From the NCBI GenBank assembly GCA_009777315.1, contig WRMD01000001.1, forward strand, positions 1 to 64,000: a DNA stretch of 64,000 nt, read 5' to 3'. The notes beneath the pieces are model-generated. The model was not told where the DNA came from. It did not search any database and was given only the letters and a program-made list of their open reading frames with translations. This document shows, one piece after another, positions 1-64,000 of the stretch (its first letter is position 1; each line of letters starts with the position of its first letter). Both the position numbers and the translations under genes were made by a program. The stretch comes from Candidatus Saccharimonadota bacterium. GTDB taxonomy: Bacteria; Patescibacteriota; Saccharimonadia; Saccharimonadales; Saccharimonadaceae.

Positions 1-190
1 CGCTGTGTGTTCCCTTAGTTTAGTTAGCTATTCCGTCTAGCCCTTGTGAAAATGGAACAAGAGAAAAACGGACTGCCCAGGAGCTGAGGCATAAGGCCGA
101 AGCGACAGAGCAGTCCGGGCGTCAACCTTGGCACGTATACCCACAATAAAGCCTACGGGCTTGCTGTTCGGTGCGTCTATCCTTAAATAG
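1..190. other. Gene-free, structured sequence, possibly an ncRNA cut by the window edge
   Basis: No convincing ORF lies here. An 8-bp inverted repeat (CGGACTGC near 68 and GCAGTCCG near 111) encloses about 35 nt. Further right, AAGCC-TACG-GGCTT forms a small stem with a UNCG-type tetraloop when read on the + strand. These suggest a structured RNA. I compared it by eye with tmRNA, RNase P RNA, SRP RNA and 6S RNA and could not match the hallmark motifs of any of them. The left part of any such RNA would lie outside the window. Confidence 0.3.
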
Positions 191-213
191 TGGATAAAGA
201 GGGGTGTTGGGGA

Positions 214-1887
214 TTAGCCGATTTGAATGAGCTGGCCGCCGAGTTGGGTGCGGAAATAGTTATCGTGGGAGATGTAGAGGATGGCGCCGGAGTAGCGGGC
301 GAGGGCGGTTTCGAGCTCTTCGATGCTGGGGAGGTCGAGGTGAGAGGTGGGTTCGTCGAGGATGATGAGGTTGGGGTCGTTGACTAACATTTTGATGATT
401 TGGAGTCTGGCCTTTTGACCGCCGGAGAGGTTACGAACGAGAATAGTGAGGTCTTCGGGGAGGAAAAGGTATTGCGAGAGAAGGCTTCTGGCTTTGGTTT
501 CATTGATGGGACGATCGGCGTTTTGATAGATCTTGAAGACGGCGTCAGTGAGAGTAAGGTCGAAAAGGTCGCTGCTGACTTCTTGTTCGTAGACGCCGAA
601 GCGGATGGATTTGCCGATTTCTATTGTGCCGTCGAAAAGCTGGATGGGGTCGAGAGGGTTTGCTTGTGCTTGGGTGGCTTCTTGATACTGGGCGATGATG
701 GCTTTGACGAGAGTGGTTTTGCCGGCGCCGTTACGACCGCGGAGTTCGACAGCGCTGCCTTCGGCGACTTCGAAATTGATACCGGCGAAGAGCGGTGATT
801 CTAGGTAGCCGAGGGAGAGGTTGGTGACTTTGATAAGGTTGCGTTTGCCGCGAGAGGCATCGGAGAGGCCGATGCGGATATTCTTGGCTTTGTACTTGTC
901 ATAGCGGGCGGCTTCCTTGTAGCTTAAGCTGGCGACGTTTTCGCGATCGACCCAAAAGCTGGGCTTAGGGATGGCGAGAAGTTTATTAAGTTCTTTGGTG
1001 AGGCGGTTTTCCATGACTAGAAACGGATTTCTTTTGTCGGCGGTGCCAGTCCAGCTGGGCTTTTTGGCGCGGGCGTAGGCAATTTGTTTCCTGAGGTTAG
1101 CGATTTTATTTTGGGCGACTTCGTATTCGTTCATGGCGTTGCCGGTACGAGTGGCGTTGGTGCGGAGGTAGTCGCGGTAGGAGCCGGAATAATTCCAGCT
1201 AGCGCCGTCTTTGATTTCGACGATGCGGTCGACCTGGTCGAGGCAGTCGCGATCGTGAGTGATGATAATTATTGCTGTCGGCGTGGACTTCATCCAGTCG
1301 ATGAATTTGGCTTTGGCTTCGTAGTCCATGAAGTTGGTTGGTTCGTCGACGATGGCGAGGTCGGCGTCAGAATGCATGATCTTGATGACTTCGCTGAGGC
1401 GCTTTTGGCCGCCGGAAAGGCTTACGAAGGGGCGGTCGGCAAAGTCGTACATCTGGAAGGCGAGAAGTTCGAGACGGACGCGGTCTTCGATGTCGTAGAA
1501 GCCGAGGCGTTCGTAGTCTTCTAGGGCATCGGAGTATTCGCGGATGAGTTTCATGCTATCGCCCATTTTCTCGGGGAGCTCGGTGATGAGTTGGTTGAGC
1601 CTAGTAAAATCGGGGACTTGGGAGAGGATGTAATCGACGACGGTTGTTCCGGGCGGGACGTCGGAGTATTCCTGCTCGGTGACGACGGTGCGGGTGCCCC
1701 GTCGCCAGTGAAGGTCGCCGGTGAAGTCGGTGTCGCGGCCAGCGAGGATACGGAGGAGGGTAGTTTTGCCGATGCCGTTACGACCGATGAGGCCGATTTT
1801 TTCGCGGTCGGCGACGGAGATGAAGACGTTTTGGAAGAGTTCCTTAGCGCCGAAGGATTTTTCGTAGATGTGGGCGTCGAGTATCAT
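214..1887 (-). CDS. ABC-F family ATPase (EttA/Uup/antibiotic-resistance type)
   Basis: Soluble protein of 557 residues with two ABC cassettes and no membrane segment, the layout of ABC-F proteins that act on the ribosome rather than in transport. Cassette 1 has Walker A GRNGIGKTT (about 36-44), signature LSGGQKR and Walker B AIVDEPTNFMD. Cassette 2 has GRNGAGKTT, LSGGQKARLQ and LILDEPTSHLD. The charged stretch between the cassettes (about 240-330) corresponds to the family linker that enters the ribosomal E site. It is the last gene of the hrcA-grpE operon, 14 bp after grpE, so heat-shock co-expression is likely. The subfamily (EttA, Uup or resistance type) cannot be decided by eye. Confidence 0.9.
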   Translation of the reverse strand: MILDAHIYEKSFGAKELFQNVFISVADREKIGLIGRNGIGKTTLLRILAGRDTDFTGDLHWRRGTRTVVTEQEYSDVPPGTTVVDYILSQVPDFTRLNQLITELPEKMGDSMKLIREYSDALEDYERLGFYDIEDRVRLELLAFQMYDFADRPFVSLSGGQKRLSEVIKIMHSDADLAIVDEPTNFMDYEAKAKFIDWMKSTPTAIIIITHDRDCLDQVDRIVEIKDGASWNYSGSYRDYLRTNATRTGNAMNEYEVAQNKIANLRKQIAYARAKKPSWTGTADKRNPFLVMENRLTKELNKLLAIPKPSFWVDRENVASLSYKEAARYDKYKAKNIRIGLSDASRGKRNLIKVTNLSLGYLESPLFAGINFEVAEGSAVELRGRNGAGKTTLVKAIIAQYQEATQAQANPLDPIQLFDGTIEIGKSIRFGVYEQEVSSDLFDLTLTDAVFKIYQNADRPINETKARSLLSQYLFLPEDLTILVRNLSGGQKARLQIIKMLVNDPNLIILDEPTSHLDLPSIEELETALARYSGAILYISHDNYFRTQLGGQLIQIG

Positions 1888-1901
1888 GGTCTTGGTTCGT
1901 T

Positions 1902-2384
1902 TTAAGACTCGCCGTCGACTCGGACGAGAGAAGGGCGGAGGGTTTGGCCAGCTAGGGTGTAGCCGGCGCGGAGCTCTTCGGCAATACGATCGCCTTCGCC
2001 GGAGAGGGCTTCGTGGAGGTTGGGGTCAAAAGCGGTGCCGGGGCGAGCTGTGATTTTTTTGACGCCTAGCTGATCGAGTGTGGAGTTAAGTTTTTTAGAT
2101 AGGGCGAGGACGCCAGCGATCCAGGCGTGGTCGGGTAGGTCGGCGGGGGCGTGATTTAACGCGAGATCGAGGTCGTCGAGGATGGGGAGAAGGCGGAGGA
2201 TGGTTTTGATTTCGGTGGCGGTGACGGTGCGGGTGCGGTCGGCATCGACGTTTTTGCGGTAGTTCTCAAAGTCGGCGCGCTGGCGCTTGAGATCGGCGGT
2301 GAGTTCGGCGATTTGAGTGTCCTTGGCGTCTTTGGTATCGGGCTCGGACGCGGGGCTTGTTTTGCTTTTGATGGAGTTTTTCAT
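1902..2384 (-). CDS. grpE: GrpE, nucleotide exchange factor of DnaK
   Basis: The 160-residue product has a charged, low-complexity N-terminus (1-25) and a long helix (about 25-60, containing LKRQRADFENYRKN). It ends in the compact beta domain with FDPNLHEALS and a final LRPSLVRV, both typical of GrpE. GrpE dimerises through the long helix and releases ADP from DnaK during protein refolding. Its start codon overlaps the hrcA stop by 4 bp (ATGA), so the two are translationally coupled. dnaK and dnaJ, often in the same operon, are absent from this window and must lie elsewhere. Confidence 0.95.
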   Translation of the reverse strand: MKNSIKSKTSPASEPDTKDAKDTQIAELTADLKRQRADFENYRKNVDADRTRTVTATEIKTILRLLPILDDLDLALNHAPADLPDHAWIAGVLALSKKLNSTLDQLGVKKITARPGTAFDPNLHEALSGEGDRIAEELRAGYTLAGQTLRPSLVRVDGES

Positions 2385-3148
2385 TGGTTAGTCCTTTCTA
2401 GGAGTTTGGCTTCTTTGTAAAAATTGTTTTCGAGCATTTGGCCGGCGGCGCCGACAAGGGTCATGGCGCGGACGTAGTTTTGGCGGGTAGGGCCGAGGAC
2501 GCCGATGTAGGATTTGTCGGAGTAGGGGGAGCGGAAACGGGCGACGATGAGGGAGGCTTGGGAGGACTGGCCGATGGGGTTTTCGGCGCCGATGAAGACG
2601 TTGACGGGGTGGTCGGGGCGGGCTTCGCGGAGCCAGGGTTCGAGGTTGTCGAGGAGGCGGGCGACGCCTTGGACGGCGGAGCCATCACGGAACTCGGGCT
2701 GGGAGAAGAGGTTGGACATGCCAGCGATGTAGAGTTGGCCGCCGATGGTGGCGAGGCCGAGGTTGCCGGTGAGCTCGACGAGAGAGTCGACGGCGGAGCG
2801 GATAGCTTGGTCGGGTTTGACTTGGCTGTGGGTGACGACGCGGGTTTCGAGGGCGTTGGTTAGGCGGTTGAACTTATGTGGGGCCGGTTGGTTGGCGCTT
2901 TCGTTGACGTAGGCGCGATAGCCGGCGTCGGTGGGGATGCGGCCGGCGGAGGTGTGGGGGGTGGTGACAAGGCCAAGATCTTCGAGGGCGGACATTTCGG
3001 CGCGGATGGTGGCGGAAGAAACGTCGAAAAGCTTGGCGAGCATGACGCTACCGACAGGGGCGGCAACCTCGGCGTATTGTTCGACGAGGGCGAAGAGGAT
3101 GGCGCGTTGACGGTCGGTCATGGTTGAGCGATCGTGATGCTGGTTCAT
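2381..3148 (-). CDS. hrcA: HrcA, heat-inducible transcription repressor
   Basis: The 255-residue product starts with a winged-helix DNA-binding domain (10-85: TDRQRAILFALVEQYAE, PVGS, SSATIRAEMSALEDLGL, HTSAGRIPTDAGYRAYV), followed by the GAF-like HrcA core ending in LIVARFRSPY and GVLGPTRQNY. It is shorter than typical HrcA (about 340 residues). HrcA represses chaperone genes through CIRCE, and a CIRCE-like operator sits immediately upstream, so autoregulation is very likely. The ATG at 3148 lies 6 nt after a -10-like TAAAAT, fitting a leaderless message. An internal ATG at codon 10 aligns with the usual family start and is an alternative. It is first in the hrcA-grpE-ABC-F operon. Confidence 0.93.
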   Translation of the reverse strand: MNQHHDRSTMTDRQRAILFALVEQYAEVAAPVGSVMLAKLFDVSSATIRAEMSALEDLGLVTTPHTSAGRIPTDAGYRAYVNESANQPAPHKFNRLTNALETRVVTHSQVKPDQAIRSAVDSLVELTGNLGLATIGGQLYIAGMSNLFSQPEFRDGSAVQGVARLLDNLEPWLREARPDHPVNVFIGAENPIGQSSQASLIVARFRSPYSDKSYIGVLGPTRQNYVRAMTLVGAAGQMLENNFYKEAKLLERTNQ

Positions 3149-3154
3149 GGGTAT

Positions 3155-3184
3155 ATTTTAGCACACTCGCGCGTAGAGTGCCAA
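3155..3184 (-). promoter_or_regulatory. CIRCE operator overlapping the hrcA -10 element
   Basis: TTAGCACAC, 9 nt, GAGTGCCAA (3158-3184) matches the CIRCE consensus TTAGCACTC-N9-GAGTGCTAA with three mismatches. On the - strand the -10-like TAAAAT (3155-3160) overlaps the operator edge and ends 6 nt before the hrcA ATG, so bound HrcA would block RNA polymerase directly. Confidence 0.88.
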
Positions 3185-3220
3185 CTTATGCCTATGGCGT
3201 CTGGCGGACAAGCTGTCAAC

Positions 3221-3385
3221 CTATTGGTTGATGATGACTGGGGCGGCGGAAGTGCTGGAGATGTCGATGGCGATAGCGGCTACGTAAGAGGCAAGAATGA
3301 CAGCGGGGACAGCGAGGACAAACAGGAGAGCCTTGCGGCGTTTGGTGCGGGTAACTGGTCTGGCGTAATAGAGGCGTTGATACAT
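3221..3385 (-). CDS. Small single-span membrane protein (54 aa), function unknown
   Basis: This ORF is too short for the ORF track. It encodes a basic N-terminus (RPVTRTKRRK), one hydrophobic segment (about 20-42, LLFVLAVPAVILASYVAAIA) and a short polar tail ending VIINQ. An AAGGAC-like Shine-Dalgarno lies upstream of the ATG at 3385, and an excellent consensus promoter lies further up (see 3450-3478). The combination of promoter, ribosome site and a clean membrane segment supports a real gene. It lies between the hrcA operator and tRNA-Pro and is transcribed in the same direction as hrcA. I do not recognise the family. Confidence 0.7.
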   Translation of the reverse strand: MYQRLYYARPVTRTKRRKALLFVLAVPAVILASYVAAIAIDISSTSAAPVIINQ

Positions 3386-3449
3386 TGTGCTTTTGTCCTT
3401 TTTGTCTTTTGCTTTTATAAAATGTTTGCTTTTGCTTGAGACTATTACT

Positions 3450-3478
3450 AGTGTAGCTTGTTATTTTGCTTATGTCAA
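3450..3478 (-). promoter_or_regulatory. Consensus promoter for the 54-aa membrane protein
   Basis: TTGACA, 17-nt spacer, TACACT on the - strand, leading to the ATG at 3385 after a leader of about 60 nt. Confidence 0.8.
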
Positions 3479-3594
3479 CAGTTTTTAAGAGAAATATTGT
3501 ATAGCTCGGAGTTTTCGGGAGTTATCCACAGGTTGAGGCTGATTATATTATACTTGGTGGAGCTTACCAGCGGTGGTGCTGGCTCGCCCCATGA

Positions 3595-3670
3595 TGGTCA
3601 GGGTAAACAGACTCGAACTGTCGACCTCGCGGCCCCCAGCCGCGCGCGCTACCAACTGCGCCATACCCTG
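3595..3670 (-). tRNA. tRNA-Pro (anticodon GGG)
   Basis: The acceptor stem CAGGGTA pairs with TACCCTG. There is a D arm with AGTTGGTA, an anticodon stem CGCGG/CCGCG around loop CTGGGGG (anticodon GGG), a T loop TTCGAGT, discriminator A and an encoded CCA. All arms are intact. The ORF-track entry across this region is a shadow. Confidence 0.95.
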
Positions 3671-3725
3671 ATAATTTATTCTATCACAACTTGTGCGGGG
3701 CGACCTGGGGTCTTTAGGGGATGGG

Positions 3726-3754
3726 TTGCGTGGGGTGGCGACGGAGTGTATAAT
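3726..3754 (+). promoter_or_regulatory. Promoter of the MacB-like ABC operon
   Basis: TTGCGT, 17 nt, TATAAT, then a leader of about 35 nt with a TAGGAGAAG ribosome site just before the ATG at 3794. Confidence 0.7.
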
Positions 3755-3793
3755 GGTAGGTACGATAGAGTAAAGAGCCATAGATAGGAGAAG

Positions 3794-4513
3794 ATGGACA
3801 AGGATAAGAAGTCCGTGCTTGAGGCGCGGAAGATTAGCAAGGTTTACGGGAAGAAGGCGAATCGTTTTGTGGCTCTGAAGGATATTGATCTGAAAATTGA
3901 ACGGGGCGAGAGTGTGGCGATTATTGGGAAATCAGGGTCGGGTAAGACGACTTTGATGCATATTTTGGCGTTGCTTGATTCGCCGACGACCGGTGAGATG
4001 GTGGTGGGTGGTGAAAAGTCGACAAAACTGAAGAAGGCAAAGTTGGGGCGACTCAGGAATAGGGAGTTTGGGTTTGTTTTTCAGCAGTTTTTTATGAATC
4101 CGAATGATAGTGTGTTGAATAACGTGATGTTGCCGCTGAAAATCGCGGGGATTTCGGCGCGCGAACAGAAGAGGCGGGCGATGGAAGCGCTGAAGGCGGT
4201 TGAGCTGGAGGAAAAGGCGAAGAATAAGGCGAATGATTTGAGCGGTGGGCAGAAGCAGCGAGTGTGTATTGCGCGAGCGCTGGTGAATAATCCGAAGGTG
4301 ATATTTGCGGACGAGCCGACAGGGAATTTGGACTCGCAGACGGGAGATAAGGTGGAGAAGCTGCTGTCGAAGCTGAATAAAGAGCAGGGGATTACGCTGG
4401 TGGTGGTGACGCATGATGAAGATTTGGCGAGGCGATGTAATCGGCAGATATATTTGAAGGATGGGCAGATTATACGCGATGAGCGGAAGAAGAAAACAGG
4501 AGGCGCGAGATGA
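3794..4513 (+). CDS. ABC transporter ATP-binding protein, MacB/LolD type
   Basis: Single ABC domain of 239 residues. Walker A GKSGSGKTT is at about 45-53, the Q-loop region is FVFQQFF, the signature is LSGGQKQR, and Walker B plus D-loop is VIFADEPTGNLDSQTG with a switch histidine in VVVTHDE. The TGNLD extension is typical of the MacB/LolD/FtsE class, which powers mechanotransmission rather than classic import. The permease start overlaps its stop by 4 bp, so the two form a two-gene unit. The substrate cannot be told from sequence. A second pair of the same class lies at 30161-32144. Confidence 0.92.
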   Translation: MDKDKKSVLEARKISKVYGKKANRFVALKDIDLKIERGESVAIIGKSGSGKTTLMHILALLDSPTTGEMVVGGEKSTKLKKAKLGRLRNREFGFVFQQFFMNPNDSVLNNVMLPLKIAGISAREQKRRAMEALKAVELEEKAKNKANDLSGGQKQRVCIARALVNNPKVIFADEPTGNLDSQTGDKVEKLLSKLNKEQGITLVVVTHDEDLARRCNRQIYLKDGQIIRDERKKKTGGAR

Positions 4514-5820
4514 AGTTTTTTGATGTTTTAAAGATGGCGAATGCCAACCTGTTGCGTAATAAAGTTCGGGCGGGGCTGACGATTTTGGCGATTTTTGTCG
4601 GTAGTTTTACGATTATTCTGAATAGCGGGATTAACTATGGGGTGAATCGGTACGTGGACAGTCAGCTGGAGGCGGCCGGAGGTGAGGGGTATTTGGAGAT
4701 TATGAAGATGGAGAGCATGTCGGATATGATTCAGATGGGCGGCATGGGCAGTGGTGGTCCGACGGAGTATGATCCGGACGGAGGTAGTGGAGTCCAGCCG
4801 ATAACGGAGGATGATTTGCAGATTATTCGTGAGACGCCTGGGATTATCGCGGAGTCAGTGCGAGTGTTTAGGATGGTGAATGTGGAATATATTCAGAGTT
4901 TGGAGAATGACAAGCGGTTTAACCTGAGTATTTCGCAGTGGCCGAGTGATACGCTGAATGTGGCGATGGCGTCGGGGCGGATGGTGGATAATAATTCGGA
5001 AGAGTTTCAGATTGTGTTGGCTCCCGAGTTTGCGGAGGCGCTTGGATATACAGAGGAGAGTGTGGTAGGTGAGACGGTGGTGTTGGCGGTGGCACTACTG
5101 CCAGCGACGCGACCGGTGCAGGTGAAGCGAGTGGAGGCGACGGTGGTTGGCGTGCAGCAACAAAGTATGGTGGGTATGGGTCGGTCGTTTGTGAATGAGG
5201 CGCTGAATGATGCGCTCTACGATGCGAGTTTGTCGGCGTTGCCGGAGGAGTTGCGACCGGATACGAACTTTTTTGCGATGGCGGAATACGACACCTCGAT
5301 GAGTGAGGAAGAGGTGCAGGCGATGAGGGATCGTTTGAGCGAGCATGGGCTGCAGGCGATGAGTATTCGCGATCAGGTGGGGATGATGATGACGTTCTTT
5401 GATGCGATTACGATTGTGCTGATGATTTTTGGCGGGATTGCGCTATTGGCGGCGTCGATTGGGATCGTGAATACACTGTTTATGGCGGTGCAGGAGAGGA
5501 CGCGGGAGATTGGCTTGATGAAGGCGATGGGGCTGTCTTCGGGCAAAATCTTTTTGATGTTTTCAACGGAGGCGATTTTGCTGGGATTCTGGGGGTCGGT
5601 GGTGGGCATCGGGCTGGCGTTTGTGGCGCGGGGCGTGGGCAATCATCTGGCGGCGCAGACGTTCCTGTCGGGTTTGCCGGGCTTTACGCTGATTGAGTTT
5701 AATCCGACGATGCTAGTGGTGATTACGCTGGTGATTATGGCGATTGCGTTCGTGGCGGGAACGGCGCCGGCGAGACGAGCGGCGAAGCAAGATCCGATTG
5801 ATGCGCTGAGGTACGAGTAG
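4510..5820 (+). CDS. ABC transporter permease, FtsX/MacB family
   Basis: The 436-residue product has one N-terminal membrane helix (about 19-40), a large extracytoplasmic domain (about 45-285) with a Gly/Met-rich stretch (about 70-95), and three C-terminal helices. The region ERTREIGLMKAMGLSS is the FtsX-domain signature, and the end PARRAAKQDPIDALRYE is also characteristic. It partners the upstream ATPase (ATGA overlap). In other bacteria this class exports macrolides, peptides or lipoproteins, or transmits force to cell-wall enzymes. A strong terminator follows at 5856. Confidence 0.9.
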   Translation: MKFFDVLKMANANLLRNKVRAGLTILAIFVGSFTIILNSGINYGVNRYVDSQLEAAGGEGYLEIMKMESMSDMIQMGGMGSGGPTEYDPDGGSGVQPITEDDLQIIRETPGIIAESVRVFRMVNVEYIQSLENDKRFNLSISQWPSDTLNVAMASGRMVDNNSEEFQIVLAPEFAEALGYTEESVVGETVVLAVALLPATRPVQVKRVEATVVGVQQQSMVGMGRSFVNEALNDALYDASLSALPEELRPDTNFFAMAEYDTSMSEEEVQAMRDRLSEHGLQAMSIRDQVGMMMTFFDAITIVLMIFGGIALLAASIGIVNTLFMAVQERTREIGLMKAMGLSSGKIFLMFSTEAILLGFWGSVVGIGLAFVARGVGNHLAAQTFLSGLPGFTLIEFNPTMLVVITLVIMAIAFVAGTAPARRAAKQDPIDALRYE

Positions 5821-5855
5821 AGTTTGGGGGTCGACGGACTTTTGGCCGACATGTT

Positions 5856-5881
5856 AAAACCGCCCCAGGGGGGCGGTTTTT
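5856..5881 (+). terminator. Rho-independent terminator of the ABC operon
   Basis: The stem CCGCCCC/GGGGCGG is flanked by an A run on the left and GGTTTTTGG on the right, 36 bp after the permease stop. Confidence 0.9.
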
Positions 5882-6073
5882 GGTAGAGATTACTTTTCGT
5901 TATAGGTTTTTGGCCGGTCGGGGTTATTTGTCGGTATGGATACCGAGTAAGCGGGCGACCGACGGGGTCATGGTGCGACGTTCGGGCGGGAAGCCGCTGT
6001 TCAGTTGCTTGATCTTTGCACTAGATGGGGGTGACAAGCCCTCTGGTGTGCTTCGCGGAGCAGGGGTGTTGGG

Positions 6074-6379
6074 CTAATTCCAGGTGTCGTTGTTGTCGTC
6101 GACTTGGATCTCGTGGGGTATGGATGAGGTTTGGTCGATGTCAGGTTGGTCTTGTTCGAGGGTTGGCGAGAGTTGGTCGACAGCGAAGAGGATGACGCCG
6201 ATGAAGATGACGCCAAGGCCGAGAACAGGTATAATGAGGTGTCGGAGGCGGTTTTTCTTGGGTGAAGTGGTGTTTTTGATGGTGTTGTTATCGTTGTAAG
6301 GCGGGGTGATGATTTCCGTTTGGCCGGGTAGGGGTTCATTTACTAATTTGTGTGCGGTTTCATTCGTGGTCTCATCCAT
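6074..6379 (-). CDS. Small single-span membrane protein (101 aa), function unknown
   Basis: The polar, acidic N-terminus (1-42, PPYNDNN) is followed by a basic stop-transfer-like patch (KKNRLRH), a strong hydrophobic helix (about 48-68, LIIPVLGLGVIFIGVILFAV) and an acidic tail. An AAAGGAG ribosome site 7 nt before the ATG and a TTGCTT-17-TATAAT promoter support it as a real gene over the overlapping frames. It has no recognisable domain. It is convergent with the ABC operon and lies next to variable cassette A. Confidence 0.72.
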   Translation of the reverse strand: MDETTNETAHKLVNEPLPGQTEIITPPYNDNNTIKNTTSPKKNRLRHLIIPVLGLGVIFIGVILFAVDQLSPTLEQDQPDIDQTSSIPHEIQVDDNNDTWN

Positions 6380-6423
6380 GATATGCTCCTTTTTTTGAGG
6401 GTTGTCGAGTGTAATTGAGTATG

Positions 6424-6452
6424 ATTATATCAGAAATCGGTGCCGAAAGCAA
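6424..6452 (-). promoter_or_regulatory. Promoter of the 101-aa membrane protein
   Basis: TTGCTT, 17-nt spacer, TATAAT on the - strand, with a leader of about 40 nt and a good ribosome site. Confidence 0.75.
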
Positions 6453-6483
6453 GGGGTTTAGGGACTTTGAGGGCTGCGGCTCT

Positions 6484-6701
6484 CCTCCCCACCCCCTACG
6501 GGTAGACACAGCGGAGGGAATAACCTAAACGTTTGGCTGGATTGTTAGAGAATGAGCCAGGATTTATGGCTGTGTTTGATAGGCGTGGACCATTGATAGT
6601 CTCATCCGAGTATATTGCAGACCCCCACCAAAGAGCGACTACCGACTGATTAGCAAACCCGCCTGGAGAACTAAAGTTATCTACAGAGACAGTGGCGAAG
6701 G
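6484..6701 (-). repeat. Variable gene-end cassette A (silent FISUMP-like C-terminus)
   Basis: Read on the - strand, the conserved box CCTTCGCCACTGTC (FATV) opens a frame of 68 codons without a stop. It contains the aromatic core ALWWGSAIYS and ends with LGYSLRCVYP and TAG (complement of 6496-6498). The conserved DNA continues past the stop as GGGGGTGGGGAGG. There is no start codon, ribosome site or promoter at its 5' side, where it abuts the promoter of the 6732 gene, which points the opposite way. It shares both boundary blocks, but not its middle, with the cassettes near 21.9, 22.3, 27.7, 27.9, 28.4 and 33.0 kb. Its 5' side (RSSFATV) is shared most extensively with cassette C. Confidence 0.85.
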
Positions 6702-6718
6702 AGGAGCGCCAGAGATGG

Positions 6719-6724
6719 TATAAT
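6719..6724 (+). promoter_or_regulatory. -10 element of the uracil methyltransferase gene (leaderless)
   Basis: TATAAT ends 7 nt before the ATG at 6732. No ribosome site fits between them and the -35 is weak. Confidence 0.75.
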
Positions 6725-6731
6725 TAGAGGT

Positions 6732-8051
6732 ATGAGTAGGGGCAAAGACAAGATGGAAAGGGTGCGGTTCACGGGGTTGGTGCCGGGCGGGGCGGCGATT
6801 GGCGAGCTTGAGAATGGGAAGAAGGTGTTTTGTTTTGGGGTGTTGCCGGGGGAGTTGGCGGAGGTGCGAATTACGAAGGAAAAGTCGAGCTATGTGGAGG
6901 CGCGGTTGGTTGCGGTGGTTGAGGCGAGTGAGCGACGGGTAGCACCGCGGGATGAGATATACTTGTCAACGTCGCCGTGGCAGGTGATGGACTATGACTA
7001 TGAACTTTTGCAGAAACGGGAGCTGGTGACGGAGATGTTTCGGGGGCTGCCAGTAGAGATTGGTGAGGTGGCGACGGACGGGCAGGAGTGGAATTATCGG
7101 AATAAGATGGAGTTTTCGTTTTATGGGGACGAGGAGGGGTTGCACTTTGCGTTTTATGTGCGAGGGACGCATTATAAGCAGGTGGTGCGGACGGAAAGTT
7201 TGAGTGCGGAGCCGCTGTGGGCGAAGGCTTGTGAGTGCCTAGGGGCTTTGAACGAGATGGGGGCGGAAGCGCGGGATTTGAAGACGTTGATTGTGAGGTC
7301 GGACGCGAGGGGTCGGGCAGTGGCGAAATTGTTTGTGAAGAATAAAGAGGCGAAAGAGATGTCTTCGCGAGTGGATGTGCCGGGGTTGGCGGTGGTGTAT
7401 TCGGACGCGAAATCACCGGCAAGCGTGACGACGGAAGTTTGGCGGGTGGGGGAGACGACTTTGGCGGATGAGCTTTTGGGGCGGGAATATCAATATGATG
7501 TGGATGGGTTCTTTCAGATAAATTTGCCGGTGTATGAGATGGTGCTGGGGGAGATTGTGACTTGGGTAGAGGGTGAGAGGGTGCTGGATTTGTATGCGGG
7601 GGTGGGGACGATTGGGCTGAGCGTGGCGCGCGGGAAGGATTTGACGCTGGTGGAAGTGGACGAAAAGGCGTATGCGGAATTAGCGAAAAATGTGGCGGGC
7701 GTGACGGGGGCGAAGGCAGTGCTAGCAAAATCGGAGGATGCTTTGGAGTATTTGACGCAGGTGGATACGGTGATTGTGGATCCGCCGCGGGCGGGGATGC
7801 ATCAGAAGCTGGTGGATAAGCTGCTCATGGACGGGCCGAAGCGGGTGGTGTATTTGAGCTGTAATCCGGTGACGCAGGCGCGGGATGTGGAGTGGTTGGT
7901 GAAGGGGCGGGGGGATGGTGCGGGCAGCCGTGAGGGGTTGGCGGGTGGTCGCGAAGGGGCGGGGGCGTATAAGATTGTGTGTCAGAAGGCATATAATTTT
8001 TTCCCGAAGACGCCGCATATTGAGAACTTGGTGGTGTTGGAACGGAGATAA
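6732..8051 (+). CDS. 23S rRNA/tRNA (uracil-5-)-methyltransferase, TrmA/RlmD family
   Basis: The 439-residue product has an N-terminal TRAM domain (about 1-60, RFTGLVPGGAAIGELENGK), a central domain, and a Rossmann methyltransferase domain with the SAM motif LDLYAGVGTIGLS. The motif VDPPRAGMH and the catalytic nucleophile region YLSCNPVTQARD follow. The family methylates C5 of uracil in rRNA or tRNA. The cysteine cluster that binds 4Fe-4S in RlmD is absent (STSPWQVMDYDYE instead of a CGGCQ-like motif), so this is the cluster-free type. A glycine-rich insert lies near residue 395 (GRGDGAGSREGLAGGREGAG). The start follows a leaderless-type -10. Confidence 0.9.
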   Translation: MSRGKDKMERVRFTGLVPGGAAIGELENGKKVFCFGVLPGELAEVRITKEKSSYVEARLVAVVEASERRVAPRDEIYLSTSPWQVMDYDYELLQKRELVTEMFRGLPVEIGEVATDGQEWNYRNKMEFSFYGDEEGLHFAFYVRGTHYKQVVRTESLSAEPLWAKACECLGALNEMGAEARDLKTLIVRSDARGRAVAKLFVKNKEAKEMSSRVDVPGLAVVYSDAKSPASVTTEVWRVGETTLADELLGREYQYDVDGFFQINLPVYEMVLGEIVTWVEGERVLDLYAGVGTIGLSVARGKDLTLVEVDEKAYAELAKNVAGVTGAKAVLAKSEDALEYLTQVDTVIVDPPRAGMHQKLVDKLLMDGPKRVVYLSCNPVTQARDVEWLVKGRGDGAGSREGLAGGREGAGAYKIVCQKAYNFFPKTPHIENLVVLERR

Positions 8052-8077
8052 TGCATGATGAGTAGAAAAGGTATGAT

Positions 8078-11000
8078 ATGAATCTTAGTGAAGAGCGGAA
8101 GCGGTTGAATGCGGAGCAGTTGGAAGCAGTGCAGGCGATTGATGGGCCGCTGCTCGTGGTGGCTGGGCCGGGTACGGGCAAGACGCAGATTCTGGCGCTT
8201 CGGGTGGCGGAGATTTTGGAGCAGACGGATACGGCGCCGTCGAGTATTTTGTGTTTGACCTATACGAATGCGGGGGCGGAGAATATGCGGGAGCGGTTGC
8301 ATAGATTCTTGGGGGCGGCGAGCTATGATGTTTCTGTGCATACTTATCATGCGTTTGGTGAGGTGATTCTCAGGGAATATGCGGATTATTTTACTGACAG
8401 GACGCTCGCGACGATGGTGGATGATTTGAAGCGGCATGAGATTTTGACGGGGATTATTAATGAGTTGCCGTACAATGATCCGCTGAGGTTTAATACGGAT
8501 GCGGGGCAGATTGGGTCGGTGATTTCGGATATGAAGAAGGGGGATTTGACGGCGAAAACTTTGGGTGAGACGGCGGCGAAAAATCTGTTCGTGATAGCGC
8601 AGGTGGGGGTGATAGAATTTCCGGAGAGTAAGAAATATGAGGAGTTAGCGCCTGGGTATGAAAAGATTTATGAAGAGTGGAAGGGTTTGGGGAGTGATTA
8701 TCTCAGGGCGCCGCTGATTGCGCTGCGGGAGGCGTTGGACAATCCGCCGACGACGGCGACTGGAAAAACGAGCATCACAGGGCTGACTGGGTGGCGAAAA
8801 AAGTGGTGCAAAAAAGACAATAATGACAAGTGGGTGTTGGGTGGGGAGTTTGCGAATAGTCGGGCGGCGAGCTTGGCGATTGTGTTTGAGAGATACGCGG
8901 AGGCTTTGTGCGCGGAGGGGTTGTATGACTATGATGATATGATTTTGGAAGCGATACGGGCGATAGAGACGAATGATGATTTGCGGTTTACGCTACAAGA
9001 GCGGTGGCAGTATGTGTTGCTCGATGAGTATCAGGATACGAACAAGGCGCAGGATCGAATTGTTGAGCTATTGACGAATAATCCGGCGAGTGAGGGGCGG
9101 CCGAATGTGATGGCGGTGGGTGATGATGACCAGACGGTGTATGGGTTTCAGGGGGCGCTGGCCAGTCGCTTGGGTGAGTTTGCGGTGCGGTATCGGGATA
9201 CGAAGTTGGTGGTGTTAAATACGAACTATCGGTCGGGTGGTGAGGTGGTGGAATTGAGTCAAAAAGTGATAGCGCATGTGCCAGCGGAGGATCGGATCGC
9301 GGTGAAGGAGATGGAGGCGTTTTCTGGAGCGGCGGAGATACGGAAGATGGAATATGGGACGGAGGGGCAGGAGTTTTCGGCGCTGGCGAAGTTGGCTAAA
9401 AAAGAGTGGGAGGCGGGACGGAATGTGGCGGTAATTGCGCCAAAACATAAAGTGTTGATTGAGGCGGCGGAATATTTGGCGGCGGCGGAAGTGCCGACGG
9501 TGTATGAAAAGCGGGAGAATGTGTTTGATGTGCCGGCGGTGCGGAAGATTATAAATATCTTGCGGTTGGTGGTGGGGATTAGTGACGGAAGGAATGTGGC
9601 GCATTTATATCCGCGGGCATTGTCGGCGCCGTGGTTGGGGCTTCGGGTGGTGGATTTGATGGAAAAAAATTACGGTGAGGCGGGTGAGTGGATAGATGAA
9701 TTGGCGGTGCACGTGGATGATGAGCCGCTGGATACGTTTCTTGTGCGGGTGATTGATGGGCGGTTTAAGGATTATTATCTAGGGGAAGAGCGGAAGGGTG
9801 CGGAGTTGTATCAGATTACGAGTGGGCTGAATACGCTACGGCGGAACGTGCAGAATTATTTTGGGCGGTTAGTGCGGGCGCGAGATTTGGTGCAATATGT
9901 GGATGGGTGTGAGGCGGCTGGGGTGCGCGTGTCGGCGGGTGCCGGGGCGAGTGAAGTGAATGCGGTCTCGTTGCTGACGGCGCACTCGGCGAAGGGGTTG
10001 GAGTTTGACACAGTGATTGTGGCGAACGCGGACGATGCGACGTGGGGGGTGAAGAAGGGGAACAATAATCGGCTGAGCTTGCCGTGGAACTTTGAGCCGG
10101 TGTTCCATACGGGCGACAGCCATGGTGAGGCGGCGAGGGTGTTTTTTGTGGCGGTTTCACGGGCTAAGTCGCGGTTGTATTTGCTGAGTAAAGCGGGGGA
10201 GATGCCGCTAAGGTTCTTGCCGGAGATGGAGGTGGAGCAGAAAGAAGCGGAGGTGTTGGAGAAGGCGGAGATGTTGGAGCTGCCGTGGCTTGCGCGAGCT
10301 TTAGCCGAGCCAGGGCTGGAAGTTGTGCTGCGTGATAAGCTGAAGAACTTGCGATTGTCGCCGACGGATTTGACGAGTTTTTTGGATGTGCAGTATGGTG
10401 GGCCGGAAGCGTGGTTCGAGCGGAAGTTGCTCAATTTTCCGACGGAGGATTCGGCACAGGCGCAGTACGGAAACTTGGTGCATGAGATTATGCGGGTGCG
10501 GCCGGACGACGCGATTGGGTTTGCTGATACGTGGATTGCTGGGAAGAAGTTTTTGCCGAAGGATGAGAAGTATTTGCGGGAGCGCGTGCGCGATCAGTTG
10601 CCCGGGTGGCTGGCGGAGAGGTTGCCGAGTTTAAGCGGCGAGGCGCTGGTGGAGAAATGGTTTGATGGGCATGTGGGTGAGGTGCCGGTGGGCGGGAAGT
10701 TGGATCGGTTGGAGATAGATGCGAAGAATCGTCGGCTGACGATTGTGGACTTTAAAACTGGGAAGCCGCGGGCGAAGTGGGATAGGAAAGATACGGGGCT
10801 GAGGAGTTATCAGTGGCAGCTGGCGATTTATAAATTGTTGGTGGGGGCGCGGCGGGAGTATGCGGGTTGGGAGGTTTTGGCGCGGATAGAATTTGTGACG
10901 CCGGAAGCGGAGGGGATGGTGGCGGTGCTGCCGGTGGAGCTGGATGAGGCGATTTTGGAGCGGGCGGCGCAGCTGCTGGCCGGGATGTGGAAGTCGGTGC

Positions 11001-11086
11001 AAAAATTGGACTTCCCGGATGTGTCGGGGTATACAAAATCGGTGGTGGGAATGGAGAAGTTTGAGGAGTATTTGATAGCTCAGTAA
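8078..11086 (+). CDS. UvrD/Rep-type helicase fused to a RecB-like PD-(D/E)XK nuclease
   Basis: The product has 1002 residues. The SF1A helicase core has Walker A GPGTGKTQ (about 29-36), motif II LLDEYQDTN, motif III DDDQTVYGFQGA, motif IV NYRSGGE, motif V LLTAHSAKGLEFD and motif VI FVAVSRAKSRLY. The C-terminal third carries a Cas4/RecB-type nuclease domain: GNLVHEIMR (motif I His), VGGKLDRLE (metal-binding Asp), IVDFKTGK (catalytic D-x-K) and YQWQLAIYK. This AddB/RecB-like arrangement suggests DNA end processing in recombinational repair. It lies 27 bp after the methyltransferase gene. A second, nuclease-free UvrD paralogue is at 23907. Confidence 0.92.
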   Translation: MNLSEERKRLNAEQLEAVQAIDGPLLVVAGPGTGKTQILALRVAEILEQTDTAPSSILCLTYTNAGAENMRERLHRFLGAASYDVSVHTYHAFGEVILREYADYFTDRTLATMVDDLKRHEILTGIINELPYNDPLRFNTDAGQIGSVISDMKKGDLTAKTLGETAAKNLFVIAQVGVIEFPESKKYEELAPGYEKIYEEWKGLGSDYLRAPLIALREALDNPPTTATGKTSITGLTGWRKKWCKKDNNDKWVLGGEFANSRAASLAIVFERYAEALCAEGLYDYDDMILEAIRAIETNDDLRFTLQERWQYVLLDEYQDTNKAQDRIVELLTNNPASEGRPNVMAVGDDDQTVYGFQGALASRLGEFAVRYRDTKLVVLNTNYRSGGEVVELSQKVIAHVPAEDRIAVKEMEAFSGAAEIRKMEYGTEGQEFSALAKLAKKEWEAGRNVAVIAPKHKVLIEAAEYLAAAEVPTVYEKRENVFDVPAVRKIINILRLVVGISDGRNVAHLYPRALSAPWLGLRVVDLMEKNYGEAGEWIDELAVHVDDEPLDTFLVRVIDGRFKDYYLGEERKGAELYQITSGLNTLRRNVQNYFGRLVRARDLVQYVDGCEAAGVRVSAGAGASEVNAVSLLTAHSAKGLEFDTVIVANADDATWGVKKGNNNRLSLPWNFEPVFHTGDSHGEAARVFFVAVSRAKSRLYLLSKAGEMPLRFLPEMEVEQKEAEVLEKAEMLELPWLARALAEPGLEVVLRDKLKNLRLSPTDLTSFLDVQYGGPEAWFERKLLNFPTEDSAQAQYGNLVHEIMRVRPDDAIGFADTWIAGKKFLPKDEKYLRERVRDQLPGWLAERLPSLSGEALVEKWFDGHVGEVPVGGKLDRLEIDAKNRRLTIVDFKTGKPRAKWDRKDTGLRSYQWQLAIYKLLVGARREYAGWEVLARIEFVTPEAEGMVAVLPVELDEAILERAAQLLAGMWKSVQKLDFPDVSGYTKSVVGMEKFEEYLIAQ

Positions 11087-11099
11087 TAAGCATTACATC

Positions 11100-11128
11100 T
11101 TGACAAGTCGGTCGTGAAATGCTATATT
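11100..11128 (+). promoter_or_regulatory. Consensus promoter for the 83-aa protein
   Basis: TTGACA, 17-nt spacer, TATATT, one of the best sigma70-type matches in the window. A leader of about 75 nt follows. Confidence 0.85.
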
Positions 11129-11211
11129 TAGGGTAGAAATAGGACGGTCTATGCTTGCCAATAGGCCAATATTCGTCCTAATTTGAATCTTGTCGGAAGG
11201 AGATGATTGAA

Positions 11212-11463
11212 ATGTTGTCATGGGGCGGAAAGATTGCCAATGCGGTTGCTAGTGCTTGGGGCACGGGGCAAACCTTGGATGGTGTAAACGTTGATGATGC
11301 GACTCGCAGTAAGATACATGGAGCAACTAAGCATTTGAGCCCGGAGGCTCAGCAAAGTCTATATAAGACTGCAAAGGTCATTGCGAATAATACAAGTAGC
11401 GATGAAAAGACGGGTCTTTTTGATAGTCTGTTTACGTCGAGCCATAAGAGTGACCTGTTTTGA
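11212..11463 (+). CDS. Small soluble protein (83 aa), function unknown, apparently strongly expressed
   Basis: The ORF track starts at 11203, but the ribosome site GGAAGGAG ends directly at that ATG. The ATG at 11212 has ideal spacing, giving a product that starts MLSWGGKIANAVASAW. The N-terminal 18 residues could form an amphipathic helix. The rest is polar and helix-rich (LSPEAQQSLYKTAKVIANN) with a Ser/Lys tail. There is no signal peptide or cysteine. A near-perfect promoter and ribosome site indicate high expression. No family is recognised. A small antimicrobial or membrane-active peptide is one idea, supported only by the helix. Confidence 0.72.
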   Translation: MLSWGGKIANAVASAWGTGQTLDGVNVDDATRSKIHGATKHLSPEAQQSLYKTAKVIANNTSSDEKTGLFDSLFTSSHKSDLF

Positions 11464-11664
11464 TTGACCCAAAACAATCAAATAAGTGATACTCGCTCGA
11501 TCGTTCGGGATTTTGGTAGCTTTTGCTGCGGAGTTGCCTATCGGCGAATTGAGCGTGGTTGGCTCCTTTATGGGGCTAATGGTGCAGCAGTCGGCAGCAA
11601 GGCAATTTTCTTTTCAAGCGGCGCTTAGGCGCAACCGGACCTCCTTTCCGGGTTTTTGGGGTTC

Positions 11665-11690
11665 AGGGCACTCGCGAGGGTGCCCTTTTC
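11665..11690 (+). terminator. Rho-independent terminator upstream of dus
   Basis: AGGGCAC and GTGCCCT pair around a short loop, followed by TTTTCC. Confidence 0.75.
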
Positions 11691-11717
11691 CTATCCTCGA
11701 AACAGCGAGTAGAATGG

Positions 11718-11728
11718 TATAATATAAT
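11718..11728 (+). promoter_or_regulatory. -10 element of the dus operon (leaderless)
   Basis: Two overlapping TATAAT hexamers (11718-11723 and 11723-11728) end 9 and 4 nt before the dus ATG. Confidence 0.7.
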
Positions 11729-11732
11729 TATT

Positions 11733-12722
11733 ATGTTCTGGGATAAGCTAAAGGCGCCGTATATGATTCTCGCTCCGATGGAGGCGGTGACTGATGTGCC
11801 GTTTCGTCAGGTGGTAGCGAAGGCGGGGGCGCCGGAAGTATTCTTTACCGAGTTTACGAACGTGTCGAGTTATGCGAATGAGGCGGGAAGGGCGAACGCG
11901 ATGGAGCGATTGGTATTCGCGCCGGGTGAGAGTGGGGAAGTGGGAGTGGTGAATGCTGATGGTGTGGCGATGCATCCGTTAGTGGCGCAGATTTGGGGGA
12001 AGAACCCGGAGCACTTTAAGGAGGCTGTGCGCGGATGCGTGAGTTTGGGCTATAAGGCGATTGACATAAATATGGGTTGTCCGGAAAAGAATGTGGTGAA
12101 AAATGGCGGTGGGGCGGGGATGATACGGACGCCGGAGTTGGCGGTGGAGGTGATTCGCGCGGCAAAGGAGGCTGCGGGTGGTGGGGCGGATATTAGTGTG
12201 AAGACGCGTCTGGGGTTTTCGAAGGTGGAGGAGTGGCGGGATTGGCTGAGATTGGTATTGGAGCAGGATTTGGCGGCGCTAACTGTGCATCTAAGGACGC
12301 GAAAAGAAATGAGCAATGTGGATGCGCATTTTGAACTACTGCCGGAGATTGTGGCGCTGAGGAATGAGGTAGCGCCGAAGACGAGGCTGCATATCAATGG
12401 CGATATTGTGGATCGGAAGCATGGTGAACGATTGATGAGGGAGCATGGGTTTGAGGGGGCGATGATTGGGCGAGGGGTGTTTGTGAATCCGTTTTGTTTT
12501 GTTAAGCGACAACCGACGCGTGTCGACTTGATGAAGCTCTTGTGTCTACATGTGTCGTTGTGGCCGAATCCTGATTATATTGAGCCTTTGAAGAGGTTTT
12601 TTAAGGTGTACATACGTGATTTTGATGGAGCGAGCATGATGCGGGAGAAGCTTATGGCGACACAGTCGCTAGCGGAGGTGCGCGAGGCGTTAGAATCGGA
12701 AGGGGTAAAGTATGAAGTCTAA
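11733..12722 (+). CDS. dus: tRNA-dihydrouridine synthase
   Basis: TIM-barrel flavoenzyme of 329 residues that reduces uridine in the tRNA D-loop. The FMN/N-terminal motif ILAPMEAVTDVPFR, the region AQIWGKNPEHF, the active-site motif DINMGCPEKNVVKNGGG with its catalytic Cys, VKTRLGF, LTVHLRT and the phosphate-binding INGDI and MIGRGVFVNPF are all present. The first of four overlapping genes (dus-smpB-xthA-YjeF-like), it overlaps smpB by 11 bp. Which Dus subfamily it belongs to cannot be said from this alone. Confidence 0.94.
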   Translation: MFWDKLKAPYMILAPMEAVTDVPFRQVVAKAGAPEVFFTEFTNVSSYANEAGRANAMERLVFAPGESGEVGVVNADGVAMHPLVAQIWGKNPEHFKEAVRGCVSLGYKAIDINMGCPEKNVVKNGGGAGMIRTPELAVEVIRAAKEAAGGGADISVKTRLGFSKVEEWRDWLRLVLEQDLAALTVHLRTRKEMSNVDAHFELLPEIVALRNEVAPKTRLHINGDIVDRKHGERLMREHGFEGAMIGRGVFVNPFCFVKRQPTRVDLMKLLCLHVSLWPNPDYIEPLKRFFKVYIRDFDGASMMREKLMATQSLAEVREALESEGVKYEV

Positions 12723-13167
12723 GTCTAATCCGAGTACGATTGTGAATCGGCGAGCGCGTTATGACTATAGCTTGGGTGATGAACTGGTGGTGGGTGTGGC
12801 GTTGAAAGGTGATGAGGTGCGGGCGGCGCGAGATCATCGGATGCAGCTGAAGGGTGCGTATGTGACGGTGCGGCGTGGTGAGCTATGGCTTGTGAACGCG
12901 AGCTTTTCGGTGCGGGCGGCGGAAGGGGAGACGACTGTTAGGAGTGAACCGGTGAAACTTCTGGCGACAAAGAAGCAGATTGAGAGTTTGAAAGCTGAAA
13001 AGGTGACGGGCAAGACGATTGTGCCGGTAAGGGTGTTGACTGCGGGAAGGTTTATAAAATTGGTGATTGCGGTGGGGACGGGTAAGCGAGAATATGACAA
13101 GCGGCACTCGATAAGAAAGAGGGAGAGCGATCGTGAGGCGCGGAAGTTGATGAAGGTGGGACGATGA
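12712..13167 (+). CDS. smpB: SmpB, tmRNA-binding protein of trans-translation
   Basis: The 151-residue product has the OB-like core with NRRARYDYSLGDELVVGVAL and LKGDEVRAARDHRMQLKGAYV. Its basic C-terminal tail, GKREYDKRHSIRKRESDREARK, is the segment that folds into the empty mRNA channel. It works with tmRNA to rescue stalled ribosomes. No tmRNA was found in the window. Its start lies within the end of dus, and xthA overlaps its stop by 4 bp, so translation of the block is coupled. Confidence 0.94.
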   Translation: MKSKSNPSTIVNRRARYDYSLGDELVVGVALKGDEVRAARDHRMQLKGAYVTVRRGELWLVNASFSVRAAEGETTVRSEPVKLLATKKQIESLKAEKVTGKTIVPVRVLTAGRFIKLVIAVGTGKREYDKRHSIRKRESDREARKLMKVGR

Positions 13168-13937
13168 GAGTAGCGACGTGGAATGTGAATGGGCTACGAG
13201 CGGTGGTGAAGCGGGGGGATTTAGAGAGGTTTCTCGATGAATATCAGCCGGATGTGTTGTTGATGCAAGAGATAAAAATGAATGAGATGGTGGATTATGC
13301 GCCGGAATATGAGAAGTTTGATAGTTATGCTTTAAAAAAAGGATATTCGGGGACGTCGGTGTGGGTGCGTCTTGAGATGAAAGCGGTGCGGGAAGAAGTG
13401 CCGGTGGGTGATGTGGATGGGGAATCGGAGTTGACGGATAAATATGGTGATTTGCTGGATGAGGGACGGATTACGACGGTGAAGGTTGGTGGTGTAAATT
13501 TCGTGAGTGTGTACGTGCCGAATAGTAAGCGAGATTTGACGCGGATACCGGTGCGGCAGAAGTGGGATGAATGGTTTAAGAAATATTTGGATGAACTGGA
13601 TGGGCCGGTGGTGTGTGGCGGAGATTTCAATGTGGCGGTGGAGGAGATAGATTTGGCGCGGCCGAAAGAAAATCGAAATACGCATGGATTTACGGACGAG
13701 GAGCGAGCGGGGATGCGGAACTTTTTGAAAGATTATCAAGACGTGTGGCGCGAAGAGAATCCGGACAAGCAGCAGTATACTTGGTGGAGTCATTTTGCTA
13801 GGGCGCGGGAGAAGAATATTGGCTGGAGGATTGATTATTTGATTACGCGGGGGGTGGAGTTATCGAATGCGCGGATTTTAGGCGAGGTGCTGGGGTCGGA
13901 TCATGTGCCGGTGATGGCGGAGCTAGATTTGAAATGA
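13164..13937 (+). CDS. xthA: Exodeoxyribonuclease III (AP endonuclease)
   Basis: The 257-residue product is of normal length for the ExoIII/APE1 family. Motifs seen are ATWNVNGLRA (metal/phosphate-binding Asn), DVLLMQEIKM (catalytic Glu), VSVYVPNSKR, GGDFNV (catalytic Asp and Asn), WRIDYLI and GSDHVPVMAEL (catalytic Asp-His). It nicks abasic sites and trims 3' blocks in base-excision repair. It is coupled to smpB and to the following YjeF-like gene by 4-bp overlaps. Confidence 0.95.
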   Translation: MRVATWNVNGLRAVVKRGDLERFLDEYQPDVLLMQEIKMNEMVDYAPEYEKFDSYALKKGYSGTSVWVRLEMKAVREEVPVGDVDGESELTDKYGDLLDEGRITTVKVGGVNFVSVYVPNSKRDLTRIPVRQKWDEWFKKYLDELDGPVVCGGDFNVAVEEIDLARPKENRNTHGFTDEERAGMRNFLKDYQDVWREENPDKQQYTWWSHFARAREKNIGWRIDYLITRGVELSNARILGEVLGSDHVPVMAELDLK

Positions 13938-14680
13938 GTTTTGAGCTAGCGCGGCAGGAGGAGCCGTTGTTTCCGGAAGTAGAGTTTAGTCGGCCGGAGC
14001 GGAAGATGGGCAAAGTGGCGGTAATTGGCGGGTCTGGAGCAGGCGTTGCAGCGGAGAGTAGGGCGTATGAGCGGGCGCTTCTGCTAGGTGCAGAGGAAGT
14101 GCAAGCGATATTGCCGGGTGACGGACAGTACTTTAAGATGGCGGATAAAGAAGCAATTGCGGCGGCATTTGCGTGGGCGGATGGGGTGCTGTTGCTCGGG
14201 GACTTGGGTAGAAATGCGGAGACTGCGCAGGTGCTGAGTACGGTACTGGAAGAGGCGGTAGCGGACGATAGTCTGCCGAAGCGACTATTGATTACGCGAG
14301 ATGCGGTGGATGTGCTTTTGGCGAAGTTGCCGGATTTATTGGACAGGCCGGAGGTGATGTTGGTGTTGACGTTTAGCCAGCTGCAGAAATTATTTAAGGA
14401 AGTGCTGTATCCGAAAGTGTTAGTGATGAGCTTACCGTTGCCGACGCTGGCGGATATTTTACATAAGTTTACATTGTCATACAATGTATGTATTGCAACG
14501 GTGTTTAACCAGGAGTTACTAGTGGCGAGTGGGGGTGAAGTGACGGCGACTAACTTAGTGATAACAAATTATAATCCGCTGACGGTATGGAGTGGGGATC
14601 TGGCGGTAGCAGGACTAATGTATTGGGTGTGGGGGAACATGTCGCTGAAAAGTGTGACGGCGGCTAGTATTTTAGCTTAG
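13934..14680 (+). CDS. Ribokinase-fold protein resembling NAD(P)HX dehydratase (YjeF C-terminal domain)
   Basis: The 248-residue product has the ribokinase-like features KVAVIGGSGAGVAAESRAYERALLLGA, VLLLGDLGRNAE, LLITRDAVDVL and a late TVWSGDLAVAGL at the position of the usual GTGD motif. NAD(P)HX dehydratase repairs hydrated nicotinamide cofactors. The match is moderate: the conserved GTGD Asp site reads SGD, and the N-terminal epimerase domain is absent. It overlaps xthA by 4 bp, and its 3' end overlaps the convergent SipW gene by 17 bp. Confidence 0.6.
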   Translation: MSFELARQEEPLFPEVEFSRPERKMGKVAVIGGSGAGVAAESRAYERALLLGAEEVQAILPGDGQYFKMADKEAIAAAFAWADGVLLLGDLGRNAETAQVLSTVLEEAVADDSLPKRLLITRDAVDVLLAKLPDLLDRPEVMLVLTFSQLQKLFKEVLYPKVLVMSLPLPTLADILHKFTLSYNVCIATVFNQELLVASGGEVTATNLVITNYNPLTVWSGDLAVAGLMYWVWGNMSLKSVTAASILA

Positions 14681-15539
14681 GTTTTTTGGCAGCTTCGGGG
14701 GGCGCGGCGAAGTCAGCGACAGCTTCGGTGATTTCACTGGCAGTAGCACCTGCACAGAAAGCGATAGTGGCAGCTGCGGCGACGTCGGCGACAGCAGCAT
14801 CGTCGGTGAGCCAGGTGGCAAGGTCGAGGGTGCTGTCGTCGGGGAGTTTGAGGCGGAGCTCAGTGCCGTAGCGGAAGTTGCGGTGGCGGATGACTTTGAA
14901 TGATCGGCGAGCCTTTTTGCGGTTGACTTCTATGGGTTGGCCGAGAATGTTGCTAGCGAGATTGCTAGCTCGGTCGGTGGGAGCGTAAGTAATGGCGTTG
15001 TTGAGGTGGCGGTGGAGAAGCTTTTGTAAGGCCAGGCCAAAGTAGGGTTTGATGCGGCCGATATTGACGAGGTGGCTGTAGATGAGGACGAGTAGAACGA
15101 TGAGGGCGATGAAGGGGGCGAGCCGGCCAAGAGCGATAAGCCAGATGCCACCGCTAGGGATAGTGAAGCGAACAGTGCCGAGGATGTTGTGTTCAGGGAC
15201 CGGGACGAAGTCCGGGGTGTTATTCATGTCGCCCTGAGTGAGCCAGCCGGAAGAGGAGAAGCCGATGATGCGGTGAGTGACGACGGATTCGCTATCCATG
15301 AAGGAGATGATGTCATCTATCTTGTAGACGTCGGGGCGGCGAACGAGGACGAGGTCGCCAGGCATGATGGTGGGTTGCATGCTACCGGTAGCGACACTGA
15401 AGGCGCGCCAGCCGAGGAAGTTGGGGTATTCGTCGCCGCGGAGACGGTGGTTGAGGATGAGGGTTATATTGACGACGAGGATGATGATGACGAACAGGCT
15501 AAGAAAGGCCTTGGCGGCGAAGATGAGGGCGCGTTTCAT
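14664..15539 (-). CDS. Signal peptidase I, SipW/ER type (Ser-His)
   Basis: The 291-residue product has a first membrane helix at about 8-30 and the catalytic motif ATGSMQPTI (Ser53). The second catalytic region is VVTHRIIG, with His89 where typical bacterial enzymes have Lys, as in SipW and the eukaryotic/archaeal enzymes. TQGDMNNTPD, a second helix (about 137-158) and an unusual C-terminal cytoplasmic domain of about 110 residues ending in an Ala-rich helix and KKPKLKY follow. SipW enzymes process TasA-type fibre subunits. Here the gene is the last of an operon encoding a TasA-like and a TapA-like protein, supporting a dedicated role. Confidence 0.88.
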   Translation of the reverse strand: MKRALIFAAKAFLSLFVIIILVVNITLILNHRLRGDEYPNFLGWRAFSVATGSMQPTIMPGDLVLVRRPDVYKIDDIISFMDSESVVTHRIIGFSSSGWLTQGDMNNTPDFVPVPEHNILGTVRFTIPSGGIWLIALGRLAPFIALIVLLVLIYSHLVNIGRIKPYFGLALQKLLHRHLNNAITYAPTDRASNLASNILGQPIEVNRKKARRSFKVIRHRNFRYGTELRLKLPDDSTLDLATWLTDDAAVADVAAAATIAFCAGATASEITEAVADFAAPPEAAKKPKLKY

Positions 15540-15542
15540 GGG

Positions 15543-16172
15543 CTAGACTCCAGGAAGATATTGCATTATGTCGTGAGCGGTGACAATGACATCAAAAGAT
15601 TGGCCACGAAGGCTGTAGTCGTCGAGTGTAGCAATGAGTAAGTAGTGATGGAAGTCACCGTCGACAAAACCAAGTGAGTCGAGATCGATGGCGTCAGTAG
15701 TGACGGTGCGAGAGGTGGGGTGAGGATTGAGGCGTATCGTGATATCTGGTGGGCAGTCGGAAGCTGAGGGTGAGGTGACGCGGCAGAGGGTGAGGTTAAA
15801 ATCGCGGATGTCGACAGTATCGCTAGCGCTAATTGAGAGGAGGTAACTGAGAGTGATTTGGTTGCGGGAGGTTTGATCTTCGTTTTCTATTGAGAAGACG
15901 ACGTGGCGGGATTGGGTGTTGTTGAGATTGTGGAGGCCTTGTGTGACGGTGGGGATGTTGAGCGCTGGGCGGGCGACGCTGGCAATAGAGCCGACTTGAG
16001 CGGCAGAAAGATGGCGGCTTTCGGTAGAGAGAATTGGAGAAGAGAGGGTAAAGACGGCGATCGGGAGAAGGGTAAAAGCGAGGCGATAGAGGCGAAAGTG
16101 CTTAGGGCGGGCGAAGCGACGGCTAGTATATTTAGATTTGGCGGGTTTAGGGCGAGGGAAGCGACGGCTCAT
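15543..16172 (-). CDS. Membrane-anchored exported protein of the fibre operon (209 aa)
   Basis: A highly basic N-terminus (residues 1-30) precedes one hydrophobic segment (about 31-46, LAFTLLPIAVFTLSS), then an extracytoplasmic domain of likely beta structure with two cysteines (LTLCRVTSPSASDCPP) that could form a disulfide. No family is recognised. It starts 4 bp inside the previous gene and ends 3 bp before the sipW start, so it is made with the fibre proteins and is probably a minor subunit or anchor. It was named by context only. Confidence 0.75.
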   Translation of the reverse strand: MSRRFPRPKPAKSKYTSRRFARPKHFRLYRLAFTLLPIAVFTLSSPILSTESRHLSAAQVGSIASVARPALNIPTVTQGLHNLNNTQSRHVVFSIENEDQTSRNQITLSYLLSISASDTVDIRDFNLTLCRVTSPSASDCPPDITIRLNPHPTSRTVTTDAIDLDSLGFVDGDFHHYLLIATLDDYSLRGQSFDVIVTAHDIMQYLPGV

Positions 16173-16822
16173 GGACCATCCTCGCAGACGGCGCTAGGGC
16201 CGATTTCTAAGCAGGTGCGGGAGATTTCGTGGCTGAAGGGTCGGGTAGAGCTGACGATGATGTCGACGGTGTCGTTGGGGAGGGGGGTGTAGCCTAAGCG
16301 AGGAGAGACACGGATGAGCATCCACTCTTCACCGCCGTTGTCAGCGTCGCCGGATAGCTGTGCACCGGTGAATATGCCACCAGGGCCTATGAGCCCCATG
16401 CCGAGAGGGTGTCGGTCGGAAAAGAACATAAAGTTATAGTCAGGATGGCTGAGTCGGACAGTAAATTCAAGTGGGTTGTCGGTGGCCATAGTTTGGGTGT
16501 CGAGAATGCCAGAGATGACGAGGAGGCGGTTGACGAACAACCCCATCCCCGGCGCATAGCTTGCCACTAGTTCGGAGCAGGCCATGTCATGCATAGTCAA
16601 TATCTGGAGGCGACACTTGTCGTCGTCATCGACATCGATGCTGTCGTCGACTGAGGCGAACATTGGAGCGCCGGAGGCGGGGATGGAGACAGACTGATCG
16701 TCGAGAACGTAGCGAGATTGGGTGTAGACGCGGCTGAGTATGATAAGGCTGCTGGCTACGACTATGGTAGCAATAGCGATTGCTATGGAGCGATGTTGGC
16801 GCGGGGAGAAGCTTCTTCTCAT
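16169..16822 (-). CDS. Membrane-anchored exported protein of the fibre operon (217 aa)
   Basis: Basic start, one hydrophobic helix (about 12-31, IAIAIATIVVASSLIILS), an acidic patch (SIDVDDDDKC) and a beta-rich exported domain with several cysteines, including two near the C-terminus (TCLEIGPSAVCEDG). It overlaps both neighbours by 4 bp. No homologous family is recognised. Like the 209-aa product it shows a segment PNDTVDIIVSS near the end that resembles FDVIVTAHD there, so the two may share a fold. This is an inference from by-eye comparison. Confidence 0.75.
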   Translation of the reverse strand: MRRSFSPRQHRSIAIAIATIVVASSLIILSRVYTQSRYVLDDQSVSIPASGAPMFASVDDSIDVDDDDKCRLQILTMHDMACSELVASYAPGMGLFVNRLLVISGILDTQTMATDNPLEFTVRLSHPDYNFMFFSDRHPLGMGLIGPGGIFTGAQLSGDADNGGEEWMLIRVSPRLGYTPLPNDTVDIIVSSTRPFSHEISRTCLEIGPSAVCEDGP

Positions 16823-17667
16823 AGGTGCTGCTCCGAGAATGAAATGATACGAATGGTGTAGATGTCGCTAGCGATGCCGGCGGCAGTGTCGTTGTGCGGG
16901 TGGCTCTCCCAGCGCCAGTCTAGCACGTAGGGCGTGGCGCCAAGAACGGGCATATTCATGACGAGAGCACCGAGCTCGGTGGCGCTAACCCAGTCACCCT
17001 CCGTGCCGGAAAGCCAGACGTCGCCACTGCGGAGGCGGAAGCGCATGTTAATGCCTTGAGGGTTGATTTCTTCGAAGAAGAGACGGTAAGCGATGACGTA
17101 ATTGCTGTTGTTGAGGACAGTGAAAGCGTAAGAACCGCTGTCGCCTGGGGCGATGCGAGGCGAATGATCTTGGTCATGGCGGGCGAAGATGGGCAGGCTA
17201 GCGCTGGCAATCATGATATGACCCTCTACTTCTACGCAGTATTCAGGTGAGAAGTTGAAGATGGTACAGGGGACGCCGGGTCGAGGTGGGTCGGTGGGGT
17301 CGCCGCCGCCAGGGCCGGTGTCCGGACCGCTTGGGCCAGGAATAGCGGGAGGGACGCCGATGGGGCCTCCGGGAGGCTGGGGGCGAACGGGATTGGGACC
17401 AGGGGTGAAACCTTCAGGGATTTCGCCACTGCCACCAATTCGCAAAAAACCACTACCGTCGTCGAGTGAGAAATAATTTTGCCCAACGGCTGCGACGTGA
17501 TGATCCGCAAGCGGTTCGCGTCGAGCGATGGTGATACCGAGGATAACTATAACAACGATAGCAAGCAGCAGCAGCGCCGCCAGCCCAACGATGACTTTAG
17601 TGTAAGCTTGGATATCCAGGCTGTTACTACTTGAATCAACGTAGAATTGACGACGCTTTGGCTGCAT
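16819..17667 (-). CDS. TapA-like anchored protein with Pro/Gly-rich linker
   Basis: The 282-residue product has a cytoplasmic N-terminus and a helix at about 26-48 (VGLAALLLLAIVVIVILGI). A linker of about 60 residues rich in Pro and Gly follows, then a C-terminal domain with IAPGDSGSYAFTVLNN, MRFRLRSGDVWL, YVLDWRWE and the final YTIRIISF. That order of motifs (PGD-x-G, a YTL-W-W strand, then DT-G-x-YTI) is characteristic of TasA/TapA/camelysin-type domains. It lies between the TasA-like gene and the two small exported genes. It probably anchors or nucleates fibres. This assignment is from motif reading, not a search. Confidence 0.65.
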   Translation of the reverse strand: MQPKRRQFYVDSSSNSLDIQAYTKVIVGLAALLLLAIVVIVILGITIARREPLADHHVAAVGQNYFSLDDGSGFLRIGGSGEIPEGFTPGPNPVRPQPPGGPIGVPPAIPGPSGPDTGPGGGDPTDPPRPGVPCTIFNFSPEYCVEVEGHIMIASASLPIFARHDQDHSPRIAPGDSGSYAFTVLNNSNYVIAYRLFFEEINPQGINMRFRLRSGDVWLSGTEGDWVSATELGALVMNMPVLGATPYVLDWRWESHPHNDTAAGIASDIYTIRIISFSEQHL

Positions 17668-17695
17668 TGTTAGCTACCGTTTAGCCTTTGACGAA

Positions 17696-18391
17696 TTAAA
17701 AGTTACCTAGGTGCTGTCGAGCCGTGACGTTAACTGGGAATGTGGTGTTACCACCAGCGATACCACGAGCAGTGTTGGCCGCGTTCATAGCATCTTGGTC
17801 GCAGTCAGCGGGAGCGCCATCATCAGTACAGAGACCAATCCAACGTGCGATAACTTGGAATTCGATAGTTTCGCCAACGAACGCAAGAGGGACCACTACG
17901 CGAAGGCCGCCTTCTGGCGATGTTTCAACAGCGATGGTGTCTTGAAGGCCTTGTGGTAGGGTGGCAAGGTTGGCGATCTTGACGTCGTCAATCTTAAAGG
18001 CGCTGGCATTGGCTTCAGAGCCGAGCGAGAAGACGTATTCTACGGCGACTTCGCTACCAGCGGCGCGGACACTGAGAACCTCAGATTCGAGAACGCTGCC
18101 AGGGGCGACGAGATCACCCTCTATGAATGGATTGCTGGTAGCCGACGATAGCGCAAAAGTACCGATGGCGGTGTTGCCGGCGCCAGAGATATTAGTCCAT
18201 GGTGTGGCGACATCATTGCCGATTTTTGCTTCAACGTTCCATGCGGCGATGGTTGCTGTACCGGTAGCGGTACCTGTGCTGGCGTAGCGGGCTACGGTTG
18301 ACCATAGCATCGCACCACCGACACCAAGAGCTACGACACCGATTGCTGCCGGTAATAGCCATTTTTTCCTTGACGCATCGAAATGCCTCAT
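17696..18391 (-). CDS. TasA/camelysin-like major fibre subunit
   Basis: The 231-residue product has a basic N-terminus, a hydrophobic segment (about 11-30, WLLPAAIGVVALGVGGAML) and then ARYASTGTATGTATIAAWNVEA, the region where SipW-type enzymes cut TasA precursors. The mature part is beta-rich with APGSVLESEVLSVRAAGSEVAVEYVF and one likely disulfide (CTDDGAPADC). It is first in the operon and has the strongest promoter and ribosome site (AAGGAGGTAAGAA), as expected for the most abundant subunit. TasA-like identity is inferred from architecture and operon partners. Confidence 0.68.
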   Translation of the reverse strand: MRHFDASRKKWLLPAAIGVVALGVGGAMLWSTVARYASTGTATGTATIAAWNVEAKIGNDVATPWTNISGAGNTAIGTFALSSATSNPFIEGDLVAPGSVLESEVLSVRAAGSEVAVEYVFSLGSEANASAFKIDDVKIANLATLPQGLQDTIAVETSPEGGLRVVVPLAFVGETIEFQVIARWIGLCTDDGAPADCDQDAMNAANTARGIAGGNTTFPVNVTARQHLGNF

Positions 18392-18420
18392 TTCTTACCT
18401 CCTTGATTATATGTCTCTTT

Positions 18421-18449
18421 AGTTTACTATTAAGATCAGTAAAGGTCAA
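18421..18449 (-). promoter_or_regulatory. Promoter of the TasA-like fibre operon
   Basis: TTGACC, 17-nt spacer, TAAACT on the - strand, with a leader of about 25 nt and an AAGGAGG ribosome site. Confidence 0.75.
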
Positions 18450-18491
18450 GCGGTATCATCAGTTTCTTGTGGATAATTAGTGGTGGTGTGG

Positions 18492-18497
18492 TAAAAT
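18492..18497 (+). promoter_or_regulatory. -10 element of aspS (leaderless)
   Basis: TAAAAT ends 6 nt before the ATG at 18504. Confidence 0.7.
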
Positions 18498-18503
18498 CTT
18501 AGT

Positions 18504-19832
18504 ATGAATGAGAGGAAATTGGCGCGAGAGCTCAAGGAGCTGGTAGGGCAGAAAATCACGGTCAAAGGGTGGCTACATAAGAAGAGGTTGCTCGGGGGGT
18601 TGAATTTCTTGACGCTTCGGGATCGGTCGGGGCTGATACAGATGCTGGTGGAAGACAAAGATGAGATGGAGAAGCTTCGGGGGTTGCAGATCGGGACGGT
18701 GCTTTCGGTTTCGGGAGTTGTGGTTGCTGATGAGCGGGCGCCGGGTGGAGCGGAGCTACATAATGTAGTGTTGACGGTGGAGACGCCGGTGACGGATGAA
18801 CCGCCGATCGAGATTGATAAGCCGATTTCGCACAAGAGTGAACATTTGGACACGCTGTTTGATAACAGAGTGCTGAATATCAGGAATGTGCAGGAAGGGA
18901 AGATCTTTCGGATTCGGGCGGCGATGACGCAGTATTTGCGGGAGTATTTGATAGAGAATGAGTTTGTGGAGATTGATACGCCGAAGTTTTTGGGGGCGGC
19001 GACAGAGGGTGGGGCGGAAGTGTTTACGCTCGATTACTTTGGGAAAGAGGCGACGTTGGCGCAAAGTCCGCAGTTTTATAAGCAGATTATGGTGGGGGCG
19101 TTTGAGAGGGTGTTTGAGATCAACCACGCTTATCGGGCGGAGCCGAGTGCGACGACGCGGCACATGACGGAGCTGACGATGCTGGACGTGGAGATGGGGT
19201 TTGTGAGTGGGCATGAAGAAGTGCGGGAGTTTGTGGGGGGGCTAGCGGCAAGCGTGCTAAGGCGGACATATTCGGATTTTGCGGATGAGTTAAAGAGTTT
19301 GCAGGCGCCGGAGCTTCGTTTGGCTGAGCGGGTGCCGGAGTTTACGGTGGCGGAGATTCATGAGATGTATAGCTCGAGTGCGGCGGCGAAAAAGGCGGGT
19401 GTAGATACGCGAGACGAGAAGGATTTGACGCCGGATGAAGAGCGGTTTATTTGTGAGTATGCGCGGAAGGAATTAGGGTCGGACTTGGTTTATGCGACGG
19501 ATTTTCCGATTGAGGCGGCGAAGTTTTATCATAAAGTGGATGCTGAGAAGGGCGTGACGAAATGGGCAGATTTGTTGTATCGAGGCTTGGAGCTAGCGAC
19601 GGTGCCGCTACGAGAGAACAATTATGAGAAGATGATTGAGCAGATGAAGAAGGCGGGGTTGGATGTCGATGCGGAGGGGTATAAGTACTACCTGCAGGCG
19701 TTTAAATATGGGTTGCCGATGCATGGTGGGTGCGGGTTTGGCGTGGATAGGTTTGTGAAGCAGACGGTGGGGTTAGCGAATATTAAGGAAGCGGTGCTGT
19801 TTCCGCGAGATATTAACCGGTTGACGCCGTAA
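18504..19832 (+). CDS. aspS: Aspartate-tRNA ligase, archaeal/non-discriminating type
   Basis: Class IIb synthetase of 442 residues. The N-terminal OB fold contains KITVKGWLHKKRLLGGLNFLTLRD. The catalytic domain has motif 1, then GAATEGGAEVFTLDYFGKEATLAQSPQFYKQ, motif 2 (YRAEPSATTRHMTELTMLDVEM) and motif 3 ending GFGVDRFVKQ and LFPRDINRLTP. It lacks the large GAD insertion of bacterial AspRS, and is therefore the short archaeal-like form that often also charges tRNA-Asn for amidation by GatCAB. AsnRS is the main alternative and cannot be excluded by eye. The ABC exporter genes follow within 14 bp. Confidence 0.85.
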   Translation: MNERKLARELKELVGQKITVKGWLHKKRLLGGLNFLTLRDRSGLIQMLVEDKDEMEKLRGLQIGTVLSVSGVVVADERAPGGAELHNVVLTVETPVTDEPPIEIDKPISHKSEHLDTLFDNRVLNIRNVQEGKIFRIRAAMTQYLREYLIENEFVEIDTPKFLGAATEGGAEVFTLDYFGKEATLAQSPQFYKQIMVGAFERVFEINHAYRAEPSATTRHMTELTMLDVEMGFVSGHEEVREFVGGLAASVLRRTYSDFADELKSLQAPELRLAERVPEFTVAEIHEMYSSSAAAKKAGVDTRDEKDLTPDEERFICEYARKELGSDLVYATDFPIEAAKFYHKVDAEKGVTKWADLLYRGLELATVPLRENNYEKMIEQMKKAGLDVDAEGYKYYLQAFKYGLPMHGGCGFGVDRFVKQTVGLANIKEAVLFPRDINRLTP

Positions 19833-19846
19833 TTAGGAAGGAATAC

Positions 19847-20602
19847 GTGGGCAACATAATAGAGGTCAGAGATCTCAAGAAGAAATACGGCAAGCATGAG
19901 GCCGTGAAGGGCGTGACGTTTTCGGTCGCGAGGGGTGAGGTTTTTGGGATTTTGGGGCCGAATGGGGCGGGAAAGACGACGACGCTGGAGATGATGGAGA
20001 CGCTGCTTTCGATTACGAGCGGGACGGTGGAGATTGACGGGGTGGATGTGGCGAAAGATCCACGGGCGGTGCAGAAGATGATTGGCGTGCAGTTGCAGTC
20101 GACGGCTTTCCTCGAGAAGTTGACGCTGAAGGACCAGTTGGAGTTGTTTGCTGGGGTGAATGGGGTGAAGGTGAATGTGGAGAAGTTGCTGAAAGATTTT
20201 GATCTTGTGGCGAAGAAGGATGAGTTTCCGGAGAATCTAAGTGGTGGACAGCGGCAGAGGTTTAGTATTGCGACGGCGATTGTGCATGAGCCGAAGGTGA
20301 TTTTTTTGGATGAGCCGACGACGGGGTTGGATCCGCAGGCAAGGCGGAATCTGTGGGAGCTAGTGCAGACGATTAAGAAACAGGGGATTACGGTGATTTT
20401 GACGACGCATTATATGGACGAGGCGGAGCTGTTGTGCGATCGGGTGGCGATGATGGATGGGGGGAAGATTTTGACGATAAATACGCCGAAGAAGTTGATC
20501 AAGGAGCTGTTGGGGCGTGGGTTTAAGAAGGCGCAGGTGGTGGAGCAGGCGAATTTGGAAGATGTGTTTATTGACTTGACAGGGAAGGATTTACGAGAAT
20601 GA
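19847..20602 (+). CDS. ABC-2 type exporter, ATP-binding subunit (DrrA/CcmA class)
   Basis: The 251-residue product starts at GTG after an AGGAAGGA ribosome site. The single ABC domain has Walker A GPNGAGKTTT (about 38-47), Q-loop VQLQSTAF, signature LSGGQRQR, Walker B VIFLDEPTTGLDPQAR and the switch His in TTHYMDEAE. The TTGLDPQ variant is typical of ABC-2 exporters for drugs, lipids or polysaccharides. The permease overlaps its stop by 4 bp. It lies 14 bp after aspS and may be read through from it. Confidence 0.92.
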   Translation: MGNIIEVRDLKKKYGKHEAVKGVTFSVARGEVFGILGPNGAGKTTTLEMMETLLSITSGTVEIDGVDVAKDPRAVQKMIGVQLQSTAFLEKLTLKDQLELFAGVNGVKVNVEKLLKDFDLVAKKDEFPENLSGGQRQRFSIATAIVHEPKVIFLDEPTTGLDPQARRNLWELVQTIKKQGITVILTTHYMDEAELLCDRVAMMDGGKILTINTPKKLIKELLGRGFKKAQVVEQANLEDVFIDLTGKDLRE

Positions 20603-21714
20603 GCAGTTTGAATACTGGGTACTTGGGGACGGTAGGCGCGCTGGTGAGGGCGAATTTGAAGCGGTTTTTCAGGGATAGGGCGTTTATATTTTTCTTTTTT
20701 GCGTTGCCGGTGATTTTCCTGCTGATTTTTGGGATGATGCATGGCAATGATAGTTTTTCGGGGTTGGAAGTGGCGGTGTTTGACGAGGCGGAGAGCGAGC
20801 TGAGCGAGACGGTGACGGATGTTTTGGTGGAAAGTGAGATCGCGAATCTGGCGGAGGTGGATGATCGGGGCGAGGCGGAAGAGATGATGACGCGGGGTGA
20901 GCTACATGCGATTGTGGTGTTCCCGGCGAATTTTGGTGAGTTAGGTGAGGATGGGTTGCCAAGTGGGGTGGTGGAGGTGTTTTATAGTCGAAATAATGAG
21001 CAGGCGGGGCAGATGTTGGTATCGGTGCTGGAAGGGGTGGTTGGTGAGTTGGATCGGGTGATAACTGGGACGCGGCCGATTTTGGCGGTGCGATCAGAGG
21101 TGATGACGCATGAGGGGCTGAGTAACTTTGATTATGTGTTTGCTGGGCTTTTGGGTTATACGGTGCTGACGATTGGGTTGATGACGATGTCGAGCGCGAT
21201 TAGTGGTGACAAGAAAGCGGGGGCGACGCGGCGGCTACGGGCGACGGTTCTTTCGAAGTCGCAGCTGATTTTGTCGTATTCAGTGACGTTTTTGGTGATG
21301 GGGGCGCTGATATTTGCCCTGATGATTGGGCTGGGGATTGTGATATTTGACTTCTCGATGCGCGGGAGTTGGCTGAATTTTGGGGTGTTTACGCTGATTT
21401 CGACGTTGATGATGCTGGGGTTTGGGCTTTTGATTGGTGGTTGGGCGAAGAATAATACGCAGGCGGAGGCGGCGGCTTCGGTGTTGATGTTTCCGATGAT
21501 GTTTTTGAGTGGGGTGTTTTTCCCGCTGTTTTTGATGCCGGATGCAGTGCAGAGGGTCGCGGCGTTTATTCCGCTGACGCCGGTGGTGGAGGGGATTCGG
21601 CTGATAATTACGGAGAATTTTTCGTTGCTGGGGGTGATGCCGCAGCTCTTGGTAATCGGGGCGTGGGGAGTGGTGGTTTATGTTGTGGCGATTCGGGTGT
21701 TTAGATGGGAGTAG
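20599..21714 (+). CDS. ABC-2 type exporter, permease subunit
   Basis: The 371-residue product has an N-terminal helix (about 25-48, AFIFFFFALPVIFLLIFGMM), an extracytoplasmic loop of about 130 residues and five C-terminal helices. The conserved segment FLSGVFFPLFLMPDAVQ precedes the ABC-2 signature region PLTPVVEGIR. It works with the overlapping ATPase. The substrate is unknown. A bidirectional terminator follows at 21754. Confidence 0.9.
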   Translation: MSSLNTGYLGTVGALVRANLKRFFRDRAFIFFFFALPVIFLLIFGMMHGNDSFSGLEVAVFDEAESELSETVTDVLVESEIANLAEVDDRGEAEEMMTRGELHAIVVFPANFGELGEDGLPSGVVEVFYSRNNEQAGQMLVSVLEGVVGELDRVITGTRPILAVRSEVMTHEGLSNFDYVFAGLLGYTVLTIGLMTMSSAISGDKKAGATRRLRATVLSKSQLILSYSVTFLVMGALIFALMIGLGIVIFDFSMRGSWLNFGVFTLISTLMMLGFGLLIGGWAKNNTQAEAAASVLMFPMMFLSGVFFPLFLMPDAVQRVAAFIPLTPVVEGIRLIITENFSLLGVMPQLLVIGAWGVVVYVVAIRVFRWE

Positions 21715-21753
21715 AGCTTTAAGAAACCAAGGTTTCTTGCTTCCTTAACTAGA

Positions 21754-21787
21754 TTAAAAAGTTCGGGAGTGAATCCCGAACTTTTTA
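21754..21787. terminator. Bidirectional terminator after the ABC-2 exporter
   Basis: AAAAAGTTCGGGA and TCCCGAACTTTTT form a perfect stem around a short loop. A smaller hairpin AAGAAACC/GGTTTCTT precedes it at about 21721-21738. Confidence 0.9.
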
Positions 21788-21827
21788 ATGGATTATTGAC
21801 GCCTAGCGGCGAGGCTTGGCGCAGTTC

Positions 21828-22056
21828 TACCCACCCCCTACGGGTAGACACAGTGTCCAGCCCATGAGGGGAGTAGTCCTCCCCTCATCGTCCTCGTCGG
21901 CAAAAGCCGAGTTTGCCTATAGCAAACCAAGCGAGGACTGCTCCCCTCCTAGATAATGATTCGCCAGAAAAGGTCAGGCTCCGCCTGTCTTTTCTGGCTC
22001 CAGTCAAGGAAAGGAAGAAAACCTTGGTTTTCTTAGCAGGAGACAGTGGCGAAAGG
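21828..22056 (-). repeat. Variable gene-end cassette B1, degenerate and hairpin-filled
   Basis: Both boundary blocks are present on the - strand: TTTCGCCACTGTC at the 5' side and CTGTGTCTACCCGTAGGGGG at the 3' side. The middle is not a hypervariable reading frame. It contains several inverted repeats: AGAAAACC/GGTTTTCTT, CCAGAAAAG/CTTTTCTGG, CCTCG with GGC-TTTT-GCC, and GAGGGGAG/CTCCCCTC. It appears to be a cassette whose coding centre was replaced by structured DNA. It is divergent from the intact cassette B2. Confidence 0.7.
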
Positions 22057-22060
22057 GAGG

Positions 22061-22172
22061 TTGGAACTTTATAAAGCCGGCGTTATAACAGAGGTAGGAA
22101 ACTTTATAAAGTTTCCTACCTCGCACTCACCCCTGTTAAATCGACCCAAATCCAAAACTTTATAAAGTTTCG
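22061..22172. repeat. Palindrome cluster between divergent cassettes B1 and B2
   Basis: Three copies of AACTTTATAAAG lie within about 110 bp. The middle one is the centre of a perfect 32-bp palindrome (half-site GAGGTAGGAAACTTTA, 22091-22122). The third is a perfect 16-bp palindrome (22155-22170). The cluster sits exactly between two cassettes that point away from each other. Confidence 0.85.
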
Positions 22173-22200
22173 ACCCTCTCCGCGGAGACCCCGAAGCCCT

Positions 22201-22409
22201 CCTTCGCCACTGTCGCGCTGGGTCGTGCTGCCGCCTACGAAGGTCTGGTTAGCCAATCTAGCTGGACGTTCTGGCATACGTCTTCGCTCGTTAATACATC
22301 AAACTCACAAAGTACAGGCATTAGTAATGCAGCTTCTGGTACAGGTGTTCATAGTAACAGCAAGCCAGGAGGCTCATCCCTCCGCTGTGCCTACCCGTAG
22401 GGAGTGGGG
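22201..22409 (+). repeat. Variable gene-end cassette B2 (silent FISUMP-like C-terminus)
   Basis: From CCTTCGCCACTGTC the frame FATVALGRAAAYEG runs open to GGSSLRCAYP and TAG (22398-22400). Its aromatic core is SSWTFWHTSS. The 3' block continues past the stop but is slightly diverged (GGGAGTGGGGTG; RCAYP instead of RCVYP). There is no ATG, ribosome site or promoter. The ORF-track entry 22225-22455 is a different frame and is not meaningful. Confidence 0.85.
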
Positions 22410-22473
22410 TGTTAGTAGTTTTGTCAGTAGTTGGGTCAAGAAAACCGACAGATAGGATCAAAAAGCATGACAT

Positions 22474-22506
22474 TAAAATAAAAGTACCCCAGCCGTAACT
22501 GGGGTA
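22474..22506 (-). terminator. Terminator of tRNA-Phe
   Basis: TACCCCAG and CTGGGGTA pair around six bases. On the - strand the stem is followed by CTTTTATTTTA. Confidence 0.85.
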
Positions 22507-22518
22507 GAATTATGATTT

Positions 22519-22594
22519 TGGTGGCTCCTCCCAGACTTGAACTGGGGACACAAGGCTCTTCAGGCCTCTGCTCTACCAACTGAGCTAAAGAGCC
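22519..22594 (-). tRNA. tRNA-Phe (anticodon GAA)
   Basis: Acceptor GGCTCTT with AGGAGCC, D loop AGTTGGTA, anticodon stem GAGGC/GCCTT around loop CTGAAGA (GAA), T loop TTCAAGT, and an encoded ACCA end. Confidence 0.95.
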
Positions 22595-22604
22595 ACACAA
22601 GGAT

Positions 22605-22633
22605 AGTATAATCTGATATAATAGAGATGTCAA
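22605..22633 (-). promoter_or_regulatory. Promoter of tRNA-Phe
   Basis: TTGACA, 17-nt spacer, TATACT on the - strand, 10 nt before the tRNA. It overlaps the hisS promoter region in the opposite direction. Confidence 0.85.
22617..22622 (+). promoter_or_regulatory. -10 element of hisS
   Basis: TATAAT, then a short leader with an AAAGGAGA ribosome site before the ATG at 22646. Confidence 0.65.
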
Positions 22634-22645
22634 GAAAGGAGACAT

Positions 22646-23902
22646 ATGGTACGCGAAAATATCGCGCCTCTGTCAGGGTTTGTGGCATACAGCCCCGACA
22701 TGCAAGCAAAGTTTGACCAACTTAAAGATTTGGTGGCTGGCGTGCATCATGCGTATGGTTTCCGATCTTTGGATTTGCCGTTGATTTATCGGGCGGAGGC
22801 ACTGTTGGCGAAATCGGGGGGCGAGACGGACAAGCAGGTTTATCGGATTAAGAAGGGTGAGGCGGAGCTGGCGGTTCGGTTTGACTTGACAGTGCCGCTG
22901 GCGATGTATGTTGCGGGGCGCGATCGGGAGTTGGCTTTTCCGCTGAAGGCTTCGCAAATCAATCGCTCCTATCGGGGTGAAAAAGTTCAGCGGGGTCGTG
23001 AGCGTGAGCTTTATCAGTGTGATGCGGATGTGATTGCACGCGGCAAGCTGGACATCGGCTATGATGCGGAAGTGATTGCGGTGGCGGCGGATATTTATCG
23101 GCGGATGAATATTGGGCCGTTTACGATTCGGGTGGCTAACCGTCGCTTGCTGGGCGGGTTTTTGCAAGAGCTGGGGCTGGAGGATGTTAAGCCGGCGATG
23201 AGTGTTATTGATGATGCTGAGAAAATCTCGGAGGAGGATTTGGTTAAGGAACTGAGAGGCTTGGGTCTGGGACAAGGGCAGATCCAGAAGCTGCAAAGTT
23301 TGATTAAGTTTTCGGGTGGGCTGGATGAGCTGGCGGAGGTGCTGGGGATTGGTGCTGGTGGGGATTCGGCTAGTGAGCTGATGAGGCAAGGATTTCTCGA
23401 GCTCGTGGCGGTGATGGAGCAACTGGAAGTGCGTGGAGTGGTGGAAGCGAAGGTTGATTTGCAGATTGTTCGTGGGCTCGACTACTATACGGGGACGGTT
23501 TTTGAGACTCGCCTGGAGGAGGTGCCGGAAATTGGCTCGATAGGTTCGGGCGGTCGGTATGATAACTTGGTTGGTAACTATTCTAATGAGCAGTTTGAGG
23601 GGGTTGGGTTTAGTGTGGGGCTGACGCGGTTGTTTAATTCGTTGGCGGAGTTGGGGAAGTTGCCGGAGCTAGCGACAGAGGCGAAAGTAGTGCTGGTGCC
23701 GGTGGCGAAGGAGCAGATGGGGTTTTGTTTGGAGAAGGCGAGTGAGTGGAGGAAGAACGGCGAGAGTGTGGATGTTTACTTGCAGGGGGGCAAGCTGGAT
23801 AAGGCGCTGAAGTATGCGGCCGGGTCGGGTGCGACGGAAGTGGTCGTGGTCGGTGAGGAAGAGGTTAGGAGTGGAAACCTCGAGCGGCGTACTGTAAAAT
23901 AA
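22646..23902 (+). CDS. hisS: Histidine-tRNA ligase
   Basis: Class IIa synthetase of 418 residues. Motif 2 region (VRFDLTVPLAMYVA, INRSYRGEKVQRGRERELYQCD), the HisA-type signature RGLDYYTGTVFE and motif 3 with GSGGRYDNLV and GVGFSVGLTRLF are present, followed by the anticodon-binding alpha/beta domain (about 335-418). It is expressed with the downstream UvrD helicase, whose ATG is 4 bp after the hisS stop. The matching tRNA-His lies at 62836. Confidence 0.95.
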   Translation: MVRENIAPLSGFVAYSPDMQAKFDQLKDLVAGVHHAYGFRSLDLPLIYRAEALLAKSGGETDKQVYRIKKGEAELAVRFDLTVPLAMYVAGRDRELAFPLKASQINRSYRGEKVQRGRERELYQCDADVIARGKLDIGYDAEVIAVAADIYRRMNIGPFTIRVANRRLLGGFLQELGLEDVKPAMSVIDDAEKISEEDLVKELRGLGLGQGQIQKLQSLIKFSGGLDELAEVLGIGAGGDSASELMRQGFLELVAVMEQLEVRGVVEAKVDLQIVRGLDYYTGTVFETRLEEVPEIGSIGSGGRYDNLVGNYSNEQFEGVGFSVGLTRLFNSLAELGKLPELATEAKVVLVPVAKEQMGFCLEKASEWRKNGESVDVYLQGGKLDKALKYAAGSGATEVVVVGEEEVRSGNLERRTVK

Positions 23903-23906
23903 AGGG

Positions 23907-25826
23907 ATGGATGTCTTAGAAGACTTGAATGAGAGCCAGCGGTTGGCTGCGACGACGGTGGATGGGCCGGTGTTGCTTTTGGCGGGTGCTGGGAGCGGGA
24001 AGACGAAGACTTTGGTGCATCGGTTTGCGTATTTGGTGGAGCAGGGGGTGGCGCCGGAGTCGATTTTGGCGGTGACGTTTACGAACAAGGCGGCGAAGGA
24101 GATGCGGGAGCGGACGATGCAGCTACTGCATAAGCAAGGGCACGCTGTGCCGCGGTTGCCGTATCTCTCGACGTTTCATAGCTTGTCGGCGCGGCTACTA
24201 AGGATTGAATACATGGCGGCGGGGCTGATGGCGGGTTGGACGATTTATGATACGTCGGATCGGCAGTCGTTGGTGCGGCGGCTATTGCGTGAGGAAGACG
24301 CGAAGGTGAAGCCGGGGTTTGTGGTGACGATGATTTCGGAGTGGAAGTGCAAGGGGACGACGCCGGATGAGGCGATGGGCGAGGTGATTTATCCGAATCA
24401 GCGGCTGGCGGCGCGGCTGTATGCGGCGTATGAGGAGGAGAAGGCGAAGAATAATGCGCTGGATTTTGATGATCTTTTGGTGGTTTTGAAAAATCTGCTG
24501 GAGCGGGACGACGCGGTGCGGGAAAAGTGGCAGCGGCGATTTAGTCATATTATGATTGATGAGTATCAGGACACGAATACGATACAGTATCAGATTACGC
24601 GGTTGCTGCTTGGGCCGCATAATAATATCTGCGCGGTGGGGGATGACTGGCAGTCGATTTATTCGTGGCGAGGGGCGGATTTTCGGAATATCTTGAGGTT
24701 TGAAAAGGATTTTCCGGGGGCGGTGGTGGTGAAGTTGGAGCGGAATTATCGGTCGACGCAGCCGATTTTGTCGGCGAGCAACAAGATAATTCATGCGAAT
24801 ACGGAGCGGACGGATAAGGTGCTGTGGACGGAGGAAAAGCAGGGCGAAAAGGTGGTGATACAAGGGCTAGCGACGGACTACGAGGAGGCGACTTGGGTGA
24901 TGGATGAGATTGATCGGGTGAGTCGTGAGTATGCGAATCCGATGGGTGCTTGGGCGGAGACGGCGATTTTGTATCGGACGAATGCGCAGAGTTATTTGTT
25001 TGAGCGGGCGCTGGTGGCGGAGAATATTCCGTATAAGTTGGTGGGGGGACTGAGGTTTTATGATCGGGCGGAGATTAAGGATGTGCTGGCGTTTATGCAT
25101 TTGCTTCTGAATCCGGAGGATACGATTAGTCTGGAGCGGGTGATTGGTTATATGGGGACGGGGATTGGTGAGAAGAGTTGGCAGAACTTTTTGGCGTGGC
25201 GGGAGCAGACGGGTGAGCCGCTGCTGGAGGCGGTGTTTAATCCGCCGCCGAAGACGTCGCCGAAAGCGCGGGTGAGTTTTGCTCGGATTGGTGAGTGTTT
25301 TCGGGAGCTTGGGGAGCTAGCGAAAACGGCGACGCCGGGGGAGCTTGCGGCGGCGGTGATTGATAGGATAGAATATCGGAATTATTTGCTGACGACGTAT
25401 CCGGAGCCGGCGGAGCGACTGCTAAATGTGGATAACTTGATTATGGAGGCGGGGGAGTATCCGGATCTCGAGACGTTTTTGGTGGATTTGGCGCTGTCGA
25501 GTAGTTCGGATGAAGTGGCGGGGCAGGCGGTTTCGTTGATGACGATTCATTCGGCGAAGGGATTGGAGTTTGATAATGTGTTTGTGGTGGGGCTGGAGGA
25601 GGGGTTGTTGCCGATGACGCGAGATGGGAGTAAGAGCGCGATTGAGGAGGAGCGGCGGCTGTTGTATGTGGCGATGACGCGGGCGCGGAAGAGGTTGTTT
25701 ATTTCGATGGCGCATCGGCGGCAGTTGTATGGCAAGACGGAATATCAGGCGGCGTCGAGGTTTTTGGCGGATTTGGTGCCGGGGTTAGGTGCGCCGGCGG
25801 AAGAGCAAGAATATAGATACGACTAG
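23907..25826 (+). CDS. pcrA: DNA helicase, UvrD/PcrA family
   Basis: The 639-residue product has all SF1A motifs: Walker A AGAGSGKTKTL (about 26-36), motif Ia TFTNKAAKEM, motif II MIDEYQDTN, motif III DDWQSIYSWRGAD, motif IV ERNYRSTQ, motif V SLMTIHSAKGLEFD and motif VI YVAMTRARKRLF. It is shorter than PcrA (about 720) and lacks the C-terminal RNA-polymerase-binding Tudor extension. Functions in this family include repair and displacing proteins or RNA polymerase from DNA. Its stop overlaps the convergent exported-protein gene by 4 bp. Confidence 0.93.
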   Translation: MDVLEDLNESQRLAATTVDGPVLLLAGAGSGKTKTLVHRFAYLVEQGVAPESILAVTFTNKAAKEMRERTMQLLHKQGHAVPRLPYLSTFHSLSARLLRIEYMAAGLMAGWTIYDTSDRQSLVRRLLREEDAKVKPGFVVTMISEWKCKGTTPDEAMGEVIYPNQRLAARLYAAYEEEKAKNNALDFDDLLVVLKNLLERDDAVREKWQRRFSHIMIDEYQDTNTIQYQITRLLLGPHNNICAVGDDWQSIYSWRGADFRNILRFEKDFPGAVVVKLERNYRSTQPILSASNKIIHANTERTDKVLWTEEKQGEKVVIQGLATDYEEATWVMDEIDRVSREYANPMGAWAETAILYRTNAQSYLFERALVAENIPYKLVGGLRFYDRAEIKDVLAFMHLLLNPEDTISLERVIGYMGTGIGEKSWQNFLAWREQTGEPLLEAVFNPPPKTSPKARVSFARIGECFRELGELAKTATPGELAAAVIDRIEYRNYLLTTYPEPAERLLNVDNLIMEAGEYPDLETFLVDLALSSSSDEVAGQAVSLMTIHSAKGLEFDNVFVVGLEEGLLPMTRDGSKSAIEEERRLLYVAMTRARKRLFISMAHRRQLYGKTEYQAASRFLADLVPGLGAPAEEQEYRYD

Positions 25827-26587
25827 GGGCGGGGGGTTTGGTCGCGGAGGCGCCAGATGTTGTCGGAGCCGAGGCGAAGGTCGATTAGACCGAGCTCGCC
25901 AGTGGTGAGGTTGTCAACCATGAGGGTGGCGGATTGGCGTTCGTCGGCGTCGGTGTGGAAGGTGAGGTTTTGGAAGGCGAGAATGTCGGAGGTTTTGGGG
26001 ATGAGATCGAAGAAGGGTTGGACGGCTTCGGCGAAGTTGAAGTAATCCGAGTAGACGCTGCAGCCAACGACGCCGGCGTAGTTGATGGCGCCGGATGATT
26101 GGCGAGCGGGAGCGGCGACGGCGCAGAGGACGCCTTGACCGACATAGTAGGTAGCGCCGGTGGCGGAGGGGGTGTCGGGGAATTGTTCTTCGAATTGGAA
26201 GGATTGGAAAACAGTCAGGATGCGGTCGTTTGTGGTGAGGCGGTCGGCTTCGGTTGGCCAGCCAAAGTTGATGTGCTGGCCGACGTTGGCCGCGACGTAA
26301 AAATCAAAGCCGGGGACTTGGTAGAAGGGGGCGCCGAGCAGCGGGTCGGAGACGGCGGTGCGGGGGTCGTTTGGGTTGGGGCTGGCGGCGACGAGGGTAT
26401 CCCGGAGGTCGTTGATGACTTGGGACATGATGTCGCGAGGGGTGGGGGCGTTTTTGCCTGCTGGTGGGAGGGGTTCTTCTTGGGGGGTGCGGTTATTAGA
26501 GAAGAGGAGAAAAGGGACGATAATGATGGCGACGAGGAGGGCTAGGACAAGGGCGGTGATGAGGTGGGGTTTTGATATGCGGGGCAT
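25823..26587 (-). CDS. Membrane-anchored exported protein (254 aa), function unknown
   Basis: A short basic N-terminus, one helix (about 10-29, ITALVLALLVAIIIVPFLLF), a Pro-rich linker (about 34-50) and an extracytoplasmic domain of about 200 residues. The domain has two cysteines (GVLCAVAAP and VVGCSVYSD) and ends in a beta-rich region. No family is recognised. It lies 15 bp downstream of ppa on the same strand and may be in one operon with it. Confidence 0.75.
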   Translation of the reverse strand: MPRISKPHLITALVLALLVAIIIVPFLLFSNNRTPQEEPLPPAGKNAPTPRDIMSQVINDLRDTLVAASPNPNDPRTAVSDPLLGAPFYQVPGFDFYVAANVGQHINFGWPTEADRLTTNDRILTVFQSFQFEEQFPDTPSATGATYYVGQGVLCAVAAPARQSSGAINYAGVVGCSVYSDYFNFAEAVQPFFDLIPKTSDILAFQNLTFHTDADERQSATLMVDNLTTGELGLIDLRLGSDNIWRLRDQTPRP

Positions 26588-26602
26588 GGCGGTGAGGTTT
26601 GG

Positions 26603-27136
26603 CTAAGCTTGCGCTTTCCAGCGAGCGATAGCGTCCTTGATGACCTTTTTGGCTTCGTCGATACCGTCAAAACTGCCGACTTTGGTGGTGCCGGGCTTTT
26701 TGAGGTCTTTGTAGTGGTTGAAATGGAACTCGATTTGTTCGATGAGTTTCTTGGGGAGGTCGTCGAGGGATTCGTAGATGTTGCCGTTGTTGCGGTCGTC
26801 GGCGGGGACGGCGATGATTTTGTCGTCGACTTCGCCGTCGTCAGAGAATTTCATGACGCCGAGGACGCGGGCTTCGACGACGAGGCCCATTGGGAGTGGG
26901 TCGTCGGCGATGAGGAGGACGTCGAGTTCGTCGCCGTCTTCGTCGAGAGTTTGAGGGATGAAGCCGTAGTTGGTGGGCTTGGCGAAGATTTTGTTTTCGA
27001 CGCGGTCGAGTGCGAAATAGCCGACTTTGCGGTTCCATTCGATCTTGTAATTGCTGCCGACGGGGATTTCGACTACGACGTTGGTGGTGCCGTTTTCGTA
27101 GTCACCTGCGTCTAAAATTTTATTAAAATCTGCCAT
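26603..27136 (-). CDS. ppa: Inorganic pyrophosphatase (family I, soluble)
   Basis: The 177-residue product has the family-I active-site features: EIPVGSNYKIE, YGFIPQTLDEDGDELDVLL (the D-x-D-x-x-D metal site), PVPADD-like AVPADDRNN and HFNHYKDLKK. It hydrolyses pyrophosphate from nucleotide and aminoacyl-tRNA reactions. It starts after an AAAAGGAGG ribosome site with a leader of about 85 nt containing two hairpins (GAAATGC/GCATTTC and AGAAAACC/GGTTTTCT), which may regulate or stabilise the mRNA. Confidence 0.95.
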   Translation of the reverse strand: MADFNKILDAGDYENGTTNVVVEIPVGSNYKIEWNRKVGYFALDRVENKIFAKPTNYGFIPQTLDEDGDELDVLLIADDPLPMGLVVEARVLGVMKFSDDGEVDDKIIAVPADDRNNGNIYESLDDLPKKLIEQIEFHFNHYKDLKKPGTTKVGSFDGIDEAKKVIKDAIARWKAQA

Positions 27137-27228
27137 GAAGCCTCCTTTTGGCTAAGAAAACCGAGGGGTTTTCTGTTTCTTAATTTAAGTCTAGGGAAAT
27201 GCGAGCCGGAGCTGCATTTCTAGAGTAT

Positions 27229-27234
27229 ATTGTA
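27229..27234 (-). promoter_or_regulatory. -10 element of ppa
   Basis: TACAAT on the - strand, about 95 nt before the ppa ATG. The -35 is poor. Confidence 0.5.
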
Positions 27235-27343
27235 GCATATCTGGTCGTGCTGGCTAGGTTCGGATAATAGACGAAGCATCAAAATAACTCTCTGTACGTA
27301 TTAGCACAAGCCTCATCAGGTACAGAATTTACCCACAGTGATC

Positions 27344-27488
27344 CCTAAAACCCCCTCATCAAGTTCGGCTCACTCGGACACAGAATGGTTTTAATCCGTC
27401 GCCACGGACTAAAACCTTCTTCTCCCTCGCTTTGCCAAGCTCCGGGACGTTCCGAATGAGTCCGAACCTTTGCTACGGGGGTTTTAGG
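27344..27488. repeat. 145-bp multi-arm palindromic element
   Basis: The ends are a perfect 12-bp inverted repeat (CCTAAAACCCCC and GGGGGTTTTAGG). Inside, GTTCGGCTCACTCGGAC can pair imperfectly with the segment ending GAGTCCGAAC, and GGTTTTAATCCGT pairs with ACGGACTAAAACC around a 4-nt loop. There is no ORF. The layout resembles a MITE-like or recombination-site element, or a branched RNA. It lies about 80 bp from cassette C. Confidence 0.75.
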
Positions 27489-27566
27489 TACTTCTATCCA
27501 GTCTTACTTTGATGCTGCATGTTTAGCCTATCCCATACTAACTATATCCTCCCTACCTAGCACTAG

Positions 27567-27781
27567 CCTCCCCACCCCCTACGGGTAGACACAGCGGAGG
27601 GAACGCCCCTGATGTTTTTGCGGTTGAGTGCCCCAGCCGGGGTACGCGTATGTACGCTCGATAATGGTGTGTGCGGCTAGGATATTAGACTGTAGCGAAG
27701 CAGCCCATATGCGCGCGAATAAAGACTGCTCGACTAACCCTTGACCTCGATTGAAGTAGCTATCCGAGACAGTGGCGAAGG
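27567..27781 (-). repeat. Variable gene-end cassette C (silent FISUMP-like C-terminus)
   Basis: On the - strand RSSFATVSDSYFNRG opens a frame with core LFARIWAASL and end GRSLRCVYP, TAG (complement of 27579-27581), followed by the conserved post-stop GGGGGTGGGGAGG. There is no stop within about 68 codons and no start signals. It follows cassette D directly in head-to-tail orientation. Its 5' flank GCGCTCCTCCTTCGCC is shared with cassette A. Confidence 0.86.
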
Positions 27782-27792
27782 AGGAGCGCGTT

Positions 27793-28003
27793 CTCCCTAC
27801 CCCCTACGGGTAGACACAGCGGAGGGAATGACCATTAAACTCAGGGCCGTTAGTAATGACGCCCGGGTTAATGGATGTGGGACCTACATTTATATGAATC
27901 GCGCTCATGTCTGAGCGTAGAGTCGATGCCCATATTAACGAACGCTCTTGCCCACGGAGTCCAGTTGGCGGGCTGAAGATGTCATCAGAGACAGTGGCGA
28001 AGG
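27793..28003 (-). repeat. Variable gene-end cassette D (silent FISUMP-like C-terminus)
   Basis: On the - strand FATVSDDIFSPPTG opens a frame with core RSLIWASTLRS and end FNGHSLRCVYP, TAG (complement of 27804-27806). Its post-stop block (GGGGGTAGGGAG) runs within 12 bp into the start of cassette C. Its 5' box begins immediately after the terminator of the 46-aa gene. Confidence 0.86.
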
Positions 28004-28006
28004 AAA

Positions 28007-28030
28007 CCCCTAGCTACAGATGGCTAGGGG
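28007..28030 (-). terminator. Terminator of the 46-aa basic protein gene
   Basis: CCCCTAGC and GCTAGGGG form an 8-bp stem, followed by TTTCC on the - strand, which already belongs to cassette D. Confidence 0.75.
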
Positions 28031-28050
28031 CAGATGCTTTGTTTAGATAT

Positions 28051-28191
28051 TTATTTTTTATTACTTTTCTTTTTATTAGCTAGCGCGCTAGCGGCTACCT
28101 TTCTGGTTGCTGCCGACTTGCTATTTCGCATCAAGTCTGATGCTTTACTGGCGATACGCTTACTTGTTCGTATGCTATTGCATTTTGCCAT
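28051..28191 (-). CDS. Small basic protein (46 aa)
   Basis: This gene is too short for the ORF track. An AAAGGAGGG ribosome site precedes the ATG at 28191, with TATAAT further upstream. The product MAKCNSIRTSKRIASKAS continues with AATRKVAASALANKKKSNKK. The repeated (I/V)ASKAS and VAASAL pattern resembles small conserved basic proteins seen in many bacteria, whose function I do not know. Nucleic-acid binding is an inference from the charge. The ORF-track entry 28034-28294 is its antisense shadow. It sits between cassettes D and E. Confidence 0.75.
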   Translation of the reverse strand: MAKCNSIRTSKRIASKASDLMRNSKSAATRKVAASALANKKKSNKK

Positions 28192-28212
28192 ATTCCCTCC
28201 TTTCCGTGTATC

Positions 28213-28218
28213 ATTATA
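28213..28218 (-). promoter_or_regulatory. -10 element of the 46-aa basic protein
   Basis: TATAAT on the - strand, with a leader of about 15-20 nt containing the AAAGGAGGG site. Confidence 0.6.
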
Positions 28219-28276
28219 TAACAATGCTTATGTTAATAATAGTACGTTATTACATTTATGCTACTTGCTCAACCCC

Positions 28277-28500
28277 CCTTCGCCACTGTCATAAATGGAA
28301 GTATGGTTATCCAGCTTACTCAGCTAGGGTTAGGCTGGTTGTCTCAATTCTCGAATCAATGGATGTCATCCGTTATCTCATTTGAAAACGCTTCGCGATC
28401 ACATATGACAAGTGACAGCATCCATTTAGGTACAACTACAAATGACCCTAAACGTTACGGCAACGCCCTCCGCTGTGTCTACCCGTAGGGGGTGGGGAGG
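28277..28500 (+). repeat. Variable gene-end cassette E (silent FISUMP-like C-terminus)
   Basis: From CCTTCGCCACTGTC the frame FATVINGSMVIQ runs through core GLGWLSQFSNQW to YGNALRCVYP and TAG (28486-28488). The post-stop GGGGGTGGGGAGG is intact. An in-frame ATG exists at 28258 just before the box (ORF-track 28258-28488), but it has no ribosome site or fitting -10, so expression from it is doubtful. A terminator hairpin follows at 28515, and a promoter pointing back toward the cassette lies at 28567. Confidence 0.86.
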
Positions 28501-28514
28501 ATAGAAAAGGGACG

Positions 28515-28544
28515 ACCCCTGTTGGAACAGGGGTGAGGTTTTTT
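28515..28544 (+). terminator. Hairpin with U-run after cassette E
   Basis: ACCCCTGT/ACAGGGGT stem, followed by GAGGTTTTTT on the + strand. On the - strand the same hairpin lies about 25-45 nt downstream of the promoter at 28567. Confidence 0.8.
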
Positions 28545-28566
28545 GGTATAATTCTTTCTATTGTAC

Positions 28567-28595
28567 AGTATAGCACAAGCGGGATGGAAAGTCAA
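28567..28595 (-). promoter_or_regulatory. Promoter pointing antisense toward cassette E
   Basis: TTGACT, 17-nt spacer, TATACT on the - strand. No ORF follows before the hairpin at 28515, so it may make a very short RNA or an antisense transcript of cassette E. Confidence 0.6.
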
Positions 28596-28619
28596 TAGGA
28601 ATCTGGGGGATGAGGGGTA

Positions 28620-28649
28620 TTGACAATACCCACTACTATGCATTACAAT
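28620..28649 (+). promoter_or_regulatory. Promoter of the PadR-PspC-ABC operon (leaderless)
   Basis: TTGACA, 18-nt spacer, TACAAT ending 6 nt before ATG 28656. A PadR repressor encoded by the first gene would be expected to bind around here. Confidence 0.75.
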
Positions 28650-28655
28650 GATGCT

Positions 28656-29075
28656 ATGGCAGAAGACGAAAATCAGGATGGACAGGAAGCGCGAGGAGTG
28701 TGGGTGGGCGCTGGAGGGTCGGCTGAAGCGCGAAAGGGTGCGGTGGATTATGCGGCGGAGTTGACTGTTCAGCTGAAAAAAGGGACGCTGACGCAATGTG
28801 TGCTGCTGGCGACTTCGGAGCCAGTGTATGCGTCGGAGATTTTGCTGCGGCTGGGGGAGGCGGAGCTGGAGATAGTGGAGGGGACGATTTATCCGCTGTT
28901 GTCGCGGCTGGCGCGAGATGGGCTGCTTATGCACGAGTGGCAGGAGTCGAGGAGCGGGCCGCCGCGGAAATATTATCGGATTACGGAGTATGGGCGGGCG
29001 GTGCGGGAGTGTTTGGGTGGGCAGATTCATAAAATGGATAGCGTGATAAAAAAACTGGAAAGGAAAGCAAAATGA
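28656..29075 (+). CDS. PadR-family transcriptional regulator
   Basis: The ORF track starts at 28620, inside the -35 hexamer. The ATG at 28656, 6 nt after TACAAT, is preferred and gives 139 residues. After a variable N-terminus (1-30), the PadR winged helix has LKKGTLTQCVLLATSEPVYASEILLRL, EIVEGTIYPLLSRLARDGLL and GPPRKYYRITEYGRA. PadR proteins repress envelope-stress and efflux genes until a ligand binds. Its stop overlaps the PspC gene start by 4 bp, and an ABC pair follows, so it likely controls the whole operon, including itself. Confidence 0.9.
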   Translation: MAEDENQDGQEARGVWVGAGGSAEARKGAVDYAAELTVQLKKGTLTQCVLLATSEPVYASEILLRLGEAELEIVEGTIYPLLSRLARDGLLMHEWQESRSGPPRKYYRITEYGRAVRECLGGQIHKMDSVIKKLERKAK

Positions 29076-30157
29076 ACGAAATTGTGAGGATTCATATCGC
29101 GGGGGTGCCGTATGAAATAGACGCGGAGGCGAGGAGGCTGCTGGAGAAATATTTGAAGGACGTGAAGGCGAGTTTGGGAGATGAGGCGGATGCGCTGGAT
29201 GAGATTGAGATACGGATTACGGAGATTTTGGCGGAGCGGGGCGTGGGGCGGAATGATGTGATAAAGTCGGTGGACGTAAAGGCGGTGAAAAAACAGTTGG
29301 GCGAGCCGAAAGATTTTGCGGGGGATGAGGCGGCGGATGGGAAGACGGAGGGGCAGAAGTTTGCGAAGAAGATTCGGGATGAGTTTGCGAAGCGGAAGTA
29401 TTTTCGGGATACGGAGAATGGGATATTTGGTGGGGTGATTGCGGGGCTGGCGGCTTATACTGGGCTTGATGTGACGTTGCTGCGGGTGCTGTTTGTGCTG
29501 CTATGTGTTTTTACGGCGTTTTTCCCGTTTTTGGTGATATATATGGTGGTGTGGATTGTGGCGCCGGAGGCGAAGACGACGGGGGATCGGCTGAGTATGG
29601 AGGGGAAGCCGGTGAATATTGAGACGATTGTGGAGTCGGTGGAAGAGGCGGCGGAGAAGGCGGCGAAAGGGGCGGAGAAGGTTGCTGAGGATGTGGAGAA
29701 GAGGGTGGAGAATGCGGCGGCGCGAGTGGAGCGGGAGTGGCAGAGCCATGGGCCGGCGATAAAGAACACGGGGCTAAGGGTGGTGCTGGCTATCCTAGGG
29801 ATTTTTGGCTTTTTGATGGCGATACCGGCGTTGGCGGCGCTAGTGCCGATAGTGACGGTGGGGGTGTATGGGACGCTGACGGTGGGGGTGCCGGAGATGA
29901 CGATGTTTATGACGGCGATGGTGATGGGTGCGACGGCGGCGTTGATTTTTGTGGTGATGGCGCTGGTGGTTTCGGCGGCTTTGTGTATGGCGCGGATAAG
30001 TAAGGGGGCGTTGGTGGGGCTTTTGGTGGCCGGTGTGTTGGCACTAGGGCTAGCGATTGCGGCGGTGTCGATGACGAGTTTGTGGGTGTATCGCGTGGGG
30101 GATGAGGCAGCAAAGGGGACGGTGGAGAGGATTTTGGATGCGGGGAGAAGGAGGTAG
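29072..30157 (+). CDS. PspC-domain membrane protein
   Basis: The 361-residue product has a cytoplasmic N-terminal domain (1-110), then the PspC domain: NGIFGGVIAGLAAYTGLDVTLLRVLFVLLCVFTAF with two membrane helices (about 123-168). A long charged amphipathic stretch (about 185-230, EEAAEKAAKGAEKVAEDVEKR) that could form a coiled coil follows, then about four C-terminal helices. PspC proteins sense envelope stress. Combination with PadR and an ABC pair is a known style of peptide-antibiotic or stress response operon; the specific trigger here is unknown. Confidence 0.88.
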   Translation: MNEIVRIHIAGVPYEIDAEARRLLEKYLKDVKASLGDEADALDEIEIRITEILAERGVGRNDVIKSVDVKAVKKQLGEPKDFAGDEAADGKTEGQKFAKKIRDEFAKRKYFRDTENGIFGGVIAGLAAYTGLDVTLLRVLFVLLCVFTAFFPFLVIYMVVWIVAPEAKTTGDRLSMEGKPVNIETIVESVEEAAEKAAKGAEKVAEDVEKRVENAAARVEREWQSHGPAIKNTGLRVVLAILGIFGFLMAIPALAALVPIVTVGVYGTLTVGVPEMTMFMTAMVMGATAALIFVVMALVVSAALCMARISKGALVGLLVAGVLALGLAIAAVSMTSLWVYRVGDEAAKGTVERILDAGRRR

Positions 30158-30160
30158 AAA

Positions 30161-30856
30161 ATGATTGAGGTAAAGAAGATTACGAAGACTTATGGGGATA
30201 AGAAAAATAGGTTTACGGCGCTGTCTGACGTGAGCTTTACGATACCGGATGGGGCGAGTGTGGCGATAGTGGGGAAGAGTGGGTCGGGGAAGTCGACGTT
30301 GATGCATGCGATGAGCGGGCTGGATCGGCCGCAGAAGGGTGAGATTATAATTGACGGGCGGGATATTTTGCAGATGTCGCAGGCGGAGGTGGATGGGTTT
30401 AGGGCACGGGAGATGAGTTTTGTGTTTCAGAGTTTTTTCGTGCAGGGGAATGAGACGTGTTATGAGAATGTGAGTTTGCCGCTGGAGATAAATAATGTGG
30501 ATCGGGGGACGAGGGCGGAGCGGGTGAAGAAGGCGCTCGAGGCGGTGGGGTTGGAGGAAAAGATGAAATCGAAGGCGAAAAATTTGAGTGGTGGGCAGAA
30601 GCAGCGGTTGGCGATTGCTAGGGCGATTGTGGATGAGCCGAAGATTTTGTTTGCGGATGAGCCGACGGGGAATTTGGATACGGCGACGGGTGAGAAGGTG
30701 GTGGAGATGTTGTTTGATTATAGTAGGGCGGAGGGGGCGACGTTGATTATTGTGACGCATGATGCGGAGTTGGCGGCGAAGTGTGATATGCAGGTGCGGA
30801 TTGTGGATGGAAAAGTGGAGAAAGTGCTTGGGAAGAAGGGCGGTAAAAATGCGTAG
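30161..30856 (+). CDS. ABC transporter ATP-binding protein, MacB/LolD type
   Basis: The 231-residue product has Walker A GKSGSGKST (about 40-48), Q-loop FVFQSFFVQ, signature LSGGQKQR, Walker B ILFADEPTGNLDTATG and switch His in IVTHDAE. It is closely similar to the 3794 ATPase, indicating a paralogous pair. A GGAGAAGGAGG ribosome site precedes the ATG. The permease gene starts within its last codons, and the PspC gene is 3 bp upstream. Confidence 0.92.
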   Translation: MIEVKKITKTYGDKKNRFTALSDVSFTIPDGASVAIVGKSGSGKSTLMHAMSGLDRPQKGEIIIDGRDILQMSQAEVDGFRAREMSFVFQSFFVQGNETCYENVSLPLEINNVDRGTRAERVKKALEAVGLEEKMKSKAKNLSGGQKQRLAIARAIVDEPKILFADEPTGNLDTATGEKVVEMLFDYSRAEGATLIIVTHDAELAAKCDMQVRIVDGKVEKVLGKKGGKNA

Positions 30857-32144
30857 GATCGATATAGCGATACGGGCGGGGAAGAGTTTGAGGCAGGCGA
30901 AGGTGCGGACGGTTTTGACGTCGCTCGCTATTGCGGTGGGGGCGACGACGATTTGTTTGGCGCTGGCGGCGGGGAATGGGGCACGGGATTTGATTAGTAA
31001 TTTTGTGGGGTTGCGGGGTGATGAGCGGGCGATTGATGTGTTTCGGATGATCCCGATGGATGAAGTGGTGGAGACGGTGGTGCCGACGGGGCCGCAGCGG
31101 GTGGATCAGGAGCCGGAAGAAGTTGACGAGGCGGACGAGACGGCGATGCGCGGGTCGTTTTCGGAGCAGGACATCGAGGAGATTCGGGCAATACCGGGAG
31201 TGGCTAATGTGACGCGGGATGTTTGGCTGGCGACGGTTTCGGTGGATGGGGTGGATGGTGAGTATGAGGCGGCGTCGAGTGTGCAGCGCGGGCGGCAGTT
31301 GAATGAGTTTATAGGTGTGGAGAATGATTATCGGTTGCAGGCTGGCGAGGTGGCGGTGAGTGAGTGGTATTTGGAGGCGCTAGGGTTTTCGTCGGTGGAA
31401 GAGGCGATTGGTGAGACGGTACGGTTGAACTTCCTGGCGAATCCGTGGCGGGCGGCGAGGCCGGATAATACGGATTTGTTTAGCAAAGAGTTTAGGATCG
31501 TGGCTGGGATAAGTGAAGAGGCGCGGCGATTCTCTAGAGAGTTTTTGATTTCGTATGAGGATGGGCTGGCTATTGCGACGGAGCAGAGGATGCCGAATAC
31601 GTCGCTGTTGTCGGTGGAGATTGCGGATGGTTACGACATGGGCGAGGTGCGGGATAAAATTGCGGCGCAACATGAGGGGAATCGCGTGCAGAGCATGCAG
31701 GATATGTATGAGGAGATGTTTATGATGGTGAATATCGCGCAGTATGGGTTGATGGGGTTTGGGGCGTTGGCGATTTTGGCGAGTGTGTTTGGGGTGATAA
31801 ATACGCAGTATATAAGTGTGCTGGAACGGACGCGGCAGATTGGGCTGATGAAGGCGCTGGGGATGAGGCGGCGGGATGTGGCGAGGTTGTTTAGGTATGA
31901 GGCGGCGTGGATTGGGGCGCTGGGTGGGATGATTGGTGTGGCGGTGGCGCTTTTGGTGACGTTGCTGAATCCGGTGATCGCAGGGGTTTTGGAGTTGGAG
32001 GAAGGAGTGAGGTTGCTGCAGGTTGATGCGGTGCAGGCGGTGATTTTGGTGGTGTCGCTAGCGGTTGTGGCGGTGCTGGCTGGGTATTTCCCGGCGCGAA
32101 AAGCGGCGAAGCTGGATCCGATTGAGGCGCTGAGGACGGAGTAG
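30849..32144 (+). CDS. ABC transporter permease, FtsX/MacB family
   Basis: The ORF track begins at 30759, inside the ATPase gene. The ATG at 30849 gives MRRIDIAIRAGKSLRQAKVRTVL, the proper FtsX-type N-terminus (431 residues). There is one N-terminal helix (about 20-40), a large outside domain rich in acidic residues (about 45-280) and three C-terminal helices around ERTRQIGLMKALGMRRRDVARLF. It ends PARKAAKLDPIEALRTE, nearly the same as the 4510 permease. It ends the PadR operon before the terminator at 32171. Confidence 0.9.
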   Translation: MRRIDIAIRAGKSLRQAKVRTVLTSLAIAVGATTICLALAAGNGARDLISNFVGLRGDERAIDVFRMIPMDEVVETVVPTGPQRVDQEPEEVDEADETAMRGSFSEQDIEEIRAIPGVANVTRDVWLATVSVDGVDGEYEAASSVQRGRQLNEFIGVENDYRLQAGEVAVSEWYLEALGFSSVEEAIGETVRLNFLANPWRAARPDNTDLFSKEFRIVAGISEEARRFSREFLISYEDGLAIATEQRMPNTSLLSVEIADGYDMGEVRDKIAAQHEGNRVQSMQDMYEEMFMMVNIAQYGLMGFGALAILASVFGVINTQYISVLERTRQIGLMKALGMRRRDVARLFRYEAAWIGALGGMIGVAVALLVTLLNPVIAGVLELEEGVRLLQVDAVQAVILVVSLAVVAVLAGYFPARKAAKLDPIEALRTE

Positions 32145-32170
32145 GCTAGGGAGTTGGTTTGGGATGTTGA

Positions 32171-32196
32171 AACCTCGCCGGGTTGGGCGAGGTTTT
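32171..32196 (+). terminator. Terminator of the PadR-PspC-ABC operon
   Basis: AACCTCGCC and GGGCGAGGTT pair around a 7-nt loop, followed by TTGG. Confidence 0.85.
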
Positions 32197-32241
32197 GGTT
32201 GGCTTTTGGCGGCGGCCTGGCTTTTGGTGGAGCGGTGCGCG

Positions 32242-32784
32242 TTATGAGCCTAAGACGATTTGGAGAAAAATGAATAGTAGAGCCATGCAGGTAGCGAGCG
32301 GTGCTAAGTCGCCGATGGATTTGCCCGGTAGGCGTCTGATAGACCTTGACATTAGCGCTAAGACGAGGCCGGAGAAGATGAGAGTGGAGCCGAGCGCCGG
32401 TTGTGGGAAGAGCTGGTGGGCGGTTGGGAGATAATCGGACAGGCCGATTAGGCAGACTATGGCGCCGGTGGCAACGATAGCGATGAGGTAGCGTGAGATA
32501 TAGGCTGCTGGTCGCTTGTTGGTTAGTCCTTGCGTGGGTCGCATGAGGAGCATGGTTAGGAGCGTTAGCGAGGCGGCCAGGAAACCGTAGGCCGGATACG
32601 GCTCGAGTAGTTTGTCGAGGATGTGTAGACCCCAATCTGGGTCGACGATGCCTAGGCGTTGTTGCGCGACTACTAGGAGCACTTCGTACCAGTGCCCGAG
32701 TAGAGAGGCGACGCAAAAGGTGCTGATTAGTAAAAGTAAGCGTTTGCAGGCGTCGCTCGGCCTGGGAGACAGCGATGGTTTCAT
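32242..32784 (-). CDS. Multi-pass membrane protein (180 aa)
   Basis: Four to five hydrophobic helices can be seen (about 17-37, 66-82, 95-115, 130-147, 160-178). A GGAGGGA ribosome site lies 6 nt before the ATG, and TAAAAT lies further up. The segment ASLLGHWYEVLLVV faintly recalls the LGW-E motif of the CmpB-like membrane family (putative ABC_trans_CmpB), but this is weak. It is convergent with the PadR operon and adjoins cassette F. Confidence 0.7.
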   Translation of the reverse strand: MKPSLSPRPSDACKRLLLLISTFCVASLLGHWYEVLLVVAQQRLGIVDPDWGLHILDKLLEPYPAYGFLAASLTLLTMLLMRPTQGLTNKRPAAYISRYLIAIVATGAIVCLIGLSDYLPTAHQLFPQPALGSTLIFSGLVLALMSRSIRRLPGKSIGDLAPLATCMALLFIFLQIVLGS

Positions 32785-32905
32785 CAGAATCCCTCCAAAA
32801 TATAAAGTGCCCCTTAGAGGCTAACTCGGGATGTTCCTCGAGGCTGTCTTTATTTTAACATCGGGGTCCCCGGAGGCAAAGCATGAGGGGGTTAAGGTCT
32901 CCCTA

Positions 32906-33129
32906 CCTTCGCCACTGTCGAGTCGATTGGTTTTCGTCCTTCCGATGGTGTTCATGACTTCTCGACCAAACCATTCTGGCCGACACCAGCACTACGTTCT
33001 GTAACCCTTGCGTCTAACACTGGCGTAGGAGACGCGTTTGTTAATCCCGGTACAGGTGACGGCCCAAGCGCAGCTAGAAAACTTATGGGTCTCTCCCTCC
33101 GCTGTGTCTACCCGTAGGGGGTGGGGAGG
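32906..33129 (+). repeat. Variable gene-end cassette F (silent FISUMP-like C-terminus)
   Basis: From CCTTCGCCACTGTC the frame FATVESIGFRPSDG runs through core TKPFWPTPALRS to LMGLSLRCVYP and TAG (33115-33117), with the post-stop GGGGGTGGGGAGG block. It has no start codon or ribosome site. The upstream 80 bp contain no promoter in this direction that I can support. Confidence 0.86.
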
Positions 33130-33724
33130 ATCTGCTTAGTCATTTACTTAACCAAAAGGAACAAGAAGTAGAGTAAAGAAAAAGACCCTTCCCTCCCTAA
33201 CTAACCCTAAGTAAGCCAAAAAGGACTAGACCATCCCCACTAAGTAACCATGAGCAAGACAGACAAGGAAGCCAGGAGGGCATAACTCTACTCTACACCA
33301 ACAGCAGTGGGGAGGCCAAGGAGGGGAGGGGCCTAGGCGAAGCCAAAGCCCCGAACGACTAGGCCGAACCACCGCCGCTGGGATCAGTTTTCCACAAAGT
33401 TAGTCACGAACAGAACAGGGGGAATAGTAATGTTCCCGCCCTTAGGGCGGGAACTCTTTGAAACATATCGTGCTTCGGGAAGCTGACGGCTATCTATATT
33501 TTTGCGACGTTTAGGACTGAGGGTCGGGATAGGACAATATACCTGCAACATAGAAAAAACAGGGGTTGAAAAAAGACGAGTTTGATGAAAACCCAGAGGG
33601 GCAATAATTGATATTAAGGAGAGAATGTTGGGCAAATTAGTCAGGGACGAGTTAACAGATAGGGAAAATACATCGTTATTTTGGAAGGGAGGTCTAGGCT
33701 CTCCCTTCTCTAACATCCGGGTGG
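33130..33724. other. Gene-free region of about 600 bp before dnaE
   Basis: No credible CDS lies here; the ORF at 33384-33716 is not protein-like. The left half is poor in T on the + strand. It has long-range pairings: GTAGAGTA near 33175 with TACTCTAC near 33290, and GGCCTA/TAGGCC near 33330-33365. A strong hairpin GTTCCCGCCC-TTA-GGGCGGGAAC lies at 33432-33454, and GAAGGGAG/CTCCCTTC at 33684-33708 just before the dnaE promoter. An unidentified structured RNA is possible. Confidence 0.4.
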
Positions 33725-33730
33725 TATAAT
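33725..33730 (+). promoter_or_regulatory. -10 element of dnaE (leaderless)
   Basis: TATAAT ends 6 nt before the ATG at 33737. Confidence 0.78.
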
Positions 33731-33736
33731 AAGAGT

Positions 33737-36700
33737 ATGGCTAAGGAGGCGGCGGGGATAACCGCGAAGGATTTTGTGCACTTGCACAATCACACACATT
33801 ATAGTGTGCTAGATGGGCTGACGAAGATGCCGGACTTGATCGCGAAGGTCAGGGAGATGGGAATGGAAGCAGTAGCGGTGACGGATCATGGGACGATGAG
33901 TGGGTGTTTGGATTTGTACAAAACGGCTCGGGCGGCAGGGGTGAAGCCGCTGATTGGATTTGAGGCTTATGTGGCTGCGCGGACAATGGAGGACCGAGAT
34001 CCGAAATTGGACCGAGATATCTTTCACCTAACGCTAATTGCGATGAACGAGAAGGGGTACCAGAATCTGTGTGCATTGTCAACAGAAGCTAACTTGCGAG
34101 GACTATATTATAAACCGCGGATCGATCATGCATTAATGGAGAAATATAGCGATAATTTGATTTGTTTGTCAGGGTGCGCCGGAGGAGAGATCTCGGAGAA
34201 GCTGAAGGTGAATGATTATGATGGGGCGGTGAAGTTGGCGGAGTGGTATAAGGGATTATATGGGGACAGGTTCTACTTGGAAATGCAAGACCACGGGCAC
34301 AAGGAGGCACCACAGTTTTGGGAGACGCAGAGACAGATAAATGATTATTTGAAAAAGATAGGCGAGGAGTTGGATATTCCGCTAGTGGTAACTTGCGATG
34401 GGCACTACTTGAACCCGGGTGATCAGGATGTGCATGAGATTCTGCTGGCGGTGGGGACGGGGAGTAATTTGAGCGACGAGAAGCGGATGAGTATGCGGGA
34501 GTTTCGGCTGGAGCTGACGGACCCGAAAGAAATTATTAAGCGGTGGGCGAAAGACTGTCCGGAGGCGATCTTGAATACGCGGCGGATTGCCGAGCGATGT
34601 GAGGATGGCTATATTGAGTTGGGGCGGATTTTGATTCCGAAGTTTCCGACGCCGAATGGGGAGAGCGAGGCGGAGCATCTGAATGAGTTGGTGTATCGGG
34701 GGGCAGTGCGGCGATATGAGTTGGGTGACGCGGACAAGATGACGGTGGTGCAGTGCAAAAAAAAGTTGCCGAAAGAGGTGACGGACCGGCTGACGATGGA
34801 GATGGAAGTGATTTCTAGGATGGGATATTATGGTTACTTTTTGATCGTGCAGGATTTTATCAACTGGGGGAAGAATCAGGGGATTATTTTTGGGCCGGGG
34901 CGAGGGAGCGCGGCCGGGTCGCTGGTGGCGTATTGTCTGAATATCACGGACTTGGATCCGCTGGAGTATGATTTGCTGTTTGAGCGGTTTTTGAATCCGG
35001 ATCGGATTAGTATGCCGGATATGGATATTGATATCCAGGATACGCGGCGGGACGAGGTGGTGCAGTATTGCGTGGAGAAATATGGGGAAGCGCGGGTGGC
35101 GAATATCTGTACGTTTGGTAAAATGATGGCGAAAAACGCCGTGCGAGATGTGGCGAGAGTGATGGAGGTGCCGTATGCGGAGGCGGATCGATTGGCGAAG
35201 TTGGTACCGGATCCGGTGCAAGGGCATCATAAGCCGCTGAAAGTTTCGTTGGAAGAATCGGCGGAATTACGAACGGAGTATGAGAATAATCAAACGTCGC
35301 GGCAGGTGATTGACTATGCGTCGCAACTAGAAGGGACGATCAGGTCGCATGGGGTGCACGCGTGTGGGGTAGTGATTGCGCCAGACGATTTGGTGAAGTT
35401 TTTGCCGCTGGAGAAGGCACAGAAAGGAGTGGTGGCGACGCAGTTTCCGATGGGTGACGTGGAGGAGCTTGGGCTACTTAAGATGGACTTCTTGGGTTTA
35501 AAGAACTTGACGATTATCAACTCGGCGCTGAGGATCATTCGGAAGGCTTATGGGACGGAGATTGATCTGACGACGTTGAGCTTGAAGGACGAGAAAACGT
35601 ACGAGTTGTTTCAGCGGGCGGATACGACAGGAGTGTTTCAGTTGGAATCGGCAGGGATGAAACGATATTTGCGAGGCTTAAAGGCGTCACGTTTTGAGGA
35701 TATTGTGGCAATGGTGGCGTTGTACCGGCCGGGACCGATGCAGTTTATTGATTCATTCATAGCGCGAAAGCATGGTAAAGAAGAAATCTCGTATTTGCAC
35801 CCGGGGTTGGAGTCGTCGCTGAAAAATACCTATGGGATCTTGGTTTATCAAGAGCAGTTTATGCAGATTTCCAAAGAATGGTGTGGGTTTACTGGAGGTG
35901 AGGCGGATACTCTGAGGAAGGCGGTGGGTAAGAAGAAGATGGACCTGATGATGCAGATGGAGCCGAAGTTCATTGAGGGGGCGATGAAAGTGGGAGGGGC
36001 GAACGAGGAGCTGGCGAAGAAGTTTTGGTTGGACCTGGTGGAATTTGCGAATTACTGTTTTAATAAAAGCCATGCGGCGTGTTATGCGTTGATTGCGTAT
36101 TGGACGGCGTATATTAAGGCGCATTATCCGGATGCGTTTATGGCGGCGTTGATGACGGCGGACTCGGGAGATACGGATCGGCTGGCGATTGAGATTGACG
36201 AGTGTCGACAGATGGGGCTGGAGGTGCTGTTGCCGGATATAAATCAGAGCTACGGGGAGTTCGCGATCGTGCCGAAGGAGAATAAGATTCGGGTAGCGCT
36301 TTCGGCGGTGAAGGGCGTAGGGGCGGGGTTAGTAGAGGAGTTGTGTGAGGAGCGGAAACAAAATGGTGGATATGAGACGATCTCAGATTTTGCAAGACGG
36401 ATGCCGGAGAAGTTTAATAAGAAAGCGTGGGAAGCACTGATTATGGCGGGGGCGTTTGATGAGTTTGGTGATAGGAGTGATCTTTTGTTTAGCTTGGAGG
36501 GGATCCAGGCATATGCGGCGAAGCTAAGGAAAGAAGCGGCGAGTGGGCAGGTGGATCTGTTTGGGAGCTTGGGCGGCGAGGCGGCATTGCCGGAGATTGA
36601 GATAAAGCAGGCGCCGATTAAGCATGATGAAAATGAGCGGTTGAAATGGGAACGAGAGTTGATTGGTCTATATATATCGGCGAACCCGATGAGCAAATAT

Positions 36701-37306
36701 GCGGAATGGCTAAGAGACAAGACGACTCCGGTGGCGGATCTGTTGGAGATCAGTGCGGGGACAAAGGTAACGGTGGGAGGGATACTGAAAAGTGCGCGCG
36801 CGATACTTACGAAGAAAGGGTCAAAAATGGCGTTTTGTCAGTTGGCGGATGCGCGAGGGGATGAGGTGGAGCTAGTGGTATTTCCGCAAGCGTACGAAAT
36901 GTCGGCAAATAAGATCGTGCAGGATGAAGTGGTGTTGATAAAAGGGAATGCTGAGCGACGAAGTGGTGAGCTGAAGATTCTGGTGGACGAGGTGTTGCCG
37001 CTTGACGAGAATACAATGGCGAATTATAAGGAGTCACCGGCGGTGGTGATGCGAAAAACGGCGGCGAAACGGGGGGCTGCTCGGGCGCCGATTCTGTATG
37101 TGAAGGTTTTGGATAGCGGTGACCAAGAAAAACTGCGGGAGCTAAAGTCGCTATGCGATAGGCATGCCGGTTTAGAAGAGGTGGTGATGGTGACCTATGT
37201 AGATGGAGCGAAAAAAGCGATGAAGCTGAAGTATAAGGTAGACGCGGAGGCTGCGAAACCGGCGCTAACGAAGCTACTTGGTCTCGGAAACGTAGTTATA
37301 AAATGA
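33737..37306 (+). CDS. dnaE: DNA polymerase III alpha subunit
   Basis: Replicative polymerase of 1189 residues. It has an N-terminal PHP domain (VHLHNHTHYSVLDG, AVTDHGTMSG), the polymerase core with GRGSAAGSLVAYCL and the catalytic PDMDIDIQDTRR, the HPGLESSL/YQEQFMQI region, and KSHAACYALIAYWTAY. A helix-hairpin-helix, an OB fold (KVTVGGILKSARAILTKKG) and a C-terminal tail of about 120 residues follow. There is no exonuclease domain, so it is the DnaE1 type rather than PolC. The SpoU methyltransferase overlaps its stop by 4 bp. Confidence 0.96.
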   Translation: MAKEAAGITAKDFVHLHNHTHYSVLDGLTKMPDLIAKVREMGMEAVAVTDHGTMSGCLDLYKTARAAGVKPLIGFEAYVAARTMEDRDPKLDRDIFHLTLIAMNEKGYQNLCALSTEANLRGLYYKPRIDHALMEKYSDNLICLSGCAGGEISEKLKVNDYDGAVKLAEWYKGLYGDRFYLEMQDHGHKEAPQFWETQRQINDYLKKIGEELDIPLVVTCDGHYLNPGDQDVHEILLAVGTGSNLSDEKRMSMREFRLELTDPKEIIKRWAKDCPEAILNTRRIAERCEDGYIELGRILIPKFPTPNGESEAEHLNELVYRGAVRRYELGDADKMTVVQCKKKLPKEVTDRLTMEMEVISRMGYYGYFLIVQDFINWGKNQGIIFGPGRGSAAGSLVAYCLNITDLDPLEYDLLFERFLNPDRISMPDMDIDIQDTRRDEVVQYCVEKYGEARVANICTFGKMMAKNAVRDVARVMEVPYAEADRLAKLVPDPVQGHHKPLKVSLEESAELRTEYENNQTSRQVIDYASQLEGTIRSHGVHACGVVIAPDDLVKFLPLEKAQKGVVATQFPMGDVEELGLLKMDFLGLKNLTIINSALRIIRKAYGTEIDLTTLSLKDEKTYELFQRADTTGVFQLESAGMKRYLRGLKASRFEDIVAMVALYRPGPMQFIDSFIARKHGKEEISYLHPGLESSLKNTYGILVYQEQFMQISKEWCGFTGGEADTLRKAVGKKKMDLMMQMEPKFIEGAMKVGGANEELAKKFWLDLVEFANYCFNKSHAACYALIAYWTAYIKAHYPDAFMAALMTADSGDTDRLAIEIDECRQMGLEVLLPDINQSYGEFAIVPKENKIRVALSAVKGVGAGLVEELCEERKQNGGYETISDFARRMPEKFNKKAWEALIMAGAFDEFGDRSDLLFSLEGIQAYAAKLRKEAASGQVDLFGSLGGEAALPEIEIKQAPIKHDENERLKWERELIGLYISANPMSKYAEWLRDKTTPVADLLEISAGTKVTVGGILKSARAILTKKGSKMAFCQLADARGDEVELVVFPQAYEMSANKIVQDEVVLIKGNAERRSGELKILVDEVLPLDENTMANYKESPAVVMRKTAAKRGAARAPILYVKVLDSGDQEKLRELKSLCDRHAGLEEVVMVTYVDGAKKAMKLKYKVDAEAAKPALTKLLGLGNVVIK

Positions 37307-37830
37307 TTCGGCGAGTGGTGCTGTATAATTTGCGATCGGCATATAACGTCGGTGCTATAATGCGGACAGCGGAGGCATTTGGTGTTTCGGAGATAATATG
37401 TGTAGGCACGACACCTTTTCCAAAGGTTGTAAACGATAAGAGGCTGCCGCATGAGATCGCGAGGGCGGAGAAGCAGATTGAGAAGACGGCGCTTGGGGCG
37501 AGTGAGATGCTAATAGTGAAACATGCGGCGGATGACGAAGGGATGATAGATATTTTAAGAGAAGGGTTGACAATCGTCCTTGAGCAAGGGGAGGGTAGCG
37601 TGGATTTAATGTCCGCTGCGTCCGATGTCGGTGACTGCCCTGCCCTAACCTTGATGGTGGGCGAAGAAGTGCACGGCATTCCGAGAGAGCTGATAAAGCG
37701 GATGCTAGCTCTAGATGGGCGGAACAAGCTGGTGGAAATACCGATGCTCGGGCGGAAGGAATCACTGAACGTATCGGTGGCGGCAGGAGTAGCTCTGCAC
37801 TGGTTTTCTTTGCAAAAGAGGGCCACCTAG
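37303..37830 (+). CDS. SpoU/TrmH-family RNA 2'-O-methyltransferase
   Basis: The 175-residue minimal SPOUT domain has motif 1 LRSAYNVGAIMRTAEAFG, motif 2 LMVGEEVHGIPREL and motif 3 EIPMLGRKESLNVSVAAG, which form the knotted SAM site. It methylates ribose in tRNA or rRNA. TrmL-like and TrmH-like targets are both possible. It overlaps dnaE by 4 bp. Confidence 0.9.
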   Translation: MIRRVVLYNLRSAYNVGAIMRTAEAFGVSEIICVGTTPFPKVVNDKRLPHEIARAEKQIEKTALGASEMLIVKHAADDEGMIDILREGLTIVLEQGEGSVDLMSAASDVGDCPALTLMVGEEVHGIPRELIKRMLALDGRNKLVEIPMLGRKESLNVSVAAGVALHWFSLQKRAT

Positions 37831-37888
37831 GAGAGCGTAGATTAGTCAAAATACGAGAGTTAATCCTGATATTCTCGACAAAACATGA

Positions 37889-37894
37889 TATACT
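37889..37894 (+). promoter_or_regulatory. -10 element of the pilB-like gene (leaderless)
   Basis: TATACT ends 8 nt before ATG 37903. The upstream ATG at 37885 chosen by the ORF track lies under this hexamer. Confidence 0.65.
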
Positions 37895-37902
37895 TAAGCA
37901 GT

Positions 37903-39525
37903 ATGCATAACGAGGGTGAGGTTCAAGCCAAGCGACGAGAAAACGAAGAGCAAGCAACAGATAAGCGAGCTCAGATACTGGGCATCCCGTATTTGGATAC
38001 GCGACCGTTTGAGCATACGGTGAGCTTGGTTGAGGATTTTGAGCAGATTGTTACAAAAGAAGAGATACGAAGGGACGCAATTGTGCCTTTGTATTTGGGC
38101 GGGGCGGAACAGCCATGGGAGTTTGGGGTAACCAGCGCGACGCCAAAATCGCTGATTGCGAAGATGACGAGTGAATATCAGGAACGAGGCGATAAGATAC
38201 AGTTCTTCTTGATTTCAGAAAGTGGGTATAAGACATTGGCGGAGCGATATGACCCGCCAATGGACGTGCAATATGATGATATAAAGATCGCCGGCGAGGG
38301 GGACAGTGAGACATTGGCGGCGGTGAGCGCGACGTTGAATTCGGTGTCGGCGGATCGGATCTTTGATTTTTTGATTGACCAAGCGGATCGATTGGGTGCA
38401 TCGGACATTCATATTGAGAATCTACGCGAGATGATTCGGGTGCGGATGCGCGTGGACGGAGTGCTACACCCGGTAGCGAACTTGGATAGGGATCGATATA
38501 GGATTATTTTGGGAGAGCTATCAAGTCGGGCTAGCTTGTCGACCGCTGCGAAGACGCCGCAGTCCGGGCATCTACAAAAAGAGGTGGAGCGGAATGGCGC
38601 GCGGCATGTGTTGAATATCCGTATTGAGAGTATCCCGACGTTATTCGGGATGGATGCCGTGATGCGACTCTTTAACTTTGATGAGAGCTTGTTGAACATT
38701 GAGCTCTTGGGGATTTCAGAGAGTGAGCGAGCGGAGCTGGAAGAGATTATCTCACATCCGAGGGGTCTCGTGTTAATGGTGGGGCCGACCGGTTCGGGTA
38801 AATCGACGACGTTGTATAGTTTGATTAACGCGTTAAATACGACGGATAGGAAGATTATCACGTTGGAGGATCCGGTGGAGTATAGCATCACGGGGATTAG
38901 CCAGGTGCCGATTAGGACGAATGATGGCGGGTCGTTTGCGGATGGGCTGCGGTCGGTGCTGCGTCTTGACCCGGACGTGGTGATGGTCGGTGAGATTCGT
39001 GATGCGGATACGGCGAAGACGGCGATTCAGGCGTCAATTACGGGGCACTTGGTGCTGAGTTCGTTTCACGCGAATTCGGCGGCGGCGGCGTTTGCTAGGA
39101 TGATTGATTTGATTGGGACGAATCCGATTTTCGCGACGTCGGTACGCTTAGTGGTGGCGCAGAGGTTAGTGCGACGACTAGCGCCGAACAAGGAAATGTA
39201 CGAGCCGGATCAATCGACGAAAGATTATATAAAATCGGTGTTGGAGGGGACAAAACATATGCCGGATCTCACGACGCTAAAATTAGCCAAACCAGTGAAG
39301 AGTGCGGATTATCCGTTTGGGTATCATGGGCGATTTTGCCTGATGGAGCAACTGGTGGTGGATAGTCAAATCCAGACGTTTTTAGCGGATGAAGCGAGCG
39401 GCGGGACGGCCATGCAAATTGAGGCAACGGCAAGGAAGAACGGCATGCTAACGCTGCTACAGAAAGGCGTGCTTGCGGCGGTAAGCGGCGAGACAACGAT
39501 AGAAGAAGTAAGCAGGGTGATATAG
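37903..39525 (+). CDS. Type IV pilus assembly ATPase, PilB/GspE family
   Basis: The 540 residues from ATG 37903 comprise an N-terminal GspE-type domain and the hexameric ATPase core. The core has DRLGASDIHIENL, Walker A GPTGSGKSTT, the Asp box LEDPVEYSITGI, Walker B DPDVVMVGEIRDADTA and the His box GHLVLSSFHANSAAAA. The four-cysteine zinc site normally following VAQRLVRRL is missing. Instead there is a longer insert (EGTKHMPDLTTLKL). No pilin, PilC or PilM genes are in the window. It would power pilus extension, relevant to host-cell contact in episymbionts. Confidence 0.9.
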   Translation: MHNEGEVQAKRRENEEQATDKRAQILGIPYLDTRPFEHTVSLVEDFEQIVTKEEIRRDAIVPLYLGGAEQPWEFGVTSATPKSLIAKMTSEYQERGDKIQFFLISESGYKTLAERYDPPMDVQYDDIKIAGEGDSETLAAVSATLNSVSADRIFDFLIDQADRLGASDIHIENLREMIRVRMRVDGVLHPVANLDRDRYRIILGELSSRASLSTAAKTPQSGHLQKEVERNGARHVLNIRIESIPTLFGMDAVMRLFNFDESLLNIELLGISESERAELEEIISHPRGLVLMVGPTGSGKSTTLYSLINALNTTDRKIITLEDPVEYSITGISQVPIRTNDGGSFADGLRSVLRLDPDVVMVGEIRDADTAKTAIQASITGHLVLSSFHANSAAAAFARMIDLIGTNPIFATSVRLVVAQRLVRRLAPNKEMYEPDQSTKDYIKSVLEGTKHMPDLTTLKLAKPVKSADYPFGYHGRFCLMEQLVVDSQIQTFLADEASGGTAMQIEATARKNGMLTLLQKGVLAAVSGETTIEEVSRVI

Positions 39526-39532
39526 GAGGCTT

Positions 39533-41173
39533 ATGAAGAATTATATTTACGCGTCGATGGAATTATATGACCAGACGAACGGGATTCGTGGTGGGGGTGG
39601 CTTAGGCGTTCTGGCGGCAGACATGCGACGAGCAGCAGACGAGGCGGATGTGGCGCTGACGTTACTGACGCCGTTTTATCCGTGGGAAGTGCACCAGAAA
39701 TTAGAGAATGGACAATTTTCAGATTACTACGTGGAGATTTTTCCGGCGGAGTTTGGCTATGAGCGACTGGGCGAGGCAGTGGTAGCGACGGCGTATGATG
39801 CGTCGGTGCGGCTGGAGGTTTGGCAGAAAGTATTCGGTAGCACGCGGATCTTGACAGTGTTTGAGCCGGATTTTGGAGAGTTGTATTCGGATGGTGGGTC
39901 AAGCGATCATCGGCTATATCAAGAGGTGGCATTGGGCTTCGGCGGTTGGCAGGCGCTGCGTTATGCAGAGATTGAACCGACAGTGTTGCAGCTGAACGAG
40001 ACGGCGACGTTCTTTTGCGCGCTGGCATGGCTAGATGATTTGGTGGCGGGCGGAAAAGAGTTCTACGCGGCGGTGGATTATGTTCGTAGGCATACGTTGT
40101 ATACAAACCATACGTTAGTACAGGCAGCGGAGAGCGAGTTTACGTTGGAGCAGTTCGTGCGGTTTGTGTTACCGAACTTACAGTGTCGGTCGGTGCAGCG
40201 ATGGTTGGTGCAACAGTTTGTAGACGGACGAGCGAAGTTATCGGGGTTGACGTTGGAGCTTTCAGGCAAGAGGAGCGGCGTGAGTAAATTGCATGCACGA
40301 GTGGCAGAGTACTATGACTTGAACGGCGATAAAGTGGAGTTTACGCCGGTTACGAACGGGGTGGACTTTGATTGGTGGACGGAGCCGAGGACGTTGAAGA
40401 TGCTGAAGAACGGCGGGGTGATTACGGAAACGGGTTTGCCGGGTAAGGAATATGCTGCGAAGATTGCTGAGACGCTTGTATCGAAAGATATTGAAGAATG
40501 TAAGGCAGCGGGCAAGAAGCAGCTGTATGAGATGCTGGAAGACCGATACGGGATTACGGGTTTGGACGAGAAGGCGGTGTTGTTTAACTTCAAAAGACGG
40601 TTTGTGGACTACAAGAGGCCATGGTTGGCGTTTCGGGATACGGAGCGGTTGGCGCGGATATTAAAAGAAAATAACGCGTACTATTTCTTGGCGGGGCGGG
40701 TGCATACCGGGGATGACGCTATGCTGGATCAGCTGAAGAAGATTTTGGTGCAGGTAGAAGAAAATGACGAGCTGAGAAGCCGAGTGTTTTACTTGGCGGA
40801 TTATGACGAGAAGGTGGCGGCGGCGTTGTCGGCGGGTTGTGATATTGCGGTGAATAATCCGATTGTGGGTCTTGAAGCCTGTGGCACGAGCTGGGAAAAG
40901 GATATATCGAACTTGCAGATTTTGGTGTCGACGCATGACGGTGGTGTGGCGGATATAACGCCGGCGGTGTATTTAGAAATTGTTGGCGAACGAGAAGAGG
41001 ACGAGGTAGAGTCGCTATATCAACAGATGGAAAGGGCGGCGAAGCTAGCGGCAGATCCGGAGGCGCGGGCAGAGCATCTGCAGCAGTTGATGATGGCGTA
41101 TTTGCCGACGATGAGTGCGACGCGAATGGTGGTGGAATACCTTGATCTATTGGGGATTAAGCACGATAAATAG
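39533..41173 (+). CDS. Alpha-glucan phosphorylase-like glycosyltransferase (GT35)
   Basis: The 546-residue product has the GT35 landmarks GGGGLGVLAADMRR at the N-terminus, LQLNETATFF, TNHTLVQAAES, GVSKLHA, FTPVTNGVDFDWW, RRFVDYKRPWLAF, FLAGRVHTGD and NPIVGLEACGTSWEK, whose Lys is at the PLP-binding position. Phosphorolysis of alpha-1,4-glucan would give glucose-1-phosphate, the substrate of GalU encoded at 44782. It lacks parts of the long-form enzymes. An AGGAGG ribosome site follows 8 bp after pilB, so the two are probably cotranscribed. Confidence 0.8.
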   Translation: MKNYIYASMELYDQTNGIRGGGGLGVLAADMRRAADEADVALTLLTPFYPWEVHQKLENGQFSDYYVEIFPAEFGYERLGEAVVATAYDASVRLEVWQKVFGSTRILTVFEPDFGELYSDGGSSDHRLYQEVALGFGGWQALRYAEIEPTVLQLNETATFFCALAWLDDLVAGGKEFYAAVDYVRRHTLYTNHTLVQAAESEFTLEQFVRFVLPNLQCRSVQRWLVQQFVDGRAKLSGLTLELSGKRSGVSKLHARVAEYYDLNGDKVEFTPVTNGVDFDWWTEPRTLKMLKNGGVITETGLPGKEYAAKIAETLVSKDIEECKAAGKKQLYEMLEDRYGITGLDEKAVLFNFKRRFVDYKRPWLAFRDTERLARILKENNAYYFLAGRVHTGDDAMLDQLKKILVQVEENDELRSRVFYLADYDEKVAAALSAGCDIAVNNPIVGLEACGTSWEKDISNLQILVSTHDGGVADITPAVYLEIVGEREEDEVESLYQQMERAAKLAADPEARAEHLQQLMMAYLPTMSATRMVVEYLDLLGIKHDK

Positions 41174-41211
41174 TCTGAGTCGGGGCAGAGAGTAGGAGAG
41201 CTACGAAAGGT

Positions 41212-41237
41212 AAGAGGATGGCGGGGGCCATCCTCTT
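41212..41237. terminator. Bidirectional terminator-like hairpin
   Basis: AAGAGGATGG and CCATCCTCTT form a perfect 10-bp stem between convergent genes. Confidence 0.75.
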
Positions 41238-41256
41238 GTGGGTCGGACGAGAGCCG

Positions 41257-42045
41257 TTAAAATCCAGCCTCCGGCTGGGGGGCCTCGGGCTGAGGCTGTT
41301 CGTCCGCAGTAAAGATGGGGACAAAGACCACAACTAGGTCGATGTCAGGTCGCCAAACGGCAATGCTCTGGGGGTGGTCACTGGTAGCCGGGAAGGTAAA
41401 GATTTGGTCCCCAAGTTCGACGAGGGGGAGGAGCATGCGTTGCTCAGCAAGATTGGTGGCGTCAACGATGGTGAGGGTCGGTTCGCTTTCCGGTAGGTCA
41501 AGAGTAGTTTCCAGTTTTTGCAGGGTGGTAAGCTCGACGGTGTCATTGCCGCCGGAGGTGTTGCTAGATGAATTGAAGAGGAAGAAGCCAAGAGCGACAC
41601 CAAGGGCAATACCGACGATGCCGACGAGGGCAATGGTGAGGATGTTTTTTTGTCCGCCGAGTTTGAGTTTGGTGCCGTTGTTTTGAGCGGCAAGGGTATC
41701 TTGAGAGACTCCAAAAGGCGTGCTGGTAGGAGTGGCCGGTTCAGCTTCGGCGGCTTGCGCAAAAGGATTGGGCGCTGCGGGAGCGATAGGATCGCTGACC
41801 GGGGCAGCAGGGAAATCAGCCGGAGCAGTGAGGTCAGGAGGGGTAGTGGAGAAATCAGAAGCGGTAGGAGTAGCTAGATCAGCAACTGGTGCGGCAGGTT
41901 CGGCTGCTGGAGTGGGAGCACTAGGGGCACCCGTTACTGGGTCCGCGGCTGGGAAGGGGTCGGATGTTGGCGGTTGGCTATTGATGTCTGTTCCAGCGGC
42001 TGCTGGCATCGCTGATGAGTCAGCGGAATTGCTATTAGTATCCAT
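41257..42045 (-). CDS. Pro/Ala-rich single-span membrane protein (262 aa)
   Basis: The N-terminal 120 residues are a Pro/Ala/Thr/Ser-rich low-complexity cytoplasmic region. They precede LKLGGQKNI, one helix (about 137-158, IALVGIVGIALGVALGFFLF), a Ser/Gly/Asn spacer and an extracytoplasmic domain of about 90 residues with a C-terminal Pro/Glu tail. It does not match a known family. Similar Pro/Ala tails occur on the kinase and response regulator at 56144-58381. Confidence 0.78.
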   Translation of the reverse strand: MDTNSNSADSSAMPAAAGTDINSQPPTSDPFPAADPVTGAPSAPTPAAEPAAPVADLATPTASDFSTTPPDLTAPADFPAAPVSDPIAPAAPNPFAQAAEAEPATPTSTPFGVSQDTLAAQNNGTKLKLGGQKNILTIALVGIVGIALGVALGFFLFNSSSNTSGGNDTVELTTLQKLETTLDLPESEPTLTIVDATNLAEQRMLLPLVELGDQIFTFPATSDHPQSIAVWRPDIDLVVVFVPIFTADEQPQPEAPQPEAGF

Positions 42046-42121
42046 ATAAGGAGTTTACCATAACCGATTTGTTAGTGCAAGAAAGCTGTGGACAACTATT
42101 GAAAAAAAGCTGGGAACATGC

Positions 42122-42127
42122 TATGAT
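42122..42127 (+). promoter_or_regulatory. -10 element of typA (leaderless)
   Basis: TATGAT ends 6 nt before ATG 42134. Confidence 0.68.
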
Positions 42128-42133
42128 GAACAA

Positions 42134-43960
42134 ATGACAAAAGATAAAATACGAAATATCGCAATAATCGCGCACGTTGACCATGGCAAGACTACTTTGG
42201 TGGATGGGTTGCTTAAACAAAGTAATACTTTTCGAGCGAATCAGGCTGAGATGGCGAAGACGTTGATTATGGATTCGATGGATCAGGAGAGCGAGCGGGG
42301 GATCACGATTACAGCGAAGCAGACGGCGGTATATTATGACGGGCACAAGATAAATATCATCGATACGCCGGGGCACGCGGACTTTTCGGGTGAAGTGGAG
42401 CGGACATTGAACATGGCGGATGGAGTGCTTCTAGTGGTGGACGCGCAGGAAGGACCGATGCCGCAGACGAAGTTCGTACTCTCTAAGGCGTTGGACCTGG
42501 GATTGGTGCCGGTGGTGGTGATCAATAAGATTGATAAGCCGGCGGCGAGGATCAAAGAGGTGCTGGATGAGATTAGCGATCTGTTCTTGGAGTTGGCAAC
42601 AGATGATTCGCAATTGCTGTATCCGGTGTATTATGCGATCGCGCGAGAAGGGAAGGCGTGGAAGGAGATGCCGGTGGATGTGACGGCTTCGGCTGATCTT
42701 TTACCAGTGTTTGAAGCGATTATCAATGAGATCCCGGAGCCGACAGTTGATGAAGAGGCGACAAAAGGGTTGCAGATACTGGTGAGTGCGCTGGGGTATG
42801 ATACTTATATTGGCAAGCTGGCGATTGGGAAGATCACGCGGGGTAAGGTGAAGGCGGGAGAGACGGTCTCGGTGTTGGGCGTTGGTGGGAAGAACGAGAA
42901 GAACAAACTGGATAAAGTATTTACTTATCGAGGCTTGGCGCGTGAGGAAGCTGCGGAGGCTACGGCGGGAGACATAGTAGCGGTAAGCGGGGCGGCGAGC
43001 GCAACGATTGGCGATACTTTGGCGACGGGAGATACTCCGGAGATGTTGCCGACGATCGAGCTGGAGCCACCGACCATGAGCATATACATTGGGCCAAACA
43101 CTTCGCCATTGAAAGGTCGTGAGGGTGAGTTTACGACTTCGCGGCAGATCGCGGAGCGGCTGGAGAAAGAGCTGGAGACTAATATAGCGCTGAGACTGGA
43201 ACCGGAAGATTTAGGTTTTAAGGTGAGCGGACGAGGTGAGTTGCATTTGTCAGTGTTGATCGAGACGATGCGGCGAGAGGGGTATGAGATGGAGGTAGGG
43301 CGGCCGCAGGTAGTGTATCGGGATGTTGAGGGAGTGAAATCAGAGCCGGTAGAAGACTTATCAGTTGAGGTGAGCCCAGAGTTCGTTGGGGTGATCTCTC
43401 AGGAGCTAGGCAGGCGGCATGGAGAACTTTTGAACCAGGAGACGACGTCGACGGGGTCGATGCGATTTAGTTATGCAGTGCCGACGGCAGCGTTGATTGG
43501 GCTACGAAACGTGCTTTTGACGGCGACGAGAGGGACGGTGATCATGAGTTCGATTCCACGGGGGTACCAGCCGGTTGGTGCGAAGTACGCGGCGGAACGG
43601 AACGGGGCGCTTGTGTCGCATGAGAGCGGGATGGCGACGAGCTATGCGTTGGCGGCTTCGGAGGCGCGAGGTGAGCTGTTTGTGGGGCCGGGGACAGAAG
43701 TATATAGGGGGATGATTGTTGGGTTGTACAATAAGACCGGTGACCTTGATATAAATGTGTGCAAGGAGAAACAGCTGACTAACATGCGAAGTAAATCGAG
43801 CGATGGGACGGTGCAGCTGACGCCGCATACGCAGATGAGCTTGGAGCAGGCGTTGGATTTTCTGGCGGATGATGAGTTGCTGGAAGTGACGCCGAAGAAT
43901 TTGCGGTTGCGGAAACGAGAATTGGATCCGAACATGAGGAAACGGGCCGCTAAGAGCTAG
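42134..43960 (+). CDS. typA: Ribosome-binding GTPase TypA/BipA
   Basis: The 608-residue product has a G1 AHVDHGKTTLVDGLL, switch I with ESERGITITAK, G3 DTPGHADFSGEV, G4 NKIDKP, then domains II, III and V as in EF-G, and the BipA-specific C-terminal domain (about 480-600). TypA acts on ribosome assembly and stress translation. It is monocistronic by context, with the -10 6 nt before the ATG and the next gene 40 bp downstream having its own -10. Confidence 0.95.
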   Translation: MTKDKIRNIAIIAHVDHGKTTLVDGLLKQSNTFRANQAEMAKTLIMDSMDQESERGITITAKQTAVYYDGHKINIIDTPGHADFSGEVERTLNMADGVLLVVDAQEGPMPQTKFVLSKALDLGLVPVVVINKIDKPAARIKEVLDEISDLFLELATDDSQLLYPVYYAIAREGKAWKEMPVDVTASADLLPVFEAIINEIPEPTVDEEATKGLQILVSALGYDTYIGKLAIGKITRGKVKAGETVSVLGVGGKNEKNKLDKVFTYRGLAREEAAEATAGDIVAVSGAASATIGDTLATGDTPEMLPTIELEPPTMSIYIGPNTSPLKGREGEFTTSRQIAERLEKELETNIALRLEPEDLGFKVSGRGELHLSVLIETMRREGYEMEVGRPQVVYRDVEGVKSEPVEDLSVEVSPEFVGVISQELGRRHGELLNQETTSTGSMRFSYAVPTAALIGLRNVLLTATRGTVIMSSIPRGYQPVGAKYAAERNGALVSHESGMATSYALAASEARGELFVGPGTEVYRGMIVGLYNKTGDLDINVCKEKQLTNMRSKSSDGTVQLTPHTQMSLEQALDFLADDELLEVTPKNLRLRKRELDPNMRKRAAKS

Positions 43961-43989
43961 ACGCGGTCTGTGCATGTTGGCAGGTGTGG

Positions 43990-43995
43990 TAGAAT
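43990..43995 (+). promoter_or_regulatory. -10 element of the ZIP transporter gene (leaderless)
   Basis: TAGAAT ends 5 nt before ATG 44001. Confidence 0.6.
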
Positions 43996-44000
43996 GAAGT

Positions 44001-44735
44001 ATGTGGCAGGTGGCTTTGACGGCTCTTGGTGTCGGACTGGTGAGTATGAGCTTGGCGGCAGCGGTGCTTTGGTTGCCGAAAATCGCGGATGAGATTCAGC
44101 AGTGGTTGAGTTTGATATTGATAGTGGTGCTGACGTATATCGTCGGCTTTGATTTGTTGCCACACGCTTTGGAGTATGGGGTCCCGATTTGGCAGGTAGC
44201 AGTTTGGGTGGTGGTGGGGGCCGCGGTGTTTGGGATATTGCAATGGTTGATGGAGCGCCGACATGAACATGGCGAAAGTAGGCGGAGCTTCCGCGCTAAG
44301 AAAGAGGCTGGGGAGCGAGAGCATCGATCGCAAGCGGGGGCGATATTCATAGCGGATGTGCTACATACTTTTATGGATGGGCTGATGATTGGTTTGGGGT
44401 GGCTGGCGGGTGCAGCTACAGGTTGGAGCGTGGCGTTTTCCGTGGTGGCGCATGAGGTGCCGAATAGATTCAATAACTTTATGGCACTACGGCGAGCGAA
44501 GATTCCGCGGGGAAGGATTATGTTGCTAGGCTTAGGGATAACGGCGGCAATAGTGATCGGCGCATCTTTAGCGTACATGGCGGGGGAAGAGTGGCGGTGG
44601 CTGGAAGATAACAGAGGGGTAATGTTGGCAGTGATGGGGGGATTCTTCTTAAACATTGTGGTACGTGAGGTGTTGATATTTGGCAAGATGGTGCGCGGGC
44701 GACAGGGGAAGAAAGGGACGAAGGCTCGATTCTAG
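44001..44735 (+). CDS. ZIP-family divalent metal transporter
   Basis: The 244-residue product has about seven or eight hydrophobic helices and a His/Glu-rich cytoplasmic loop (ERRHEHGESRR, about 78-88). Metal-site motifs are FIADVLHTFMDGLMIGLG (helix IV, His and Asp) and VVAHEVPNRFNNF (helix V, HE-x-P). ZIP proteins import zinc, iron or manganese. The second half of the usual HEIPHELGDF motif is altered (NRFNN), so metal preference may differ. It is cotranscribed with nothing obvious; galU has its own -10 47 bp upstream of its start. Confidence 0.85.
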   Translation: MWQVALTALGVGLVSMSLAAAVLWLPKIADEIQQWLSLILIVVLTYIVGFDLLPHALEYGVPIWQVAVWVVVGAAVFGILQWLMERRHEHGESRRSFRAKKEAGEREHRSQAGAIFIADVLHTFMDGLMIGLGWLAGAATGWSVAFSVVAHEVPNRFNNFMALRRAKIPRGRIMLLGLGITAAIVIGASLAYMAGEEWRWLEDNRGVMLAVMGGFFLNIVVREVLIFGKMVRGRQGKKGTKARF

Positions 44736-44748
44736 TAGTGAAATATGC

Positions 44749-44754
44749 TACAAT
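44749..44754 (+). promoter_or_regulatory. -10 element of galU
   Basis: TACAAT about 27 nt before the ATG at 44782, giving a short leader with a weak AGGA site. Confidence 0.55.
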
Positions 44755-44781
44755 AGGGGCTACGATAACATAGGAAATACT

Positions 44782-45627
44782 ATGAAAGTTAAGCAAGCGA
44801 TTATCCCGACGGCGGGATGGGGAACGAGACGGCTACCAGTGACTAAGGTGATTGAAAAAAGTATGTTGCCGATAGGTAATAGGCCACTAGTAGACTATGT
44901 GGTGCAGGACTTGGCGGGTGCAGGCATAGAAGATATATATATTGTAGTGAGTGCCGGGTCGCGGCAGATTCAGGATTATTATGGGCGGAATGAGCCGCTG
45001 GAGAAGCATCTGATCGCGCAGGGTAAGGAAGATAGGATAGCGGCACTTAATACGGTTCCGGAGGGGGTGCGGTTGCATTTTATTGAGCAGCCAGATGACG
45101 GGAGGTATGGGACGGCGGTGCCGGTGGCGATTGTAGTGGAAGAGGCGCAACTGGAAGGGCCGACTTTTGTGTTTATGGGTGACGATTTTTTGTGGAATAA
45201 GGAAGGTGTGAGTGAGGCGGCGCGGATGCCGAGCGTGATGTTGGCAGATAACGATAGTGTGATACTTGGACAGAGAATGGCGGCGGAGGATATTGCGGGA
45301 AAAAAAGGTTGGATTGTTGAAGAAGACGGACGGTTAAAAGATTTTATCGAGAAGCCGGAGTTGGCGGAGATGGGCGGGGCGAAGACGGGACTCGCGAATA
45401 TCAGTAAGTATATAATGTCGGTGGAGTTGCTGCATCGGGTGGCGAAGTATGTGAAAGAGTTTGATGTGAGTGAGAATTCGCGGGGTGAGTATGAGATTAC
45501 GGATCCGGTCTACGAGCATGTGCGGGCAGGCGGGGTAATCAGGACGTTAGGGGCGAAGGCAGAGTATCTTGATGGGGGGACTGTTGAGGGGTGGTTGCAT
45601 GCTAATGAGACGGTCTTAAAGAGCTAG
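44782..45627 (+). CDS. galU: UTP-glucose-1-phosphate uridylyltransferase
   Basis: The ORF track starts upstream at 44680. The ATG at 44782 gives MKVKQAIIPTAGWGTRRLPVTK, the correct family N-terminus (281 residues). Nucleotide-binding and active-site parts seen are AGWGTRRLPVTKVIEKSMLP, EQPDDGRYGTAVPV, FMGDDF and FIEKPE. It makes UDP-glucose for cell-surface glycans. With the GT35 phosphorylase at 39533 it could route stored glucan to envelope polymers (inference). Confidence 0.93.
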   Translation: MKVKQAIIPTAGWGTRRLPVTKVIEKSMLPIGNRPLVDYVVQDLAGAGIEDIYIVVSAGSRQIQDYYGRNEPLEKHLIAQGKEDRIAALNTVPEGVRLHFIEQPDDGRYGTAVPVAIVVEEAQLEGPTFVFMGDDFLWNKEGVSEAARMPSVMLADNDSVILGQRMAAEDIAGKKGWIVEEDGRLKDFIEKPELAEMGGAKTGLANISKYIMSVELLHRVAKYVKEFDVSENSRGEYEITDPVYEHVRAGGVIRTLGAKAEYLDGGTVEGWLHANETVLKS

Positions 45628-45630
45628 CAG

Positions 45631-45722
45631 ATTTCGTTGTCAGAGCTTCCGTTGCTCGTTCACGGTATGTTAAATACCGCTCATTCCGCTACTCAAGCCT
45701 TCCTTGAACTTCATCTAAATAT
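45631..45722. repeat. Dispersed intergenic repeat, copy R1
   Basis: About 92 bp, similar to R2 at 55525: shared ATTTCGTTGTCAGAG, TTCCG-TGCTC, TTCCGCT-CTCAA and CTTCCT-GAAC. The centre is a 6-bp stem, 5-nt loop hairpin (CGGTAT-GTTAA-ATACCG), whose sequence differs from R2 while pairing is preserved. Both copies follow a + strand gene and face a convergent - strand gene. Confidence 0.75.
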
Positions 45723-45735
45723 ACCGGGGCTTAAA

Positions 45736-46515
45736 TTATGGTTGTTCGGGGGTTGCTGGAGGTTCGCTAGTCTCCGTGGTTTCGGGAGTTGGTGCGGTCT
45801 GAGCGACTTCTTCGGGTGGGAGGAGGGGGTCTTCGGGTTCGAGCTCGTCGATGTCGTCGAGGCGATCTTTGAGGAATGAGGCGGCAGCCATGTCAGCAAG
45901 CTTGTTAATGAGCTCGTTATAGACGGCGTCTTTGGGTTGGTCGGCGTTGATAGTGGCAAGAATGTCAAGAGACTTGTAAAAGGTGAGGACGGGGAGGGTT
46001 TTATCGCGGAACTCTTCGAAGCGGCGTTCAAGTTTCTTGACGCTGGAATCGTCGGTGCGACCTGCGTCGCCTTCCGCGCGGTCACCGGTCATTTGTGCGG
46101 TTTCCCAGCGTTCGCGAACGTCGCCCTCACTGATGTTGAGGAGGATGACAGCCTTAAGTGGGTGCTTGTCTTCGAGGGCGTTAATGACATCGACTTCTTC
46201 GCCGTCCCAACGTCCGACAGCGCTCAGGACAAGGGGATAACCGTCTAGTTCAGGTGCGCTGAGGTAAGGGATGACGATACGGCGAAACTCGGACTGTGGG
46301 GTGAGCAGGCCGTCGCGGGTGAGATTCTCGTGAGCGTGCTTGGCTTCGTAAGCGCGTAGGATGGCGCCGGAGCTGAGGAACTTGCCGCCGATGTCTATGG
46401 CTAGTTGGACGCCAACAGTGTCTTTGCCGGCCATGGGTAACCCCATAATGTTGATTGACCCGCTACCGAGCCAGTCGCGAATCATCGCTAGCTTGCTAGT
46501 CATTGCTTCATCCAT
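45736..46515 (-). CDS. Adenylate kinase-like nucleoside monophosphate kinase
   Basis: The 259-residue product has the P-loop INIMGLPMAGKDTVG, the NMP-binding region FLSSGAILRAYE, LVLSAVGRWDGEE and the lid/helix pattern GRTDDSSVKKLERRFEEF with KTLPVLTFYK, which matches adenylate kinases, although the P-loop is unusual (GLPMAGKD instead of GPPGAGKG). A hydrophilic Pro/Glu/Thr tail of about 50 residues follows. Its leaderless promoter overlaps the divergent DsbA-like gene's promoter. Whether AMP is the true substrate is uncertain. Confidence 0.72.
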   Translation of the reverse strand: MDEAMTSKLAMIRDWLGSGSINIMGLPMAGKDTVGVQLAIDIGGKFLSSGAILRAYEAKHAHENLTRDGLLTPQSEFRRIVIPYLSAPELDGYPLVLSAVGRWDGEEVDVINALEDKHPLKAVILLNISEGDVRERWETAQMTGDRAEGDAGRTDDSSVKKLERRFEEFRDKTLPVLTFYKSLDILATINADQPKDAVYNELINKLADMAAASFLKDRLDDIDELEPEDPLLPPEEVAQTAPTPETTETSEPPATPEQP

Positions 46516-46519
46516 GTGC

Positions 46520-46529
46520 TATCATTGTA
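46520..46529. promoter_or_regulatory. Overlapping divergent -10 elements (adk-like and DsbA-like genes)
   Basis: Only 16 bp separate the two start codons. TATCAT (+, 46520-46525) ends 6 nt before ATG 46532. TACAAT (-, complement of 46524-46529) ends 8 nt before the ATG at 46515. The hexamers overlap by 2 bp. Confidence 0.65.
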
Positions 46530-46531
46530 CC

Positions 46532-47242
46532 ATGAGTAGAAAAGTTATAATAGGTCTTGCCATAAGCATTTTGGTAATTATCGGTGGGGTTGTGTTGTGG
46601 AACATGACGGAAGAGAGCCCAAGGGCGCGGGCAAATGATTTTGATTACACGGCGATAATAACTGAGGGAGACGACGCGGAGAAAAATCAGGCGCCGGCGA
46701 ACTTTGCGGATCGTGTATTTGGTAATGCGGAAAGCCCAATTGTGGTGGTAGAGTACGGGGATTTTGCCTGTTCGGCTTGTGCTATGCTTAGCCCGATTAT
46801 CGATGAGATTCGGAGCGAGTTCGGTGAGCAGGTTGCGTTTGTATTTCGGCATATGCCGCTTTCGACGATGCAGGGGCATGAGAATTCGAGGGCGGCGGCG
46901 CTGGCGGCAGAGGTAGCCGGGAAGCAGGGTAAGTTCTGGGATTATAAGGCGATGCTGTTTCGTAACCAGGCCTCTTGGACGTTTGTTCCGGCGAGTGAGC
47001 GCCTGAGCGTTTTTCGAGAGTTTGCGGAGAGCTTAGGACTGGATGCGGAGCAATTTGAGGAAGACTTTCGACATTATTCACGGCCGATAAATCAGCGGCT
47101 AGATTTCCACGTGGCGTTGGCGCGACGACAGGACGTGGCGGGGACTCCGACGGTGTTTCTGAATGGAGAGGAGATTGATAACGCGGCTTTGTTTGATCGA
47201 GCGCGGTTTAGGTCGGTTCTGGAACGAGCCTTGGAGCAATAG
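46532..47242 (+). CDS. Membrane-anchored DsbA-like thiol-disulfide oxidoreductase
   Basis: The ORF track begins at 46361 inside the opposite gene. ATG 46532 gives MSRKVIIGLAISILVIIGGVV, a clean signal anchor, and 236 residues in total. The thioredoxin-fold domain has VEYGDFACSACAMLSP with the redox pair CSAC, a helical insert and the cis-Pro region VAGTPTVFLNGEEI. It would form or shuffle disulfides in exported proteins, several of which in this window have paired cysteines. A bidirectional terminator follows. Confidence 0.88.
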   Translation: MSRKVIIGLAISILVIIGGVVLWNMTEESPRARANDFDYTAIITEGDDAEKNQAPANFADRVFGNAESPIVVVEYGDFACSACAMLSPIIDEIRSEFGEQVAFVFRHMPLSTMQGHENSRAAALAAEVAGKQGKFWDYKAMLFRNQASWTFVPASERLSVFREFAESLGLDAEQFEEDFRHYSRPINQRLDFHVALARRQDVAGTPTVFLNGEEIDNAALFDRARFRSVLERALEQ

Positions 47243-47258
47243 CCTTCCTTAGTTGAAC

Positions 47259-47289
47259 CAAAAAAGCCGGATGAATCCGGACTTTTTTG
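47259..47289. terminator. Bidirectional terminator
   Basis: AAAAAAG-CCGG and CCGG-CTTTTTT pair around a 6-nt loop, between convergent genes. Confidence 0.9.
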
Positions 47290-47318
47290 ATGTAAGAACT
47301 TAGTATCGGGCGTTAGTC

Positions 47319-48437
47319 TTATTGCCAGGAGATGGTGTTGTTGTTGGGGACAGCGGTAATCCAGGTTTGGCCGCGAGCTAAGACGATGGGGTGTCCGGCA
47401 GTGTCGAATAGCTCAAGTGGGGCACTGCGGCTGAGCTTTTGCCATCTAGCGCTGATGACGTAGCCGTCTTGGAAGACGAAAGCTTCGCCGTTGCCGGTGG
47501 TGGTGACGTCTTCGAAATCGCTGCTGACTGTGCGAGAATTGACACGGATGGCGATGACGACGCGAGGGGCGAGCTGGCCGTGTTCACGGTCGTGATGGGC
47601 AGCGCCGGTGGCAAAACTGCGTAGATAGGTGCTGGTAGCTTCGTCGAAACGGTAGACGACGTTCATGGAGGCTTGGGCCATGTTGAGATTGACTTGGTTA
47701 GCGCGGACTGTGGAAGTGGCGGGTTCGTCGCTGCGGAGGAAGGGGATGGTGAAGTTGGATGTGGTATAGCCGCGGCTGGTGGCAAGCAGAGTGAGGCGCT
47801 CGATGTTGGTGTAGAGATTGTGGGGTGATTGGCGTTCGCGGATGCGCCAGTAGATTTCGGTGCCGGCGAGAGTCATGGTCTGGATACTGCGATTAGGCGG
47901 GCGGGCGATGTCGGCGAGAGCGGTGTCGGAACCGCCGTGGTGAGCCATGGCCGCGTCGAAGGGAATGGTCCAGTCGGCGAAGTGATTGCGGAGGCTACGC
48001 ATGGGGCCCATGAGAGCGGGGCGATTGACTTGATAGAGAGCAATGAAGCGGGAGATGCCGCCGTTGGCGATAGTCTCATAGATGATTTCGGCTTCGGCGA
48101 GGCCGGATTGTGGGCGGGCGGCAGTGGAGTTTTCGATAATGGCGGCGATAACTAGATGGTTGGCGGGAAACTCTTCGTCAAGTGGGAGGCCAGTAAGTGG
48201 GGCGTAGTGGGAGACGACAGGGTCGTCGGGGATTTCTTCTTTGGGGGTTTCGGCGATCTCTTCGTTGACGTTATCACGGGTGACGGCGAAAACGATGCCA
48301 AAAGTGAGTAGGATAAGGGCGATTACGCCGGCGGTGACACCGAGAATGATTTTTTGTTTGCGGTTGAAGCGGCTGAAGAAGCGTTTGAAGGGGTTTTGTT
48401 TATCAAAGAGATTAGACTCGGCGCCAGATAATTCCAT
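47319..48437 (-). CDS. DUF3048 (YerB-like) membrane-anchored protein
   Basis: The 372-residue product has a cytoplasmic N-terminus (1-27), a helix (about 29-52, IILGVTAGVIALILLTFGIVFAV), then the DUF3048 domain. Family features include APLTGLPLDEE, AARPQSGLAEAEIIYE, GGISRFIALYQ, GPMRSLRNHF, HHGGSDTAL and FLRSDEP, with QTWITAVPN at the end. It is an exported protein of unknown biochemical role. Its -10 (TAAAAT) overlaps the gltX stop codon, so it can be transcribed separately from gltX. Confidence 0.9.
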   Translation of the reverse strand: MELSGAESNLFDKQNPFKRFFSRFNRKQKIILGVTAGVIALILLTFGIVFAVTRDNVNEEIAETPKEEIPDDPVVSHYAPLTGLPLDEEFPANHLVIAAIIENSTAARPQSGLAEAEIIYETIANGGISRFIALYQVNRPALMGPMRSLRNHFADWTIPFDAAMAHHGGSDTALADIARPPNRSIQTMTLAGTEIYWRIRERQSPHNLYTNIERLTLLATSRGYTTSNFTIPFLRSDEPATSTVRANQVNLNMAQASMNVVYRFDEATSTYLRSFATGAAHHDREHGQLAPRVVIAIRVNSRTVSSDFEDVTTTGNGEAFVFQDGYVISARWQKLSRSAPLELFDTAGHPIVLARGQTWITAVPNNNTISWQ

Positions 48438-48442
48438 AGAAG

Positions 48443-49852
48443 TTATTTTACCATGTTGATTACGGATTGTAAACGGCGGAGGGTGGTGTCACGGCCGAGG
48501 ACGTCGAGGGTGAAGGGAAGTTCGGGCGAGAAGGGGGCGAAGCTGACGGAGAGGCGGATGAGGCTAAAGAGGGTGGCCGGCTTCTCGCCGGTGGTCTCGA
48601 GGAGAAGGTTTAGGGTGGTGCGGAGATTATCGGCGTTCCAGTCGGTGATTTCGGCCAGCGTGGTGTGGGTGGTTTGGAGGAGCTCGCGGATGCGTGCAGG
48701 GCCTAAGTCTTTAAGGAACTTGTTACTGGTAATCATAGATAGGTCTGGGGTCGGGTCTTTGAAGAAGTAGGTCGTCTCGCGGAGGTCGGCGAGGGTTTTT
48801 AGGCGTTCGCGCATGATTTCGAGTACGCGTTTTTTGGTTATTTCGTCTTGGGCTTCTGTAGGCCAAAATCCTTCAGTACGCTTGTATAGTTCGTCCAAAG
48901 GGAGTTTGCGAATCCATTGGCCGTTGATCCAAAGAAGGCGCTTTTCGTCGAAGCGGGCACTGGCTTTTTGGATGCGGGTGATGTCGAAAATATCGGTGAG
49001 CTCAGCGAGGCTGAAGATTTCGTCGGTGGAGTTGTCGTTCCAGCCGAGAAGGACGAGGAAGTTGAGGATTGCCTCTTTGAGGTAGCCGTCGTTTCGATAG
49101 TCCTCGACCGATTTAGCGCCGTCGCGTTTAGAGAGCTTCTTGCCACCGGTGAGACCGAGGATGGATGGAACGGTGACGAAGCGAGGGGGGGTGATTTTTA
49201 GGGCTTCGTATAGGCGGATGAAGTTTGGTGTGGAAGAGATGAACTCTTGGCCGCGGACGATGTGGGAGATTTTCATTTCGTAATCGTCGACGATGTGGGC
49301 GAAGTTGTAGGTGGGGAGGCCATCGGCTTTGATAAGGACGAAGTCGTCGAGGTTTTCCGGGCCGGCGGAAAGGTCTCCGCGTACGTCATCGTGCCAGTGG
49401 ACGCGATGCAGGTTGGTTTGTTTGAAGCGTAGGGACTTGCCTTCGCCGGGTTGCCATTTCTCGAGCTTTTCTGGGCGGTGTTCGCGATAAAGGAAGGGCT
49501 TGCCGGCGGCTTCGGACTCGGCGCGCATGGCGGTGATTTCCTCGGCAGTGTAGGGGTCGGCGTAGGCGAGGCCGGCAGTGACAAGCTTCTTGGCCCAGGC
49601 GTTGTAGCGATCAATGCGAGCAGACTGATAAACGACTTCTTGGTTGTCCCATTGGAGGTCTAGCCAGCTTAGCGTGTCGAAAATGACTTGGTCAGCGCCC
49701 TTTACCTCACGTTTTTTGTCGGTGTCTTCGATGCGGAGCAGGAAGTCGCCCTTATTTCGTTTGGCGATAAGATAGGCGAAGAGTGCAGTGCGCACGCCGC
49801 CGATATGTAGCTGCCCCGTAGGGCTCGGAGCAAAGCGAGTTCGAGTTTTCAT
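48443..49852 (-). CDS. gltX: Glutamate-tRNA ligase
   Basis: Class Ib synthetase of 469 residues. HIGH motif region RFAPSPTGQLHIGGVRTALF, LRIEDTDKKREV, then the KMSKS-like KKLSKRDGAKSVEDYR, and a C-terminal anticodon-binding domain. With GatCAB and a single GluRS/AspRS set, CPR bacteria often use non-discriminating synthetases; discrimination cannot be judged here. TATAAT ends 6 nt before the ATG. Two tRNA-Glu genes lie at 62982 and 63062. Confidence 0.95.
   Translation of the reverse strand: MKTRTRFAPSPTGQLHIGGVRTALFAYLIAKRNKGDFLLRIEDTDKKREVKGADQVIFDTLSWLDLQWDNQEVVYQSARIDRYNAWAKKLVTAGLAYADPYTAEEITAMRAESEAAGKPFLYREHRPEKLEKWQPGEGKSLRFKQTNLHRVHWHDDVRGDLSAGPENLDDFVLIKADGLPTYNFAHIVDDYEMKISHIVRGQEFISSTPNFIRLYEALKITPPRFVTVPSILGLTGGKKLSKRDGAKSVEDYRNDGYLKEAILNFLVLLGWNDNSTDEIFSLAELTDIFDITRIQKASARFDEKRLLWINGQWIRKLPLDELYKRTEGFWPTEAQDEITKKRVLEIMRERLKTLADLRETTYFFKDPTPDLSMITSNKFLKDLGPARIRELLQTTHTTLAEITDWNADNLRTTLNLLLETTGEKPATLFSLIRLSVSFAPFSPELPFTLDVLGRDTTLRRLQSVINMVK
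48445..48450 (-). promoter_or_regulatory. -10 element of the DUF3048 gene (leaderless)
   Basis: TAAAAT (- strand) overlaps the gltX Lys and stop codons and ends 7 nt before ATG 48437. Confidence 0.62.
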
Positions 49853-49858
49853 GAGGTG

Positions 49859-49864
49859 ATTATA
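49859..49864 (-). promoter_or_regulatory. -10 element of gltX (leaderless)
   Basis: TATAAT on the - strand, 6 nt before ATG 49852. Confidence 0.75.
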
Positions 49865-49899
49865 CTATAAGTAGTTGATAAAGTCTAGGCTATGGTGGG

Positions 49900-52800
49900 C
49901 TACATGCTCGAGTAGGCGCCGTCGAAGGCAGTTCCGTAATTTGCTTTGCTGAGGCCAATCAATTCGTGGGCATTAGCGGCAGTCTGGCGAGCAGAAATGC
50001 CGGTAACGCCGGCTGAACGAAGGGCGCTACGGATGCTGTCCATGGTAGCTTGCTCAGTGGCAGTGAGAGTACCGCCGGTAGCGAGTATTTCTTGAGCATG
50101 TTTTGCCATGGCTTTGGCTACAACGTGTTTGCGAGAGTGATCGACTTGCGCGCCGTTACGACTGTGTTTGGCATCGGAGGCCATATCTATAGCTGCGCCG
50201 AGTTGTTTTTTAGCGTGAAATCTCCTCCTGATTGGGACGGCGCCGGCGGGTGCAGGATTCTCAAGCATCTGGGCTAGAGACTCGCCGCTTTGTTTCCAGC
50301 GATCGCCGGTCTTGGTGACGACATTGTCCATGAGGAATTGTTGGGCGGCCTGGCCGTCGGCAGTGGTGTTGTTGGAAACTTGGTCGTAGCCTTTGCCCAT
50401 GAAGAGAGTAGAGCCGGCGTCGGTGCCGGTGCTGTTGACGCCGCGTGACCAAGAGGCGAGAGTGGCGTTTTCCTTGCTGATTTCGCGGTTGTTGGCGTCA
50501 GAGCTGGCGGCTTTGATGAAGGCGCCTCGCGCGTCGTCGTATTTTTTGCGATCGTCGCCGGTGAGACCCCCGCGGGCTGCGTCGGCGGTACTGAGGTTAT
50601 CGGATAATGCCTGGATGCCTTCGGCGCCGCGGCTTGCCAGCATGTTGGTGAGGGCTTTGGTTTTGACTTTGTCACCGCTCATGAGGGCGCTTTGGAACTC
50701 GGCAGAGAGGCCAGCAGTGTTGTTGCCGTAGCGCATCTCCATATCGGCGGCGACGCCTTCCATGAGTTCGCGTTCGTTCTTGTTTTCGGCGGCGACACCA
50801 GCGGAGCGTTTGCGGCCTAGGTAGCCGCGGCTATCCATACGTTCTTGTTTGTTTTCGCTCTTGCGGCGGCGGGCGAGCTCTTTATCGCTTTCGGCTCGTG
50901 TCATGCTGGAGGCGGCGCCAGTGAGATTGAGGACGTCGTCATAGCTCATGCCGTTGCCTTGATAAATACCGGCGGCAGCACGGCGGTCGAGCTCTTTGTT
51001 GGCGCGGGCGGCGACTGCAGCGTTGGTGCTAGCGGCGTCGGCGATAAGCGTACTTACATCTGTGCCGTTGCCTTGGTAGGTGCCGGCTTTGACGCGGTTG
51101 CCGATCTCGGTATCCATTTCGGCTTGGGTCATGGAGCCGGCTGCGACTTCGGATGCCATGGCGGCATAACTCATACCGTTGCCGACATAGCTGCCGAGCC
51201 GCATCTGGGACCTCTTGTTTATCTTGGACAGCTTTTTATTACTGCCTTTGTAAGCTCCGGAAGCTGCAGCTTGGTAGTCGGCGGTTTTCTGTTGGCGATT
51301 CATCTTGGCTCGGTCGGATTGGTCGGCGAGGAATTTGCGTGGGTCTTTGCCGCCGAAGATACCAGCGCCGGCTTTGATTTTGGCGTCATATTGGGCCTTT
51401 TTTTCGGCTTGGTAGTCGGCGAGAGGCTTTTTGGCGCGGCTTTCGGCGGACTTGCCTAGACCGTTGATGCGGCCGGTGAGGTTGCCGCCGAGCTTGCCGA
51501 GGCCGAGGAGAGCGGCTTTAGTAACGGTGACGACCAGGAAGAAGGGCAGGATGGTGGCCGCCGCGGCGATGAGGCCGAAGAGAGTATTGTCGGGTCCGCC
51601 GGCTTGGGCGATGATGCGACCGGCGAGGAGGCCGCCGCCCATGAGAGCGCCAGCGACAGGATAGACCACGAGCATGGCTTTAAAGGCTTTGAGCCAGGCG
51701 TTGGAGAGTTTTTCGGTGTTGGGTAGAAGCATGGCGGCAAAAGCGAGTGGTGAGAGGACGACTAATAGGACGACGGCGACTTGGCGGAAAACGAGGACGG
51801 CGAAGATGATGGCGACGGCGACGAGGCCGGAGAGAATGAGCATGATGAAGACGGCTGCGACCCCTCCGGCGCCACCAGCGATGGTGAGGAAGGCGCCAGC
51901 CGCTAGGCCGATGCCGAGAAGGGGTGCGATAATGCTCATGAAGTCGATGCCGCCGCCGTCGGGGTCCGGAGTGGGGGCAACGAGGCCGCCGGAAATGCCG
52001 TTGATCTCAATATTGGCGAGGAGAGAGTTGATTTGGTGGCCGATGATATTAGAGATGTCGACCGCGGCCTGAGCGATGAAGAAAGAAAGATTGATGAGGA
52101 TAGCGGAAATGATGAGCTTGGGCATGATTTTTTTGATGCCGTAGTTGTCGATGCCGATGCCGCTGATTTGGGAGAAGATGACGATGAGGAAGAGGATGAT
52201 AAAGACAATGTTGGCGATGTTTCTGAAGATTTCCCAAGCTTGATAGGTGCCGCCGCCGACCTGCATGAATTCGGCGGGGATGCGGAGCATGGCTTCAATG
52301 ACGAACGTGTAGATGGAGCCGAGGAGGCCGTTGGCGGTTTCGACCAGGGCGCAGATGGCCCAACCGAAACGGCCGAGTTCGCAGGTGACTTCGGAGTCGT
52401 CGATGTTTAAGCTCTGACCGTAAGAGATGTCTGAGTCTCTGGCATCTGTGAGTAATGCTAAGATGGCGTTGTGCCGGGCTTCAGTGATCTCGTGCCTGGT
52501 ATCATCATTTTGTAATCCGAGCCAGTTTTGGCAATCGCGTTGGCCTGGTTGGATTGCCCCACCATGTCCGCTACCGAGTATAAAATGATAGTTTGCCGTT
52601 GATACATTGCCCTGCCATAGCTGGACGTAGAGAACTTCTCGTTCTGCTCCCCCGACATCAGGTCGGAAGTCGCATCTGGCAAAGAATCTGTTGGGGTCGG
52701 CGCTATCTCCACCCATCATATTGTCCTCTACTGACCATGCGCTGTTTGCGTTGACCATATTGACAATGGCTTGGGCTTGCTCCTCGGTTATGGGTGTCGC

Positions 52801-53439
52801 TGCAAAACTAGAGCCGACTCCGGGTATGCCGTGATTTGCACATGCTACATCTACGGAAGGCGCTGATCCGGGAATGTTGGTGATAGTCGCACGGAATACG
52901 TCGGTGATTGTGTTTGCGTCCGTTCGGCGCCTGATGGTTACCGACACGTTATGGCTGGCGTTTTGGAACCAGGTGCTGGTCTGATAGACGGACGTCCCGC
53001 ACGAGGCGAAGTATTGAGGGTAGGTCACCTCGGGTGACGAGCCGCTTTCGTCTACCGTGATAGTCCAGTTGCCGTTCGCCCTTACGGTATTAATTAGGCT
53101 TTGCGCGGTGCTAGCAGTTTGCACAACGGTGCCGTGTTGCTCGTATATGGCGCTGGGGATACCGCGATTGGCGCATGCGGCCGCTCTGTCCGCTCCGGGA
53201 ACATTTGATGCGGATGCGTTAAAGATAGTTCGGCGTTGATCGGCTGTACCGCTTTGTGGTGACACAATCGAGATAGTTAAATCCCATTGATTGTTACCCA
53301 AGTCTCTTCCGAAACACGAGATGCCGTAAGTTGCATTGGAGTCGAGCGTGGCATCGACGGTTTGGGTGAGGGTGGCGATGTTGAGAATGGGTAGGAGGGC
53401 AAAAATTGCGACCAGTACCACCAAGAATTTCTTGCGCAT
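49900..53439 (-). CDS. VirB6/TrbL-like conjugation/type IV secretion membrane protein with repeated extensions
   Basis: The ORF track begins at 53598. ATG 53439, 10 nt after a TATAAT, gives a proper signal peptide (MRKKFLVVLVAIFALLPILN) and 1179 residues. Two similar exported repeats (about 30-260) share SC...ACANxGIP and NxxW endings. About seven membrane helices (about 385-690, including LNGSIYTF-like LLGSIYTFVIEAML, PKLIISAILINLSFF and VVLSPLAFAAMLLPNTEK) match VirB6/TrbL. A hydrophilic tail of about 480 residues contains repeats G(T/S/I)Y(V/Q)GNG near 810-900. No VirB4 or other secretion genes are in the window. Confidence 0.75.
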   Translation of the reverse strand: MRKKFLVVLVAIFALLPILNIATLTQTVDATLDSNATYGISCFGRDLGNNQWDLTISIVSPQSGTADQRRTIFNASASNVPGADRAAACANRGIPSAIYEQHGTVVQTASTAQSLINTVRANGNWTITVDESGSSPEVTYPQYFASCGTSVYQTSTWFQNASHNVSVTIRRRTDANTITDVFRATITNIPGSAPSVDVACANHGIPGVGSSFAATPITEEQAQAIVNMVNANSAWSVEDNMMGGDSADPNRFFARCDFRPDVGGAEREVLYVQLWQGNVSTANYHFILGSGHGGAIQPGQRDCQNWLGLQNDDTRHEITEARHNAILALLTDARDSDISYGQSLNIDDSEVTCELGRFGWAICALVETANGLLGSIYTFVIEAMLRIPAEFMQVGGGTYQAWEIFRNIANIVFIILFLIVIFSQISGIGIDNYGIKKIMPKLIISAILINLSFFIAQAAVDISNIIGHQINSLLANIEINGISGGLVAPTPDPDGGGIDFMSIIAPLLGIGLAAGAFLTIAGGAGGVAAVFIMLILSGLVAVAIIFAVLVFRQVAVVLLVVLSPLAFAAMLLPNTEKLSNAWLKAFKAMLVVYPVAGALMGGGLLAGRIIAQAGGPDNTLFGLIAAAATILPFFLVVTVTKAALLGLGKLGGNLTGRINGLGKSAESRAKKPLADYQAEKKAQYDAKIKAGAGIFGGKDPRKFLADQSDRAKMNRQQKTADYQAAASGAYKGSNKKLSKINKRSQMRLGSYVGNGMSYAAMASEVAAGSMTQAEMDTEIGNRVKAGTYQGNGTDVSTLIADAASTNAAVAARANKELDRRAAAGIYQGNGMSYDDVLNLTGAASSMTRAESDKELARRRKSENKQERMDSRGYLGRKRSAGVAAENKNERELMEGVAADMEMRYGNNTAGLSAEFQSALMSGDKVKTKALTNMLASRGAEGIQALSDNLSTADAARGGLTGDDRKKYDDARGAFIKAASSDANNREISKENATLASWSRGVNSTGTDAGSTLFMGKGYDQVSNNTTADGQAAQQFLMDNVVTKTGDRWKQSGESLAQMLENPAPAGAVPIRRRFHAKKQLGAAIDMASDAKHSRNGAQVDHSRKHVVAKAMAKHAQEILATGGTLTATEQATMDSIRSALRSAGVTGISARQTAANAHELIGLSKANYGTAFDGAYSSM

Positions 53440-53449
53440 AACTGTAATG

Positions 53450-53455
53450 ATTATA
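53450..53455 (-). promoter_or_regulatory. -10 element of the VirB6-like gene
   Basis: TATAAT on the - strand, 10 nt before ATG 53439. Confidence 0.65.
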
Positions 53456-53512
53456 GCATAAGCGGGGTAAATGGGGGTGGTTTGTGTAATTGACATATTG
53501 TGTAGTTTTTGC

Positions 53513-53541
53513 TTGACAGATTGTGAAGTCTTTAGTAAGAT
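53513..53541 (+). promoter_or_regulatory. Promoter of the AAA/DUF4143 gene (leaderless)
   Basis: TTGACA, 17-nt spacer, TAAGAT ending 7 nt before ATG 53549. Confidence 0.78.
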
Positions 53542-53548
53542 GTAAGGT

Positions 53549-54814
53549 ATGCAATATCTGCCTAGATTGATTGAAAAGCCGCTTCGAGAGGCGCTCAAGA
53601 TTTCGGGCGGGGTATTTTTGCAAGGGGTTAAGGCTTCGGGTAAGACAGAAACGGCTCTTAGGTTTGCCGGGAGTAGCGTAAACCTTCAAAATGATCCGCG
53701 AAATAGATTGTTGGCTGAAGTATCGCCGAGGGATATTATCGGAGGGGTGACGCCGCGGTTGATTGACGAGTGGCAGGAGGTGCCGTCGATTTGGAATAAC
53801 GTTAAGACGGAAATTGATGCCAGGAAGGCGAAAAATCAATTTATTTTGACCGGTTCCGCTACGGTAAAGGATGGTGACAAGCTTCATTCGGGTGCGGGAA
53901 GGATTGTCACGTTGGGGATGTCGACGCTTACCTGGGTTGAGTTGGGGTATTCTAACTCTTCAATTCGACTGAATTCGCTGCTTGATGGAAGATGCATGCG
54001 TCCTCGGCAAAACCCGATGGAACTACGTACGATTTTGTCTAGGCTTGTGGTTGGTGGTTGGCCTATCGTGATTGGGCAGCCGGAACGTTCGGCTACTATC
54101 ATAAATCGTTCATATGTGGACTTGTTGCTCAGCGATGACATTAGTCGTGTCTCTGGCGTGCGGCGTGATAGAGCCCGCGCTGAGCGGATTTTTCGATCAA
54201 TTGCCCGCAATGTCGCGACGCCGGTTGAGATTTCCGCGATTTCCGCTGATACGGAAATCGATACTTTCCGAAAGACTGATCTGACGGTTTCTAGGCAGGC
54301 TACTTATGATTATATGAGCGATTTCACGAGGCTGCTTATGTTGGTCAACCAGCCGACTTGGAATGTTCATATCCGTTCGTCGGCAAGTCTTCGCATGACA
54401 CCGAAGCGACATTTGGCGGATACGTCTTTGGTTTGTGCTGCCCTGGGGCTGTCGTCTGAATCGCTGTTTCATGACCTCAATTTTGCTGGACTACTTTTTG
54501 AGTCGCTAGTGTTTCATGATATGTCCGTCTACGCGGGGCTGCTTGATGCCCGCGTGTCTTATTATCGAGACTCGGCAGGGGGCGAGGTGGATATTATCGT
54601 GGAGAGGCGTGATGGGGCTTGGGCGGCATTTGAGGTGAAGTTGGGCGATGTGGATTTGGATATCGCGGCGGAGAAGCTGCTTCGGTTTGCTAAGAATATC
54701 GATACGAAAAAGTCCCGAGCGCCAAGTTCGCTTAATATCGTAACTGGGACCGGTGTCTCTTATGCGCGGGAGGATGGAGTGAACGTGATATCGCTTGGGT
54801 GTCTTGGTGTGTAG
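53549..54814 (+). CDS. AAA ATPase with DUF4143 domain
   Basis: The 421-residue product has Walker A LQGVKASGKTETAL (about 24-37), Walker B-like PRLIDEWQEVP, sensor ILTGSAT, then the DUF4143 region with WVELGYS, VVGGWPI, LLLSDDISR, a helix-turn-helix-like SRQATYDYMSDFTRLLML, and the C-terminal nuclease-like core GGEVDIIVERR and AAFEVKLG. This widespread class has no agreed function and is often mobile. Codon use is more even (more C- and T-ending codons) than the strongly G-ending neighbours, hinting at acquisition. Its promoter is among the best in the window. Confidence 0.9.
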   Translation: MQYLPRLIEKPLREALKISGGVFLQGVKASGKTETALRFAGSSVNLQNDPRNRLLAEVSPRDIIGGVTPRLIDEWQEVPSIWNNVKTEIDARKAKNQFILTGSATVKDGDKLHSGAGRIVTLGMSTLTWVELGYSNSSIRLNSLLDGRCMRPRQNPMELRTILSRLVVGGWPIVIGQPERSATIINRSYVDLLLSDDISRVSGVRRDRARAERIFRSIARNVATPVEISAISADTEIDTFRKTDLTVSRQATYDYMSDFTRLLMLVNQPTWNVHIRSSASLRMTPKRHLADTSLVCAALGLSSESLFHDLNFAGLLFESLVFHDMSVYAGLLDARVSYYRDSAGGEVDIIVERRDGAWAAFEVKLGDVDLDIAAEKLLRFAKNIDTKKSRAPSSLNIVTGTGVSYAREDGVNVISLGCLGV

Positions 54815-54827
54815 GTGGGGGAAGTGT

Positions 54828-54833
54828 TATACT
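54828..54833 (+). promoter_or_regulatory. -10 element of the PIN-TRAM gene (leaderless)
   Basis: TATACT ends 8 nt before ATG 54842. Confidence 0.62.
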
Positions 54834-54841
54834 GGGGTATT

Positions 54842-55513
54842 ATGGAAATAATTTTGCTCGGCCTAGTCTTCTTAGGCGTGGTGCTACTATTGATAAAGGG
54901 TTTTTGGGAGTTTCGGCCGCGGCCGGCGAGGCGGCAGGTGTTGGTGGATAGCTCGGTTTTGATGGATGCGCGGGTGTTGGCGCTAGCGCGGACGGGGTTT
55001 ATTGGGGATGAACTGTTGATTATGCAGTCGGTGCTTTTGGAGATGCAGACGGTGGCGGATGGGAAAGATAGCGAGAAGCGGGCACGGGCGCGGATTGGTT
55101 TGGATGCGGTGGAGGAATTGCAGCGGACGCCGGGGTTAGTTGTACGGGTGATACCGCAGGAACCGGAGAAAGGGGTGGACAACCAGCTCTTGAAGCGAGC
55201 GAAAAGGACGGGGGCGTTGATAATGACGAATGATTTTAACTTAGGGAAAGTGGCACTGGCGGATAATTTGAAGGTACTTAATATGAATGCTCTTAGTCAG
55301 AATTTGCGCAGTGAATATCTGCCGGGGGATAAGACGCAGATTAAGCTGGTGCAAAAAGGATCGGGCAAGGGGCAGGGCGTGGGTTACATGCCGGATGGGA
55401 CGATGGTGGTGGTGGATGATTCGGATAAGAAAATCGGGGAGTTTGTGGAGATTGAGGTGACGAGGATGCATCAAACAGCCGCCGGTCGCATGATGTTCGC
55501 TAGATTAACCTAA
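54842..55513 (+). CDS. PIN-TRAM domain protein, YacL-like
   Basis: The ORF track uses a GTG at 54815. ATG 54842 after a TATACT is preferred and gives MEIILLGLVFLGVVLLLIKG, a membrane segment. The 223-residue product then has a PIN nuclease domain (LVDSSVLMDARVLALA, LEMQTVADG, ALIMTNDFNLGKVA) and a C-terminal TRAM domain (about 165-220, GQGVGYMPDGTMVVVDD, MMFARL). YacL-like proteins are thought to be membrane-linked RNases. The gene is monocistronic and followed by repeat R2. Confidence 0.88.
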   Translation: MEIILLGLVFLGVVLLLIKGFWEFRPRPARRQVLVDSSVLMDARVLALARTGFIGDELLIMQSVLLEMQTVADGKDSEKRARARIGLDAVEELQRTPGLVVRVIPQEPEKGVDNQLLKRAKRTGALIMTNDFNLGKVALADNLKVLNMNALSQNLRSEYLPGDKTQIKLVQKGSGKGQGVGYMPDGTMVVVDDSDKKIGEFVEIEVTRMHQTAAGRMMFARLT

Positions 55514-55524
55514 GTATTCGGCAT

Positions 55525-55617
55525 ATTTCGTTGTCAGAGTTTCCGCTGCTCAGTCAACGTGCCTTTAGCACGTTTCCTTCCGCTGCTCAACTCTTCCTAG
55601 AACTATGCTCGAATATT
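55525..55617. repeat. Dispersed intergenic repeat, copy R2
   Basis: Homologous to R1 at 45631 (shared ATTTCGTTGTCAGAG and TTCCGCTGCTCAA blocks). The central hairpin is ACGTGC-CTTTA-GCACGT: same stem and loop lengths as R1 but different bases. A short extra copy of the end (GAACTTCATCCAGATTATTA) follows near 55636. Confidence 0.75.
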
Positions 55618-55675
55618 AGGTTAACTGTTTGTTTTGAACTTCATCCAGATTATTAGGTTAGGTGAGCGGACATCG

Positions 55676-56104
55676 TTAGTCGCAGACGGGGTGGATTTGG
55701 AGGTCGAAGTCGTTACTGCCGAAGGGTTCGCGAGGGATGATGCGAACGACGGTTTTGATGGGGTTGCAGTGGCGGAGAGAGTGGCCGAACTCTTCACGGA
55801 AGCGGCCGTTTTCGCCTTGGAGGAGCTCATTTAAAGTGAGGAAAATACCGCTATTTGCTACCGAGGCATCGCGGAGGCGAGCGATAGCCAGCTCGGTGCC
55901 GGAGTCGTTGATGATGTTTTCGCGGTAACTCTGGTAGTAGGCGGTTGCGAGGCGGGAGAGGTGGCGTTGATAATAGGCGCTACTAAACCAGCCCCAACCT
56001 AGAAAATAGGCGAGGATAAGAAGGCCCATAGAAAGGGAGAAGAGAATTAGCCCGAACTTCATCCAGGCGTCACGATGGCCGGATGGGCGTCTTGCATTGC
56101 TCAC
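55676..56104 (-). CDS. Small membrane-anchored protein (142 aa), function unknown
   Basis: The GTG start at 56104 is supported by TAAAAT 6 nt upstream. A basic N-terminus (1-15) precedes one helix (about 16-38, FGLILFSLSMGLLILAYFLGWGW) and an extracytoplasmic domain of about 100 residues with two cysteines (LRHCNPIK and HPVCD). No family is recognised. It is divergent from the histidine kinase with a shared 39-bp promoter region, so joint control is possible. Confidence 0.72.
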   Translation of the reverse strand: MSNARRPSGHRDAWMKFGLILFSLSMGLLILAYFLGWGWFSSAYYQRHLSRLATAYYQSYRENIINDSGTELAIARLRDASVANSGIFLTLNELLQGENGRFREEFGHSLRHCNPIKTVVRIIPREPFGSNDFDLQIHPVCD

Positions 56105-56110
56105 CTCATG

Positions 56111-56134
56111 ATTTTAGCATAAGTGTGATAAAAT
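56111..56134. promoter_or_regulatory. Divergent leaderless promoters (142-aa protein and histidine kinase)
   Basis: TAAAAT on - (56116-56111) ends 6 nt before the GTG at 56104. TAAAAT on + (56129-56134) ends 9 nt before ATG 56144. Confidence 0.6.
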
Positions 56135-56143
56135 AACTATGTT

Positions 56144-57586
56144 ATGGGCTTCATGGAAAAAGTCAAGAAGATGTTGACACAGCCGATTGGTGGAACTGGT
56201 AAAGCCCAGCCCCAGAAGCAAGCGGCAGCGCCGGTGCCGACAGTGCCGATAGCGACGGCGATTGTGCCGGGTCAGGCAAAAACGAGTGTGTCGATTGAAG
56301 AGGTGATGAACTCGGTGGCGGATGGGATCGTGGCGTTGGACCGCTCGGGGACGATACGACTGATAAATGTAGCGGCGGCGAGGCTGGCGGGGTTTGCGAA
56401 TTCGGCGGACGCGGTGGGGCTGAACTACGCAAGCGTGTTGCAGTTGGTGGATGTGGCGGGAGCGCCGCTGGAAGAAAGGCATAATCCGCTGATTAAGGCG
56501 CTGACGAATAATGAGACGATGACGACGCGGGATTTCAGCTTGGTGAGTCGGGAGAATCAGAAGAGGACGCCGGTGGAGCTGACGACTTCGTATGACAAGC
56601 TGGACGACGCGATAATCGTGACGTATCGGGATATCTCGCAGGAGTTAAAGGAAGATGGCGAGCAGATGGAGTTTATCTCGACAGCGAGCCATGAGATGCG
56701 GACGCCGATTGCGTCGATTGAGGGGTATTTGGGGTTGGCGCTTAATGAAAAGAGCGCGACGATAGATGCGCGGGCGCGAGAATATTTGGTGAAGGCGCAT
56801 GAGGCGAGCCAGCATCTAGGGAAATTGTTTAAGGATCTGCTGGATGCGACGCAGGCATCGGATCAGCGGCTGAAAGCGAGTTTGGAGCCGGTGGAGATGA
56901 CGGAGCTGGTGCGGAATGTGGTGAGTGGGTTTTCGCCGATGGTGGCGCAGAAGAATCTGGTGCTTTTGTTTAACTCGATACCGCTGTCGCAAGCTACGGC
57001 TGATCATCAGTTGACGCAAAAGTTGTTTGCTAGGGTGGATCCGGGGTTTGTGCGAGAGATTGTGAATAATTTGATGGAGAACGCGATTAAATATACACCG
57101 GCGGGACGGATTGAGGTGACGGTGCAGGGTAGCCAAAATGAGGTGGTGGTGTCGGTGCGAGATAGTGGCGTGGGGATTTCCGCGGATGATTTGCCGCATA
57201 TTTTTCAGAAGTTTTATCGGTCGGATAACTCGGATACGCGGACAATTAACGGGACGGGGCTGGGGCTGTATATCGCGCGGGCGCGGACTGAGGCGATGGA
57301 TGGGCAGCTGTCGGCGGATAGTACGTTTGGGCGTGGGTCGATATTTTTCCTGAGGCTACCGCGGATGACGGATGAGGAGTTTGACAAGGAGCGGGGGTTG
57401 GCGGATAATCAATTGGAGATGCCGAGTGCGGAAGAGCGGGCGGCGACGGTGCCAGCAGTAGCGCCTGCGGGACAAACAGTCGTCCAGGGTGCACCAGCGC
57501 TTCCAGCGCAACCTGCGGCTACGCCCGCACCTGTTCAGCAGCAAGTTCAAGTGGCGGAGCAGCCAGTAATAAATCAAGGAGGATAG
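56144..57586 (+). CDS. Cytoplasmic PAS-histidine kinase
   Basis: The 480-residue product has no membrane helix. A Pro/Ala-rich start (about 20-45) precedes a PAS domain (about 50-165, VADGIVALDRSGTIRLIN). The H-box is FISTASHEMRTPIAS (His183), and the ATPase domain has N-box NNLMENAIKYTP, G1 VRDSGVGIS and G2 NGTGLGLYIAR. The C-terminal tail of about 60 residues is rich in Pro, Ala and Gln. Being soluble, it must sense an internal signal or membrane contacts through partners. The response regulator starts right after its stop. Confidence 0.92.
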   Translation: MGFMEKVKKMLTQPIGGTGKAQPQKQAAAPVPTVPIATAIVPGQAKTSVSIEEVMNSVADGIVALDRSGTIRLINVAAARLAGFANSADAVGLNYASVLQLVDVAGAPLEERHNPLIKALTNNETMTTRDFSLVSRENQKRTPVELTTSYDKLDDAIIVTYRDISQELKEDGEQMEFISTASHEMRTPIASIEGYLGLALNEKSATIDARAREYLVKAHEASQHLGKLFKDLLDATQASDQRLKASLEPVEMTELVRNVVSGFSPMVAQKNLVLLFNSIPLSQATADHQLTQKLFARVDPGFVREIVNNLMENAIKYTPAGRIEVTVQGSQNEVVVSVRDSGVGISADDLPHIFQKFYRSDNSDTRTINGTGLGLYIARARTEAMDGQLSADSTFGRGSIFFLRLPRMTDEEFDKERGLADNQLEMPSAEERAATVPAVAPAGQTVVQGAPALPAQPAATPAPVQQQVQVAEQPVINQGG

Positions 57587-58381
57587 ATGGATCAGAAGAA
57601 GGTTCTGATTGTAGAAGACGACGCGGCGCTGGGGGAGATTTATGACGTGCGGCTGAAGAATGAGGGTTATCAGGTGACGTTGGCACATGACGGCGAGGAG
57701 GCGTTGCAAAAAGTGACGCAGATTAAGCCGGATTTGGTGCTGAGCGATGTGATGATGCCAAAGATTAGTGGGTTTGATGTGCTGGATGTGATACGATCGA
57801 CGCCGGAAACGAAAGATACAAAGGTGATAATGATGACGGCGCTGTCGGGGAGTGAGCATCAGGATCGTGGGCAGAAGCTGGGGGTGGATTTGTATATGGT
57901 GAAGAGTCAGGTGGGGATTGAGGATATTGTGAATGCGGTGAATCAGCTATTGGGTGGTGGGACCGGGACGAGTACGCCGACGGCGAATGTGCCGGGGGCG
58001 GTGGCGCCGGCGACGACGCCTGTGGTGCCACCGGCAGCGGCCGCGCCTGCGGCGCCGAGTGTTCCAGCTCCGGCTGCGCCGACAACAGCAGTGCCGATAG
58101 CGACTGTTCCTGCTGTGCCTGCTCCGGCGCCTCCGAATGCTCCCGCGGCATCAGAGTTTGCGCCGCCGACTGCTCCGTCTACGGAAGCACCAGCAGCGAC
58201 GACTGTGCCGGTAACGACACCGGATGTACCGGTGGCGATAAATGTAACGACGGGACCAGCGTCAGAAGCGAGTGCTCCTGTTGCACCGGCTACTATGGGA
58301 CAGCCGCCGACTTCTTCTTCGCCTATCATTGATGCGGATAAGATAGTAGCGACGCCACCTGGGCCGACTTCGGTATTTTAA
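57587..58381 (+). CDS. Response regulator with Pro/Ala-rich tail and no output domain
   Basis: The 264-residue product starts directly after the kinase stop with an AAGGAGG site in the kinase end. The receiver domain (1-125) has acidic pair ED-D at 10-12, phospho-acceptor Asp54 in LVLSDVMMP, Thr84 and Lys106. The remaining 140 residues are low-complexity Pro/Ala/Thr (VPPAAAAPAAP, VPIATVPAVP) without DNA-binding, enzymatic or helix-turn-helix features. Part of this tail resembles the kinase N-terminus (PVPTVPIATAIVP). It probably acts by protein contacts. Confidence 0.9.
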   Translation: MDQKKVLIVEDDAALGEIYDVRLKNEGYQVTLAHDGEEALQKVTQIKPDLVLSDVMMPKISGFDVLDVIRSTPETKDTKVIMMTALSGSEHQDRGQKLGVDLYMVKSQVGIEDIVNAVNQLLGGGTGTSTPTANVPGAVAPATTPVVPPAAAAPAAPSVPAPAAPTTAVPIATVPAVPAPAPPNAPAASEFAPPTAPSTEAPAATTVPVTTPDVPVAINVTTGPASEASAPVAPATMGQPPTSSSPIIDADKIVATPPGPTSVF

Positions 58382-58387
58382 GATTGT

Positions 58388-59050
58388 ATGCGGTTAAATA
58401 AGTACTTGGCGCTGGCTCTGGGGATCTCGCGGCGGGAGGCTGATGAATTGGTGGCTTCGGGGCGAGTGGAGCAGCGGGGCGAGGATGTGCTGGTGGATGG
58501 TAAGGTGGTGAAGCCGATGCCGTATAAGTATTTGGCGTTTCATAAGCCGGTGGGGTATGTGTCGAGTCGGCGGGCGCAAGGCCAAGCGCCAACGATATAT
58601 GAGATTTTGCCGGAGAAATATCATCATTTGAAGCCGGTGGGGCGGCTGGATAAGGATAGCTCGGGGATAATATTATTGACGAATGATGGGGATTTTGCGG
58701 AGCGGATGACGCATCCGAAATATGAGAAAGAAAAATTATATGAGGTGGAGTTGGATCATGATTTGACGCCGCTACATCAGCAGATGATAGCGGATTTTGG
58801 GGTGGATTTGCCAGATGGGAAGAGTAAGATGGGGTTAGCGAGGCGGGATGAGGGGTATGGGGACGGGAAAGGGGAGCGACGTGAGTGGTCGGTGACGCTA
58901 AAAGAAGGGCGGAATCGGCAGATTCGGCGGACGTTTGGGGCTCTGGGGTATACGGTGGTGGGGTTGCATCGGGTGAAGTTTGGGGTGTATGAACTAGCGG
59001 AGTTACCGACGGGGGAGTGGCAGGAGTTTACTATAAGAAACCAAGGTTAG
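58388..59050 (+). CDS. Pseudouridine synthase, RsuA/RluB family
   Basis: The 220-residue product has an N-terminal S4 RNA-binding domain (MRLNKYLALALGISRREADELVASGRV), then the catalytic domain with KPVGRLDKDSSGIILLTNDGD, whose Asp is the catalytic residue, and KEGRNRQIRRTFGALGYTVVGLHRVKFG. It converts uridine to pseudouridine in 16S or 23S rRNA, and which one cannot be decided. It lies 6 bp after the response regulator and may be cotranscribed with it. Confidence 0.93.
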   Translation: MRLNKYLALALGISRREADELVASGRVEQRGEDVLVDGKVVKPMPYKYLAFHKPVGYVSSRRAQGQAPTIYEILPEKYHHLKPVGRLDKDSSGIILLTNDGDFAERMTHPKYEKEKLYEVELDHDLTPLHQQMIADFGVDLPDGKSKMGLARRDEGYGDGKGERREWSVTLKEGRNRQIRRTFGALGYTVVGLHRVKFGVYELAELPTGEWQEFTIRNQG

Positions 59051-59055
59051 GGAAA

Positions 59056-59091
59056 CAACGAGCCCCCTGCTTTATGCAGGGGGTGTCGTTG
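59056..59091. terminator. Hairpin between convergent genes
   Basis: CCCCCTGC-TTTAT-GCAGGGGG core stem, extended outward by CAACGA/TCGTTG. There is no long U-run, so termination is likely but not certain. Confidence 0.7.
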
Positions 59092-59123
59092 GTTGGAGTC
59101 TTCCACCTATGGAGCGGTCAACT

Positions 59124-59822
59124 CTATTTTTTTCGGCTGATGACGAAGTAACCACCGGCGGTAGCAAGAGCTACTGCACCAGCGATACCAGTCGCAACTG
59201 CTACCGGACCAGTTGGGGGTAGCGGTGGTGGCGTTGGTGGAGGGGTATCACATGGGAGACCGTCCACGATAATGCTCACGTCGTAACGATTGGTGTTGGT
59301 GATGATATTACGGGTATCGTTATCATAACCGGTTACTTGTGCGTTCCAGTGGTAGGCGTTGCGGCCACACTTAAGCTGATCGACAGCTGGAACTTTGATG
59401 TTGAATCGAACTGTTGCGGAACCAGAGCCGTCGCTCGGATTGTAAATACCGAAACGGCCAAGGCTAAACTGCTGGGTAATATCCTGGCTGTTGATGAACT
59501 GGCCATCAGGGAACTGGCGGCTAAACACGCGAGCAGAGTTACCTACTACGGTGAGTTGACCGCTAACGTTCATGTTAGCCCGAACGTCAAGTCGGATACC
59601 AGCAAGGGTAGTTGTGTTGTAGACTATAAACATAGCCTCGACAACTTCGCCCGGTTGAGCGACGATGTCTTTTTGGAACGCGCCGGTCGAGTTAAGTCGT
59701 CGAACGCCGGCTACGATCGTTGGGTCACCGATGGGGCCAGCCGAAACTGGTGCCACCATAGCAACTGTCGCAACAGTCGCCGCAGCCGCAGCTGCCAGGA
59801 CACGATTAAAAGCTTTTTTCAT
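59124..59822 (-). CDS. Secreted surface protein with LPxTG-type sorting signal
   Basis: The 232-residue product has a signal peptide (MKKAFNRVLAAAAAATVATVAMVAPVSA, cut after Ala28). A beta-rich domain with two cysteines (LKCGRNAYHW, LPCDTPPP) follows, then a Pro-rich spacer, LPPTG, a hydrophobic helix (about 211-228) and the tail SRKK. That is a complete sortase sorting signal, implying cell-wall anchoring and a Gram-positive-like envelope. No sortase gene is in the window. A TGAAAGGAG ribosome site and a consensus promoter suggest strong expression through a structured leader (59843-59927). Confidence 0.85.
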   Translation of the reverse strand: MKKAFNRVLAAAAAATVATVAMVAPVSAGPIGDPTIVAGVRRLNSTGAFQKDIVAQPGEVVEAMFIVYNTTTLAGIRLDVRANMNVSGQLTVVGNSARVFSRQFPDGQFINSQDITQQFSLGRFGIYNPSDGSGSATVRFNIKVPAVDQLKCGRNAYHWNAQVTGYDNDTRNIITNTNRYDVSIIVDGLPCDTPPPTPPPLPPTGPVAVATGIAGAVALATAGGYFVISRKK

Positions 59823-59842
59823 TAAAAACTCCTTTCAATGTA

Positions 59843-59927
59843 ACTTGTTAGTCACTTTAACAATTTGCATGGTAAAAACCACGCTTCATCAGCCGAATTG
59901 TTAAAATGCCTCTCCCGACCAACAAGT
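59843..59927 (-). promoter_or_regulatory. Nested hairpin in the 5' leader of the LPxTG protein gene
   Basis: Three stacked stems on the transcript: ACTTGTTGGTC with GACTAACAAGT (11 bp, one G-U), TTTAACAATT with AATTGTTAAA (10 bp) and GCGTGGT with ACCATGC (7 bp, one G-U), with an asymmetric internal bulge. It ends about 10 nt upstream of the ribosome site, which stays free. It could stabilise the mRNA or be a regulatory element. Confidence 0.75.
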
Positions 59928-59953
59928 CAGATTACTAACTACGAGATAATACT

Positions 59954-59982
59954 AGTGTATAGGGTAAGTGGGGGAGTTGCAA
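59954..59982 (-). promoter_or_regulatory. Promoter of the LPxTG surface protein gene
   Basis: TTGCAA, 17-nt spacer, TACACT on the - strand. The leader is about 125 nt. Confidence 0.65.
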
Positions 59983-60124
59983 GCATGATCGCTTTGCAAA
60001 CTCCCCGCAGGCTCTTCTATACAAAAAGTCGAGCTAAGGTACTCACCCCTGTTGTATTGCAGGTGGTGCTATATATGGGCGGATTGACGCTCCGCTAAAG
60101 GCGTTAAAGTTTTGAGAGAGTTGT

Positions 60125-62374
60125 TTAGTGCCATCCGGCGGGGTCGTCACCATCGACTCCGGTTCCAGAGCCTCCCGGTAAGAGTTCGGTCGGGGTATCC
60201 TGACCTTTTTCTTCTGGTGGGGGTTGGAGGGAGGGGTCGGATGGGAAGTCGTATTCCCTGGGGTGGCCGGCTTCTTCGGGGACGTCAACTCCGGGTGTAC
60301 CGCCCCAATGGTCGGGGTAGTTGCCGGGTGGGACGTCTTGCCATTGCTCGACGTACCGGAGGTAATTGACGATGACCGTGGTGTTGCCGGTGACGTTGTT
60401 TAGGGTGTACATGGCGCTACCGCCACTTGCTGTCCAACCGGATGGGGGGCTGTCGTGACCGCCGACGGAGCTACCGTTGATGGTCATACCGCTAAATGTG
60501 TGGAACCTTTCGTTTGGCCCCAACACAACCCTGCCTACAGCGCCGCCCGTACCGACGTCGCCGATGCGGAAAGTTGCTGACTGGTTGGTTGTTCGGATGG
60601 TCTGGGTGCTGACGGTTTCGACTACAGCGTGTGTCATTGTGTCAATTAGGCGAATGGTAACGGTTACGTCCCATTCTTGGGCTGCGGCCGGGCGACGGAT
60701 ATAGTAGGCGTTGACCGTTCTATTAGCGGTAATATTGCTAATAGTGTGGCTTTGGCCTCTGGTGACGTTGGTTCCGTCGACATTGTGCAGCTCGTGCGCG
60801 TGTCCACCGTGGGTCAATGTTCCGGGGATGGTGTGACTGCCGCCAACTTGGATAGTGTGGGTGGTGGTGCCGGCGCGGGTCCAGTTAGCGGTACCCTGCT
60901 CGGCGACGTAGTTGTTGACGGTTAGGGTCACAGTCGTGGGCTGGTTGCGTACATAAACCGCGCGGAGCAAGGTGTTACCAGTAGGCGTAAAGCTGAAACT
61001 GGTGCCACTGGCGTTATGCCTCCGAATAAACGTTTGGCCGTTGCTGCTGTATTCCCTGACTTCACTAATAGTGTAGTCATTCGACCTTGGCAGGTTGAAG
61101 CTCATGGCTCGGTTAATCGGGCCCGTCTTCGAATCCCTTTGAGTGCCGGGTACCAGCATATAGTTGCCGCCTGACACATATACATGGTCCATGATGACGG
61201 TAACGTTTTGTGGCTGCGGCGGTGGGGTCGGGCCGGGGGGAGTAGGAGTAGGAGTAGCATCCGCTGCTCGCAAATAGTATGCGTGCAGGGTCATGTTGCC
61301 TGAAACCGTGACCGTAAAGCCTTGGCCACGCGCCCCATCCCGGTCGTTGACTCGGATGAGCTCGTGGGTGTGGCCGCCGTAACTGAATGTCCCAGGGACG
61401 GTATGGCTACTGCCGACGTTGACTGTGAAGGTTTGGGTGCCCGCGCTGGTCCATTGAGTTGCTCCCGATTGGGCCACGTAATTGTTTACTGTGACCGTGA
61501 CGGTTTGCGGTTGCGGAGTTTCTCCTCCCTCGCCCGGTGGTATTCCCGGTGGGCGATGGCTGTCATCCCGTGGCACGTCTCTGATGACGTGTCTTTCGGT
61601 CAGGATGTTGAAGCACTCAATCAACGCGTAGGCTACTTGGCCGTCGGCGAAGGTAAAGGTGCCGACATGGCGTTGGTCAGCCGTGAGGTTGATGTTCCAC
61701 GGGTTATATCGGAACCCTGGAACTCGGTTGGACTGGCTGAAAGACTGCCGCGTGCTGTTGAAGTACGTATTGTAAAACGCGCTCCAACCGATGTTGTTAC
61801 GGAAAGTGCCAAAAGGTTGCGCCGTAAAACCAACAATTTCCTTGCCGCCGTTCCCGGGCGCCGCGTGGTTAAACGTGGTCGCAATGTCCGGGTAGAGCCT
61901 CCAGGTGGAATTGAAGTATTCCATCATTTTGGCTTCGCGTTCGGCGTGGGGCAAGTGTGCGTAAGTGCGATACCACGCGTCGAGCATGATAAAGCTTACG
62001 GAGTTGTTGTGGTCGTTTGCCGAGGTCCGGGTAGGGTCGGTTTCGCTACCTACCAGGGGTTGTTCGGCTCCTTCGTTGGTTTCGCCCGGGTTATTGGTTT
62101 CGGGGTTGTTGGTTTCGTCGAGGTTGCTAGCGTCGCTAGGCAGCTCGGGGAACTCCGGGAAATCGTCCAACGGGGTGTTGTTTTGTGCTAACTGGGTTGA
62201 CCAATCGGCGACAGACGTCGCGGTGCCGGACTGCGAAAACAGATTGCAGCCGGACAGGAAAACTACGCTCATGACGAGCATGACAGTGAGGAGTAATCCT
62301 CTTGTTGTGACCATCGCCAGCCCAGGGGCAGTGGCGACAGTCCGGGTGGTGCTGAGGTTCTCGGTCTTTTTCAT
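60125..62374 (-). CDS. Large repeat-containing surface lipoprotein
   Basis: The 749-residue product has a long basic N-region, a hydrophobic core and a lipobox LSGC (Cys at about 43), implying lipid anchoring. After an acidic Pro/Asn linker comes a unique domain (about 125-270). At least three beta repeats follow: two closely similar (VTVTVNNYVAQSGATQWTSAG... and VTLTVNNYVAEQGTANWTRAG..., each with SHT(V/I)PG, GGH(T/A)HEL and AYY(L/I)R) and further divergent ones, resembling MucBP/InlB B-type repeats. A Pro/Gly-rich acidic tail ends the protein. Such repeats suggest adhesion to host or partner surfaces. Confidence 0.8.
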   Translation of the reverse strand: MKKTENLSTTRTVATAPGLAMVTTRGLLLTVMLVMSVVFLSGCNLFSQSGTATSVADWSTQLAQNNTPLDDFPEFPELPSDASNLDETNNPETNNPGETNEGAEQPLVGSETDPTRTSANDHNNSVSFIMLDAWYRTYAHLPHAEREAKMMEYFNSTWRLYPDIATTFNHAAPGNGGKEIVGFTAQPFGTFRNNIGWSAFYNTYFNSTRQSFSQSNRVPGFRYNPWNINLTADQRHVGTFTFADGQVAYALIECFNILTERHVIRDVPRDDSHRPPGIPPGEGGETPQPQTVTVTVNNYVAQSGATQWTSAGTQTFTVNVGSSHTVPGTFSYGGHTHELIRVNDRDGARGQGFTVTVSGNMTLHAYYLRAADATPTPTPPGPTPPPQPQNVTVIMDHVYVSGGNYMLVPGTQRDSKTGPINRAMSFNLPRSNDYTISEVREYSSNGQTFIRRHNASGTSFSFTPTGNTLLRAVYVRNQPTTVTLTVNNYVAEQGTANWTRAGTTTHTIQVGGSHTIPGTLTHGGHAHELHNVDGTNVTRGQSHTISNITANRTVNAYYIRRPAAAQEWDVTVTIRLIDTMTHAVVETVSTQTIRTTNQSATFRIGDVGTGGAVGRVVLGPNERFHTFSGMTINGSSVGGHDSPPSGWTASGGSAMYTLNNVTGNTTVIVNYLRYVEQWQDVPPGNYPDHWGGTPGVDVPEEAGHPREYDFPSDPSLQPPPEEKGQDTPTELLPGGSGTGVDGDDPAGWH

Positions 62375-62680
62375 GGAAAAGGGCCCCTTTCTTCAATAGA
62401 TTTTTTTGGTATTCTACACGGCCTGAAGCCGATCGTAGCTTGGTATGGTTGTCGATGACGAAATCGTCGGGTAGTACGGGAAATCTAATCTATATAGAAA
62501 CAGCAAAAGCTGGTAATATGGGGGTGGTTTTAACATCTCTCTCTGGTGCTTTGCACCATCCTGACACTAGCGGTTTAGTTCTAGTACCAGGGCGGTGCAT
62601 AGCACGCAAATTCGTTGTTAATAATCTGACTTGTTAAATCGCGTCTCTAGACGCTCGATCTAGTCGACCATCCATTGACT
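62375..62680 (-). promoter_or_regulatory. Long (about 305 nt) structured leader of the lipoprotein gene
   Basis: No upstream ORF is convincing. Hairpins include GCGTCTAGAGACGC (62641-62654), GGTGC-AAA-GCACC (62545-62557) and GTGCTATGCAC. A 19-nt motif AACAAGTCAGATTATTAAC (- strand, 62636-62618) also occurs, with one mismatch and in inverse orientation, at 59921-59939. An unrecognised regulatory RNA is possible. Confidence 0.5.
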
Positions 62681-62686
62681 GTTTCC

Positions 62687-62715
62687 ATTATAGCACACCA
62701 GGTCTCAAAAGTCAA
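62687..62715 (-). promoter_or_regulatory. Promoter of the lipoprotein gene
   Basis: TTGACT, 17-nt spacer, TATAAT on the - strand. Confidence 0.8.
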
Positions 62716-62798
62716 TAGATTTCAAGCATTATATAAGCATTTTGAGGCAAAAACTAGTGTTTTAGCATGAAATGCTTATGTTTTTGGGGATTTTAGGG

Positions 62799-62827
62799 TT
62801 GTCTATGGGGTAAAGATGTGTTAAAAT
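62799..62827 (+). promoter_or_regulatory. Promoter of the His-Glu-Glu tRNA cluster
   Basis: TTGTCT, 17-nt spacer, TAAAAT, 8 nt before tRNA-His. Confidence 0.65.
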
Positions 62828-62835
62828 AACGCTGT

Positions 62836-62912
62836 GGTGAGCGTAGCTCAGTTGGTAGAGCCCCGGGTTGTGGTTCCGGTTGTCGCGGGTTCGAGCCCCG
62901 TCGCTCACCCCA
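62836..62912 (+). tRNA. tRNA-His (anticodon GTG)
   Basis: GTGAGCG pairs with CGCTCAC, anticodon loop TTGTGGT, T loop TTCGAGC. An extra 5' G (62836) faces discriminator C, the His identity element, followed by CCA. Confidence 0.95.
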
Positions 62913-62981
62913 CAGTGAGCCTGCGCGAGCCTGATAATCGGCTTTAGAAAGCCTCACGGACAGTTAAAAAATGGTGACAAT

Positions 62982-63057
62982 GGCCCCATAGCCAAGTGGT
63001 TAAGGCACAGGGTTTTCATCCCTGCATACGTGGGTTCGATCCCCGCTGGGGTCACCA
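62982..63057 (+). tRNA. tRNA-Glu (anticodon TTC)
   Basis: GGCCCCA with TGGGGTC, anticodon stem CAGGG/CCCTG around TTTTCAT (TTC), T loop TTCGATC, encoded ACCA. Confidence 0.93.
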
Positions 63058-63061
63058 TTAA

Positions 63062-63136
63062 GGCCTCATCGTCTAACGGTTAGGACACCAGGTTCTCATC
63101 CTGGCAATCGGAGTTCGATTCTCCGTGAGGTCACCA
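63062..63136 (+). tRNA. tRNA-Glu (anticodon CTC)
   Basis: GGCCTCA with TGAGGTC, anticodon stem CCAGG/CCTGG around TTCTCAT (CTC), T loop TTCGATT, encoded ACCA. Four nt separate it from the preceding tRNA. Confidence 0.93.
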
Positions 63137-63191
63137 TGATAGACAGTGGTGAAATGAAAAAGCACCTCTGGACAAAGGAAACGATCTTGAT

Positions 63192-63785
63192 ATGAAATTA
63201 TTACCTAAAATCTTAATCGGCTTAGGTTCTACAACAGCGGTAGTTGCTACTACTGCCGTCATTAACCCATTCGGGATAGCAAATAGCGTTCCTGTAATTA
63301 GCCAAGCAAGAGAGGCCTATTTAATGGGAAGAATCATGGCTGGCACGGATCCAAAGGATATTGCCAGCGAAAAAGAAATCTGCTTACTCAGCGATAAATA
63401 TGAACACGGAAGGTATACTTGGTTTGACGAGCCGCATTATGCAGGTATGCAACAGCAACAGATAGAAAAGGAAGTTCCAGAACGAGATCCTAATAATCGC
63501 GGCGCTTACACTGGGAATATGACAACTGTCTATGAGACGGGAGAATATGTTCCAACTTATAAAAACTGTATCGGTTGGAAAGAATCAATCACAGATGATA
63601 AGGGTGTGTATTACGAGTTCAGTTCCCCTGACGATTATATTAGGTGGTTAGATGCCGATCGAGAACGACGCGAACAAGAGGCCGAACAGAGTCGGAGGGA
63701 GTCAGAAGAGACAACGAGACGAATGGAACGAGAAAGGTGCGAAGCCAACAGAGCGCGAGGTTATATATTGGAGGGTTGCGAATGA
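63192..63785 (+). CDS. Exported protein with charged coiled-coil C-terminus (197 aa), function unknown
   Basis: A basic start and hydrophobic segment (about 5-25, PKILIGLGSTTAVVATTAVI) give a signal peptide or anchor. The middle contains aromatic motifs (HGRYTWFDEPHYAGM) and paired cysteines. The C-terminal 50 residues are strongly charged and helical (DRERREQEAEQSRRESEETTRR). Base composition and codon use are clearly more A+T-rich than the rest of the window, which suggests recent transfer next to the tRNA cluster, a common integration area. No family is recognised. Its start has no strong ribosome site. Confidence 0.72.
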   Translation: MKLLPKILIGLGSTTAVVATTAVINPFGIANSVPVISQAREAYLMGRIMAGTDPKDIASEKEICLLSDKYEHGRYTWFDEPHYAGMQQQQIEKEVPERDPNNRGAYTGNMTTVYETGEYVPTYKNCIGWKESITDDKGVYYEFSSPDDYIRWLDADRERREQEAEQSRRESEETTRRMERERCEANRARGYILEGCE

Positions 63786-63814
63786 GCCATTGCTCCACTG
63801 CCCCATATGGGGAG

Positions 63815-63934
63815 ACAAAAATAACATCCGCTTCTGGCAGATGCTATTCCCAGACTGGGCGGTGTCTCAAGAGAGACACTCAGTCAATTTGACCGACACC
63901 AGACTGTTAAGCAGTGCTACTTGACGTAACCTGC
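63815..63934 (-). ncRNA. Candidate small RNA of about 120 nt
   Basis: A near-perfect promoter (63941-63969) starts transcription near 63934. There is no ATG in the transcript. An internal hairpin GTGTCTC-TCTT-GAGACAC lies at 63862-63879. It ends with CATCTGC-CAGAA-GCGGATG followed by TTATTTTTG, a good Rho-independent terminator at 63815-63843. It runs toward, but stops before, the 197-aa gene end. Identity unknown. Confidence 0.6.
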
Positions 63935-63940
63935 ACTTCC

Positions 63941-63969
63941 ATTGTATCATATGTTAAGTTATGTGTCAA
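63941..63969 (-). promoter_or_regulatory. Consensus promoter of the candidate small RNA
   Basis: TTGACA, 17-nt spacer, TACAAT on the - strand, the best promoter match at the right edge. Confidence 0.82.
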
Positions 63970-64000
63970 TAGCGGACGGCGTGCCTAAGGTCTAAGGCAG

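Follow-up and report, generated by a model that had tools for sequence, protein, structure and literature searches.

The stretch of DNA analysed here (the window, 64,000 nucleotides) contains six silent cassettes, together with one non-coding element that has cassette-type ends and a repeated promoter-like element (Table 1). The 3' ends of the cassettes carry a conserved block that spans the stop codon, and its five exact or near copies in the window compare with 0.00 expected by chance. The block is GC-rich and contains the inverted repeat CTAC-CC-GTAG noted in the original prediction, but its folding is statistically unremarkable in comparison with shuffles (z = -1.3 as DNA and about -1.2 as RNA). 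The promoter-like element next to the block is regarded as accessory. With its hairpin (CCCCTGTTNNAACAGGGG) it recurs at about 20 further sites of the genome, often 14 bp ahead of the 5' end of a cassette and directed into it, sometimes at a distance from cassettes, and it could be a small RNA gene. Among structural RNAs, Rfam gives only tRNAs in the window.

Table 1. Cassettes, block copies and associated elements of the window (positions are those of the window).
Feature	Position	Strand	Remarks
Conserved 3' block spanning the stop codon	28466-28501	+	CCCTCCGCTGTGTCTACCCG-TAG-GGGGTGGGGAGGA; TAG at 28486-28488
Exact or near copies of the block	6483-6518 (-), 27566-27601 (-), 27791-27826 (-), 28466-28501 (+), 33095-33130 (+)		
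Weaker copies of the block	22378 (+), 21827 (-)		
Silent cassette holding the block under study	28278-28501	+	5' end CTTCGCCACTGTC at 28278-28290; FATV...RCVYP; TAG at 28486-28488; post-stop block
Silent cassette	32907-33130	+	3' block identical to that at 28466-28501
Silent cassette	27567-27780	-	95% near-duplicate of a cassette on contig C14; flanks unrelated
Silent cassette	27792-28002	-	Tandem with the cassette at 27567-27780
Silent cassette	6484-6700	-	13 nt preceding its CTTCGCC 5' end match the expressed gene
Silent cassette	22202-22413	+	Three changes within the 22-bp part of the 3' block starting CTACCC
Non-coding element	21826-22054	-	Cassette-type 5' and 3' ends; interior hairpin-rich
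Repeated promoter-like element	28514-28595	-	TTGACT..TATACT and hairpin CCCCTGTTGGAACAGGGG; directed at the cassette 3' end

The source genome (G000) is an 834-kb draft of 30 contigs, 87% complete, with contig breaks at cassettes. It contains about 150 copies of the block at three mismatches or fewer (none for a reversed-pattern control), a count slightly inflated by at least six contig-end copies, which are physical copies counted twice through assembly overlap. Cassette analysis took in 146 copies, found in the window and in about 317 kb of stretches around the other copies, and yielded 126 distinct in-frame cassettes that start with FATV and finish with RCVYP and the stop codon. The frame is open in 126 of the 130 copies with both ends at cassette spacing, the four exceptions being non-coding elements, while shuffled interiors are open in 9%. 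When 125 in-frame copies are aligned at the stop, the majority base reaches a frequency of about 0.94-1.00 in each column from -20 to +11, then 0.88 at +12, 0.90 at +13, 0.63, 0.65, 0.38 and background, the signal being gone by about +16. The proposed homology beyond the stop codon is thus borne out base by base across the genome. The left end, (C)CTTCGCCACTGTC, is as sharp as the right one, and between these ends the cassettes are hypervariable and mutually very divergent.

The last six codons are constrained beyond the protein level. Arginine is encoded by CGC in 126/126 cassettes (27% of interior Arg codons), tyrosine by TAC in 124/126 (38%), valine by GTC in 122/125 (25%), and leucine by CTC in 122/125 (12%); synonymous sites are fixed in the cassette ends only, whereas interiors use all codons for these amino acids. 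The cassettes are under purifying selection: 20 synonymous and 4 amino-acid changes separate the two members of a duplicated pair located at unrelated sites (dN/dS 0.05). They are promoterless, and an in-frame start with an RBS-like 4-mer occurs in 8/126 only. As silent frames would be kept open only if they were at times expressed, their state argues for exchange with an expressed gene, namely the one on contig C16 described below. Segment sharing among the 126 cassettes is scarce and two close pairs were found, unlike in frequently converting families. The cassettes are dispersed through the genome without forming an array, and 40 head-to-head pairs have inverted 3' blocks at their borders. 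Their 5' ends are ragged, with up to 22 extra nucleotides that match the coding sequence of the C16 gene, which indicates that the silent cassettes descend from the 3' end of that gene. Silent alternative C-termini make up some 3-4% of the ~0.83-Mb genome. No target-site duplications were seen in cassette pairs or singles, and no adenine-specific changes between cassettes. The block was absent from 150 other genomes of the family, and no viral contigs carrying it were found.

According to protein searches of the genome, the sole long ORF that contains a cassette with both ends and the post-stop block lies on the minus strand of contig C16, near parA/parB-like genes. It encodes a surface-type protein of 906 aa from its ATG, with a signal-like N-terminus and a FISUMP-like domain at the C-terminus. 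Its match to PF09603 is below the curated cut-off (E = 0.012), but over the domain it shares 44-51% identity with paralogs of this genome, including one that exceeds that cut-off; the AlphaFold model of the domain has a pLDDT of 29. Paralogous FISUMP genes that do not use the cassette ends have no sequence after the stop in common with the cassettes. A donor for the currently expressed cassette was not found among the copies analysed (the genome being 87% complete). The other long ORFs, on contigs C6, C3, C10 and C17, are FISUMP genes whose diversity is due to an ordinary DGR (template C6:32469-32705 (-), RT C6:31346-32467), and their adenine specificity is evident from the cleanest copy, in which 21/56 adenines and 0/139 other bases are changed. 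One target of this DGR, a silent variable region outside any full-length gene, lies at C6:30252-30446 (+), where 21/56 template adenines are changed and nothing else. A second DGR-like RT is encoded on contig C8; both RTs of the genome have RT 8ub7 as best match, and one of them has a textbook template repeat.

Non-coding elements in the same genome possess the 5' and 3' ends of cassettes around a hairpin-rich interior without protein content. There are at least 11 of them in two families, including the one in the window. They keep CTGTGTCTACCCGTAGGGGGTGGGGAG but lack CCCTCCG, which codes for Ser-Leu-Arg in the cassettes, so that a part of the block constrained at the DNA level is separable from a part constrained at the protein level. 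As these elements are also found with insertion at unrelated sites, the ends probably do more than serve homologous exchange. At C2:42638 (+), C3:1767 (-), C3:35870 (+) and C21:165 (+), either a hairpin of about 70 nt stands in place of the central CCG of the block or a second right half-block lies about 50 nt past the normal one. The block of a cassette at C13:10565-10590 (-) adjoins AAGTGTAGAG.

When 295 genomes of the family were searched with a profile, most of the relatives that gave matches proved to contain long FISUMP genes, in many cases accompanied by N-rich DGR templates. One genome of another genus (G267) has short silent frames instead, with a private block (CTCCGCTGCCTAGCTAGACAG-TAA) in 104 copies, conservation of which runs a few bases beyond the stop. 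Among the copies analysed, the block occurs in a single ORF of 578 aa (C2:79577), whose product is above the TIGR02145 cut-off. Its expressed cassette is identical to a silent cassette at C4:11435 along a tract of 199 bp (-191 to +8, counted from the stop codon), while the flanks are unrelated. No other finding argues as strongly for copying as this identity, which extends past the stop as the block predicts. None of the 49 adenines of the tract is changed, so the copy was not made by mutagenic DGR homing. The donor-type copy is still present at the silent locus after the transfer, for which the sequence is compatible with either direction, and some cassettes of this genome are mosaics. In 173 other genomes of the genus, its block has no more than one weak match per genome: five genomes contain one match each, with 3 mismatches, and no further archive was found. 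At C2:96238-98237 of the same genome, a DGR-type RT is followed by two ordinary cassettes, at the place that an N-rich template repeat occupies in relatives; profile A1 detected no N-rich template in this genome.

The original prediction that the block serves at the DNA or RNA level is upheld as regards DNA. Not only are synonymous codons and 13 post-stop bases fixed, but non-coding elements without protein content have the same two ends, which places the constraint at the DNA level; in addition, the sole long cassette-bearing gene carries the post-stop block as well, and the copied tract of the second species reaches 8 bp past the stop. Of the two roles suggested as examples, a crossover region is well supported by four independent observations, whereas a recombinase site is not (no Y1 transposase and no target-site duplications). 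The check for a linked recombinase gene turned up two Xer-type recombinases, neither of them linked to the recipient gene.

An archive of silent cassettes, a single complete recipient with both ends, constraint at the DNA level and, in a second species, an exact copy at a silent locus are most readily reconciled if the block is the 3' crossover region, or homology arm, of a silent-cassette system that operates in the manner of Anaplasma p44, Neisseria pilS or Borrelia vls, a reading to which a probability of about two thirds is given. The last 65-70 codons of the C16 gene, with the stop and the 13 following bases, would constitute the replaceable cassette, and some 126 or more promoterless cassettes (six of them in the window) would hold alternative sequences between common short ends. 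The ends would act as homology arms (CTTCGCCACTGTC on the left, CCCTCCGCTGTGTCTACCCG-TAG-GGGGTGGGGAG on the right), such that non-reciprocal recombination (gene conversion), with crossovers within both of them, could transfer a copy of a silent cassette to the gene. As the exchanged tract would include the stop and the bases after it, homology should extend past the stop. Under this reading, switching would be active, would run from silent copy to gene and would depend on RecA-type enzymology, and the product would be displayed on the cell surface; the cassettes would also have been spread to new places. However, the 5' arm of only 13 bp is short for RecA and the 126 cassettes rarely have segments in common, both of which count against this reading, and the scatter of the unit to unrelated places, the non-coding elements and the lack of a donor in the source genome leave room for an enzyme acting at the ends. 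Candidates for it are the second DGR-like RT on contig C8 and the second Xer-type recombinase on contig C4. A role for the G-run of the block in a G-quadruplex carries little weight, as the equivalent block of the second species has no G-run.

It is possible, though doubtful, that a small mobile unit terminates in the cassette ends and is driven by a recombinase or transposase, with the cassette as a passenger and the block as an enzyme-binding end comparable to those of MITEs or to integron attC. Non-coding elements with the same ends, one cassette found at two unrelated places with homology stopping exactly at the ends, and the 40 head-to-head pairs delimited by inverted 3' blocks would fit such a unit. 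So would a lone right half-block at C4:39488-39505 (-), about 46 bp downstream of the gene for the second Xer-type recombinase (C4:39528-40475), and the junction at C13:10577, which looks reciprocal and has its crossover within CCGTAGG; the C4 half-block and the C13 cassette resemble the two reciprocal outcomes of recombination between the block and a palindrome, CTCTACACTTCC-GTA-GGAAGTGTAGAG. The absence of target-site duplications speaks against this, as does the fact that a Y1_Tnp transposase was sought and none was found. No integron integrase was found in the source genome (87% complete), the two Xer proteins scoring 124.6 and 89.1 bits, far under the cut-off of 265 bits, and the cassettes are scattered rather than arrayed. 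Moreover, the sole complete gene has the same cassette unit and the cassette ends are ragged into it, and a silent copy is retained in the second species, all of which fits copying rather than excision. An unlikely alternative assigns the transfer to a DGR-type RT, with cassette RNA as the template for copying into the gene or RNA of the gene as that for copying into the genome; the block would then be a site of initiation resembling an IMH, with a hairpin close to the stop codon. In its favor, the cassettes code for the kind of domain that DGRs vary in the source genome, the two RTs of which match 8ub7 best and one of which has a template repeat, and the second species retains an RT while no N-rich template was found. 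Furthermore, the target of the BPP-1 DGR requires a GC-rich 3' IMH, a hairpin (the published figure boxes the mtd TAG stop) and at least 8 bp of 5' identity (PMC3240598). On the other hand, the cassettes have no adenine bias, the 199-bp tract of the second species is unchanged at its 49 adenines, the hairpin of the block is not significant, and orthologs of the second RT occur in several genomes in which no archive was seen.

A related proposal, to which a still smaller likelihood is attached, is that the archive derived from a DGR target and that copying is still retro-based through a faithful DGR-type RT, random adenine mutagenesis having been replaced by heritable, tested C-terminal variants; entries would be added to this library and taken from it by way of the short 5' end and the block across the stop codon. 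Such an origin would account for the ragged 5' ends running into the expressed gene, for the non-coding elements with cassette ends and for the RT without a template repeat in the second species. That the block is private to each species might suggest a passive relic, i.e., a short repeat family that spread recently and whose post-stop bases have no function, but the interiors are saturated with changes while the ends are fixed, synonymous sites included. A neutral relic of that age would have diverged, which makes the idea very improbable. The position of the block at the stop codon could likewise point to a translation-termination context or to a transcription terminator in RNA. This is barely conceivable for cassettes that lack promoters and mostly start signals, given also that paralogous genes of the same family lack the block and that its fold energy is ordinary.

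Regarding the preferred reading, gene conversion from silent cassettes, the source genome has what is typical of such systems, i.e., a single complete expression gene and promoterless partial copies with common flanks (126). Neisseria pilE/pilS comprises silent 3' partial copies with homology past the stop codon (the Sma/Cla repeat). Both features are found here; however, pilS forms a few clustered loci, whereas the present cassettes are scattered genome-wide and encode no pilin. The nearest known system in copy number is that of Anaplasma phagocytophilum, in which msp2/p44 comprises about 100 silent pseudogenes and one expression site in a genome of 1.4 Mb (PMC4534519, PMC11946796). It shares with the cassettes the single complete expression gene, about 100 dispersed silent partial copies, a small genome, and conserved flanks around a hypervariable segment. 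The differences are that the variable part is C-terminal here and the common arm crosses the stop codon, that the cassettes are only about 200 bp long and non-coding elements have the same ends, and that the protein family is unrelated and more copies reside in a smaller genome. Borrelia vlsE, with 15 silent cassettes in B31 and 17-bp direct repeats at the cassette ends (PMC11499132, PMC3585125), is similar in its short end repeats, silent cassettes, single expression site and G-rich strand. Its cassettes are about 90% identical in one array, though, while those of the source genome are dispersed and nearly unrelated inside, and the block of the second species is not G-rich. DGRs (e.g., BPP-1 and the CPR-restricted DGR clade 2, PMC8144416) resemble the system in the kind of C-terminal domain, the GC-rich 3' element with a short inverted repeat at the stop (fold z about -1.2 here) and the short 5' homology, and DGR RTs are present in the same genome; yet the cassettes show no adenine-specific mutagenesis and no template repeat, and the place of a single template is taken by many silent copies. 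Integron gene cassettes are also promoterless ORFs with a recombination site at the 3' end, but here no integron integrase was recognised, there is no attI array, the units are scattered, and the site overlaps the stop codon.

The prevailing view is that Patescibacteria have minimal genomes and live on host bacteria. How their contact proteins vary is an open question. That some 3-4% of a ~0.83-Mb genome is devoted to silent C-termini, with frames held open by selection, suggests that changing this protein is important. Two strategies, DGR mutagenesis and silent-cassette conversion, would operate on the same domain family in one genome. Because each of the two species has an independent private block of its own, the rules of exchange, in terms of bases and enzyme, can be tested directly. 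The open-licence papers searched yielded nothing on silent cassettes in Saccharibacteria, and in these papers no such scheme of tip swapping was found for these bacteria. Two head-to-head cassettes with the same ends as those of the source genome occur at positions 2438-2870 of a 3.2-kb contig (WRAN01000031.1) binned as a Defluviitaleaceae MAG. The contig is either chimeric, misbinned or the result of a transfer between phyla; its GC content rises at the cassettes, and their HigA-like neighbour is 49% identical to one in the source genome.
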